From assembly GCF_003932715.1 (NCBI RefSeq), contig NZ_CP020700.1, forward strand, positions 186,001-250,000: a stretch of 64,000 nucleotides of DNA, written 5' to 3'. The DNA is from Streptomyces tsukubensis (lineage in GTDB: Bacteria; Actinomycetota; Actinomycetes; Streptomycetales; Streptomycetaceae). A model generated the notes under the pieces. It saw only the letters and a list, made by a program, of their open reading frames with translations, searched no databases and was not told where the DNA came from. Numbering within the stretch: position 1 is the first letter of the stretch; the number at the start of each line of letters is the position of its first letter. The translations under genes were made by a program, and so were the position numbers. Below are positions 1 through 64,000 of the stretch, in pieces.

Positions 1-23254
<23,254 letters not shown>

Positions 23255-23272
23255 CGCCGGTTCAGCCTCCAC

Positions 23273-24306
23273 TCACCGTGAGAAGTCGCGCGCGGTCGCG
23301 CCGACCGAGTCCAGAAAACCGCCCAACACCCTCACGAACCGATCCGGTTCCTCAAGATGCGGGACATGGCTGGAATCCTCGAAAACCGTCCAGCCCGAAC
23401 ACGGGATCAACTCCCGAAACGGCCGCACCGCAGCCGGAGTAGCCTCGTCATAACGACCCGAAATCACCAGAGTCGGCACCTCGATATCCGGCAGGACATC
23501 CCGCACCGACCAATCACGCAAACTCCCCGTGACCGTAAACTCATTCGGGCCGTTCATCGCATGATAAACAACCGGATTACTATGCATCTCCAAAAACGTG
23601 GCCATCAACGGCCCCGGATAAGGATCCAGCCGGCAGAAATGACGGCCATAAAACACGCCCATCGCCGCCTGATACTCCTCACCATCCGTCGTCCCCGCCG
23701 CCTCATGCCGGCGTAAAACCTCATCCACACCCGGCGGAAGCTCCGCCCGCAACACCTCCATCTCCGCCCGCCACAACGGATACGACACCGGAGCATTCGC
23801 AATCACCAAACCCCGCAAACCCGCCGGCCGCCGGGCGGCATGCACCGCCGCGAGCATCCCGCCCCACGACTGCCCGAACAACACATAATCCGAATCAACA
23901 CCCAACCCCGCCAACAAATTATCCAACTCCTCCAAAAACAACTCAGGACTCCAAAACCCCGCACCCACACCCGGAACACGCGACGACCCACCACCCCCAA
24001 CTGGTCGTAATGCACCACCCGCACACCCCACGACGCAAACACCGACAACGGCAACAAATAATCATGCGTCGCCCCCGGACCCCCATGCACCACCACCAAC
24101 ACCGACCCACCACCACCAAAACCCAACCCACCAACACCCAACCCAGAACCACCAACAGAACCAACACCAGAACCCGAACCCGAACCCGACCCAACAGAAC
24201 CAGAACCCGAACCAACAGAACCCGACCCAACAGAACCAGAACCCAACCCCACACCCGTCACCCGAAACCACGTCGACCAACCCCCAAACCCCACCACCCC
24301 CCGCAC
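23273..24306 (-). CDS. Proline-iminopeptidase-like alpha/beta hydrolase, apparent frameshift
   Basis: The protein matches the proline iminopeptidase branch of alpha/beta hydrolases: WSTWFRVTG near the N-terminus, HGGPGATHDYLLPLSVF, the nucleophile elbow GQSWGG, a late Asp in SGRYDEATP and the catalytic His in DSSHVPHLEEP. The frame breaks at a run of five C at 23994-23998: HYDQLG should be followed by GGGSSRVPG, which needs one more base. A Gly/Ser/Val-rich insertion of about 45 residues sits just before VLVVVHGGPG. The start is uncertain; I chose the GTG near 24306 because it precedes GWSTWFRVTG. Its stop directly abuts the PKS start region, so the two are co-transcribed and it probably acts on the polyketide or on a shunt product. 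It is not a classical type II thioesterase by sequence. Confidence 0.75.
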
Positions 24307-24640
24307 CACACCCACCCCACCCTCACCCCCCAACACCCCACACCACCCCCCAACCCACACCCACACCCACACCCACACCGGCGCCAGCGCCGGCACTACC
24401 CCTTGCACCGAAGCCAGTACCGGCACACACCCAACCCAACCCACAACACGAAAACACAAACACCCCCAAAAAAGACGACACAAACGACATGACGAACAAA
24501 CCACACCCCCAAACCCTAAACACCACCCCAACACCCCCCAACCCCCAACACCCCCTAACCCCCACACCCCAACCCCCCAAGCCCCCAAGCCCCCAAGCCC
24601 CCAAGCCCCCAAGCCCGACACCAGCAAACCGCTCTCGGAA
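24020..24640. repeat. A/C-only tract with aagccccc repeats; G-rich on the coding strand of the PKS operon
   Basis: The plus strand here is almost only A and C; about 24087-24257 contains no T at all. Part of it encodes the Gly/Ser insertion of the hydrolase; the rest (24307-24640) is the leader and promoter region of the hydrolase-PKS operon. From 24506 to 24616 there are about a dozen C-runs of 3-6, including four perfect copies of the 8-mer aagccccc at 24579-24610, so the minus strand has strong G-quadruplex potential. I see no gene in 24307-24640. Confidence 0.8.
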
Positions 24641-24645
24641 ATTCC

Positions 24646-24690
24646 TTGACCTTGACACCGTGGCAAACGCTTCCCTGGCAGTGAGAGAGG
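24646..24690 (+). promoter_or_regulatory. Candidate MerR-type promoter and operator for the HEAT/MerR operon
   Basis: Two overlapping -35-like hexamers, TTGACC (24646) and TTGACA (24652), are followed by a near-perfect dyad TTGACAC-C-GTGGCAA (24652-24666, six of seven positions paired). A dyad between -35 and -10 is typical of MerR-regulated promoters. No convincing -10 box was identified. The downstream operon encodes a MerR protein, so autoregulation is likely. The ribosome binding site GAGGGAGA precedes the ATG at 24703. Confidence 0.5.
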
Positions 24691-24702
24691 GAGACGACCG
24701 CA

Positions 24703-25383
24703 ATGCCGATACCGGAAAACGAAACAAACACCACAAGACAGCTCCAACAACTGGAAAACGACAACTCGTCCGTGCGGCTCCGGGCCGTGATGGCCGTCGG
24801 CGCGGCGGCCGACGAGCTGTTCGTCACCACCCTGGTCCAGCGGTGTGCGGTGGAGCCCGACTTCTCCGTCCGTGAGGCACTGACGTGGGCGTTGACCCGC
24901 TATCCCGCGGGAGTGACGGTCCCCCTGCTGGTCGGCGAACTCCGCTCGGAGGGCCCGCAGGCACGGAGCCAGGCCCTGCATACGCTCTCCAAGATCGGGG
25001 ACCGGCGGGCGTGGCCGGCGATCACCCGGAGGCTGCTGACCGACGCCGACCAGGAGGTGGCGCGGAGCGCCTGGCGGGCGGCCGTCGTGCTCGTTCCCGA
25101 AGGCGAGGAGGCCGAGCTGGCCGGAGTGCTGGTGTCGCAGCTCGGGCGTGGCGGGCGCGAGATGCAGCTGAGCCTCAGCCGGGCGCTCATCGCGCTCGGT
25201 GAGGTGGCTGTCCCCCTGTTGCGAGGCGCCGCGGTGGATTCCGTACCGCGGGTGCGTCGGCATGCGATCGCCACGGAACACTTGTTGCGCGACCCGGATG
25301 CCGGGTTCGCGTACGCGGTCGAGGAGGCAAAGCGTGTGGTGGCACTCGGTTCCGTCGCACCGAAGGGTGACGGCTCGTGCTGA
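24703..25383 (+). CDS. HEAT-repeat domain protein
   Basis: This 226-residue protein is built from alpha-helical HEAT/PBS-lyase-like repeats, for example SSVRLRAVMAVGAAAD, FSVREALTWALTRYP, PQARSQALHTLSKIGD and PRVRRHAIATEHLLRD. It has no catalytic motif and no membrane segment, so it is probably a soluble scaffold or protein-binding module. It overlaps the next gene by 7 nt, and that gene also carries HEAT-like repeats behind a MerR DNA-binding domain, so the two are likely functional partners. It is divergent from the PKS operon; nothing else ties it to the polyketide. Confidence 0.85.
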   Translation: MPIPENETNTTRQLQQLENDNSSVRLRAVMAVGAAADELFVTTLVQRCAVEPDFSVREALTWALTRYPAGVTVPLLVGELRSEGPQARSQALHTLSKIGDRRAWPAITRRLLTDADQEVARSAWRAAVVLVPEGEEAELAGVLVSQLGRGGREMQLSLSRALIALGEVAVPLLRGAAVDSVPRVRRHAIATEHLLRDPDAGFAYAVEEAKRVVALGSVAPKGDGSC

Positions 25384-26375
25384 TCGGTGAGGTGGCCCGG
25401 CGGGCCGGGGTGAGCGCCCGGATGCTTCGGCATTACGAGTCCCTCGGCCTGGTGCGGCCGTCGGCCCGGACGGAGGGGGGTTATCGGCAGTACTCGGAGG
25501 AGGACATCCGACGGATCTTCCATATCGAGAGCCTGCGGTTGCTGGGACTGTCGCTGCACGAAGTGGGGCGGGCTCTGGACGATCCCGGCTTCGAGCCGTC
25601 CGTACTGGTCGAAGAGCTGACACGGCAGACCCAGGAGCGCATCGCACAGGAGACCGAGCTGCTCACGAGGCTGCGGCGGATCGGTGCGGCGGAGCCCTCC
25701 GGCTGGGAGGACGTCCTTCAGGTCGTGGCGCTACTCCGCGCTCTCGGCTCGAAGAGTGCCGGGAAGCGTCAGCGGGCGGCCCTTTCCGCGGTCGACGAGG
25801 TTCCGGTGGAGGTCCTGGTCGAGGCGGCGCTGGGCGAGGCGGACCCGCATGTGGCCGGGGCGTTGCGGTGGGCTCTGGCACATGCCGGGGACGACGGGGC
25901 AGCGCTGCTGGGAGCGGGGCTCGGTTCGGCGGAGGCCGCGGTGCGGGAACGTGCCGTGCGTGCGCTGGCCGAGATCCCGGGTGAGGTGGCGACCGCGTTG
26001 CTCCGGGGCGCGCTCACCCATGACGACGTCGCGGTACGCAGGTGTGCGGCGCCGGCGCTCGCGGAACGGGGAGTCGACGACGGGGTTCCGGTGCTCATCG
26101 GCATGGTCGTCGAAGGCGTGAACGACACCGATGCGGCCGACGCCCTCGGTGCGCTGGCGAGTGATCCCGGATCGGCGGAGCGGATCGCCACCGGGCTCAC
26201 CGACTGCCTTGCCGACGGCGGGGCGGAACCGTCCGTGCGCCGCCGGCTGGCACAGGCGCTCGCGGATGTGCCGGGGCCCGTGGCGTCCCGTGCCCTGGCC
26301 GATCTGTCGTACGACGAGGACCGTGCCGTTGCGCTGACGGCGGGGTACGTTCTCCGGCTGCGCAACGGGCGGTAG
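25377..26375 (+). CDS. MerR-family transcriptional regulator with C-terminal HEAT repeats
   Basis: The first 70 residues are a MerR winged helix-turn-helix (IGEVARRAGVSARMLRHYES, then GLVRPSARTEGGYRQYSEED), followed by the usual coiled-coil dimerisation helix (LTRQTQERIAQETELLTRL). From about residue 130 to 330 the protein consists of HEAT-like Ala/Leu-rich helical repeats instead of a small metal- or drug-binding tail. The start is a GTG inside the end of the upstream HEAT gene, so the two are translationally coupled. It most likely binds the dyad at 24652-24666. The signal it senses is not evident. Confidence 0.88.
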   Translation: MLIGEVARRAGVSARMLRHYESLGLVRPSARTEGGYRQYSEEDIRRIFHIESLRLLGLSLHEVGRALDDPGFEPSVLVEELTRQTQERIAQETELLTRLRRIGAAEPSGWEDVLQVVALLRALGSKSAGKRQRAALSAVDEVPVEVLVEAALGEADPHVAGALRWALAHAGDDGAALLGAGLGSAEAAVRERAVRALAEIPGEVATALLRGALTHDDVAVRRCAAPALAERGVDDGVPVLIGMVVEGVNDTDAADALGALASDPGSAERIATGLTDCLADGGAEPSVRRRLAQALADVPGPVASRALADLSYDEDRAVALTAGYVLRLRNGR

Positions 26376-26418
26376 GCCACGGGCCGGTTCGGGTCCGACC
26401 CCGATTCACAGGTCAGCT

Positions 26419-26450
26419 CGGCGTCTCGGCGTCTCGGCGTCTCGGCGTCT
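26419..26450. repeat. Four perfect tandem copies of cggcgtct
   Basis: An 8-bp unit is repeated four times in the short gap between the convergent MerR gene and the acidic protein gene, flanked by ggtcag on the left and gggtcag on the right. It lies just beyond the stop codon of the minus-strand gene (26455). No function is implied; it could be a slippage-prone array useful for strain typing. Confidence 0.8.
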
Positions 26451-26454
26451 CGGG

Positions 26455-27138
26455 TCAGTGCTGCCCGGGGATGAGTTCGACGCGCAGGGCGATCACGTCG
26501 TAGTGGGAGTAGGAGTTGATGTCGTCGGTGAGCTCTAGGACGACGCGGCCCGCCTTCCGGTTCCACTTCTCCCAGCGTTCGTCCAGGTCTCCGGATCCGG
26601 ATTCGTCCGGTGCGCCCAGTTCGGTACGGATCAGCCGGCCCAGGCGGTCGTACTCGGCGTGGAGGTCGGCGCGGGTCGCGTCGGGCTGACGTATCCACGC
26701 CGGTCCGTAGTCGTCGTCGAGGTCGTCCTCTTCACCATCTACCTCCTCGTCACCATCTACCTCCTCTTCACCGTCGGCCTCGTCGGGTCCGTCGGCCTCA
26801 TCTGGTTCATCGGCCTCGTCGCCGAACGCCGGCCAGTAGAGGGCACACGGCAGGCGGACGAACGTCTCCCCGCTCCCCTCCCCCGGCGGGTCCCCGAGCT
26901 CCAGACGCCACCCGATCCCGCCGCCTTCGTCCGCGGCGGGGCCGTCGACGTGATGGGGGCCGCCCGCGCCGCCGCCCCACTCGACGGCCGGACGGCCGTC
27001 CGGTCCGGGGCGGGCCCAGCCGTACCGCACCATGGTTTCTTCGAGTCCGGGCCGGTCCCAGGAGTGTTCCGTGAGGGCGGCGATGCGGCGTACCCAGACG
27101 GCGTCCACCTGCAAGGTCTTGAAGGTTCTCAAGGTCAT
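26455..27138 (-). CDS. Acidic hypothetical protein
   Basis: This 227-residue soluble protein belongs to no family I recognise. An N-terminal region (FKTLQVDAVWVRRIAALTEH) and a C-terminal region (ERWEKWNRKAGRVVLELTDD) look folded and are joined by a very acidic spacer of Asp/Glu-Ala-Gly repeats at about residues 107-145. It has no signal peptide or membrane segment. It is divergent from the DUF2071 gene and convergent with the MerR gene. The reading frame has good Streptomyces codon bias. Confidence 0.7.
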   Translation of the reverse strand: MTLRTFKTLQVDAVWVRRIAALTEHSWDRPGLEETMVRYGWARPGPDGRPAVEWGGGAGGPHHVDGPAADEGGGIGWRLELGDPPGEGSGETFVRLPCALYWPAFGDEADEPDEADGPDEADGEEEVDGDEEVDGEEDDLDDDYGPAWIRQPDATRADLHAEYDRLGRLIRTELGAPDESGSGDLDERWEKWNRKAGRVVLELTDDINSYSHYDVIALRVELIPGQH

Positions 27139-27201
27139 CCGCTCATGCTAGGTGTCGCGGGAGGCTTCTTCGGCGGGGACGGTGTCTGCCATCCTGACGC
27201 G

Positions 27202-27945
27202 GTGTACGAACCTGCGCCCGTGACTCCCGATGCCCCGCACGCGATAGCCGCGCCGCTGCTGACGCAGCACTGGCTGGACCTGTGCTTCGTCCACTGGGCG
27301 GTACCGCCCGATGCGGTGGCTCCGCTGCTGCCGCGCGGTACTTCTCCGGATGTGTTCGACGGGGTCACCTATGTGGGGCTGGTGGCCTTCCGGATGCATC
27401 GGGTGGGCTGGCTGCGGCTGCCCGGGCTGCCGTATCTCGGGTCGTTCCCGGAGACCAACGTCCGGCTGTACTCGGTCGACGGGCACGGCCGGCGAGGTGT
27501 GGTCTTCCGCTCCATGGATGCCTCCCGGCTGCTCCCGGTTCTGATCGGGAGGGCCGGTTTCCGGCTGCCCTATCTCTGGTCCCGGATGCGGGTACGGGCC
27601 TCGGGCGACACCTTCGCGTACTCCAGTTCCCGGCGCTGGCCGGGGCCGCGGGGCGCGGACAGCCGGATCGTCGTGCGCCGGGGCGAGCCGGTGGCGGAGC
27701 CCACGGAACTGGAGCATTTCCTGACGGCGCGGTGGGGCATGCACAACACGTTCTTCCGGGCGGCGTCGTATCTGCCCAATGACCATCCCCGCTGGCCGTT
27801 GTTCCGTGCCGAGCTGGTCGACTGCGAGGAGAACCTGGTGGCGGCGGCGGGTCTGCCGGCCCCGCGGGAGGCTCCGGTCAGTGTGCTCTACTCCCCCGGG
27901 GTGCCCGTACGGCTGGGAGGTCCGCTGCGTCCGGCAGGCCGGTGA
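27202..27945 (+). CDS. YqjF-like DUF2071 protein
   Basis: The protein (about 247 residues) has the family pattern: a Trp/His-containing start (LTQHWLDLCFVHWAVPPDAV), LLPRGTSPDVFDGVTYVGLVAF, the conserved FPETNVRLYSVDGHGRRGVVF, and the late WGMHNTFF region. The biochemical role of DUF2071 is unknown. I chose the GTG at 27202; an upstream in-frame ATG at 27145 would add 19 residues, and a GTG at 27220 is also possible. Its 3' end overlaps the convergent methyltransferase gene by about 68 nt. Confidence 0.8.
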   Translation: MYEPAPVTPDAPHAIAAPLLTQHWLDLCFVHWAVPPDAVAPLLPRGTSPDVFDGVTYVGLVAFRMHRVGWLRLPGLPYLGSFPETNVRLYSVDGHGRRGVVFRSMDASRLLPVLIGRAGFRLPYLWSRMRVRASGDTFAYSSSRRWPGPRGADSRIVVRRGEPVAEPTELEHFLTARWGMHNTFFRAASYLPNDHPRWPLFRAELVDCEENLVAAAGLPAPREAPVSVLYSPGVPVRLGGPLRPAGR

Positions 27946-28837
27946 GCGGGGCGGTCGGGGTCCGTGAAGGCGTGCCGACGCGGGCCAGGAGCAGGAGGTA
28001 GGGGGCGTCGAAGGCGAGGGCGTCGTCGTCGGCCCGGTTGTGGAGGGCGAACAGGGCGGCGAGGTCGGCGCGGGCGTGCTGCCAGCGCCGTGCGGCTTCC
28101 AGGGCGGCGCGGTGCCGGCGCAGGGGGCCGGGTTTGTTCTCGAACGCGGCGACGGCGTGGGAGAGGGAGGGGTACCGTACGCGGACCCGTTCCACCCGGG
28201 TTTCGAAGGTGACCGGGAGTCCGGCGAACCAGGAGCTGATACGGGCGGGGTCGCCCCAGTCGGTGGGTGAGGGGGTTCCGTCCGGTTCGGGGCCGAGGTG
28301 GCGGCGGACGGTCGGGGCGATGCGGCCCATGATGCCGGAGGGGGTCCAGGAGGCGACCGCGATCAGTCCTCCCGGGCGGGTGACGCGGACCAGTTCGGCG
28401 CAGACCTTGGCCGGTTCGGGTGCGAACATGACGCCGAAGGTGGACAGGGCCAGGTCGAAGGTGTCCGCGGCGAAGGGGAGTGCCAGGGCGTCTCCGGCGA
28501 CAAAGCGGACGGTGCCGTCGGTGGGGGCGAGTCCGCGGGCCCGCGATCTGGCGGTACGCAGCAGGCCGGGTTCCAGGTCGACGCCGACGACTCGGGCTCC
28601 GGCGCGGGCGGCCGCGAGGGCGGCGGGGCCGGAGCCGGTGCCCACGTCGAGTACCCGGGTGGTGCGCCGTGCGGTGGCGGTGTCCCGGGTGGCGTCCGCC
28701 GTGGTCTCCCTGCCCGGTGCGGGTAAAGCGGGCGGGGTGAGTGCGGCCAGTGCCGTGGCGGTGACGTCGTCGGCGGCATGGGCCCAGGCGTCGCCCGCGG
28801 CCGTGTAGTCGCCGCCGTGCCAATCGTTGTTCCTCAT
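27878..28837 (-). CDS. Class I SAM-dependent methyltransferase
   Basis: This protein of 319 residues has motif I VLDVGTGSGPAALAAA at about residue 63, motif II VVGVDLEPGLL, a VAGDALALPFAADTFDLALS segment and the post-motif VRVTRPGGLIAVASW, as in Methyltransf_11/UbiE-like enzymes. The N-terminus (MRNNDWHGGDYTAAGDAWAH) precedes the fold and may form a lid. The substrate is unknown. It overlaps the upstream reductase-like gene by ATGA, so the two form a coupled operon, probably repressed by the divergent TetR protein. Confidence 0.88.
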   Translation of the reverse strand: MRNNDWHGGDYTAAGDAWAHAADDVTATALAALTPPALPAPGRETTADATRDTATARRTTRVLDVGTGSGPAALAAARAGARVVGVDLEPGLLRTARSRARGLAPTDGTVRFVAGDALALPFAADTFDLALSTFGVMFAPEPAKVCAELVRVTRPGGLIAVASWTPSGIMGRIAPTVRRHLGPEPDGTPSPTDWGDPARISSWFAGLPVTFETRVERVRVRYPSLSHAVAAFENKPGPLRRHRAALEAARRWQHARADLAALFALHNRADDDALAFDAPYLLLLARVGTPSRTPTAPLTGLPDAADLPAVRAPRGSRAH

Positions 28838-29880
28838 CGAGTGGTTCCTCCCGTGTGGTGGAGCAGTCTGATTCCGTGTTCGGTGAGGCCCTCCGGCAGC
28901 CGGGCCAGTGCGGGTACCTCTTCGATGTGGTGGACGCCGGGGGTGACGGCGCCGGTGAGTACTGCGCGGGCGGCGTGGGCGGCGACGAGTCCGGTGATGC
29001 GGCTCTGCCGGTTTCCGGTGAGGGCGTACGCGGCATGCCGGTCGTGGCGGTGGGCGTCGGCGCGGACGGCGAATCCTTCGCCGCCGAGGTGGACCCGGTT
29101 CAGGAGACCGGTCAGCAGCCGCCGTACGGCGGGGCGTTCCGCGAGCCGGCCCGGGCCGTCGCGCAGGGCGAACAGGCCTGCGGTCAGGGCTCGGGAGTCC
29201 AGGCAGAGGCGGGTGGTGACGCGGGGGACGCCGAGGGTGCGGGGCAGGGTGTACTGGTCGGAGAAGGGGAAGGGGTGGGCGGTCCTGGTGCCGTAGCCGG
29301 GCAGCCCGATCCGCAGGGGTGCGGCGGGGGCGGGGGTGGTGAGGGAGGTGAGGGTCCAGCGGACCGCGTCGGCGCCGTGGTGGTCGCCGGTGCCGAGGAG
29401 CAGGGTGAGGTCGATGCGTTCGGCGCCGCCGACGGCTTCATGGGCGCGGCGGGCCAGGAGGTTGGTGAGGCCGGGTGCGACGCCGGTGCTGAGGACGGCC
29501 GCGGCACCGGTTCGCCGTGCGAGGGGGCCGAGTCCGGTGAGGGCGTCGAGGAGGTGTGCGGTGGCGCCGACGTCGACGATGTGGATGCCGCGCTCCAGGC
29601 AGAGTTCCGCGGCGGTGATGTCGGGTGGTTCGGCGCAGAGGACGACGAGGGTCACGTCGGGCAGCCGGTCGAGGGTCCGGGCGAAGGCGTCGGGGTCGGC
29701 GATGTCAGTCCGGACTCCGTCGAGCCGGTGGGCTTGCGCAGGGTTACGGCCCGCGGGGATCGCCCGGCCCGGGAACCAGGCGTCCAGCGCCGCCGTCACG
29801 GCGCTCCCGACGGCGCCGTAGCCGCCGATGACCAGAGCACGTCCGATCGGGTTCCCTCCCCGCGATTTCGCTGTAGTCAT
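28834..29880 (-). CDS. Saccharopine dehydrogenase-like NAD(P)-binding protein
   Basis: This 348-residue protein has an N-terminal Rossmann motif (ALVIGGYGAVGSAVTAAL) followed by the saccharopine dehydrogenase/homospermidine synthase-like arrangement (VVLCAEPPDITAAELCLERG, VLSTGVAPGLTNLLA). It probably catalyses an NAD(P)-dependent redox or trans-sulfhydryl-free carbonyl reaction on a small molecule; the substrate is unknown. It is the first gene of a two-gene operon with the methyltransferase (4-nt overlap). The divergent TetR gene begins 56 nt away with a perfect palindrome between them. Confidence 0.8.
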   Translation of the reverse strand: MTTAKSRGGNPIGRALVIGGYGAVGSAVTAALDAWFPGRAIPAGRNPAQAHRLDGVRTDIADPDAFARTLDRLPDVTLVVLCAEPPDITAAELCLERGIHIVDVGATAHLLDALTGLGPLARRTGAAAVLSTGVAPGLTNLLARRAHEAVGGAERIDLTLLLGTGDHHGADAVRWTLTSLTTPAPAAPLRIGLPGYGTRTAHPFPFSDQYTLPRTLGVPRVTTRLCLDSRALTAGLFALRDGPGRLAERPAVRRLLTGLLNRVHLGGEGFAVRADAHRHDRHAAYALTGNRQSRITGLVAAHAARAVLTGAVTPGVHHIEEVPALARLPEGLTEHGIRLLHHTGGTTR

Positions 29881-29895
29881 ACTCCAGTGAAATAC

Positions 29896-29914
29896 ACTGT
29901 AGTGTCACTACAGT
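29896..29914. promoter_or_regulatory. Perfect TetR-type operator between divergent genes
   Basis: ACTGTAGTG-T-CACTACAGT is a perfect inverted repeat with 9-bp arms and a one-base centre. It lies between the reductase gene (minus, starting 29880) and the TetR gene (plus, starting 29937), where it could cover both promoters. The length and position fit a TetR dimer site, so the TetR protein likely represses its own gene and the reductase-methyltransferase operon. Confidence 0.75.
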
Positions 29915-29936
29915 CAATCTTGGGGAGGTCGGGACC

Positions 29937-30557
29937 GTGCCCGTCAGCCGTGCTGAGAAGGCCCTCCGAACACGGCGGCGCATGCTGGAAGCCGCCCTCC
30001 GCCTCTTCTCCGAGCGCGGCTGGTCCCGTACGACGGTCGAGGACATCGCGCGGGCCGCGGAAGTCGGTGTGCAGACGGTGTACTTCACCTTCGGCACCAA
30101 GCGGGCTCTGCTGAAGGAAGTCCTGGACATCGCGATCGCCGGGGACGCGGATCCGGTGGCCACGCTCGACCGGTCCTGGGCGAACGAGGTCCTCGGCGAG
30201 CCGGATCCCGCGGCCCAGCTCGCCCTTCAGGCAGCGGGTGCGCGGCGCATACTGGAGCGGGCGGCTCCGGTGCTTGAGGTCGTTCGCGCGGTGGCCGCCT
30301 GCGATCCGGAGCTGGCCGGGCTGTGGCGTACCAATGCGGAGCAACGGCACACGGTCCAGCTGCGGTTCGCCGAGGCGTTGACGGTCAAGACGGGCGGGGC
30401 GCTGCGGGACGGGCACGATGCCGGTTCGGCCGCGGATGTCGCGATGACCGTCCTGGGACCGGAGACCTACGAGCTGCTCGTCGGCCGGCGCGGCTGGAGT
30501 CCGGACCGCTGGGAGCGGTGGGCCGCGGACGCCCTCGTACGGCAACTGCTCCCCTGA
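29937..30557 (+). CDS. TetR-family transcriptional regulator
   Basis: This 206-residue regulator has an N-terminal TetR helix-turn-helix (TRRRMLEAALRLFSERGW, then TVEDIARAAEVGVQTVYFTF) and a helical ligand-binding C-terminal domain without recognisable ligand motifs. The GTG start has a clear GGGGAGG 8 nt upstream. It should bind the palindrome at 29896-29914. Divergent orientation to a redox enzyme and a methyltransferase suggests that a small molecule handled by those enzymes is the inducer. Confidence 0.9.
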   Translation: MPVSRAEKALRTRRRMLEAALRLFSERGWSRTTVEDIARAAEVGVQTVYFTFGTKRALLKEVLDIAIAGDADPVATLDRSWANEVLGEPDPAAQLALQAAGARRILERAAPVLEVVRAVAACDPELAGLWRTNAEQRHTVQLRFAEALTVKTGGALRDGHDAGSAADVAMTVLGPETYELLVGRRGWSPDRWERWAADALVRQLLP

Positions 30558-30685
30558 GAGGCCGTCTTCCGTCGCCGCCGGGCCGCATGAGGCCTGTGTG
30601 ACCGTTCCGGAGACCGTTTGCGGCGGTCCAGAACCGGGCGGGCCTCTGCCGTCGTCCCTGCGGGAAACGGGATGGAGCTGCAGAA

Positions 30686-31057
30686 ATGCGGGAGGGGCGC
30701 ATGGTGCCGGTGGACCGGGAGGGAAGTGCGGTGGCGCCGCGCGCGGCGGCATCGGCGGACCGTGCCCGTCCGGTGGCACGCACCGCGGTGGGGGGACTGC
30801 TCGCCGCGGGAAATCTGCTGACCGGGTGGCTGCTGGTGACGTCCTTTCTGGTACGTCCGCCGGGCGGGGCCTGGGATCGGGCGAGCATCACCGCGGCCGG
30901 GGTGCCGGCGATGTCCGCGCATATCGGGTCGTGGCTCACCGAGTGGGCCACCTTCCATCTTGTGCGGTGGCGTCTGGTGCCGCCGTGGTGGTACGCCGTC
31001 CCGATCGCCGTCGGCACCGTGTCACTGGTGTGGCTGTTCGTCCTGACGGAGAAGTGA
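30686..31057 (+). CDS. Small membrane protein of unknown function
   Basis: The ORF encodes about 123 residues with two hydrophobic segments, TAVGGLLAAGNLLTGWLLVT and a C-terminal YAVPIAVGTVSLVWLFVL, so it is probably a two-pass inner-membrane protein. The N-terminal 30 residues are hydrophilic. An in-frame ATG five codons downstream (MVPVDREG) is an alternative start. I do not recognise the family. It lies between the TetR gene and the secreted AMIN-like gene. Confidence 0.6.
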   Translation: MREGRMVPVDREGSAVAPRAAASADRARPVARTAVGGLLAAGNLLTGWLLVTSFLVRPPGGAWDRASITAAGVPAMSAHIGSWLTEWATFHLVRWRLVPPWWYAVPIAVGTVSLVWLFVLTEK

Positions 31058-31171
31058 CATGGGCCGTCCACCGGTTCCGTACCGCACCGTCCCGCTTCCG
31101 CGGTCCGTCCGGACCGTGTGTCCGCCGATGGGTCCGTCGACCGTCGGCAACACCTCGCTGGAGGGCATGTC

Positions 31172-31747
31172 ATGAGAACTGTGGGAAAGGCCGCCACCGC
31201 CCTGGCGCTGGCCGGGGTCGTCCTCGTGGGCTCGGCCGGGGCCGCTTGGGCCTCGTGCGGCCAGGTGGACCACCCCGTCGCAACGGCCGTCTGCGCCACT
31301 CCGTGGGGCAGCGGCACCGAGGCATCGGCTGAATCCGTCACCGAACCGCTGAAGAACATCCGCACCGGCCGGCACGACTGCTACGACCGCATCGTCTTCG
31401 ACATCACGGGCGCCACCACGGAGACCGGCTACCGGGTCGGCTATGTGAGCGCCTTCTACCAGGACGGCACCGGGCGGCGGATTCCCGTCACCGGCGGTGC
31501 CGTCCTGCAGATCCACGTCAACGCTCCCAGCTACAACCCCTCCACCGGCACGGTGGTCTATCCGGGCCGCCCGGGGCAGCCGCTGCCGGGAGTGGACATC
31601 GCCGGATACAGCACCTTCAAGGACACCAAGTACGGTTCGAGTTACGAAGGGCGGACCCAGGTGGCGGTGGGCGTGCGCGCGGAGCTGCCGTTCCGGGTGC
31701 TCCAGTACGGTGACCGGGTCGTCGTGGACGTCGCCCACACCTGGTGA
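31172..31747 (+). CDS. Secreted AMIN-like domain protein
   Basis: This 191-residue protein has a signal peptide (MRTVGKAATALALAGVVLVG through AWA) with a likely cut before SCGQVDHP. The mature part has the hallmark DCYDRIVFDITG and GYRVGYV segments of actinobacterial AMIN-like proteins and ends with RVLQYGDRVVVDVAHTW. The family is thought to bind cell-envelope components; the exact role is unknown. The ATG at 31172 has GGAGGG just upstream and fits the signal peptide; a start at 31118 would bury it. A strong terminator follows the stop codon. Confidence 0.85.
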   Translation: MRTVGKAATALALAGVVLVGSAGAAWASCGQVDHPVATAVCATPWGSGTEASAESVTEPLKNIRTGRHDCYDRIVFDITGATTETGYRVGYVSAFYQDGTGRRIPVTGGAVLQIHVNAPSYNPSTGTVVYPGRPGQPLPGVDIAGYSTFKDTKYGSSYEGRTQVAVGVRAELPFRVLQYGDRVVVDVAHTW

Positions 31748-31753
31748 TGCGGG

Positions 31754-31805
31754 CACCCCGCCGACGCCGCGGCCGGACCGCGGACCGCGGCGCCCCGGCG
31801 GGGTG
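31754..31805. terminator. Bidirectional stem-loop terminator between convergent genes
   Basis: CACCCCGCCG (31754-31763) pairs perfectly with CGGCGGGGTG (31796-31805), a 10-bp stem around a GC-rich loop, exactly filling the gap between the AMIN-like gene and the terB-like gene. No U-tract is present, as is common in Streptomyces. Confidence 0.75.
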
Positions 31806-32390
31806 TCAGATGCCGAACTCCGCGGAGGAGAGACCGAGGGTGGTGCAGGCCTCCCGCAGGATCTGCTCCTCGGCGGGCGAGATGTAGCCGTCGGCGCCCG
31901 CCACGACGATGCCGGTCTGAATGACGGCCCTGGCCTCGGCCGGCTTCTTCGCCGCCTTGGCAACTTCCTGGAAGGCCTCGGCACGGCCCCGGATCGGGTT
32001 GGAGATCAGCTGGTCGACGTGCTTGTTGAACCGGGTGCGGAGCTGGTCGGCCGGGAAGTTCTGCAGGACGTCGTTGGAGAGGATCAGCGATTCGACGTGC
32101 TGCCGCTCGGCGTGGTCGACATGGCCGTCGGCGGCAGCGACCAGGGCACATACGGCCATGCTGGCATCGCGGTAGGCGCCGCTCTTCAGCTCGGTCTTGA
32201 GGGAGGTGAGCTGGGTCTTCAGCAGACCCACCAGCTGAGCCTTGGAGCCGCCCGCGCCGCCCTGGCCGCTCGCGCCGCTTCCGGTTCCACCGGCCGGGCC
32301 GTGGTGACTCCGGGCCCCGGAGCCGCCCGATCCCTGGTTCTGCTGCTGGAGGGCCTTGGCCTGGTCCTTGATCCGGTCCCACATCGCCAC
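31806..32390 (-). CDS. TerB-family tellurite resistance protein
   Basis: This protein of 194 residues begins with an amphipathic helix (MWDRIKDQAKALQQQ), then has a Gly/Ser-rich spacer and a TerB domain. The TerB signature acidic residues are visible: ALVAAADGHVDHAERQHVE and GIVVAGADGYISPAEEQIL, which form the metal-binding helical pair of this family. TerB proteins are linked to tellurite and phage or stress responses; this copy stands alone, without other ter genes in view. The start is GTG at 32390 or ATG at 32384. Confidence 0.85.
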   Translation of the reverse strand: MAMWDRIKDQAKALQQQNQGSGGSGARSHHGPAGGTGSGASGQGGAGGSKAQLVGLLKTQLTSLKTELKSGAYRDASMAVCALVAAADGHVDHAERQHVESLILSNDVLQNFPADQLRTRFNKHVDQLISNPIRGRAEAFQEVAKAAKKPAEARAVIQTGIVVAGADGYISPAEEQILREACTTLGLSSAEFGI

Positions 32391-32617
32391 TGAATGCCAC
32401 CTCGGTCTTGACTGTCGTACATCTGTCGGTGACGCGTCAGGAACGCGTCACCCGGGAAACGTACGCGGCCGCCGCTGAGTTCCACCCGGCCGGGATTGCT
32501 TACCCGGGAGGTAATCGCGCGGCCGGAACGGCGTGGACAGACTGTGATCACCGCCGGGACGACACCTACCGGCGACCGTCGCATCGCCCGTACACCCTCG
32601 ACAGACCGGGAGCACCC

Positions 32618-33646
32618 ATGTCACGCCTTCTCTGCCGCATCCGTTCCACCGCCGTCCTGGCCGCCGCGGCGGCCCTCCTCCCCCTCGGCTCGGGTACGGC
32701 CGCGGCCGGCACGGCCCCGGCGCCCGTGTCCTCCGACTACTGCAAGACCGTGGTCGCCGGGCAGTCCTCGCTGCCCGCCGACGCGGCCGCGTTCATGAAG
32801 GCCTACTGCGAGTGGGGCGCGGACCCCGACGTCCCCCGGTACATGAACCTCTTCACCGACACCGGCACGCTGATGGACTCGGGGCTGCCCGCCCCGATCG
32901 GCCGGTTGGCCATCGAGGCCCAGATGGGAAGCCTTCTCGGCGCGGTGGACTACCACTTCCAGCCGGTCTCCGCGGTGTCGTCGGCCGACGGGCGGGTCGT
33001 CTTCGTGAAAGCGCGGAACTTCGGGACCGTGGGGCCCGAGTCGGGGCCGCCCGGTCCGGCGTTCGACTACATCACCACGCACCGGCTGGTGCTGGACGGG
33101 ACGAAGGTGGAGCAGGGGCGCCGGTTCTGGGACCAGACCGAACTGTTCCGGTCGCTCAACCCCGCCCTGCCGAACCTGTTCGCCTCGCTTCCGGCGGTCC
33201 GTCCGGCCGAACCGCGCACCCGGGACCGGCTCACCGCCTGGAACACGCGTGACTCCGCCGCGCTGGTGGAAGGGGTGGACGACGCCGTCAGGCTGACCGG
33301 GCCCGGGCTCGGCCCGCAGGGGCTGACGGGGAAGCGGCAGATGCGGGCGTATCTGGAGCGGTTCTTCACCCGGGTGCACGAGCTGCGGCTGGAGCCGGGG
33401 AAGACCGTGCGCCGGGGCCCGGTGACCTACCGGGAGTGGGTGGGCCACGCCGAACTGTCGAAGGAGGGCGGCGTCAAGCGGACGATCACGTACGGAATCA
33501 CCGAGCGGTTCACCCGTGATGCCCGCGGCGACGTCGCCTGGGACCTCGCGTTCGAGACGCTGGACCTGGTGGCCGACGAGTGCGAGATCGGCAATCTGCG
33601 GCGGCTGCTCTTCCCCCAGCTTCCGGAGTGCCCCTCAGGCGCCTGA
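32618..33646 (+). CDS. Secreted SnoaL/NTF2-like protein
   Basis: A signal peptide (SRLLCRIRSTAVLAAAAALL) is cut near AAAGTAPAP. The mature part of about 310 residues carries one and probably two SnoaL-like (NTF2 fold) domains: the first from about FMKAYCEWGADPDVPRYMNL to the QTELFRSLNP region, the second from WNTRDSAALVEGVDDAV onward. SnoaL-like proteins act as small-molecule binding or isomerising enzymes; here the substrate is unknown. The ATG at 32618 follows GGGAG. No operon partner is evident. Confidence 0.75.
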   Translation: MSRLLCRIRSTAVLAAAAALLPLGSGTAAAGTAPAPVSSDYCKTVVAGQSSLPADAAAFMKAYCEWGADPDVPRYMNLFTDTGTLMDSGLPAPIGRLAIEAQMGSLLGAVDYHFQPVSAVSSADGRVVFVKARNFGTVGPESGPPGPAFDYITTHRLVLDGTKVEQGRRFWDQTELFRSLNPALPNLFASLPAVRPAEPRTRDRLTAWNTRDSAALVEGVDDAVRLTGPGLGPQGLTGKRQMRAYLERFFTRVHELRLEPGKTVRRGPVTYREWVGHAELSKEGGVKRTITYGITERFTRDARGDVAWDLAFETLDLVADECEIGNLRRLLFPQLPECPSGA

Positions 33647-33802
33647 CGGCCGAGGGGACCACAGCCCGGGGTACTCAGGCGCGGCTGAGTAGAGGTACCC
33701 AAGCGGCCGCGGGGGCCCGTCTTCTACGCTGCGCCGCATGAACGAGATGCGACGGTGGTACGGGCCCGCGGTGCCGGGTGCCCTGTCCGGCGGGGGCGGC
33801 GG

Positions 33803-34360
33803 ATGCTGACCCGGGCCCGGATCGTGTGGGCGGTGGTCGCCCTGGTGGTCGTCGGCGCGGGCTTCCTGGGCGTGCGGCTGTGGAACGGGGAACCGTACCC
33901 CTCCTCGGATCCGGACCTGGTCGCGGCCGAGCTGGAGGATCGGGCCCGCATGTTGTACGCGGACGCGGGGCTCTCCGGGCAACCGCGGGCGGACCGGGTA
34001 CAGAAGGACGAATGCTCCTACCGGGGACTGCGCGGTATCGCCCATCTCGACGACAGCGGCCGGCCGGACGTCTGGCAACTCCGGCTGGAATGGTCCGTGC
34101 CCGGACTCGACACCGGCGCCGCCCGCGCGGCGCAGGACCGGATCCGGGAGCGGCTGGAGCGGCAGAGCTGGACGGCCAAGGGCGGGATCTTCGGCGATAT
34201 GGGGTTCCGCCTCCGGGATCCCGCATCGGACCAGCAGGTGGACGTCATGTGGTACCGGTCGACGGGGAACATGCTGGTACGAGTCTCCGCACCGTGCGGG
34301 AAGGTGCCCCGGCACTACGTGGACGCCGACTGGAAGCGCTCCGGGTGGAACCCGGTCTGA
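33803..34360 (+). CDS. Membrane-anchored hypothetical protein
   Basis: The protein (185 residues) has a single N-terminal transmembrane helix (IVWAVVALVVVGAGFLGVRL) followed by a soluble extracytoplasmic domain with two Cys (DECSYRGL and APCGKVPRH) that could form a disulfide. I do not recognise the family. The ATG at 33803 places the anchor at the very N-terminus. A strong inverted repeat follows its stop codon. Confidence 0.7.
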   Translation: MLTRARIVWAVVALVVVGAGFLGVRLWNGEPYPSSDPDLVAAELEDRARMLYADAGLSGQPRADRVQKDECSYRGLRGIAHLDDSGRPDVWQLRLEWSVPGLDTGAARAAQDRIRERLERQSWTAKGGIFGDMGFRLRDPASDQQVDVMWYRSTGNMLVRVSAPCGKVPRHYVDADWKRSGWNPV

Positions 34361-34378
34361 GGACACCCGCCCCGGGCA

Positions 34379-34432
34379 ACGGGGAGCCGTGCTCCGGCCG
34401 GGGCCGGGCTCCCGACCGGGTCGGCTCCCCGT
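34379..34432. terminator. Bidirectional stem-loop terminator
   Basis: ACGGGGAGCCG (34379-34389) and CGGCTCCCCGT (34422-34432) form a perfect 11-bp stem between the convergent membrane-anchored protein gene and the MFS transporter gene. Confidence 0.7.
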
Positions 34433-34446
34433 GCCGTTGAGCCGGA

Positions 34447-35832
34447 TCAAGCCGGGGTGCGCCGGTCTCCCGGGCGGTCCCCGGCACCCGGCTGGCCGGG
34501 TACGGCGGGCACGGTACCGGCCGCGGGGAGTGCGGCCGGGCGCGTTTCGGGAAGGGCCGCGAAACAGCAGAGGCTGAGCAGCGCGATCCCGGTGAGCCAG
34601 GCGGCGACGCCCCACGGCGGGCCCCCGTCCTCGGTGAGTGCCGTCGTCACGAGCGGAGTGAGGGCCCCGCCGAGCACCCCGGCCAGGTTGTAGCCGACGG
34701 CTGCGCCCGTGCAGCGCACCCGTGGTTCGTACAGCTCGGGCAGGTAGGCGGCCGTGACGGCGAACACCGAGACGAAGGCCAGCAGGGCGACGACGAAGGC
34801 GAGGAAGACCAGGGCGGTTTCGCCGGTGCCCACCAGGGCCGCGAACGGGAACATCCAGAGCACGGAGAGGACGCTGCCCAGCAGGCACATGGGGCGGCGG
34901 CCGACCCGGTCGGCGAGGACGGCGACGAAGGGCGTCACCGTGCCCATGACGGCGACGGCCCCCATGACCAGCGCCAGCATCACCGTACGGCTGATGCCCG
35001 CCTCCTCCGTTCCGTAGGCGAGACCCCAGGTGGTGACGGTGTAGAAGACGGCGTAGCCGCAGGACAGGGCGCCGGCGGTCAGCAGCAGGGTGCGCCAGTG
35101 GCGGCGTACGACCTCCACCGCCGGGGCGTCCGCCTGTCCCCCGGTGCGGCTGAGTTCGTGGAAGTCGGGGGTTTCGGCGAGGGAGGCGCGGAGCAGGAGT
35201 CCGCCCGCGGCGAGGATTCCGGCCGCCCAGAAGGGCACCCGCCAGCCCCAGGCGAGGAACTGGGCGTCGGTGAGGGTCGTGGAGAGCGTCAGGGTCAGAC
35301 CGTTGGCGAGCAGGAAGCCGAGCGGGGGCCCCATCTGGGGAAAGGCGCCCCACAGGGCGCGCCGGTCGGCGGGGGCGTGTTCGGCGGTCAGCAGGACGGC
35401 GCCGCCCCATTCGCCGCCGAGTCCGATGCCTTGGACGAAGCGGAGGGCGACCAGGAGCACGGGGGCGGTGGCGCCGATGGAGTCGTACGTGGGCAGGCAG
35501 CCGACGAGGACGGTGGCGACCCCGGTGGTGAGGAGGGAGATGAAGAGGACGGGGCGGCGTCCGATGCGGTCGCCGATATGGCCGAAGAGCAGGGAGCCGA
35601 GGGGCCGGGCGATGAATCCGGCGCCGAAGGTGGCAAAGGCGGCGAGGCTCCCGGCGAGCGGGGAGAAGGAGGGGAAGAAGAGCGGGCCGAGAACGAGCGC
35701 GGCGGCTGTTCCGTAGACGAAGAAGTCGTAGAACTCGATGGCGGTGCCGGCGAGGGTCGCGAAGGCGAGCCGCAGCATGGAGGGGGCTCCGTCGCGGGCG
35801 GTCCCGGCTGACGGAGGACGACGGGTGCGCAT
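34447..35832 (-). CDS. MFS transporter, metabolite:H+ symporter (MHS) type
   Basis: This permease of 461 residues has about twelve transmembrane segments and MHS-family signatures: GTAIEFYDFFVYGTAAAL in helix 1, the MFS motif GHIGDRIGRRPVL between helices 2 and 3, RFVQGIGLGGEWGGAVLL in helix 4, and a repeat of the loop motif as ADRVGRRPM. Relatives import organic acids, osmolytes or shikimate; the substrate is not predictable. It lies upstream of nothing obviously linked and is probably monocistronic. Confidence 0.9.
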   Translation of the reverse strand: MRTRRPPSAGTARDGAPSMLRLAFATLAGTAIEFYDFFVYGTAAALVLGPLFFPSFSPLAGSLAAFATFGAGFIARPLGSLLFGHIGDRIGRRPVLFISLLTTGVATVLVGCLPTYDSIGATAPVLLVALRFVQGIGLGGEWGGAVLLTAEHAPADRRALWGAFPQMGPPLGFLLANGLTLTLSTTLTDAQFLAWGWRVPFWAAGILAAGGLLLRASLAETPDFHELSRTGGQADAPAVEVVRRHWRTLLLTAGALSCGYAVFYTVTTWGLAYGTEEAGISRTVMLALVMGAVAVMGTVTPFVAVLADRVGRRPMCLLGSVLSVLWMFPFAALVGTGETALVFLAFVVALLAFVSVFAVTAAYLPELYEPRVRCTGAAVGYNLAGVLGGALTPLVTTALTEDGGPPWGVAAWLTGIALLSLCCFAALPETRPAALPAAGTVPAVPGQPGAGDRPGDRRTPA

Positions 35833-36017
35833 GCCGGGCCAACGCCGGGCGGCGGGTGCCGGTTACGCGGTGCGCTGGAGTGGCGGGGGTACGGCGCGGG
35901 GCGTGCCGTACCGCGCGGGGAGCGGGTGGCGCGCGGGAGTGCGCGGGGCAGCGCCGCGCGGGCATCGGGGGCCGGGTCCCGGTACGGCGCGACGGGCGCG
36001 CGCCGTACCGGTGGTGG

Positions 36018-37478
36018 TCAGGTCGAGAGGGCCTTCGTATGGCCGGTGACGGTGCCGCGGTGCCGCTCGGACCAGGTGTCGAGGGCGGTGCGGCAGGCGT
36101 GGTCGAGGTGGTGGACCTCGGTGAGGTCCAAGGCGACGGGACGGTCGGGCGGCAGCGCTTCGAGGCTGTCGAGGAGGTTCGGCAGACGCAGGAAGGTGGC
36201 GTTGCCGATGAGGCGGACCCGGATCGGTCCTGTGCCGTGGTCGACGACGTCGAGCCGCAGGTGGGAGGCCTCCCACGCCGTCTTGGCCACGGCCAGGGCG
36301 AGTCCCGCGACGACGCCCTCGAACATGCCGATGGTGACGATCGCGAGGGCGGTGACGCCGAGGACGAACGCCTCGCCGCGCTGGCGGCGCCAGAGGCGGG
36401 CGAGTTCCGCGGCGGGCACGAGCTTGAATCCGGCGTGGACCAGGACGGCGGCCAGGGCGGGGACGGGGATATAGGCGAGAGCGGAGGGGAAAAGGGCGGC
36501 GAAGAGGAGCAGCCAGATGCCGTGCAGCACCCGGGATGCCTTGGTCCGGGCTCCGGCCTGGACATTGGCGGCGCTGCGCACGATGACGGCCGTCATGGGG
36601 AGGGCGCCGAGCGCGCCGCAGACTGCGTTGCCGGTGCCCTGGGCGACGAGTTCCTTGTCGTAGTCGGTGCGCGGTCCGTCGTGGAGCCGGTCGACGGCCG
36701 CCGCGCCGAAGAGGGATTCGGCGGAGGCGATCAGGGTGAAGGCGAGGACGGTGCCGATGGCGGCGAGGGAGGCGAGTTCGCCGAAGGCCTCGGCGGACGG
36801 GGGCCGGACGGAGTCCAGGAGTCCGCGGACCTCGACGGTGGCGACGGGCAGATTCGTGAGCAGGACGGTGAGGGTCGCCAGACCGACGGCGGCGAGGGGG
36901 GCGGGAACGGCCCGGACCCGGCCGGGCAGCCTGCGCCAGAGGACGAGGACGGCGACGGTCCCGGCGCCGAGGGCGAGCGACAGCAGTGCTTCGGTGTTTC
37001 CGGCGGCGCGCAGCAGGGCCCCCGGCAGTCCGGCGATCTTGTCGAGGCCGGCGGCGGGTGCGTCGAGGCCCGCCATGGCGTAGAGCTGTCCGGCGATGAG
37101 GACGAGTCCGATGCCGGCGAGCATGCCTTCGACGACGGAGACCGACACGGCGCGGAAGCAGCGGCCGAGGCGCAGCAGGCCGAGGAGGATCTGGAGGGCT
37201 CCGGCGGTGAGGACGATCGCGCCGAGGACGGAGAGTCCGAAGGTGGTGACGGCTTCGAGGACGAGGACGGTCAGTCCGGCGGCCGGTCCGGAGACCTGGA
37301 GGCTGCTGCCGCGCATCATGCCGGTGACGAGTCCGCCGACGATGCCGGTGACCAGGCCGAGTTCGGCGGGGACGCCGGATGCGACGGCCACGCCCACGCA
37401 CAGGGGCAGGGCGACGAGGAAGACGACGAGGGAGGCGGCGAAGTCCCGCCGCAGGTCGGGGAAGGACGTCCTGGCCAT
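36018..37478 (-). CDS. SulP-family anion permease with C-terminal STAS domain
   Basis: This protein of about 486 residues starts MARTSFPDLRRDFAASLVVF, then has the SulP signatures VALPLCVGVAVASGVPAELG and the transport core with SGPAAGLTVLVLEAV, ALPMTAVIVRSAANVQAGAR and VYAMAGLD-like segments. A short STAS domain with DLTEVHHLDH follows. Actinobacterial homologues move sulfate or bicarbonate, often fused to carbonic anhydrase; this one has no such fusion. I preferred the ATG at 37478 over a GTG four codons upstream and over the far-upstream open frame, which is Pro/His-rich non-coding sequence. Confidence 0.88.
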   Translation of the reverse strand: MARTSFPDLRRDFAASLVVFLVALPLCVGVAVASGVPAELGLVTGIVGGLVTGMMRGSSLQVSGPAAGLTVLVLEAVTTFGLSVLGAIVLTAGALQILLGLLRLGRCFRAVSVSVVEGMLAGIGLVLIAGQLYAMAGLDAPAAGLDKIAGLPGALLRAAGNTEALLSLALGAGTVAVLVLWRRLPGRVRAVPAPLAAVGLATLTVLLTNLPVATVEVRGLLDSVRPPSAEAFGELASLAAIGTVLAFTLIASAESLFGAAAVDRLHDGPRTDYDKELVAQGTGNAVCGALGALPMTAVIVRSAANVQAGARTKASRVLHGIWLLLFAALFPSALAYIPVPALAAVLVHAGFKLVPAAELARLWRRQRGEAFVLGVTALAIVTIGMFEGVVAGLALAVAKTAWEASHLRLDVVDHGTGPIRVRLIGNATFLRLPNLLDSLEALPPDRPVALDLTEVHHLDHACRTALDTWSERHRGTVTGHTKALST

Positions 37479-37701
37479 GGTGGCGTTCACCGGACCGTGC
37501 GGGCACGGGGGCCCGTGTGGTGCGCCCGGACGGTGCGGGTGTGCACCTCGGGGGGCGTGGGGTGGGGGGCGGGGCGCCCGGGAGTGCGTCCGGGGGCGCG
37601 GGGGGTGGCGATGAGGGTGGGCATGTGCGGTGAATCCTCCTGGCGCGCTGTGGGGGGCGCGTCGGGCTGACGAAACAGAGCGTGGGGGCGGAACTCTGCT
37701 C

Positions 37702-38055
37702 TCAGCAGCGGAAGACCTGGAGTGCGGCCGGGGTTCTCGGCTGCTGCCCTGGGGGTCCGGCCGGCCGGTCCGAAGGCGGTGGGACTCCGGTCGCCCGGGC
37801 GGCGGGGGCGCGGACCGGTCGGGGCTCGGTCTCGCCGGGGCGGTACCGGTCCCGGGTGTCCCGGGGGCCGCCCGGGTCGGGGGTGGGTTCACCGGTCCGG
37901 CCGCGGGGTTCCGGGCCGGGCTCCGTGGCGGAGGTGGTGGTTCCGGAGCTGAGCGTGTGCGGGGTCGCAGAGGCCGCCGGGAAGCCGAGGGCAGGCAGGG
38001 CGAGCAGTACGGCCGCGAGCAGCGGTATCAGGGTCCGTGGTGTTCCGTGCGGCAC
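37702..38055 (-). CDS. Small secreted Pro-rich protein, unknown function
   Basis: The frame from the GTG at 38055 has an upstream GGAGGGA with good spacing and encodes a textbook signal peptide (VPHGTPRTLIPLLAAVLLAL with a cut near ASA), then a hydrophilic Pro/Arg/Gly-rich tail of about 85 residues with no fold that I recognise, ending in FRC. It points the same way as the SulP gene 220 nt downstream. An upstream palindrome at 38108-38126 may control it. It could be a real exported peptide or a chance frame; the signal peptide and the ribosome binding site together favour the former. Confidence 0.5.
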   Translation of the reverse strand: MPHGTPRTLIPLLAAVLLALPALGFPAASATPHTLSSGTTTSATEPGPEPRGRTGEPTPDPGGPRDTRDRYRPGETEPRPVRAPAARATGVPPPSDRPAGPPGQQPRTPAALQVFRC

Positions 38056-38107
38056 GGCGGCGTCTCCCTCCGGCACTCGTTGGGGTTTCCCTACGCACAC
38101 GTCAAAG

Positions 38108-38126
38108 GTTGACCAACTAGGTCAAC
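38108..38126. promoter_or_regulatory. Perfect inverted repeat, candidate operator
   Basis: GTTGACC-aacta-GGTCAAC is a perfect palindrome with 7-bp arms, followed by a further half-site GGTCAAGG at about 38131. It lies about 55 nt upstream of the small secreted protein gene, where it could overlap that promoter. No dedicated regulator is adjacent, so the binding protein is unknown. Confidence 0.5.
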
Positions 38127-38131
38127 GAAAG

Positions 38132-38626
38132 GTCAAGGAACACGTTAACGCCTGCTGATCATTCATGGGACGCGCAACGGCTCCGGTCGGGGCACCGCCC
38201 GCCGCACGGCACCCCTCCGGACCGGGGGCCGGCCGGAGCGCGGCGGCGCGCGGAGGGGCGCGGGGCTCCCCCGGAAGGGTCTGCCGGGTCCCGGTGCGTA
38301 CGCTCGTCCGGGTACGTCCGGACGGGTCGGCGGCTTGTGTGCGCGGGCCCGCCGGCCTCCACGGCGGGCGGGCCCGCGGCGGACGGCGGTGGTCCGTCCG
38401 GCGGCGGTGGCCGGAACGGCCGAGGCAGCGGCCCGCGGGGCTGCCAGGCCGGTACGCAGGGGTTCCCGAGGCGCCCCGCCGTCCGGCGGGCGAGGGGGCG
38501 GCGGTGGGAGACGGCCGCCGTCCGCGCCGCACCGCGGCAACCGCGCGGCTGCCCGTACGGCTGGAAGGGTGACGGCGCGGCCGGGGTGCGGCGCCCTGGC
38601 CTTCGGCGTGCGGCGCGCTCGTTGTG
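38132..38626. other. Intergenic region without a recognised gene
   Basis: About 500 nt lie between the small secreted protein and the VOC gene. The six frames give only Arg/Pro/Gly-rich open frames of low plausibility. One strong imperfect hairpin (about 38342-38379, arms CGGGCCCGCC and GGCGGGC-GGGCCCG) may terminate the VOC transcript. Confidence 0.5.
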
Positions 38627-39064
38627 CTATTGGGGTACGTGCCCCTCCGCGTACTGCTCCGCATAGGCGCCCGTCGGGGGAACGACCGTGATGATGTCGA
38701 TGAGCACCCCGTCGGGGCCCTCGACGATGAAGTGGCGCTGTCCGAACTCCTCGGTGCGCAGGGTGAGCAGTTCGGTCAGTCCGGCCTCGTCGACGAGCCG
38801 CCGGTGTTCGGCGTCGACGTCCTCGACCTCGAAGTTCAGCAGCAGACCGCCGGTGAGCGGAGTGCGGTGGCCTTCGGGGACGGTGGGGTGCGCCGGGTCG
38901 AGCAGGGCGAGTTCGTAGTGGGGCGCGTCGGGGCGGCGGAGGCTGACGTACCAGTCGGCTTCGAAGGTGACCTCGAATCCGAGCCGGGCGGTGTAGAAGT
39001 CGCGGGCCGCGGCGATGTCGCGGGTGCCGATCACCGGGTAGAAGCCGCTGAGCTTGCCGGTCAT
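38627..39064 (-). CDS. VOC-family (glyoxalase/dioxygenase-like) protein
   Basis: This 145-residue single-domain protein has the vicinal oxygen chelate pattern: [28 protein letters not shown] at the N-terminus, [18 protein letters not shown] mid-protein, and the metal-ligand-like [14 protein letters not shown] near the C-terminus. Members are glyoxalases, antibiotic-binding or dioxygenase-like proteins; the substrate is unknown. It is divergent from a TetR gene with two operators in between, which suggests an inducible detoxification role. Confidence 0.88.
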
Positions 39065-39113
39065 GACGGTGGGCCTTTCGACGGAGGGTCCTGTGGAGCG
39101 GAACCGGGTTTCA

Positions 39114-39158
39114 CATACCCCGGGTATGCGAATCGAACGTTAACATACCCTGGGTATG
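39114..39158. promoter_or_regulatory. Two tandem palindromic TetR operators
   Basis: CATACCC-C-GGGTATG (39114-39128) and CATACCC-T-GGGTATG (39144-39158) are perfect palindromes whose centres are 30 bp apart, close to three helical turns, so two dimers would bind the same face. They lie between the divergent VOC and TetR genes. Confidence 0.85.
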
Positions 39159-39187
39159 CGAAATGGGAAGGGCGGTCGGAGAGAGCG

Positions 39188-39769
39188 ATGACGAGCCGGG
39201 CGGAACAGCGGGCGGCGACCCGGCGGGCACTGCTCGCCGAAGGGCGGCGGCGGTTCGCCGCCGACGGGTACCACGACGTGGTGCTCGCGGAGGTGGCCGA
39301 GGCGGTGGGCGTGACCAAGGGGGCCGCGTACCACCACTTCGCCAGCAAGGCAGGGCTGTTCCGGGCCGTGGTGGCCGAGGTGCAGCAGGAGCTGGGCGAG
39401 AGGGTGGCGGCGGCGGCCGATGCGCACACCGGCCCCTGGGAGCAACTGCGCGCGGGCTGCCGCGCCTTCCTCGCGGCCGGTACGGACCCCGCGGTGCGCC
39501 GGATCGTGCTGCTGGACGCTCCGACCGTGCTCGGCTGGGACGAATGGCGGGACATGGACGACGATTCGTCGGCCCGGCATCTCGCCGAGGCCCTGGAGTC
39601 CGTGGTCGCGGCGGGGATCGTGGCGGAGCAGCCCGTGGAACCGCTGGCCCGGCTGCTGTCGGGCGCGATGAACGAGGCGGCGGTCTGGCTGGCGCGCTCG
39701 GACGACCCCGGCACGCTCGCCGCGACCGAGGCGGCACTGGACCGGCTGCTGGCCGGACTTCGCCTCTGA
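39188..39769 (+). CDS. TetR-family transcriptional regulator
   Basis: The protein (193 residues) has an N-terminal TetR helix-turn-helix (TRRALLAEGRRRFAADGY, then LAEVAEAVGVTKGAAYHHFA) and an effector domain containing LLDAPTVLGWDEWRDMDD, a segment common in one large actinobacterial TetR subgroup. Divergent from the VOC gene and preceded by two perfect operators, it should repress both its own gene and the VOC gene. The ATG at 39188 lies 30 nt beyond the second operator. Confidence 0.92.
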   Translation: MTSRAEQRAATRRALLAEGRRRFAADGYHDVVLAEVAEAVGVTKGAAYHHFASKAGLFRAVVAEVQQELGERVAAAADAHTGPWEQLRAGCRAFLAAGTDPAVRRIVLLDAPTVLGWDEWRDMDDDSSARHLAEALESVVAAGIVAEQPVEPLARLLSGAMNEAAVWLARSDDPGTLAATEAALDRLLAGLRL

Positions 39770-39875
39770 CCCCCGGCCGCAGGTGCGTCCATCGGATGCC
39801 CGCCCGGCGTCCGCTGAGCGGTTATCCGTGTCCGCCCTCTCCCCGGGAGCGCGGAGAGCGGGCAGACTCGGCGCC

Positions 39876-40676
39876 ATGTCTGCGTCTGCCGCGCCCTCCG
39901 CGCCCTCAGCCTCCCCCGAGCCGTCCGAGCCGTCCGAGCCGTCCGAGCCGTCGGCGCCGTCGGCTCCGCCGGTGTCCGGTGAACCCGCCCGGCGCTGGAT
40001 ACCCACCCACGGCGACCCCTACCGGCCGGCCCCCTACCGGCCCGAGCGGATCCCGGCCGCCGAGTCCCTGGCGCGGGCGGCGCAGTTGCAGGCCCGGATG
40101 GAGGAGCGGCGGACGGTACGGCAGTTCGCCCCCGATCCCGTACCACTGGACGCCGTCCGGTCCGCCGTCGCCTGCGCCGCGACCGCGCCGTCCGGTGCCC
40201 ATCAGCAGCCGTGGACCTTCGTCCTGGTGCAGGATCCGGAGATCCGGCGGCGGATCCGGGAGGCGGCCGAGGAGGAGGAACGGGTCTCCTACGACGGCCG
40301 GCTCGGCGAGGAGTGGCTGGCCGCACTGCGCCCCCTGGGTACGGACGAGGTCAAGACCCATCTCACCGACGCGCCCGCCCTGATCGTCGTCTTCCAGCAG
40401 CGCTACTGGCTGGGCGATGACGGCACCAAGCGCAAGCACTACTACGTCGACGAGTCCGTCGGGATCGCGGTCGGCATGCTGCTGACCGCCCTTCACCTCT
40501 CCGGTCTGGCCGCGCTGGTGCACACGCCGAGCCCGATGCGCTTCCTCTCCGAGGTACTGGACCGGCCCGCCAACGAGAAGGCCTTCGCGGTGGTGCCCGT
40601 GGGCTATCCGGCTCCGGACTGCGAGGTCCCCGATCTGGTCCGCAAGACGCTGGACCAGGTGATGGTCGAGATCTGA
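39876..40676 (+). CDS. Nitroreductase-family flavoprotein
   Basis: This 266-residue protein has a disordered Ala/Ser/Pro/Glu N-terminus that includes an in-frame SEP repeat from 9-nt direct repeats, then the nitroreductase fold: EERRTVRQFAPDPVPLDAVR (FMN phosphate region), ATAPSGAHQQPWTFV and a late FAVVPVGYPAPDCEVPDL. The pattern is close to the iodotyrosine deiodinase-like branch, which also uses FMN. The expected reaction is NAD(P)H- or flavin-dependent reduction of a halogenated or nitro aromatic; the substrate is unknown. The ATG at 39876 is preferred, although the fold itself begins some 50 residues later. Confidence 0.85.
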   Translation: MSASAAPSAPSASPEPSEPSEPSEPSAPSAPPVSGEPARRWIPTHGDPYRPAPYRPERIPAAESLARAAQLQARMEERRTVRQFAPDPVPLDAVRSAVACAATAPSGAHQQPWTFVLVQDPEIRRRIREAAEEEERVSYDGRLGEEWLAALRPLGTDEVKTHLTDAPALIVVFQQRYWLGDDGTKRKHYYVDESVGIAVGMLLTALHLSGLAALVHTPSPMRFLSEVLDRPANEKAFAVVPVGYPAPDCEVPDLVRKTLDQVMVEI

Positions 40677-40784
40677 CGGCCTTCTGGCATTGGGCATGGA
40701 CACGTCAGTAGAGTCCCGGCGAGTCCACTGAGCCGGTGCGCACACCGGAGAAGCGGGATGCGCACCCCGTGCCTAGGAGCGCCC

Positions 40785-41957
40785 ATGTCCCGCAGAGCCC
40801 CCCTCGCCTGGCTGCCGCCCGCGCTGCTCACCGTCGCGACGATCCTCGTGATCGCCGCCGTACCGCAGTCGCGGCCGGTGGACGATCCGGACGGTACTGA
40901 CCCTTCCGTCCGGGCGGTACGGGCCGAACAGGCCCGGCCCGACACCGGTCCGCCCGCGGCCCTGCCGGGCGGGAGGGCCCGGCCCGACGCCCGCGACGTG
41001 GTGCTCGCCGTGCACGGCGGGGCGGGTGCCGCGCTGAACCGGGAGACCACGTCACCGCAGCGGGAGAAGGCGTACCGCGACGGGCTCGCGACCGCCCTGC
41101 GGGCCGGACAGCGGGTGCTGGACCGGGGCGGGTCGAGCGTGGACGCCGTGGAGGCGGCGGTGAAGCGACTGGAGGACGATCCGCTGTTCAACGCGGGCAA
41201 GGGGGCGGTGTTCAACGCGGACGCCGAGCACGAGCTGGACGCCTCCGTCATGCGCGGCTCCGACCTCGCGGCGGGTGCCGTGGCGGGAGTGCGCAGCCTG
41301 CGCAATCCCGTGGAGGGGGCGCGGCTGGTGATGGAGAAGTCGAAGCACGTGCTCATCGCGGGCGAAGGAGCGGACGACTTCGGGGCGCGCGGCGGACTGG
41401 CCACGGTCACCCAGGACTACTACTGGACCCAGGCCCGGTGGGACGCGCTGATGCGGGCGAAGGAGGCCGAGCGCGGTTCGAAGTCGGCGGCCCGTTCCCC
41501 CGAGGCGCTCGCCGATCTGCAGTCGCAGGGCACCGTCGGCGCGGTCGCCGTCGACGGCCGGGGCGATGTCGCCGCCGCGACGTCGACGGGCGGAATGACC
41601 AATAAACTGCCGGGCCGGATCGGGGACTCGCCGCTGATCGGAGCGGGCACGTACGCGAAGAACTCCACGCTCGCCGTGAGCGCCACCGGGGCGGGCGAGT
41701 TCTTCATCCGTGGCGCGGCGAGCTCGACGATCTCCGATCTGATGGAGTTCAAGGGGCTGGGGGTGGCTCCGGCCGCGTACGACGTGGTCGTCGAACGCCT
41801 GCCCCGGCTCGGCGGTCAGGGCGGGGTGATCGCGCTGACCCGGGAGGGGGTGTTCGACGCGCCCCACAGCAGCCCGGGGATGCTCCACGGCTATCTCACC
41901 GAGGACGGTGACGTGGTGACGAAGATGTTCCCGGACGAGTCGCCCGCGAACACCTGA
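40785..41957 (+). CDS. Isoaspartyl peptidase/L-asparaginase (Ntn hydrolase), exported
   Basis: The protein (390 residues) has an N-terminal signal or anchor segment (WLPPALLTVATILVIAAV) and a type III asparaginase domain: VVLAVHGGAGAALNRE, DRGGSSVDAVEAAVKRLEDD, FNAGKGAVFN and the autoproteolytic site GTVGAVAVD, where the Thr becomes the catalytic N-terminal nucleophile. The TSTGGMTNKLPGRIGDSPLIG stretch is also diagnostic. It should cleave isoaspartyl peptides or asparagine outside the cytoplasm. The ATG at 40785 follows AGGAG. Most actinobacterial homologues are cytoplasmic, so the export signal is notable. Confidence 0.9.
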   Translation: MSRRAPLAWLPPALLTVATILVIAAVPQSRPVDDPDGTDPSVRAVRAEQARPDTGPPAALPGGRARPDARDVVLAVHGGAGAALNRETTSPQREKAYRDGLATALRAGQRVLDRGGSSVDAVEAAVKRLEDDPLFNAGKGAVFNADAEHELDASVMRGSDLAAGAVAGVRSLRNPVEGARLVMEKSKHVLIAGEGADDFGARGGLATVTQDYYWTQARWDALMRAKEAERGSKSAARSPEALADLQSQGTVGAVAVDGRGDVAAATSTGGMTNKLPGRIGDSPLIGAGTYAKNSTLAVSATGAGEFFIRGAASSTISDLMEFKGLGVAPAAYDVVVERLPRLGGQGGVIALTREGVFDAPHSSPGMLHGYLTEDGDVVTKMFPDESPANT

Positions 41958-42367
41958 GCCGGTGAGGGTACGGGGCGGGACAGCGGTCCGGCCGGCCCGG
42001 CTGCGGGCCGGCGGGCTCCCCCCGGTCGCCGCCGTCGCCTTCGGCATCGCCGCCGCGATCCGGCGCCGGATACTCCTGCTCTTCCTGCTCGTCCTCGTGT
42101 GCGCCGGCCGGCCCCCGGGCTTCGGCCTGATACCGGGTGGTTTCCCATCCGGAAACACCGGGCCGGACCCGTCCGGTTTCCTAGCCCAGAGCCGGGAAAG
42201 TCCCTCGCCGTCCGGAAAATCCCGCTCACCCTCCGCCATCAGGGCTGTTCGTCCCGCCGGTCATGGACGTTCGGCCCGTGCGGGGTGCGGCTCGCGGGTC
42301 GAGACTGGAGACGGCGGTTCGGGCAGATCCGCCGGTTCTGCGCACACGGAAGAACGGAAGTGCTGTG
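41958..42367. other. Intergenic region without a confident gene
   Basis: A plus-strand frame from 41962 contains a short hydrophobic stretch (RRRILLLFLLVLVCAG) and could encode a small membrane peptide, but it has no ribosome binding site, and its continuation runs through the start of uspA in another frame. I therefore leave the region as presumed promoter DNA for the universal stress protein. Confidence 0.4.
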
Positions 42368-43249
42368 ATGAACGGTCCGGTCGTGGTCGGGGTGGACGGC
42401 TCGACGTCGGCGCTCGCCGCCGTGGAGATCGCGGCCCGGGAGGCAAGGCTGCGCGGGGTGGGACTCCAGGTCGTGCACGCCTTCATCTGGCCTTCCCTGC
42501 ACGTCTCCCTCGGCCCCTCCCCCGTCGGCCCGGCCGACGGCGGACTGCGCAACGCCGCCGACAAACTGCTCTCCGAGGCCGTCGCACGGGCCCGCGAGAC
42601 CGAGCCCGGTGTCGAGGTCACGGAGCATCTGGTGACCGGTGAACCGCTGACGGTGCTGGAGGCCCGGTCCCGCGAGGCGTCGCTGGTGGTCGTCGGCAGC
42701 CGGGGCATGGGCGGGTTCATCGGACTGCTGGTCGGGTCGACCGCGGTCCATCTGGCCGCGCACGGCCGGTGCCCGGTGCTGGTGGTCCGCGGGGACGCCG
42801 GGGCGACCGGGTCCGTCGTGGTCGCCGTCGACGGTTCGCCGCAGGGTGACGCGGCGGTCGGGTTCGCGTTCGCCGAGGCATCGGCACGCGGAGTGGACCT
42901 GGTGGCCGTGCACGCGTGGAACACCTGGACCGAGCGCGGCGACGACGACCCGGGCCACCCGCAGAACCTGGTCGACGGCATCGACCGGATGCGGTCGGCG
43001 GAGGAGCGGCTGCTGGCAGAGGCGCTCTCGGGCTGGCAGGACCGCTATCCCGATGTGACCGTGCACCGCCGGCTGGTGGAGAACCGGATCCGGCAGGCGC
43101 TGATCGAAGCGACCGAGCAGGCCCAGTTGATCGTCGTGGGGGCGCGCGGCCGCGGCGGCTTCACCGGGCTGCTGCTGGGGTCGGTCAGCCAGGCGCTGCT
43201 GCACCACGGGCACTGCCCGGTGGCGGTGGTCCGCGGCGACGTTTCCTGA
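42368..43249 (+). CDS. Tandem universal stress protein (two UspA domains)
   Basis: Two UspA domains lie in 293 residues: the first starts VVVGVDGSTSALAAVEIAAR, the second VVVAVDGSPQGDAAVGFAFA. Each ends with the ATP-binding motif G-2x-G-9x-G-S/T: VVGSRGMGGFIGLLVGST in domain 1 and VVGARGRGGFTGLLLGSV in domain 2. Such ATP-binding double-Usp proteins act in stress and dormancy responses. The ATG at 42368 fits the domain; a GTG one codon upstream is also possible. A very strong terminator follows. Confidence 0.93.
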   Translation: MNGPVVVGVDGSTSALAAVEIAAREARLRGVGLQVVHAFIWPSLHVSLGPSPVGPADGGLRNAADKLLSEAVARARETEPGVEVTEHLVTGEPLTVLEARSREASLVVVGSRGMGGFIGLLVGSTAVHLAAHGRCPVLVVRGDAGATGSVVVAVDGSPQGDAAVGFAFAEASARGVDLVAVHAWNTWTERGDDDPGHPQNLVDGIDRMRSAEERLLAEALSGWQDRYPDVTVHRRLVENRIRQALIEATEQAQLIVVGARGRGGFTGLLLGSVSQALLHHGHCPVAVVRGDVS

Positions 43250-43255
43250 AGCGAC

Positions 43256-43301
43256 GCCGGTACGGCCTCCGGGACCCGTCGGTTCCTGAGGCCGTACCGG
43301 C
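43256..43301 (+). terminator. Strong stem-loop terminator after the Usp gene
   Basis: GCCGGTACGGCCTC (43256-43269) pairs perfectly over 14 bp with GAGGCCGTACCGGC (43288-43301) around an 18-nt loop, 7 nt after the stop codon. Confidence 0.85.
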
Positions 43302-43485
43302 ACGTCCGGGCACCGGTGCCGGACACTCCGGCCGAACGCATCGACTCGCACGCGCCACGGTCTCTACGATGCATTTCGGTCGGGTCGTCGCGTTCGCGCC
43401 GCTCCCACGCCGTTCCGCTCCTTCTCGTTCGCCGTCACACCACCGGCCGGCCCGGTTCGCCGCCCGGTGTCTCCCGGGGGTTCGC

Positions 43486-44916
43486 ATGTCCCAGCACATC
43501 CGTCCGTACGACCAGCAGCATCCGCACGGAGACCGTCCGCACGACCACCCGCCCGCCCGCGGGGGTTACGCCGCCTGGTCAGAATTCTGCGCCGTACCGC
43601 CGAGCCCGCAGGTGCGGGAGCGGCTCGCCGCCGACGGTACGGGCGGGCTTCTGCCGCGCACGGCGGCGGGAGCCCGGGCCGGGTTCGACGACGGGACGAT
43701 CATGCCGCCGGAGGCCTATCCGCCGGGCACCCCCGCCGTCACGGTGATGTCCGCGGCGGCCGAACGCCCCCCGCTGCGGGGCGCGGTGCGGGTCGCGGTC
43801 GCCCTCGCCGACTTCACCGACCGCCCGATGACCGCGGGCAAACAGCACTTCGAGGACCTGTTCTTCTCACTGGGGAAACTGCCGCACGGCAGTGTCCGCG
43901 AGTACTTCCGTGAGGTCACGGGCGGTCTCGTCGATATCGTCGGTGAGGTCGTCGGACCGCTGCGGCTGCCGCAGACGATGGCCTGGTACGCGGGTGGCAA
44001 CTCGGGCGTCGGCAATCCGGAAGGGGAGCCCCGGGCACGGGTGATGGCCGAGGACACGGCCCGCGCCGCCGACCCGCTGATGGACTTCGGCCCGTACGAC
44101 AACGACGGCAACGGCTTCGTGGACGCGTTCATCGTGGTGCATGCGGGTACCGGGGGCGAGACCAGTGGCAGCACCGGTGACCTCTGGTCCCACAAGTGGC
44201 TGCTCCCGTCCGCGTACGACGCCGACGGTACGAAGATCTACGCCTATCTGACGATCCCCGAGGATGCCCGGATCGGGGTCGCGGCACACGAGATCGGACA
44301 TCTCGTCTTCGGATTCCCCGATCTCTACGACATCGACGGATCGTCGGAGGGAGTCGGTGACTGGTGTCTGATGGCCGGGGGCGCCTGGGGCGGCGGCGGT
44401 GACGTCCCGGTCCATCCGTCGGCCTGGTGCAAGCTGCGGCAGGGCTGGGCCGAGGCGGCGCTGGTCGACTCCGACGGGCCCGTCGCCTTCGAGGACGTGA
44501 AGTCCGCCCGTACGGTGCACCGGCTCTGGACCGGCGGGGCGGTCGGGGACGAGTACTTCCTGGTGGAGAACCGGCAACCCAGCGGCTACGACGCCTCGTT
44601 GCCCGCGGGCGGACTGCTGGTGTGGCATATCGACGAGAGCCGCAAGGACAACGCCGACGACGGCCGGTACCGGGTCGCGCTGGTCCAGGCCGACGCGCTG
44701 GGCGATCTGGAGGGCGCACGGAACCGCGGCGACGCCGGTGACCCCTTCCCCGGCAGTTCGGGCAATACGGCGCTCACCGCGGAAAGCAAGCCGGGATCGC
44801 TGACGAACGCGGGCGGCGACAGCGGGGTCGCCCTGACCGGGATCTCGGCGCCGGGGCCGGTGATGACGGCGACGGTGACCGTGACGGCCCCGGTGCCGGC
44901 ACCCGCCGCCGGCTGA
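43486..44916 (+). CDS. M6-family (immune inhibitor A-like) metalloprotease
   Basis: The protein (476 residues) has the zinc-binding site HEIGHLVFGFPDLYD and the M6-domain hallmarks VALADFTDRPM, FSLGKLPHGSVREYFREVTG and FIVVHAGTG. The catalytic domain covers about residues 90-340, followed by a beta-rich region with FLVENRQPSGYD and GLLVWHIDE. The N-terminus is His/Pro-rich, without an obvious signal peptide, which is odd for a normally secreted protease; a non-classical route or a wrong start is possible, although ATG 43486 is the only reasonable start. It should degrade extracellular proteins if exported. Confidence 0.9.
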   Translation: MSQHIRPYDQQHPHGDRPHDHPPARGGYAAWSEFCAVPPSPQVRERLAADGTGGLLPRTAAGARAGFDDGTIMPPEAYPPGTPAVTVMSAAAERPPLRGAVRVAVALADFTDRPMTAGKQHFEDLFFSLGKLPHGSVREYFREVTGGLVDIVGEVVGPLRLPQTMAWYAGGNSGVGNPEGEPRARVMAEDTARAADPLMDFGPYDNDGNGFVDAFIVVHAGTGGETSGSTGDLWSHKWLLPSAYDADGTKIYAYLTIPEDARIGVAAHEIGHLVFGFPDLYDIDGSSEGVGDWCLMAGGAWGGGGDVPVHPSAWCKLRQGWAEAALVDSDGPVAFEDVKSARTVHRLWTGGAVGDEYFLVENRQPSGYDASLPAGGLLVWHIDESRKDNADDGRYRVALVQADALGDLEGARNRGDAGDPFPGSSGNTALTAESKPGSLTNAGGDSGVALTGISAPGPVMTATVTVTAPVPAPAAG

Positions 44917-44953
44917 CGGATACGGGTCTCTCGCGGGGCAGCCCCGGGCCGGT

Positions 44954-45340
44954 TCAGGTGGGCGCCTGGGGCGGTCCGCCCCGGGCGTCCAGGATGCGTA
45001 ACGCCTCGTCGAGCGCGGCACGTTGCTCCGTTGACATCGTGCCGACGAACGCCACCAGGGCGCGGGTCGGGCAGTCGCCGTGCGACCAGGCCTCGTTCAT
45101 CAGGGCCGCGGCGTACTCGGCCCGGGTGGCGACCGCGGTGTAGCGGTAGGCCCGGCCGTCGAGTTCACGGCGGAGCAGTCCCTTGCGGTGCACCTTGTCC
45201 ATGACGGTCATCACGGTCGTGTAGGCGATGGTCCGTTCCCGCCGCAGTTCGAGCAGCACCTCGCGGACCGTGACCGGCCGGTCCAGCCGCCACACCCGGG
45301 TCATCACCGCGTCTTCCAGCTCTCCCAGTTGTCCCTTCAC
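44954..45340 (-). CDS. BlaI/MecI-family transcriptional repressor
   Basis: This repressor has the winged-helix BlaI fold: QLGELEDAVMTRVWRLDRPV, TVREVLLELRRERTIAYTTV and TVMDKVHRKGLLRRELDGRA, with a helical dimerisation tail. BlaI/MecI repressors are inactivated by cleavage by a partner M56 sensor protease (BlaR/MecR), but no M56 gene is in view. The start is uncertain: I chose the GTG at 45340, just before KGQLGELE, and in-frame upstream starts reach 45376. It is convergent with the M6 protease gene. Confidence 0.85.
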   Translation of the reverse strand: MKGQLGELEDAVMTRVWRLDRPVTVREVLLELRRERTIAYTTVMTVMDKVHRKGLLRRELDGRAYRYTAVATRAEYAAALMNEAWSHGDCPTRALVAFVGTMSTEQRAALDEALRILDARGGPPQAPT

Positions 45341-45416
45341 GGAAACCACACTAGGGAGCGGGGGGACGGTGCCCAACCGGTTCGCGGGTATCGCCCTGGC
45401 CGTCGACCGGGAACGG

Positions 45417-46847
45417 TCACCTCCCGAGCAGCCTCCGCCACCACGGCCTCCGGGGCGCGGGGGCCGGGTGCGGTGTCGGGTCGGTGTCGGGCGCGGCGGC
45501 GGCGGGGAGGGGCTGGGCGGCGGGCGGGGTCGAGATGTCGAGCGGAGGCAGCACCGGCGCCTCGTCCTTCGGCCGGTCCTTCGGGAAGGTCACCGGCAGG
45601 GCGTCCAGCCGGGACGACATCCAGGTGGTGGTCGTGGTCAGTTCCGCGTCGGAGACGGCGAGGGTGACCTCCGGCAGCCTGGCCAGCAGGGCGTCGATAC
45701 CGGTGTCGGCGATCGCCCGGCCGATGTCGATACCGGGGCACTCGTGCGGCCCGCTGCCGAAGGAGAGGTGCGAGCGGTTCCCGTACATCGACGTCTTGAG
45801 GTCGGGGCGGATCTCCGGGTCCACGTTGCCCGCGGCGATGCCGAGCATCACCATGTCGCCGGCCCTGATCTCCTGGCCGCCGAGGACGGTGTCACCGAGG
45901 GCCCAGCGGGTGGGGACGACGGCGAGCGGCGGCTGGTCCCACAGCACTTGGTCCAGGGCGTCGGGGAGGGTCATCTGGCCGCCGGAGAGGTTGCCCCGGA
46001 AGCGGGGGGCCGTGAGCACCATCCGCAGGGTGTTCGCGACCAGGTTGGAGGTGGTCACATGGCTGACGGTCAGCGCGTGCCGCAGGTGTTCTGCGACCTC
46101 GTCGTCGCTCAGCTCCGCCTCGTGGGCGAGCAGCCAGCCGATGAGGTCCTGATCGGGGCTGCTGCGGCGGTTCGCGACGGTCTCCCGCATCACCGACATC
46201 ACGTACTCGTTGCTCTGCAGCGCCGTCGCACTGCCGGAGACCATGTCGCGTACGGCATCACCGAGCGGAATGCCGTGTTCCTCGGGGATTCCGCAGAGCC
46301 GGGCCATCACCAGGATGGGCAGCCGGTCCGCGAACTCGGTGACCAGATCCGCCTCTCCACGGGCGACGAAGGAGTCGATGAGCTGGTTGGTGTAGCGGAC
46401 GACGTGGCGGCGGATGCCGTGCCGGTTGAACCGGCCCAGGGCATCGGTGATGGCGCCCCGGAGCCGGGCGTGTTCCTCGCCGTCGACGAAGACCAGCAGC
46501 GGCTGCCAGGCGGTGACGGGCAGCAGCGGGGAGTCCGCGGCGATCCGTCCGTCCCGGAAGGCGTTCCAGTTCCGGGAGTCGGCGGTGAACAGCGAAGGGG
46601 TGCGCATCACTTCGAGGTTCTCCCGGTGGCCGAGGACCAGCCAGGCGGGTACGTCGCCCGGCAGCAGCACCCGGGCGACCGGCCCGTTCTCCCGGCGCAG
46701 CCGCTCGTACAGCTCGTACGGGGAGCCCTCGGCCTCCCGGCCGTACACCCGCCTGACTCCGGCCTGCCCGAGGTCGTGCGCGGGGCACCCCTGGGGCGGT
46801 ACGGCCGCGGGCCGGGTGCCGAGGGATTCAGAGTGCGGGGTGGTCAC
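45417..46847 (-). CDS. Cytochrome P450 lacking the EXXR motif (CYP157-like)
   Basis: The protein (about 476 residues) has a proper heme-binding loop, FGSGPHECPGIDIGRAI, with the proximal Cys. The K-helix, where nearly all P450s have EXXR, instead reads DALDQVLWDQPPLAVVPTRW, that is QVLW in place of E-x-x-R, reminiscent of the EQSLW of the Streptomyces CYP157 family. The I-helix (TVSHVTTSNLVANTL) also lacks the usual AGxxT oxygen-activation pattern. A Pro/Ala-rich tail ends with the basic-aromatic RRPWWRRLLGR, possibly for membrane or protein contact. The GTG start with GGAGG upstream is at about 46847. Whether it catalyses oxidation is open. CYP157 members often lie in conservons, but no conservon genes are here. 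Confidence 0.85.
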   Translation of the reverse strand: MTTPHSESLGTRPAAVPPQGCPAHDLGQAGVRRVYGREAEGSPYELYERLRRENGPVARVLLPGDVPAWLVLGHRENLEVMRTPSLFTADSRNWNAFRDGRIAADSPLLPVTAWQPLLVFVDGEEHARLRGAITDALGRFNRHGIRRHVVRYTNQLIDSFVARGEADLVTEFADRLPILVMARLCGIPEEHGIPLGDAVRDMVSGSATALQSNEYVMSVMRETVANRRSSPDQDLIGWLLAHEAELSDDEVAEHLRHALTVSHVTTSNLVANTLRMVLTAPRFRGNLSGGQMTLPDALDQVLWDQPPLAVVPTRWALGDTVLGGQEIRAGDMVMLGIAAGNVDPEIRPDLKTSMYGNRSHLSFGSGPHECPGIDIGRAIADTGIDALLARLPEVTLAVSDAELTTTTTWMSSRLDALPVTFPKDRPKDEAPVLPPLDISTPPAAQPLPAAAAPDTDPTPHPAPAPRRPWWRRLLGR

Positions 46848-47022
46848 GGTGCCTCCGGGGTACGCGGGGGTACGGAAAGGGCACGGCAGGCCGGTGCCGT
46901 GGCGGGAAGGGAGCGTGGCGCGGACGGCGATCACCCCGTCCCCGGGGGATCGTGCGCAGCCCGCAGCATAGCCGCCACTCCGCGTGGTGAAGGGGTGAAT
47001 CCGCAGGAACGTCCATTCATCC

Positions 47023-47046
47023 GCACGGGAGACGGACCTCCCGTGC
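47023..47046. repeat. Perfect 9-bp inverted repeat in the divergent P450 intergenic region
   Basis: GCACGGGAG-acggac-CTCCCGTGC lies about 180 nt upstream of the minus-strand P450 and 230 nt upstream of the plus-strand P450 in an otherwise featureless 430-nt region. It could be a regulator site or a transcript hairpin; no adjacent regulator gene is present. Confidence 0.5.
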
Positions 47047-47278
47047 CGGTGGTCCGGAACAGAGGGACCGGAAGGCGTACAACGGCTCGAAGGAAGCGGC
47101 ACACGGCACCACCCCTCGAACGCACGTACAAACGCGGCAAAATCCTGGCCATGGTTGCCCGCAGGCCCCCTCGCGCCGCCGCCTTTCCGGTGGTGTCATC
47201 TCCACGGCACCGCGAGCGGGCCCGGACAGCCGGGCCCGGGTGGCGCGGTGCATGCCGTCGATCTCTGGGGGATGCGCC

Positions 47279-48640
47279 ATGGCCGTGACATCAGCGAGGG
47301 CCGGTACGGAGTCGGTGCCCCGGGCGCCCGGGGCGCTGCCGCTGGTGGGGCACGCTTTCAGGCTCTGGCGGGACCCGCTCGGGTTCCTGGGCTCGCTGTA
47401 CCGGTACGGGGACCTCGTCCGGCTGGACCTGGGAACGCTGCCGGTGTACGCCGTCACCTCGTCCGAACTGGTCCACCAGGTCCTGACGGTGAAGGGGAGG
47501 AGCTTCGAGAAGGGCCGGTTCTACGAGCGGCTGCGGCCACTGGCCGGCAACGGGCTGGCGACCGCCGACGGGGAGTACCACCGCAGGCACCGCAGGCTGA
47601 TGCAGCCGATGTTCTCCCGGCAGCGCATCGCGGGCTACTCGGAGGTCATGAGCAGCAAGGCGCTGGAGCTGGCCGGGCAGTGGCGCCCCGGGATGCGGGT
47701 GGACGTCGAGCGGGCGATGAGCACCTATGCGGTGGAGACGCTCGCGGCGACGATGTTCTCCACCGACTTCGGACGGCCCGCGGTCGCCGCGGTCCGCGAC
47801 AACCTTCCGGTGCTGCTCAACCATCTGCTGGTGAGGGCGGCTTCGCCGCGGCTGCTGGACCGGCTGCCGATCCGCGCCAACCGGGATTTCGACGCGGCCG
47901 CCGCCCGGCTCCGCGCGGTCATCGACGAGACGATCCTCGCCGCCCGCGCGGGGGCGCCTACGGACCGGGACGATCTCCTGACGCTGCTGCTGACCGCGCA
48001 GGAGGCGGAGAGCGGCGAGCGCCTCGACGATACGGAGGTCAGGGACGAGCTGAGCACGATCCTCTTCGCCGGGGTGGAGACGACCACAGCGGCGCTGACA
48101 TGGACCCTGACGGAGCTGGCACGGCATCCGGAGGCCGAGGCGGCGGTGGCGGCCGAGGTCCGGGCCGTGGTCGGTGGCCGGCCGGTGACCGTGGAGGACG
48201 TGCCCAAGCTGCCCGCGCTGCGGCGGGCCCTGGACGAGGCGATGCGGCTGCACGGCGTCACCCTGCTGATGCGCCGGGCCGTCGAGCCGGTGGAACTGGC
48301 GGGCCGGCTGCTGCCGCCGGGGACGGAGCTGGCGTTCAGTCTGTACGCGATCCACCGGGACGGCCGGGTGTACGAGAACCCCGATGCCTACGACCCGGAC
48401 CGCTGGCTGCCGGAGCGTCAGGAGGCGTCCGGGACGGGACGCACGGCGTACCTGCCCTTCGGCGCGGGTGCCCGTAAGTGCATCGGGGACCAGTTCACCT
48501 ATACCGAGGCGACGATCGCCCTGGCGACGATCCTCGACCGGTGGAAGCTGGAACCTGCTCCGGGGGCCGAGCCCCGGCAGTTGCCCTCCACGATTCCGCG
48601 AGCGCAGGGCTCCGTGCTGGTCGTCCGCCCGCGGGAGTGA
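47279..48640 (+). CDS. Cytochrome P450
   Basis: This 453-residue P450 has all canonical motifs: I-helix FAGVETTTAALTWTLTEL, K-helix EAMRL (EXXR), a PERF-like DPDRWLPER region and the heme loop FGAGARKCIGDQF with the axial Cys. The N-terminus has a Pro-rich start (RAPGALPLVGHAFRLWRDPL) typical of membrane-proximal or long-substrate P450s, related to the pentalenene oxygenase-like group. The substrate and redox partners are unknown; no ferredoxin is adjacent. It is divergent from the atypical P450 and starts with ATG at 47279. Confidence 0.92.
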   Translation: MAVTSARAGTESVPRAPGALPLVGHAFRLWRDPLGFLGSLYRYGDLVRLDLGTLPVYAVTSSELVHQVLTVKGRSFEKGRFYERLRPLAGNGLATADGEYHRRHRRLMQPMFSRQRIAGYSEVMSSKALELAGQWRPGMRVDVERAMSTYAVETLAATMFSTDFGRPAVAAVRDNLPVLLNHLLVRAASPRLLDRLPIRANRDFDAAAARLRAVIDETILAARAGAPTDRDDLLTLLLTAQEAESGERLDDTEVRDELSTILFAGVETTTAALTWTLTELARHPEAEAAVAAEVRAVVGGRPVTVEDVPKLPALRRALDEAMRLHGVTLLMRRAVEPVELAGRLLPPGTELAFSLYAIHRDGRVYENPDAYDPDRWLPERQEASGTGRTAYLPFGAGARKCIGDQFTYTEATIALATILDRWKLEPAPGAEPRQLPSTIPRAQGSVLVVRPRE

Positions 48641-48736
48641 CCGCGCTCCGCCCAGGACGGCCGGTGGGTCGGGTCCCGTCCGGCGGTTGCCTTGGGGCAA
48701 GGGCTCGCGGGCTCCGCCGCCGGGTGCCCGGGCCGG

Positions 48737-49042
48737 TCAGCCTCCCGGGGAGCCGGCGGGTGCGGTCGGGGCCGGCGGGCCGTGGTGGAAGCCGGTGCCG
48801 GAGGGGGCCGAGTTGAGGACCCTGACTCCGGCGAGGACGGCAAGGGCGAAGACCACGGCCGTCAGCAGGGCGAGCGCCAGGCGTCGGCGGCGCTCGCGGC
48901 GCCGCCAGCCGGCGCTGGCGGCGCGGTAGGCACCGGGGGCCGGCCGGACCTGGTCGGCCACGGCGGCCAGGGCCTCCTGCAGCCGGGTCTCGGTTTCGGG
49001 GACGCCAGGTCCGTTCGGGGAGCCGGTGGGGCGAGCGTTCAT
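48737..49042 (-). CDS. Small single-pass membrane protein, possible anti-sigma partner
   Basis: The 101-residue protein has a soluble N-terminal part (ETRLQEALAAVADQVRPAPG), a positively charged stop-transfer stretch RRRERRRRL, one transmembrane helix (ALALLTAVVFALAVLAGVRV) and a short outside tail. The ATG overlaps the stop of the sigma factor gene (ATGA), so the two are translationally coupled. That position, with a cytoplasmic N-terminus, fits an anti-sigma-like partner, but no ZAS/anti-sigma zinc motif is present, so the role is inferred from context. Confidence 0.75.
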   Translation of the reverse strand: MNARPTGSPNGPGVPETETRLQEALAAVADQVRPAPGAYRAASAGWRRRERRRRLALALLTAVVFALAVLAGVRVLNSAPSGTGFHHGPPAPTAPAGSPGG

Positions 49043-49611
49043 CGGCGGTTCTCCATGACCTGGGTCAGTGCGGCGATACCGCGCGCGGTGTGGGTCTTCA
49101 CCGAACCGGCCGAGATCCCCATGGCCTCGGCTATCTCGGCCTCCTTCAGCCCCAGCCAGTGCCGGAGGACGAGGGCCTCCCGCTGGCGGGGCGGCAGTTG
49201 CCGCAGCGCACCGATCAGTGCCTGCTGGTCGTCGCGGAGGAGGGCCGTGTGTTCGGCGGAGGCGACGGATTCGGGGATCCGGTCCGCGCCGGGGGCCTGG
49301 ACATGGCGGCGGACGACCTGGAGATGACGTATCCGCATCCTGGTCAGATTGCAGACCACGGACCGCAGATACGCCTCCGCGCTCTCCGTCCGCCGCAGTT
49401 TTCGCCATTTGCGGTACAGCTCGTAGTACGCCTCGGCGACGATGTTCTCCGGGTCGTCGGCGCCCAGGAGCGTGGCGAGGCGGAGCATGGACGTGTAGTG
49501 CGCCTCGAAGAGCCGGGCGAGGGCGGTCTCGCGTTCGGTGTCCGCGCCGCCGCCTCCGGGCGGCGGGGGCGGCGCGGTCAGGGTGCGCGGGGGGCGTGGG
49601 GCGCGTCTCAT
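49039..49611 (-). CDS. ECF RNA polymerase sigma factor (SigE-like family)
   Basis: This 190-residue sigma factor has region 2 (ARLFEAHYTSMLRLATLLGA, with YYELYRKWRKLR and SAEAYLRSVVCNLTRMRIRH) and region 4 (GALRQLPPRQREALVLRHWL, then EAEIAEAMGISAGSVKTHTA), the pattern of actinobacterial SigE-like ECF factors. It is coupled by ATGA to the upstream symporter gene and by ATGA to the downstream small membrane protein. The Pro-rich N-terminal 25 residues are unusual. Its regulon may include these genes; I see no classical promoter match to test that. Confidence 0.9.
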   Translation of the reverse strand: MRRAPRPPRTLTAPPPPPGGGGADTERETALARLFEAHYTSMLRLATLLGADDPENIVAEAYYELYRKWRKLRRTESAEAYLRSVVCNLTRMRIRHLQVVRRHVQAPGADRIPESVASAEHTALLRDDQQALIGALRQLPPRQREALVLRHWLGLKEAEIAEAMGISAGSVKTHTARGIAALTQVMENRR

Positions 49612-51113
49612 GGTGTGCCCCTTCCGGCGGTACGGGCCGCAGCCGGGTCCCCGGGGTCCCGGCGCCGTCCGGAGAGCGCGGTGCCCGCCCCGGCGACGGC
49701 GAGATTGAGCAGGAGCGCCGCCAGTCCCGCGTACACCGGGAGGGACGAACCGCCGGGGCCGAGGGGGACCACGGAGGAGAAGCCCTCCCGGACGACCGCG
49801 GCGGTGCCGAAGACCATCCCGGCGGCCCAGCCCGCCAGCAGCGCGCCCGGGCGGAGCCCGCGGACGTAGAGGCCGAGGGCGACGGCGGGGAGTATCTGGA
49901 GGATCCACACGCCCCCGAGCAGCTGGAGCTGGACGGCGGCCTGGTCCCGCAGCCCGAACACGAAGGCGACGGCTCCGGCCTTGGCCGTGAGGGAGACCGC
50001 CCGGGCGATGCGCACCTGGCGTTTGGGGGTGGCCGTGGGCTGGAGCAGGGGGACGTACACATTGCGGACGAACAGCGTGGCGGCGGCGACGGACATCACG
50101 GCCGCGGGCACCAGGGCGCCGACGGTGATCGCGCCGAGGACGAGTCCGGCGAGCGGGGCCGGCATCAGCTCGGTGACGAGCAGCGGGACCGCGGACTCCG
50201 CGCCGCCGGGCGGGGTGCGCACTCCGGCGGCGACGGCCGCGATGCCCAGCAGGCCGAAGAGGGCGAGGACGGCGGTCCAGACGGGCAGGGCGACCGTGGC
50301 CTTGCGCAGGGCGCGGGGGCCGGAGGCGGCGAAGCCGACGGTGAGGACGTGCGGGTACATCAGCAGGGCGAGCGCCGAACCGAGCGCGAGGGTCGCGAAC
50401 GCCGGCTGCTGACCGTCCGTCAGCAGCAGGGAGGGTCCGCCGTCGCGGGCGGCCGCGCCGAACACCCCGCCCGGTCCGCCGAAGCGGTCCAGGACAAGCC
50501 AGACCAGGGCGGCGACGGAACCGAGGACGGCGACGCCCTTGAAGCCGGAGATGACGGCCGGGGCGCGCAGCCCGTGCCGGTAGGTGGCGACGGCGAGTCC
50601 GGCGAAGAGGGCGACCATCATCAGATCGGCCGTGGCCGGGGCGGGCCCGGCGGCGTCGAGCACGGCGCGGATCCCGAGCAGCTGGAGCGCCAGATAGGGC
50701 ATGGTGGCGAGGATGCCGGTGAGGGCGACGGCCAGTTCGAGCCGCGGGGAACCGTATCGGGCACGGACGAGGTCCGCGACGGTGACACAGCCGTGTTGCC
50801 GGGCCGCCGACCAGAGTCTGGGCAGCAGGACGAAGGCCAGAGGGCAGACGATGACCGTGTAGGGGACGGCGAAGAAGGCCAGGGCGCCGTTGCCGTAGGC
50901 CAGTCCGGGGACCGCGGTGAAGGTGTAGGCGGTGAAGACCGTGCCGCCGAGCAGCAGCCAGGTCCAGCCGGGGCCGAGCCGCCGGTCGGCGAGGGCCCAG
51001 CCGTCGAGGGACGGCAGGGTGTCGGTGGTACGGAACCGGCGGGCCGCGGCAGCCAGCAGGGACGCGGCGCCGATGACGGCGAGGAACGCCGTGGTGACGA
51101 CGGATCCGCTCAC
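49608..51113 (-). CDS. Sodium:solute symporter (SSS family)
   Basis: The protein (501 residues) has about thirteen transmembrane segments and SSS features: ADRRLGPGWTWLLLGGTVFT, YTFTAVPGLAYGNGALAFF and the family signature VTVGALVPAAVMSVAAATL. The best general guess is monocarboxylate or related uptake. SSS symporters of this group usually pair with a DUF3311 protein on the same strand; here that partner is divergent (51329). It is the first gene of an operon with a sigma factor, overlapping it by 4 nt. Confidence 0.88.
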   Translation of the reverse strand: MSGSVVTTAFLAVIGAASLLAAAARRFRTTDTLPSLDGWALADRRLGPGWTWLLLGGTVFTAYTFTAVPGLAYGNGALAFFAVPYTVIVCPLAFVLLPRLWSAARQHGCVTVADLVRARYGSPRLELAVALTGILATMPYLALQLLGIRAVLDAAGPAPATADLMMVALFAGLAVATYRHGLRAPAVISGFKGVAVLGSVAALVWLVLDRFGGPGGVFGAAARDGGPSLLLTDGQQPAFATLALGSALALLMYPHVLTVGFAASGPRALRKATVALPVWTAVLALFGLLGIAAVAAGVRTPPGGAESAVPLLVTELMPAPLAGLVLGAITVGALVPAAVMSVAAATLFVRNVYVPLLQPTATPKRQVRIARAVSLTAKAGAVAFVFGLRDQAAVQLQLLGGVWILQILPAVALGLYVRGLRPGALLAGWAAGMVFGTAAVVREGFSSVVPLGPGGSSLPVYAGLAALLLNLAVAGAGTALSGRRRDPGDPAAARTAGRGTP

Positions 51114-51328
51114 CGGTCACCCCCATTGCTGTCTGCCCGGACCTGTCGGGGCCTCGGCTCGCTGCCCCGTCCCGCAGCCGGTCCGATCCGGCGGCCGTCC
51201 CCTGTCAACCAAACCGCGGTGACCGGCAACTCTTGCACAGTCCGGCCGGAACACCGAGCGGACCTGTGGACAACTGGCGCCGGAGCCCCGGCGGAAAACC
51301 GCAGAAACTACAGAAAGCTGAGGTCCGA

Positions 51329-51580
51329 GTGGTGGTAAGCGAGCAGCGGGCGGAGCGGGACGAGGGCCGTCCGGTGTCCCGGCTCCGGCGGGCTTCGGCC
51401 GCCGTCGCTCTGCTGGCCCCCGTCGTGGCACTGCTCTGGGTGCCCTCGTACGCGACGGGCGGACCCCACCTCGCGGGCATCCCGTTCTTCTACTGGTACC
51501 AGCTGGCCTGGGTGCCCGGCTGCTGCCTCGGGCTGCTGGCCGCGTATCTGCTCACCCGTCCGCGGCGGCCGGAGACCTGA
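51329..51580 (+). CDS. DUF3311 small membrane protein
   Basis: This 83-residue protein has two transmembrane segments, AVALLAPVVALLWVPSYA and GIPFFYWYQLAWVPGCCLGL, the second with the FFYWYQLAW pattern typical of DUF3311. The family normally lies directly upstream of an SSS symporter in one operon; here it is transcribed away from the symporter and towards cstA, with 139 nt before that gene. The start is GTG at 51329 or 51332. About 215 nt of shared upstream DNA separate it from the symporter and should hold both promoters. Confidence 0.8.
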   Translation: MVVSEQRAERDEGRPVSRLRRASAAVALLAPVVALLWVPSYATGGPHLAGIPFFYWYQLAWVPGCCLGLLAAYLLTRPRRPET

Positions 51581-51719
51581 GCGGACCGGCCGGGGGCGCC
51601 TGTCCCCGCGTCACCGCTCCCCCGCTACCCGTTCCTTCGCGCCGCAGTCCCCCTGTTTTCCTGCCGTCCCCATTTCCCCATTTCCCCATTCCCCGTCCCC
51701 GTCCTGTCGAGGAGCCCCT

Positions 51720-53843
51720 GTGTTGCCGTCTCCCTCGCCCCTGTCCCGGGCGAATCCCGTGAAGATCATGATCTGGGCGGCGGTCGCCGTCGTCGGCGCG
51801 ATCTGCTGGGGCGTGCTGGCGCTCTCGCGCGGTGAGGAGATCTCCGCCGTCTGGCTGGTGGCCGCCGCGCTCGGTTCGTACGCCATCGCCTACCGCTTCT
51901 ATTCGCGCTTCGTCGTCACCCGGGTGCTGAAGCCGGACGACACCCGCGCCACTCCCGCCGAGCGGCTGGAGGACGGGGTCGACTACCAGCCCACCGACAA
52001 ACGGGTGCTGCTCGGCCATCACTTCGCCGCCATCGCCGGTGCGGGCCCGCTCGTGGGTCCCGTGCTGGCCGTGCAGATGGGATATCTGCCGGGCACCATC
52101 TGGATCGTGTTCGGTGTGATCTTCGCCGGGGCGGTGCAGGACATGGTGGTGCTGTTCCTGTCGATGCGGCGGGACGGCAAGAGCCTCGGGCAGATGGCCC
52201 GTGAGGAGATCGGGCGGGTCGGCGGTACCGCGGCGCTGATCGCCGTCTTCGCCATCATGATCATCCTGCTGGCCGTGCTGGCGCTGGTCGTGGTCAATGC
52301 GCTGGCGCATTCGCCCTGGGGCACCTTCTCGGTGGCGATGACCATCCCCATCGCGCTGTTCATGGGCTTCTATCTGCACATCATGCGGCCCGGCCGGGTG
52401 CTGGAGACCAGTCTGATCGGTGTGGCGCTGCTCCTGCTGGCGATCGTGGGAGGCGGCTGGATCCAGGAGTCGTCGCTCGCCGACACCTTCACCCTCAGCC
52501 CGACGACGCTGGTGTTCTGTCTGGTCGGGTACGGGTTCGTGGCCTCGGTGCTGCCGGTGTGGATGCTGCTGGCGCCCCGGGACTACCTCTCCACCTTTAT
52601 GAAGATCGGTACGATCGCGCTGCTCGCGCTCGGGGTGGTGTTCGCGGCGCCGAAGCTCCAGGCCGACGCCGTCACTGACTTCGCGTCCTCGGGGGACGGT
52701 CCGGTCTTCGCGGGTTCGCTCTTCCCGTTCCTGTTCATCACGATCGCCTGCGGTGCGCTGTCCGGCTTCCACTCCCTGGTCTCCTCCGGCACCACGCCGA
52801 AACTGATCGCCAAGGAGTCCCAGGTCCGGATGATCGGCTACGGGGCGATGCTGATGGAGTCGTTCGTCGCCGTGATGGCGCTGATCGCCGCCGCGGTGCT
52901 CGACCCGGGCCTCTACTACGCCATGAACGCCCCGGCCGGACTGCTGGGCAACACCGTCGAATCGGCTTCCACGGCGGTGGCGAATCTGGGCTTCACCATC
53001 ACACCCGACGAACTGGCCGCGGCGGCGAAAGCGGTGGAGGAGTCCACCCTGGTCGCCCGGACCGGTGGCGCGCCGACCCTGGCCGTCGGGATGGCGCAGA
53101 TCTTCTCCGATGTCATCGGCGGCGAGGGCATGAAGGCGTTCTGGTACCACTTCGCCATCATGTTCGAGGCGCTGTTCATTCTGACGACCGTCGACGCGGG
53201 GACCCGGGTGGGCCGTTTCATGCTCCAGGACATGCTGGGCAATGTGTGGAAGCCGATGGGCCGGGTCAACTGGAAGCCCGGGATCTGGTTGGCGAGTGCG
53301 CTGGTCGTCGGCGGCTGGGGGTACTTCCTGTACGCGGGTGCCACCGATCCGCTCGGCGGGATCAACCAGCTCTTCCCGCTCTTCGGCATCGCCAACCAGC
53401 TGCTGGCGGCCGTGGCGCTGACCGTGGCGACGACACTGCTGGTGAAGTCGGGGCGGTTCCGCTGGGCGTGGGTGACCGGTGTGCCGCTCGCGTTCACCGT
53501 GGCGGTGACGTTCACCGCGAGCTGGCAGAAGGTGTTCTCGCCCGACCCCCGGGTCGGCTTCTTCGCCCAGCGGGACCGGTTCGCCGACGCCGCCGACGCG
53601 GGGAAGGTGCTGGCGCCCGCCAAGAACGCCGACGATATGGACACCATCGTGCTGAACTCCACCGTGGACGGGGTGCTGATCATCCTCTTCGTGCTGCTGG
53701 TGACGGTGGTCGTCGTCAATGCGGCCGTGGTGTGCGTCCGCGCCCTGCGCTCCCCCACCCTGCCGCCGACGACCGAGACCCCGTATGTGGCGTCGGCTCT
53801 GGAGGTCCCGGCGCCGGAGGCGAAGGCCGGGGTGCGCGAATGA
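51720..53843 (+). CDS. cstA: Carbon starvation protein CstA (peptide/pyruvate permease)
   Basis: The 707-residue permease has many transmembrane helices and CstA signatures: AYRFYSRFVVTRVLKPDD, DYQPTDKRVLLGHHFAAIAG, GAGPLVGPVLAVQMGYLPG, FGVIFAGAVQDMVVLFLSMR and the C-terminal FMLQDMLGNVWKPMG. CstA-type carriers take up peptides or pyruvate under carbon limitation. The GTG start follows GAGGAG. The stop overlaps the ybdD-like gene by ATGA. Confidence 0.95.
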   Translation: MLPSPSPLSRANPVKIMIWAAVAVVGAICWGVLALSRGEEISAVWLVAAALGSYAIAYRFYSRFVVTRVLKPDDTRATPAERLEDGVDYQPTDKRVLLGHHFAAIAGAGPLVGPVLAVQMGYLPGTIWIVFGVIFAGAVQDMVVLFLSMRRDGKSLGQMAREEIGRVGGTAALIAVFAIMIILLAVLALVVVNALAHSPWGTFSVAMTIPIALFMGFYLHIMRPGRVLETSLIGVALLLLAIVGGGWIQESSLADTFTLSPTTLVFCLVGYGFVASVLPVWMLLAPRDYLSTFMKIGTIALLALGVVFAAPKLQADAVTDFASSGDGPVFAGSLFPFLFITIACGALSGFHSLVSSGTTPKLIAKESQVRMIGYGAMLMESFVAVMALIAAAVLDPGLYYAMNAPAGLLGNTVESASTAVANLGFTITPDELAAAAKAVEESTLVARTGGAPTLAVGMAQIFSDVIGGEGMKAFWYHFAIMFEALFILTTVDAGTRVGRFMLQDMLGNVWKPMGRVNWKPGIWLASALVVGGWGYFLYAGATDPLGGINQLFPLFGIANQLLAAVALTVATTLLVKSGRFRWAWVTGVPLAFTVAVTFTASWQKVFSPDPRVGFFAQRDRFADAADAGKVLAPAKNADDMDTIVLNSTVDGVLIILFVLLVTVVVVNAAVVCVRALRSPTLPPTTETPYVASALEVPAPEAKAGVRE

Positions 53844-54037
53844 CCGCCGGTGCGGTGGGGAGCGGGCTGCGTGCCGTGTACCGGTATCTGCGCGAGGTGA
53901 GCGGGGACACGGCGTACGACCGCTACTGCGAGCACCGGCGCCGGGCCCGGCCCGGCGAGCCGGTGCCGACCCGGCGGGAGTTCCAGCGGCAGCGGGCCCG
54001 GAGGCTGGAGGAGTCGCCGCAGTCACGCTGCTGCTGA
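53840..54037 (+). CDS. YbdD/DUF466 small protein, CstA partner
   Basis: The protein (65 residues) has the YbdD pattern LREVSGDTAYDRYCEHRRRA and PTRREFQRQR. In Escherichia coli, YbdD is needed with CstA-type carriers for pyruvate uptake. It overlaps cstA by 4 nt and is translationally coupled to it. Two hairpins follow the stop codon. Confidence 0.9.
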   Translation: MTAGAVGSGLRAVYRYLREVSGDTAYDRYCEHRRRARPGEPVPTRREFQRQRARRLEESPQSRCC

Positions 54038-54048
54038 CGGGACGGGAC

Positions 54049-54101
54049 GGCGGGCCGGGGGATCTCCCGGGCCCGCCGCCTCCGGCAGTACCGGCGGAGG
54101 C
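54049..54101. terminator. Two hairpins between convergent ybdD and the graspetide genes
   Basis: GGCGGGCC (54049-54056) pairs with GGCCCGCC (54070-54077), and GCCTCCG (54078-54084) pairs with CGGAGGC (54095-54101). Together they probably end transcription in both directions. Confidence 0.7.
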
Positions 54102-54108
54102 CGTGGTG

Positions 54109-55038
54109 TCAGTCCGCCGGGGCGCTCAGCCACTGGGCCACGGCATCGGCCACCGGCTGTTCCGTCTCCAGTTCGATGAAGCCGAACTGGCCGCCCTGGT
54201 TGCACTCCAGGAACCACCACGTCCCCTCGGTGTCCTCGGCGAAGTCGAAGGCACCGTAGGCCAGGCCGGCCAGTTCCGTGTAGCGGGTGACCGCGCGCCG
54301 GACCCGGTCGGGTACCGGGACCGGCTCCCAGGTGTGCCCTGTCTCCCCGTAGCGGCCGTCCACCTGGCCCGGGGCGGCCGTCTTACGGGCGGCGAAGAGT
54401 TCCTCGCCGACACAGGTCAGCCGGACGTCGGCTTCCTTCGCGATATAGCGCTGGAGCAGGGTGGGTCCCGCCGCCACATCGGAGAAGTCGGCGTCCGGCG
54501 GTACGAGCGTGGTGGGCAGCGCCATCGGGGGGTCGTGCGGCGGCTTGCCCGACACGGCCTTGACCACGACGTGCCGGTACTGGTCCGCGAACTGCCGGGC
54601 CACCTGCGGATAGGTGGTGACGACCGTCGCGGGTACCGGAAAGCCGCTGCGGTGGGCGACGCGCAGCTGCCATGGCTTGAGCCGTGCCCTGGCGGCCGCG
54701 CCCGGCTCGTTCATCCAGCGCGCGGTGGTGCTGTGAAGCATGCCGTAGAGAGCCTGTCCGCTTTCGGCGGTCAGCCAGGCGGAGGGCTCGGGGGCACGGG
54801 CGGCGGGCTCACCGGGCCTGCGCACCCAGATGGAGCGCAGGCCGTCCATGCTGACGACCCGCCCTCCGGTGGACAGATAACCGCGGAATTCGCCCCGTAC
54901 GTACTCGGCGGAGAGCGTGCCGTCCCCCGGGAGGTCGGCGGGGTCGAACCGGACGAGGGGGACACCGCGCTTGTGGAGCTGTGCCACCACCATGTCCGCG
55001 GTCACGTCCTCCTCGCTGGTAAGGATCAGTACCGTCAT
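54109..55038 (-). CDS. tgmB: ATP-grasp graspetide (omega-ester/amide RiPP) maturase
   Basis: This 309-residue enzyme has the ATP-grasp ligase core: KPWQLRVAHRSGFPVPATVV, HVVVKAVSGKPP (ATP-binding Lys), LLQRYIAKEADVRLTCVGE and the metal/ATP-binding end FDFAEDTEGTWWFLECNQGG, GFIELE. This pattern matches the maturases paired with TgmA-type precursors, which join Asp/Glu side chains to Thr/Ser or Lys of a precursor peptide using ATP. It starts 12 nt after the precursor stop, so the two form an operon. The family often comes with a third gene, an O-methyltransferase; none is near. Confidence 0.92.
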   Translation of the reverse strand: MTVLILTSEEDVTADMVVAQLHKRGVPLVRFDPADLPGDGTLSAEYVRGEFRGYLSTGGRVVSMDGLRSIWVRRPGEPAARAPEPSAWLTAESGQALYGMLHSTTARWMNEPGAAARARLKPWQLRVAHRSGFPVPATVVTTYPQVARQFADQYRHVVVKAVSGKPPHDPPMALPTTLVPPDADFSDVAAGPTLLQRYIAKEADVRLTCVGEELFAARKTAAPGQVDGRYGETGHTWEPVPVPDRVRRAVTRYTELAGLAYGAFDFAEDTEGTWWFLECNQGGQFGFIELETEQPVADAVAQWLSAPAD

Positions 55039-55050
55039 TTCAGGGAAGCG

Positions 55051-55242
55051 TCAGTCGTCGAAGTGGGTGGCGGAGCCCGCCGTCGAAGTGGTGGTGCCGA
55101 CCGCCGCCAGCAAAGCCCGGTCCAGGATGGCGGGACGACCGTCCGGCAGGACGTTCATCTGAAGGGTGGCGTCGTACGAGTACTGATCGACGACGGGCGA
55201 CAGCTCGGCCGGACGTGCGTAGTTCCACGCGAACGGTTTCAT
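55051..55242 (-). CDS. tgmA: ATP-grasp-modified RiPP (graspetide) precursor peptide
   Basis: This small gene encodes 63 residues starting MKPFAWNYARP, with GGGAGAA well placed upstream of the ATG at 55242. The leader has the family features PFAWNYARP and QMNVLPDGRP. The C-terminal core (from about residue 49: GTTTSTAGSATHFDD) has seven Thr/Ser hydroxyls and two terminal Asp, the acceptor and donor side chains that a graspetide ligase links by esters. The THFDD end matches TIGR04186-type precursors. A much longer open frame upstream is not a gene; the ribosome binding site decides this start. It should be ring-closed by the adjacent ATP-grasp enzyme. Confidence 0.9.
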   Translation of the reverse strand: MKPFAWNYARPAELSPVVDQYSYDATLQMNVLPDGRPAILDRALLAAVGTTTSTAGSATHFDD

Positions 55243-56033
55243 GCTTTTCTCCCTGCCCCGCTCGGGACTGTTCTCGGGCCACCGCGTGGCCGCGTAAGGA
55301 GCAATACGGGGCCGTGATGTAGCCAGTTCATCACGGTCCGTCATATTGCGGATAAAGCTCGCCAGTCGACACCCGTCCGGCCCCGCGATCGCATATGCCA
55401 CGGCGAACATGACCGCACAGACGGGCCGTTGAGGTTTTCCTGACATCCAAGGAGACGCTTGAACCGGCAATTTCGTGCACTGGAAAGCGGAGTGACGTCC
55501 GTCACCATCCGACCCACCAGCAACACCTGTCACGATCACTCCGCAATTCACACACGCACCTCCGTCGTTATGAAACAGAGCGTGATGGCGCGTTTCTCTT
55601 CCGTGAGTTCTGCCCGTACCTGATGCGTTGGCCACGAAAAGGGTGGAGCGCGGATCCGTCGCCCGGCAGACGGCGCGGGTCGTCCGCGAATGGACCGCGC
55701 CCCCTCGTACCAGCGACGGTCCCGCGGCTGCGAGCTACGGTGTGCCGGTACCAGGCTCGCACACGCATAGGCATTTTTCGCGGGTGCGCACCACCGTTCG
55801 CGCAGGGATCGTCACTCTCGCGTCACACAGGGACGGCAAACAGCGCATTTCAGATACGTTCCCCGGGGCGGTGGAGAGCGCTGCCGGACAACGGGTGATG
55901 TCGGCCCCGATATCGGGGAACTTCCGGTGGGCACCGAGCGTTCCCGGCCATTTGGCGGAGTCCGGGGAAGTGCGAATGCGTACGGCGCGGGCGAAACGGG
56001 CCAACGGACGGCGCAGGAGGCGTCGTTCCGCTC
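55243..56033. other. Long intergenic region upstream of the graspetide genes
   Basis: About 790 nt lie between tgmA and the APH gene with lower GC than the surroundings. No plausible gene is seen: the open frames on both strands are His/Arg-rich and lack ribosome binding sites. It contains the tgmA promoter region, an inverted repeat at 55312-55336 and a perfect palindrome CCCCGATATCGGGG at 55915-55928 close to the 3' end of the APH gene. Confidence 0.6.
55312..55336. promoter_or_regulatory. Inverted repeat upstream of tgmA, candidate operator
   Basis: CCGTGATG-tagccagtt-CATCACGG has perfect 8-bp arms and lies 70-94 nt before the tgmA start codon, in the expected promoter zone. The regulator is not encoded nearby. 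Confidence 0.45.
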
Positions 56034-57044
56034 TCAGGGCCCCTGTGTTCCCAGGTCTTTCACGGTGTCCGTGAATCCCTGCCACGCCTCTTCCGTGTCG
56101 GGTTCGGCGGTATGCGGGGAACGGAACCGGACGAGGAAGTCGTCGAGGTCCTCCAGGCTCCAGCGCAGCCGGTAGAGGGCAAGGGCGGCGGGGTCCGGCC
56201 GTCGGCCGGCCAGTTCCTCGTACAGCCCGAGATCGGTGTCGTCCCGGGCGACCAGCCACAGATCGCGTTCGGGTACGGCGAGGCCCGCGGTGTCCCAGTC
56301 GAGCAGCAGCCTGCGGTCCCCCTGGCGCAGGAGGTTCCCGGGGTGCGGTTCGCCGTGGGTGAGTACCGGTGTCGCGGCACGGTCGCGGACTTCCGCGGCG
56401 AGCCGGTCGAAGTCGTCGAGACTCCGCCGTACCGCGGGGGCGTACTCCGCGAGCAGTGCGCGGGCGGGTTCGGAACGGGGACCGCCGTGCCACGGCTCCC
56501 CGGTGGCCCGCAGGGTCCGTTCCAGTCGGTCGCGGGCCGACAGCCCGGGCGGCAGCGTTCGCGCGGCGGCGGGCGGCGCGGACCGGTGCAGGGCGGCCAG
56601 GAGTCCCAGGGTCGCGGCCCGTTCGGCCGGGTCGGGCTCGTCGCCGAAGTCCCCGGCGGTGCCCTCCAGCCAGGGGAAGACGGCGACGGCGTGCCGGTCG
56701 CCGAGATCGCCGAGATCGCCGAGGGTCTCCCCGCGGGCGGTGCGCAGGGGGGCCACGACGAAGCCGCCGTCGGCGTGACCGAGTCCGGCGTCGGCCAGCG
56801 CGGCCGCGGTGTCCATGGCACGGCGCAGACCGTCCCGGGCTGCGGCCACCCCTATTCCGCAGTGATACTTCGCCGCGAGGTCCGAGACGGTGACGAACCA
56901 CCGCTCTCCCCCGGCGCCCTCGGCGGTCCAGTGGTGGTCCCCGAAGCCGAGGGGGACATGGCTGAGGGCGGTGGCCTCGATGTTCCAGGCCGACAGGGCC
57001 CGGCAGAGGCCGGATTCGTCGATTTCGTCGGGCCGGTGCCGCAT
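56034..57044 (-). CDS. Aminoglycoside phosphotransferase-family kinase
   Basis: The protein (336 residues) has the APH kinase core: VLTHGEPHPGNLLRQGDRRL (Brenner motif, catalytic Asp position occupied by Glu in HGEPHPGN) followed by LLLDWDTAGLAVPERDLWLV (DFG-like metal site). The N-terminal lobe contains FGDHHWTAEGAGGERWFVTV and a helix with ARDGLRRAM. Substitution of the usual HxD by HGE is common in spectinomycin phosphotransferase-like and fructosamine kinase-like relatives. Whether it gives drug resistance is unknown. It lies 39 nt downstream of the DUF1275 gene on the same strand, so they may be co-transcribed. Confidence 0.85.
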   Translation of the reverse strand: MRHRPDEIDESGLCRALSAWNIEATALSHVPLGFGDHHWTAEGAGGERWFVTVSDLAAKYHCGIGVAAARDGLRRAMDTAAALADAGLGHADGGFVVAPLRTARGETLGDLGDLGDRHAVAVFPWLEGTAGDFGDEPDPAERAATLGLLAALHRSAPPAAARTLPPGLSARDRLERTLRATGEPWHGGPRSEPARALLAEYAPAVRRSLDDFDRLAAEVRDRAATPVLTHGEPHPGNLLRQGDRRLLLDWDTAGLAVPERDLWLVARDDTDLGLYEELAGRRPDPAALALYRLRWSLEDLDDFLVRFRSPHTAEPDTEEAWQGFTDTVKDLGTQGP

Positions 57045-57083
57045 GGGGAACGGTAACCCGGGAGCGGCCTCCGGGGCATGGGG

Positions 57084-57770
57084 TTATCCGGTGCTCCGGC
57101 GCCGGGCGGCCTCGTGGACGGCGGCGCCCACGGCGACCGACCCGGCGACCACGAGCAGGAGGACGGCCGGGGAGACTCCGGCGCGCAGCAGGAGGGCGCC
57201 GATCAGCCCGCCGGTGAACATGGCGCCGACGGTGGCCAGACGACGGGCCTGGCGCCCGGCACCGGAGTCGATGCGGGTGTCGGCCCCGAGGGGGGCGAGG
57301 AGGGCGGTCAGCGAGCGGGTGGCGACCGTGGTGGTGAAGTCGGGCACCCGGGCGCGGAGCGTGGTGATGTTCCGTATCCCCATCGCGACCGCGACCAGCG
57401 CGGTGAGCCCGGGTTCCGGCCCTGCCGGATGTGCGCCGGTGCGCCAGGCGACGGCTCCGGCGGCAGCCAGCAGGGCCGCTTCGGTGAGCAGGGCGGGACC
57501 GAACCAGTGGCGGCCGCGCCGGCCGAGACCGGACTCGAAGCGGGCCCCGAGCACGGCACCCGCGACGAAGCCGCCGAGGGAGGCGGCGGAGGCCGCCGGG
57601 GAGAGTCCGCCCTCCCCGGCCACCGCGAACCCGAGAAGGAGGAGATTGCCGGTCTGGACGGCCGTGAACACGGGGCCGAGCACCAGGAAGCTCACGGCCT
57701 CGATGATCCCGGTGGTGAGGGTGAGGACGACCATGGTGGTGGTGAGGGCGGACCCGGCCGGTGGTTTCAC
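57084..57770 (-). CDS. DUF1275 (YoaK-like) membrane protein
   Basis: This 228-residue protein has about six transmembrane segments with the DUF1275 hallmark VQTGNLLLLGFAVAG after FLVLGPVFTA, and the conserved GIRNITTLRARVPDFTTTVA. The function of the family is unknown; it is thought to be a transporter. It lies downstream of the siderophore operon but behind a strong stem-loop, so it is probably transcribed separately. Confidence 0.9.
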   Translation of the reverse strand: MKPPAGSALTTTMVVLTLTTGIIEAVSFLVLGPVFTAVQTGNLLLLGFAVAGEGGLSPAASAASLGGFVAGAVLGARFESGLGRRGRHWFGPALLTEAALLAAAGAVAWRTGAHPAGPEPGLTALVAVAMGIRNITTLRARVPDFTTTVATRSLTALLAPLGADTRIDSGAGRQARRLATVGAMFTGGLIGALLLRAGVSPAVLLLVVAGSVAVGAAVHEAARRRSTG

Positions 57771-57817
57771 GGTTCACTGCACCTCCGGGCTCCGCGCTCA
57801 CCGTGCGCTGTGGTCCT

Positions 57818-57854
57818 GTCCGGGCGGTCTCCGGCCCGGCAAGAGCGCCCGGAC
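57818..57854 (-). terminator. Stem-loop terminator after the siderophore operon
   Basis: GTCCGGGCG (57818-57826) pairs perfectly over 9 bp with CGCCCGGAC (57846-57854) around a 19-nt loop, 25 nt past the stop codon of the decarboxylase gene. Confidence 0.75.
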
Positions 57855-57878
57855 CGGGCCGTCGCGGCGGGTCCGACC

Positions 57879-59198
57879 TTACGGGCGCCCGGGGACGGCG
57901 CCCGGAGACGCGCCGAGGAAGTGGAACCCGGGCCGTGGGTGCATCAGGAAGTCGTGGTGCGAGATGTTCCAGGCGTACGCGCCCGCCAGGGCGAACGCCA
58001 CCCGGTCGCCGGGCCGCAGCCCCGGGGCCGGGACGCCGCGCGCGAGGACGTCCTTGGGGGTGCAGAGCTGGCCGGTGAGGGTGACCGTGCCGCCGGACTC
58101 CGCAGCTGAGGCCGGGCGGCCGGGCGGCTCGTTGTCCGGGCGGCCGGACGCCGGGCCCTCGTGGGGATCCCCGTCCTCGGGCCGTTCGCGCAGGGGCAGG
58201 ACGGCACACGGCTGGTCGTGGCCCTTGGTGACCGGTGTGCGCAGATGGTGGGTGCCGCCGCGGAGCACGGCGAAGTGCTCGCCGTGGCTCCGCTTCACGT
58301 CGAGTACTTCGGTGGCGTACCAGCCGCAGTAGGCGGTCAGGGCCCGGCCGGGTTCGATCCGGAGCACGGTCCCCGGGTGTTCCCCGGCGAGCCGGTCGAG
58401 TCCGGCGCCGAGGGCAGTCCAGTCGAAGCGGTCCGCGGGCCGGGTGTAGTCGACGGTCATCCCGCCGCCGACGTTGACTTCGGGCAGCGGCAGGCCGTGG
58501 CGGGCGGCGAGCGCCGCGGACCAGGTGACGACGGAGCGGGCGAGCGCCAGATGCTGCGGGGCGGTGAGCCCGCTGGCGAGATGGGCGTGGACGCCCTGCC
58601 ACCGCAGGGCCGGGCCGCATGCTCCGGTGAGTTCCCGCAGCAGGTCCTCCGCCTCGGCCGGGTCGATGCCGAAGGGGGACGGGCTGCCGCCCATGGTCAG
58701 GGCGCTGTCGGCGGGCAGTCCGCCGGGTACCGGGAGGTTGACCCTGAGGAGCACACCGGCGGGGGGCCTGCCGCCGCTTCCGGCCCCGGCCTCCCGGGCG
58801 AGACGGGCGAGCTGCCTCAGGTCGCGGGCGCTCTCGACGTGGAAGCGGGCGACTCCGGCCCGCAGGGCGGCCGAGGTCTCCTCGGGTGTTTTTCCGGGCC
58901 CGCCGAACGCGAGGGGGCGGCCGGGTACCGCGTCGGCCACATGGGCCAGCTCGCCGCCGGAGGAGACCTCGTAGCCGTCGACGTACGGGGACAGGGCGCG
59001 CAGGACGTCGGCTTCCGGGTTGGCCTTGGCCGCGTAGTACAGCTCGGTGCGGGGGCCGAGGGCGGCGCGGATGCCGGCCGCGTGGTCGCGCAGGGCGGCG
59101 AGGTCGTAGACGTACGCGGGAAGCTCGCCCGGGTTCAGGGAGCGGATGAGCCGTTCGACGGGTTCGGGGACCGTGACCGGGGTGGGTCCGGGGGTCAT
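57879..59198 (-). CDS. PLP-dependent decarboxylase, siderophore type (PvsE/SbnH-like)
   Basis: This 439-residue protein is a fold-type III (alanine racemase-like) amino acid decarboxylase related to diaminopimelate decarboxylase. The PLP Lys lies in YYAAKANPEADVLRAL (Lys58); GGGMTVDY binds the phosphate, and LTGQLCTPKDVLARG with AYAWNISHHDFLMHPRP are active-site regions of the siderophore branch. In vibrioferrin and staphyloferrin B pathways, the homologue removes CO2 from a citryl-amino acid intermediate. A Gly/Pro/Glu insertion of about 30 residues (near 58090-58180) is unusual. It is coupled to the upstream synthetase by ATGA. Confidence 0.9.
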   Translation of the reverse strand: MTPGPTPVTVPEPVERLIRSLNPGELPAYVYDLAALRDHAAGIRAALGPRTELYYAAKANPEADVLRALSPYVDGYEVSSGGELAHVADAVPGRPLAFGGPGKTPEETSAALRAGVARFHVESARDLRQLARLAREAGAGSGGRPPAGVLLRVNLPVPGGLPADSALTMGGSPSPFGIDPAEAEDLLRELTGACGPALRWQGVHAHLASGLTAPQHLALARSVVTWSAALAARHGLPLPEVNVGGGMTVDYTRPADRFDWTALGAGLDRLAGEHPGTVLRIEPGRALTAYCGWYATEVLDVKRSHGEHFAVLRGGTHHLRTPVTKGHDQPCAVLPLRERPEDGDPHEGPASGRPDNEPPGRPASAAESGGTVTLTGQLCTPKDVLARGVPAPGLRPGDRVAFALAGAYAWNISHHDFLMHPRPGFHFLGASPGAVPGRP

Positions 59199-60961
59199 GA
59201 GGGGCTCCGTTCGGCGTCGTTGCGGGTCGCCTGGCGCAGGACGTCCTCGGCGAGCGGGGAGGGCAGCCGGACGTATCCGGCGTGCCGATCGGCGGACCTC
59301 TCCCAGCGGGTGAGGAGGTTGGCCTTCGCGGGCAGGGGCACGCCCGCGAGCAGGGCGCTCAGCTGCGGCGGGCAGCCGTGTTCGTCGGCGTACCGGCGGA
59401 CGGTGCGGCGGACCTCGGACCAGAGCGCGGCCTCGGTCTGCGGATGGAGGTCCGCGAGGGCGGCGAGGAGTTCCGCGACATGGTTGACGAACAGGCAGTA
59501 CACGACACGGTCCCAGCCGCGCCGGGCGTCGTAGGTCATGGGCGCGGCGACCGCGGGGGGCAGGGCGGCGAGGGCCGCGGCGTGGTGTTCCGGCAGCAGT
59601 TTGGTGCCCTCCAGGTCGCGGAAGAGGATCTGGACCGGGCGGCCGTCGTCGCCGACGCCGACGACGACGTTCTGGAGGTGGGGTTCGAGTACCAGTCCGT
59701 GGTCGAAGTAGGCGGCCAGGACGGGCGGGACGAGGAGGGCGAGGTAAGCGCGCCACCAGGCGAGGGCGGTGGCCGGGTTCCCGGCGGGCCCGAGGGCGGA
59801 GACGTGTCCGGGGCCGGTGGGGTACTCGTCGGCGACGGAGGCGGCCAGCAGCGGGGTGACGCCGGGCCTCAGCCGTTCCCTCAGTCCCTCGCGGACGATG
59901 ACGCCGAAGCCTTCGAGCAGGGTGGTGTCGGGCCGTCCGCCGGGGCCGGGGACGGCAAGGCTGCGGTAGGCGGGTTCCCGCAGGACGCCGCTGCCGGGGA
60001 AGCGGGCCGCGAGGTCGTCGAGGGCGGGGCCGAGCAGCCTGGTCAGGGCGACGGCGCCGGAGAGTTCGTACGCGGAGTTCTTGCGCAGGCAGTTGGTGAT
60101 GCGCACGTTCAGGCTGAACTTGAGGAACGTCTCGCCGTCGTAGAGGGTGCGGACGGACGCCGTGGGGGTGAAGGTCCGCCGTCCGGTGCCGAGGTCGAGG
60201 ACGTCTCCGGTGGCGAGCAGCGGGCGCAGCGCGGGGCCGAGTTCGGCGTACTGCCAGGGGTGTGCGGGCAGCAGCCGGTATCCGGGCGGTACGGGGGCGA
60301 GCCGGTCGAGCGGTCCGGTGCCGTGCGGGGGTTCCGGGTCGGCGTGCTCCTCGGCGACGAGGTGGTCGCGGACGGCGAGCATGCGCAGGGGGAAGGAGAC
60401 TCCGGCGTCGGGGGCGTAGCTGGACCAGGCGGCGGGGTCGCCGCCATGGGCCTTGGGGGTGGGGTGGAAGCGGTGGCCGAGGACGAGGGACTGTTCGGAG
60501 GCGAGGTAGTCGTCGAGTCTGCGGTCGTGGCCCGCGGTGGCGCGGCGGCGGTGCGGGAGGGCGCTCAGGGCGGCGGAGACGCCTCGGTGGCTGGCGCTGA
60601 TCTGGGCGAGGAACTCGTCGTTGGGCACTCCGGTGCGCAGGGACAGTTCGGCGTGGGTGTGTTCGGCGAGGCGCCGCCAGCCCACGGCGGTCCAGTTGCC
60701 GTCGCGCTCTTCGCTGACCGGTCCGGAGAAGCGGTGTGCGCCGAGGAGGGATGTACGGCGCAGGGCGACGCGGAGCAGTACTCCGGCGCGGGGCAGGCGC
60801 AGCAGCAGTCGTCCGCCGCTGACTGCGGTCTGCCGTTCGGGTTCTGAGACCTCGCGCAGGAGGCAGTTGAGGAGCGTGTGGGACACGGCGTCCCCGGGGG
60901 TGGGCAGTCCGGCCGGTGGGCCGGCGAAGGGGGTGGGGCGGTCGGATGTGGTGCTGGTCAT
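59195..60961 (-). CDS. IucA/IucC-family NIS siderophore synthetase
   Basis: The 588-residue synthetase has the family motifs in order: SLVLGHRFHPTPKAHGG (nucleotide binding), KFSLNVRITNCLRKNSAYEL, VPPVLAAYFDHGLVLEPHLQ and ILFRDLEGTKLL. NIS synthetases adenylate a carboxylate (citrate or a citryl intermediate) and condense it with an amine or alcohol. It is flanked by ATGA overlaps on both sides. By position it corresponds to the PvsD-type enzyme next to the decarboxylase. Confidence 0.92.
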   Translation of the reverse strand: MTSTTSDRPTPFAGPPAGLPTPGDAVSHTLLNCLLREVSEPERQTAVSGGRLLLRLPRAGVLLRVALRRTSLLGAHRFSGPVSEERDGNWTAVGWRRLAEHTHAELSLRTGVPNDEFLAQISASHRGVSAALSALPHRRRATAGHDRRLDDYLASEQSLVLGHRFHPTPKAHGGDPAAWSSYAPDAGVSFPLRMLAVRDHLVAEEHADPEPPHGTGPLDRLAPVPPGYRLLPAHPWQYAELGPALRPLLATGDVLDLGTGRRTFTPTASVRTLYDGETFLKFSLNVRITNCLRKNSAYELSGAVALTRLLGPALDDLAARFPGSGVLREPAYRSLAVPGPGGRPDTTLLEGFGVIVREGLRERLRPGVTPLLAASVADEYPTGPGHVSALGPAGNPATALAWWRAYLALLVPPVLAAYFDHGLVLEPHLQNVVVGVGDDGRPVQILFRDLEGTKLLPEHHAAALAALPPAVAAPMTYDARRGWDRVVYCLFVNHVAELLAALADLHPQTEAALWSEVRRTVRRYADEHGCPPQLSALLAGVPLPAKANLLTRWERSADRHAGYVRLPSPLAEDVLRQATRNDAERSPS

Positions 60962-62739
60962 CGAGGGTCACTCCCCCGCAGCAGGTAGTTGGGTCCGGTG
61001 GTGTAGTGCTTGTTGATGTCCAATGCGCCTGATCTCTCCTTGGCCAGCAGGGTGCCCGCCGTGACCATGGCCTTGACGGGCAGTCGGGCCGCGTCCAGTA
61101 CCTGGGCGCGCAGCAGCGCGCCCATGTCTCCGGGTCCGGTGCCGAGGCGTTGTGCGCCTTCGGCTATCCGGTCGCGTATCAGCCCGAGCAGGAGGTGGAG
61201 GGGGGCGTGGCCGTGGCGGGCGAGGCCGAAGGCGTAGGCGCCCGCGCAGAGGTGGACGGTGATGGTGGTGAACAGGTCGAGCAGGGCGCGGTCGTCGTGG
61301 GTGACGATGCGGGGGTCGCTGAAGTCGAGTGCGGGTGTTTCGCCGAGGGCTGCGCGCAGCCGGGCGGGGTGGATACGGGGGCCGTCGTTGTCTTTGAGGA
61401 GGAGGCGGGGTCCCGGGGTGCCGTCGCCGGTGCCGTGGTCGGTGCCGGTGCCGGTGCCGGTGCCGGCGTCGTAGAGAAGGGTGATGTTCTGCTGGTGGGA
61501 TTCGAGGGCGATGCCGTAGCCCAGCAGGGTGGTCGCCCAGTCGATGAGGCGGGTGAGGACGGCGTCGACGAGGGCGACGGTGTCGCCGCCGTGGAAGCGG
61601 TCCGCGAGCCGGTCGGCGACGAGGCCGCCGCCGGGGGCGGGGGCGAGCAGGGCGGCCAGCGGAACGGCGGTGGTGGTGTCGAGTCCGGGGGGCTGGCGGC
61701 GGACGAGGACGGCGAGGAGTTCGTGGCCGGCCTGGGCCCAGACGGTTTCGTCGGCGTGCAGGACGGTGGAGCGGAAGCGGGGTTCGCGGGCGGCCACGGC
61801 GGTCAGGATGTGCTGGACGGCGGCGCCGTCCGCGAGGGTGCCCGGTTTGATGGTGCGCCGGTTGAGGCGGCCGAGAGTGGCGGTGGCCAGGGGGATTTTG
61901 AGGTGGACGGCGGGGTCGCCGGTGAGGGCGACGGTCCGCATGGACAGGGTGGGGACGACCTCGTGGCGGGGTTCGGGGGCGAGATGGGCGCGGCCGGTGA
62001 GTCCGGCGGCGGCCAGAGCGTCGCGCAGGGGGGTGCCCGCGGTGAGGGGGTGGACGGGGAGGGTGCGGTGGCTGCCGTCGAGCCGGGCGGGGAGGCCCAC
62101 TGCGGACGGCGCGGGGCAGAGTCCGTCGAGGTCAAGGGGGCCGGTCGCGGTGAGGGCTTCGGCGGGTACGGCAACCCAGCGCAGGGGGAATGCGGGGTGG
62201 AATTCGGGTGCGTAGGCCCGGAGATCGGCGGCCGTGAGGCCGCGCCGTCCCCGTCCGGTGGGGTGGACGGGGTGGTCGAGCCTGGCGGCAAGGGTGTCGA
62301 AGGCCAGCGCGGCGGCCGGTCCCGTCCAGTGGGCGGGGTCGGTGCCGTAACGCTCGCTGAGGCGGCCGCGTACGGCGGTGTCGGTGGCGCGGTGGAGCCG
62401 TACGGTGGTCTCCGCCTGCCGGCATTCGTCCTCGAAGTCGGCGTAGCCGGGCCGGTCGCGGGGGTCGGCGAGGGCGCCGAGGGCGCGCAGTACGGCTTCG
62501 GTGGTGGTCAGTTCGGTGCCGTCGGACTCGCGGCGCAGCAGCGGGAGCCGGGCCTCGGTGCCGTACTGGAACGCGGGGGCCGCGGTGCGTACGGGCAGCA
62601 GCAGGGCGTCGTCGTGTGCGGGGAGCCGTAGCCAGGCGCCGTCGGGCAGGTCGACGCGGGTGGTGCGGCTCCGCAGTCCGACGGCGTCCTCGCGCAGGAG
62701 GGTGCTGAGGACGTCGAGGAGTACGGGGGCGTCCGTCAC
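60958..62739 (-). CDS. Second IucA/IucC-family NIS siderophore synthetase
   Basis: This protein of 593 residues is divergent from its neighbour but has the same fold: LDHPVHPTGRGRRGLTAADL, VHLKIPLATATLGRLNRRTI, TTLLGYGIALESHQQNITLL and LLLKDNDGPRIHP. A Gly-Thr repeat (near residues 440-455) lies between ESHQQN and the LLLKDN segment and looks like a slippage insert. Two different NIS synthetases in one operon mean two separate condensations. By position this is PvsB-like. It overlaps both neighbours by 4 nt. Confidence 0.92.
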   Translation of the reverse strand: MTDAPVLLDVLSTLLREDAVGLRSRTTRVDLPDGAWLRLPAHDDALLLPVRTAAPAFQYGTEARLPLLRRESDGTELTTTEAVLRALGALADPRDRPGYADFEDECRQAETTVRLHRATDTAVRGRLSERYGTDPAHWTGPAAALAFDTLAARLDHPVHPTGRGRRGLTAADLRAYAPEFHPAFPLRWVAVPAEALTATGPLDLDGLCPAPSAVGLPARLDGSHRTLPVHPLTAGTPLRDALAAAGLTGRAHLAPEPRHEVVPTLSMRTVALTGDPAVHLKIPLATATLGRLNRRTIKPGTLADGAAVQHILTAVAAREPRFRSTVLHADETVWAQAGHELLAVLVRRQPPGLDTTTAVPLAALLAPAPGGGLVADRLADRFHGGDTVALVDAVLTRLIDWATTLLGYGIALESHQQNITLLYDAGTGTGTGTDHGTGDGTPGPRLLLKDNDGPRIHPARLRAALGETPALDFSDPRIVTHDDRALLDLFTTITVHLCAGAYAFGLARHGHAPLHLLLGLIRDRIAEGAQRLGTGPGDMGALLRAQVLDAARLPVKAMVTAGTLLAKERSGALDINKHYTTGPNYLLRGSDPR

Positions 62740-64000
62740 GGGGTGATCTCCCAGCTCTGCCGGGCGAGGAAGCCGGTCACGGCCCGGTCCACGGCGGACT
62801 GGTCGGGTCCGGTGGCGCGGACGGTGCCCAGATAGTCGCGGTTGGTGCGGTACAGCGGATGCCGTTCTCCGACGGCGCGGGCCGGACGGTAGGTCAGGGT
62901 GACGTCGCCGAGGGTCAGATCGGCCGGTCCGGGGGCGGCGGTGAGGGTGCCCGCGCGGTCGGCGACGGGGTAGTCCAGCCGGGCGGCACCGCCGGTGCGG
63001 GCGCCGAGGTCGGCGGGGAGGCGCCGGCCGAGGTGGACCAGGAGGACATGGGCGAAGAGCGGGATGCCGAGGAGGCGCTGGAGGATCAGATCGCCCTGGT
63101 CCCCGATGGAGCGGTAGTTGACCTCGATGATCCGGGCGCGGCCGTGGTGGACCACGAATTCGGTGTGGCAGACGCCGAAGCCGACGCCGAGGGTGTCGAG
63201 GGCGGCCAGGACCTGGGCGACGACGGGGGCGGGGTGGGCGGGGACGTAGGTCAGCCGTTCTTCGATGAAGTAGGGCAGTGGTGACAGGTCGGTGCGGAAG
63301 CCGCCGATGACATGGAGGCGGTGTCCGTCGCCGAGGGTCTCCAGGGTGCCGAGTTCGCCGGGGAGGTACTCCTCGGCGACGAGGGCGGCGCCGGGGCGCC
63401 GGGCCCTGATCTCGGCGCAGCGGCGGAGGAACGCGGCTTCGTCGTCGATATGGACGACGTCCTCGCTGGCGACGCCTTCGCGGGGTTTGAGTACGCAGGG
63501 GTAGGGGACGCCGGTGAGGGCGGCCGGGTCCTGGTCCGCCGCCAGTTCCACGCTGTGGACGCGGTGGTCGCCGGTGGCCGCGAGGGCACGGCGCATCTGG
63601 GCCTTGTCCTTGGCGCGGAGGGTGGCGCGCCAGTCCTTGGCGGGCAGGCCGAAGTAGTCGGCGGCGAGAGCGGTCACGGTCTGGAGGTGATCGCTGTTGC
63701 TGAAGACCGCGTCGGGGGCGCGGTGCGCGGAGATGGTGCTGATGACCGCGTGGTGGTCGCGGACGTCGCAGTGCAGGACGGTGAGGCCGGGGTGGCGGGC
63801 GCGGTGGGCTTCGGGCTGGTCGGTGAGGAGGGTGATGTCGAGCCCGAGCTGTGCGGCGGCGGGCAGATAGCCCTCGGACACCGCGTCGGTGGGGTTGAGG
63901 GCGAGGAGGTAGAGGTGGAGCCCTGAAACGGGGCCGGAGTCCGGGCCGGGCTCCGGGCCGGAGTCGGGTCCTGGCAGGGGGGCCGGGGCGTCGGACGGGG
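62736..64000 (-). CDS. ATP-grasp amino-acid ligase of the siderophore operon, 5' end outside the window
   Basis: The visible 420 or so residues form an ATP-grasp enzyme: LTVLHCDVRDHHAVISTIS (N-terminal domain), FGLPAKDWRATLRAKDKAQM, GVPYPCVLKPREGVASEDVV (ATP-binding Lys and glycine loop), AALVAEEYLPGEL and the metal site ARIIEVNYRSIGDQGDLI. A start near 63881 would cut off the conserved first strand GLHLYLLALNPTDAV, and the frame stays open to the window end, so the gene is partial. In vibrioferrin biosynthesis, the first gene (pvsA) is an ATP-grasp ligase. It is coupled to the next gene by ATGA. Confidence 0.88.
   Translation of the reverse strand, partial: PSDAPAPLPGPDSGPEPGPDSGPVSGLHLYLLALNPTDAVSEGYLPAAAQLGLDITLLTDQPEAHRARHPGLTVLHCDVRDHHAVISTISAHRAPDAVFSNSDHLQTVTALAADYFGLPAKDWRATLRAKDKAQMRRALAATGDHRVHSVELAADQDPAALTGVPYPCVLKPREGVASEDVVHIDDEAAFLRRCAEIRARRPGAALVAEEYLPGELGTLETLGDGHRLHVIGGFRTDLSPLPYFIEERLTYVPAHPAPVVAQVLAALDTLGVGFGVCHTEFVVHHGRARIIEVNYRSIGDQGDLILQRLLGIPLFAHVLLVHLGRRLPADLGARTGGAARLDYPVADRAGTLTAAPGPADLTLGDVTLTYRPARAVGERHPLYRTNRDYLGTVRATGPDQSAVDRAVTGFLARQSWEITP

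Follow-up and report, generated by a model that had tools for sequence, protein, structure and literature searches.

The window analysed here is a stretch of 64,000 nucleotides of the Streptomyces tsukubensis genome (C1:186001-250000 of 8.0 Mb), and the 10 kb to its right were also read (locus L006, whose positions convert to window positions by adding 54999). At the right-hand end lies a minus-strand operon of four genes, arranged head to tail with intact reading frames, which encode in order an ATP-grasp ligase, two NRPS-independent siderophore (NIS) synthetases, referred to as NIS-B and NIS-D, and a PLP-dependent decarboxylase (Table 1). The frames and domains confirmed the gene order given in an earlier note on this DNA, that of pvsA, pvsB, pvsD and pvsE, and the 4-nt overlaps it had claimed were found at all three junctions (GTGA, ATGA and ATGA). 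The ATP-grasp frame runs from L006 7737 up to 9320 (window 64319), with position 64000 being the window edge only and the true start uncertain. The place of pvsC between the two NIS genes is taken by one of the overlaps, with no MFS gene; PvsC is predicted to act in transport and is not one of the biosynthetic enzymes. Behind the operon, 108 bp on and on the same strand, is a DUF1275 gene, followed by one of the APH family. Upstream, a divergent gene encodes an FhuF-type protein with an FhuF 2Fe-2S C-terminal domain (FhuF_C), beyond which lies a CPA2 antiporter gene. Elsewhere in the window, a graspetide pair scored above cut-off for its maturase (TIGR04187, 386 bits, cut-off 350) and its precursor (TIGR04186, 52 bits, cut-off 25), and the APH-family protein scored 290 bits with NCBIfam APH(9)-Ib, under the cut-off of 675.

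Table 1. Features of the operon and its surroundings. Positions refer to the window unless marked L006 or L008.
Feature	Position	Strand	Basis
Large membrane protein frame, CstA carbon-starvation transporter-like, with a small YbdD-like frame after it	51720-53843	plus	By eye
Graspetide pair: ATP-grasp ribosomal peptide maturase and putative ATP-grasp-modified RiPP precursor	54109-55038 and 55051-55635	minus	TIGR04187, TIGR04186
APH-family phosphotransferase	56034-57044	minus	APH(9)-Ib
DUF1275 gene	57084-57770	minus	
PLP-dependent decarboxylase, PvsE/AcsE/SbnH-like, 439 aa	57879-59198	minus	PF02784, PF00278
NIS-D, NIS synthetase, PvsD/AcsD-like, 588 aa	59195-60961	minus	PF04183, AcsD 2w02, tree
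NIS-B, NIS synthetase, PvsB-like, 593 aa	60958-62739	minus	PF04183, PvsB-position clade
ATP-grasp amino-acid ligase, PvsA-like	62736 to past 64000	minus	PvsA-position grouping, PRK02186
Iron-box-like site, TTAGGTTAGGCATCCCTAA	L006 9331		
Iron-box-like site, AAGGTGAGCCTTACC	L006 9406		
FhuF-type protein	L006 9579-10439	divergent	FhuF_C
DUF2470 protein gene	L006 13502-14265		
Further NIS pair	L008 8695-12374 (C1 about 4188694-4192373)		Tree

Reference proteins were assigned to Pvs and Acs positions by gene order in plasmid records, among which only the Pantoea ATP-grasp is named PvsA; the Vibrio references are plasmid clusters placed in this way and are other than the proven V. parahaemolyticus operon. 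The ATP-grasp joined the PvsA-position proteins with support of 100/100 against four other ATP-grasps, in a tree flagged for long outgroup branches; its identity to the Vibrio plasmid-cluster counterpart is low, at about 36%. Its family-model matches lay under the respective cut-offs (Pfam PF13535, 25.7 bits, cut-off 27; NCBIfam PRK02186, 136 bits, cut-off 625). NIS-B (PF04183, 112 bits) clustered with six PvsB-position proteins at 100/100 in a 29-row NIS tree, and the approximately unbiased (AU) test rejected its placement with the AcsA position (p 7e-5, with groups named after the tree had been seen). Staphyloferrin B enzymes, which had no sequences in this tree, were represented by NCBIfam models. 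SbnC was the best NCBIfam model for the PvsB-position proteins and for the AcsA-position protein, all under the cut-off of 700: 61 bits for NIS-B, 119 and 75 bits for the Vibrio and Rhodococcus PvsB-position proteins, and a strong 355 bits for the Sodalis AcsA-position protein. Among solved structures NIS-B matched weakly to 7cbb (44 bits), which we take to be SbnC. Because NIS-B appears to be a distant relative of SbnC and AcsA, and SbnC is described in the available text as using 2-oxoglutarate (PMC3179956), 2-oxoglutarate may be its substrate as well.

NIS-D (PF04183, 147 bits) fell with support of 99/98 in a joint clade of PvsD- and AcsD-position proteins, within which neither grouping was rejected (AU p 0.17 and 0.26); holding it with RhbC gave a marginal p of 0.04, that group having been named after the tree was seen. 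The best solved match was AcsD (2w02, 240 bits), to which the main conserved blocks align gap-free, and NIS-D appears to be a type A, citrate-using synthetase. It does not by itself fix the pathway, because one close relative in the tree comes from a cluster on a Streptomyces plasmid that has two NIS genes and in which neither an ATP-grasp nor a decarboxylase is annotated. For the decarboxylase, the best solved match was 6knh (250 bits, residues 26-429), presumably SbnH. Its identity to PvsE-position proteins ranges from 38 to 53% (53% Rhodococcus, 45% Pantoea, a low 39% Vibrio), which overlaps the 41% found for the Sodalis AcsE-position protein, so that in sequence it is about equally like both. 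The phylogenetic comparison proposed in the earlier note was thus borne out for the ATP-grasp and NIS-B, which go with PvsA and PvsB, while NIS-D and the decarboxylase were indistinguishable from achromobactin-type relatives; neither NIS enzyme grouped with those of the rhizobactin (schizokinen-like) system, and NIS-B stood apart from AcsA. The label of a vibrioferrin-type operon is supported at the enzyme level, for PvsA/B/D/E-type enzymes in pvs order.

The A-B-D-E order was found again in 59 of 60 same-genus stretches fetched, in some of which an MFS gene separates B from D; the remaining one, L113, shows only A and B. The order A, B, MFS, D, E occurs in plasmid records of named Rhodococcus, Cupriavidus, Vibrio (two), Piscirickettsia and Pantoea. 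This recurrence in the genus and in the plasmid records argues that the gene order is not due to chance. An ATP-grasp relative (E 1e-60 or better) was present in 70 of 295 sampled same-genus genomes, or about a quarter of the species sampled, with the genome of the window included. These 70 comprise the window's own, 59 fetched with flanks (giving the 60 stretches, two of them from one genome) and 10 that were not fetched. The 60 stretches and seven other loci, 67 in all, were scanned with twelve probe proteins. All four enzymes were present in 63 actinomycete loci, of which 27 have a PvsC-like MFS gene and 36, here called compact, lack it; at least three of four ABC uptake genes were found in 25/63. 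Full clusters usually run in the order ABC uptake genes, A, B, MFS, D, E.

Such an operon had been thought unusual in Streptomyces, a claim contradicted both by these counts and by the avs cluster of S. avermitilis, already in print (PMC9394381); carboxylate siderophore genes should accordingly not be regarded as unusual in this genus. The operon belongs to a kind already named in Streptomyces. As far as the available text of that report goes, avsABCD (SAV_7320-7323) is presented as a cluster for a vibrioferrin-like siderophore of the polyhydroxycarboxylate class, and its transcription is raised in a pteF mutant (PMC9394381). Like the operon described here it has four genes, three for siderophore synthetase components and one for a "diaminopimelate decarboxylase" (PMC9394381), a likeness at the level of annotation. 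Vibrio pvsABCDE shares the order ATP-grasp, NIS, NIS, decarboxylase and the PvsA- and PvsB-position clades; the window operon differs in having no pvsC between the NIS genes, no receptor and no ABC uptake genes, and in its divergent FhuF-type gene. The pRB29 cluster of Rhodococcus oxybenzonivorans (L010) encodes a relative of each of the four enzymes, with 46-53% identity, and differs in carrying ABC uptake genes, an aldolase/citrate lyase gene and, where pvsC would be, an MFS gene. Next to that cluster (L010 4744-17057) are genes for mercury resistance and for a Tn3-family transposase.

A look for an iron box, as the earlier note had advised, yielded two iron-box-like sites upstream of the operon, in the intergenic region between the ATP-grasp and FhuF-type genes and just outside the window (Table 1). 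A scan of the 8.0 Mb genome with a DmdR/IdeR consensus, allowing at most 3 mismatches, gave 13 matches at 11 places, against 0 for the reversed control. The site at L006 9331 is one of the 13; another, at C1:2623222, belongs to a locus that was judged by eye to be of the desferrioxamine type, and another, at C1:4188603, lies next to a further NIS pair. Of 64 related loci, 61 have a site upstream of the cluster that outscored each of 30 shuffles, and none was found in the examined stretches of the other three (L070, L109 and L113). The FhuF-type gene was present in 45/63 related actinomycete loci. The operon is probably iron-controlled, via DmdR/IdeR as judged from the iron-box-like sites. An iron-box-like site, TTAGGTTAGGCAAACCTAA, also precedes the likely start of the DUF2470 protein gene to the right of the window; relatives of this gene flank 7 of the 36 compact clusters, this one included, and in L090 and L100 they lie less than 60 bp behind the decarboxylase match. 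The further NIS pair, whose iron-box-like site (C1:4188603-4188621) lies some 70 bp upstream, groups in the tree with RhbF/DesD and RhbC; it may correspond to the unassigned rhizobactin-like cluster that, in the part of the source available, is described from all eight Streptomyces studied (PMC3848822).

The exporter and uptake genes that had been expected to the right did not appear: none was recognised within 10 kb of the window, the MFS and ABC probes matched nothing in L006, and genome-wide searches revealed no orthologue of the PvsC-like MFS protein (best MFS match E 3e-6) or of the cluster binding protein (best binding protein 38% identical). A match to the cluster MFS protein (E 1e-15) was absent from 33/33 compact genomes, in many of which the best 57 MFS candidates were scored, and a binding protein of more than 50% identity (E 1e-30) was likewise absent from 33/33, the window's genome included. 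Three of the 36 compact loci (L009, L018 and L020) are plasmid records, whose genomes fall outside this search. Four of four full genomes gave both proteins, at 78% identity or more, and on these results a relocated exporter or binding protein was rejected for the compact genomes searched. Binding proteins found in MFS-bearing Streptomyces clusters were 70-83% identical to the query, with one at 44%. The DUF1275 gene was considered as a substitute exporter and set aside: among the 67 loci it adjoins the cluster only in L006 and L055 (the L055 product, also encoded behind the cluster, is 63% identical to that of L006), and it was not found in the stretch of close kin L059. Nor was a recurrent alternative transporter recognised among the recurrent flanking ORF families of the 36 compact loci, families that were judged by eye from ORFs filtered by codon-position G+C, so that some genes may be missed.

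In a quick four-gene tree of the 63 loci (LG+G4, with long outgroup branches), which left out L113 as well as L019, whose stretch yielded no ATP-grasp, the nearest kin of the window locus were L055 and L059, both compact. Exporter state changed at least 12 times on this tree, compared with 15 to 25 times (mean 20.5) in 100 label shuffles. A minimum of 12 fits gain or loss alike; loss is suggested as the direction because the MFS gene occupies the same place in Rhodococcus and proteobacterial clusters. It is a tentative idea, and one we rather doubt, that compact clusters form a distinct functional state, in which the pvsC exporter and its matched binding protein were lost genome-wide in several Streptomyces lineages and the enzymes, iron boxes and often the reductase were kept. 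If so, the product would leave and return via unrelated transporters, or stay cell-bound, or its structure may differ. The recurrent lack of transporters is the only mildly surprising part of these results, and poses the question of how a siderophore made by an operon with no exporter gene leaves the cell and is taken up again.

The best explanation, to which we give a probability of roughly 0.8, is a vibrioferrin-type NIS operon in the compact actinomycete form, of the avsABCD kind and probably iron-repressed, with vibrioferrin or a close analogue as predicted product. Its four genes in A-B-D-E order, iron box and lack of an exporter fit the features of compact actinomycete avs-type operons. 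Another citrate siderophore, of the type of achromobactin or of staphyloferrin B, or else a novel analogue in which a different amino acid replaces alanine or serine, is unlikely, yet it is the alternative to be taken most seriously. Those two systems share with the window operon an AcsD-type NIS enzyme, an SbnH/AcsE-type decarboxylase and an SbnC/AcsA-related NIS enzyme, the achromobactin type being represented by the Sodalis pSG1 cluster (L016), which we take to be such from its gene order. The joint clade of NIS-D with AcsD-position enzymes, in which the AU test rejected neither grouping, and the even likeness of the decarboxylase to PvsE- and AcsE-position proteins speak for this alternative. 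The Sodalis cluster, however, has three NIS enzymes and a diaminobutyrate aminotransferase and no annotated ATP-grasp, whereas the window operon has two NIS enzymes only and an ATP-grasp, and a scan of ten neighbourhood proteins revealed no gene for the supply of diaminopropionate or diaminobutyrate. The exclusion of NIS-B from the AcsA position also argues against it.

A hydroxamate pathway of the schizokinen/rhizobactin or desferrioxamine type shares the NIS domain, and three other NIS genes of such type lie elsewhere in the genome; with NIS-B and NIS-D outside the RhbF/DesD and RhbC clades, and no monooxygenase, acyltransferase or other hydroxamate-forming gene among the neighbourhood proteins scanned, we consider this reading highly implausible. 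It is improbable, too, that the operon is a decaying remnant, with exporter and uptake genes lost and biosynthetic genes no longer serving iron acquisition. Orthologues of the PvsC-like exporter and the binding protein were indeed found neither here nor in the 32 other compact genomes searched, but the four frames are intact and tightly coupled, iron-box-like sites and an FhuF-type gene are retained, and the compact form occurs in many species.

For a vibrioferrin-type operon, the families of the four enzymes suggest the following route. The D enzyme would couple L-serine to citrate; AcsD-type enzymes join citrate and serine. The decarboxylase would convert the seryl part to ethanolamine, the ATP-grasp would ligate L-alanine, and the B enzyme would attach 2-oxoglutarate to give vibrioferrin or a close hydroxycarboxylate analogue; the choice of amino acids is not readable from the sequence. 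SbnH is described, in the available part of the source, as decarboxylating citrate-bound Dap (PMC3179956). A published proposal makes vibrioferrin from ethanolamine, alanine, 2-oxoglutarate and citrate, with enzyme functions untested there as far as its available text goes (PMC5577590); the route suggested here, being modelled on relatives, would differ from it in step order. Iron-bound DmdR/IdeR would silence the divergent promoter region, as the sites suggest, and the FhuF-type protein may reduce the returning ferric complex. Export and uptake would depend on transporters whose genes lie elsewhere and which are orthologous neither to PvsC nor to its partner binding protein.

Among the matches listed, open-licence titles and abstract openings held no report of vibrioferrin isolated from a Streptomyces. 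In the excerpts available of other reports, a siderophore region in the genome of Streptomyces tunisialbus is matched to vibrioferrin at 18% (PMC7385001), and the GQFP genome paper cites a vibrioferrin gene paper (PMC9022529). A survey of nine soils gave a tentative identification of vibrioferrin in one of them, and its available text mentions Azotobacter as an organism known to produce it (PMC7527475); Streptomyces would be a further possible source if they also make the compound.
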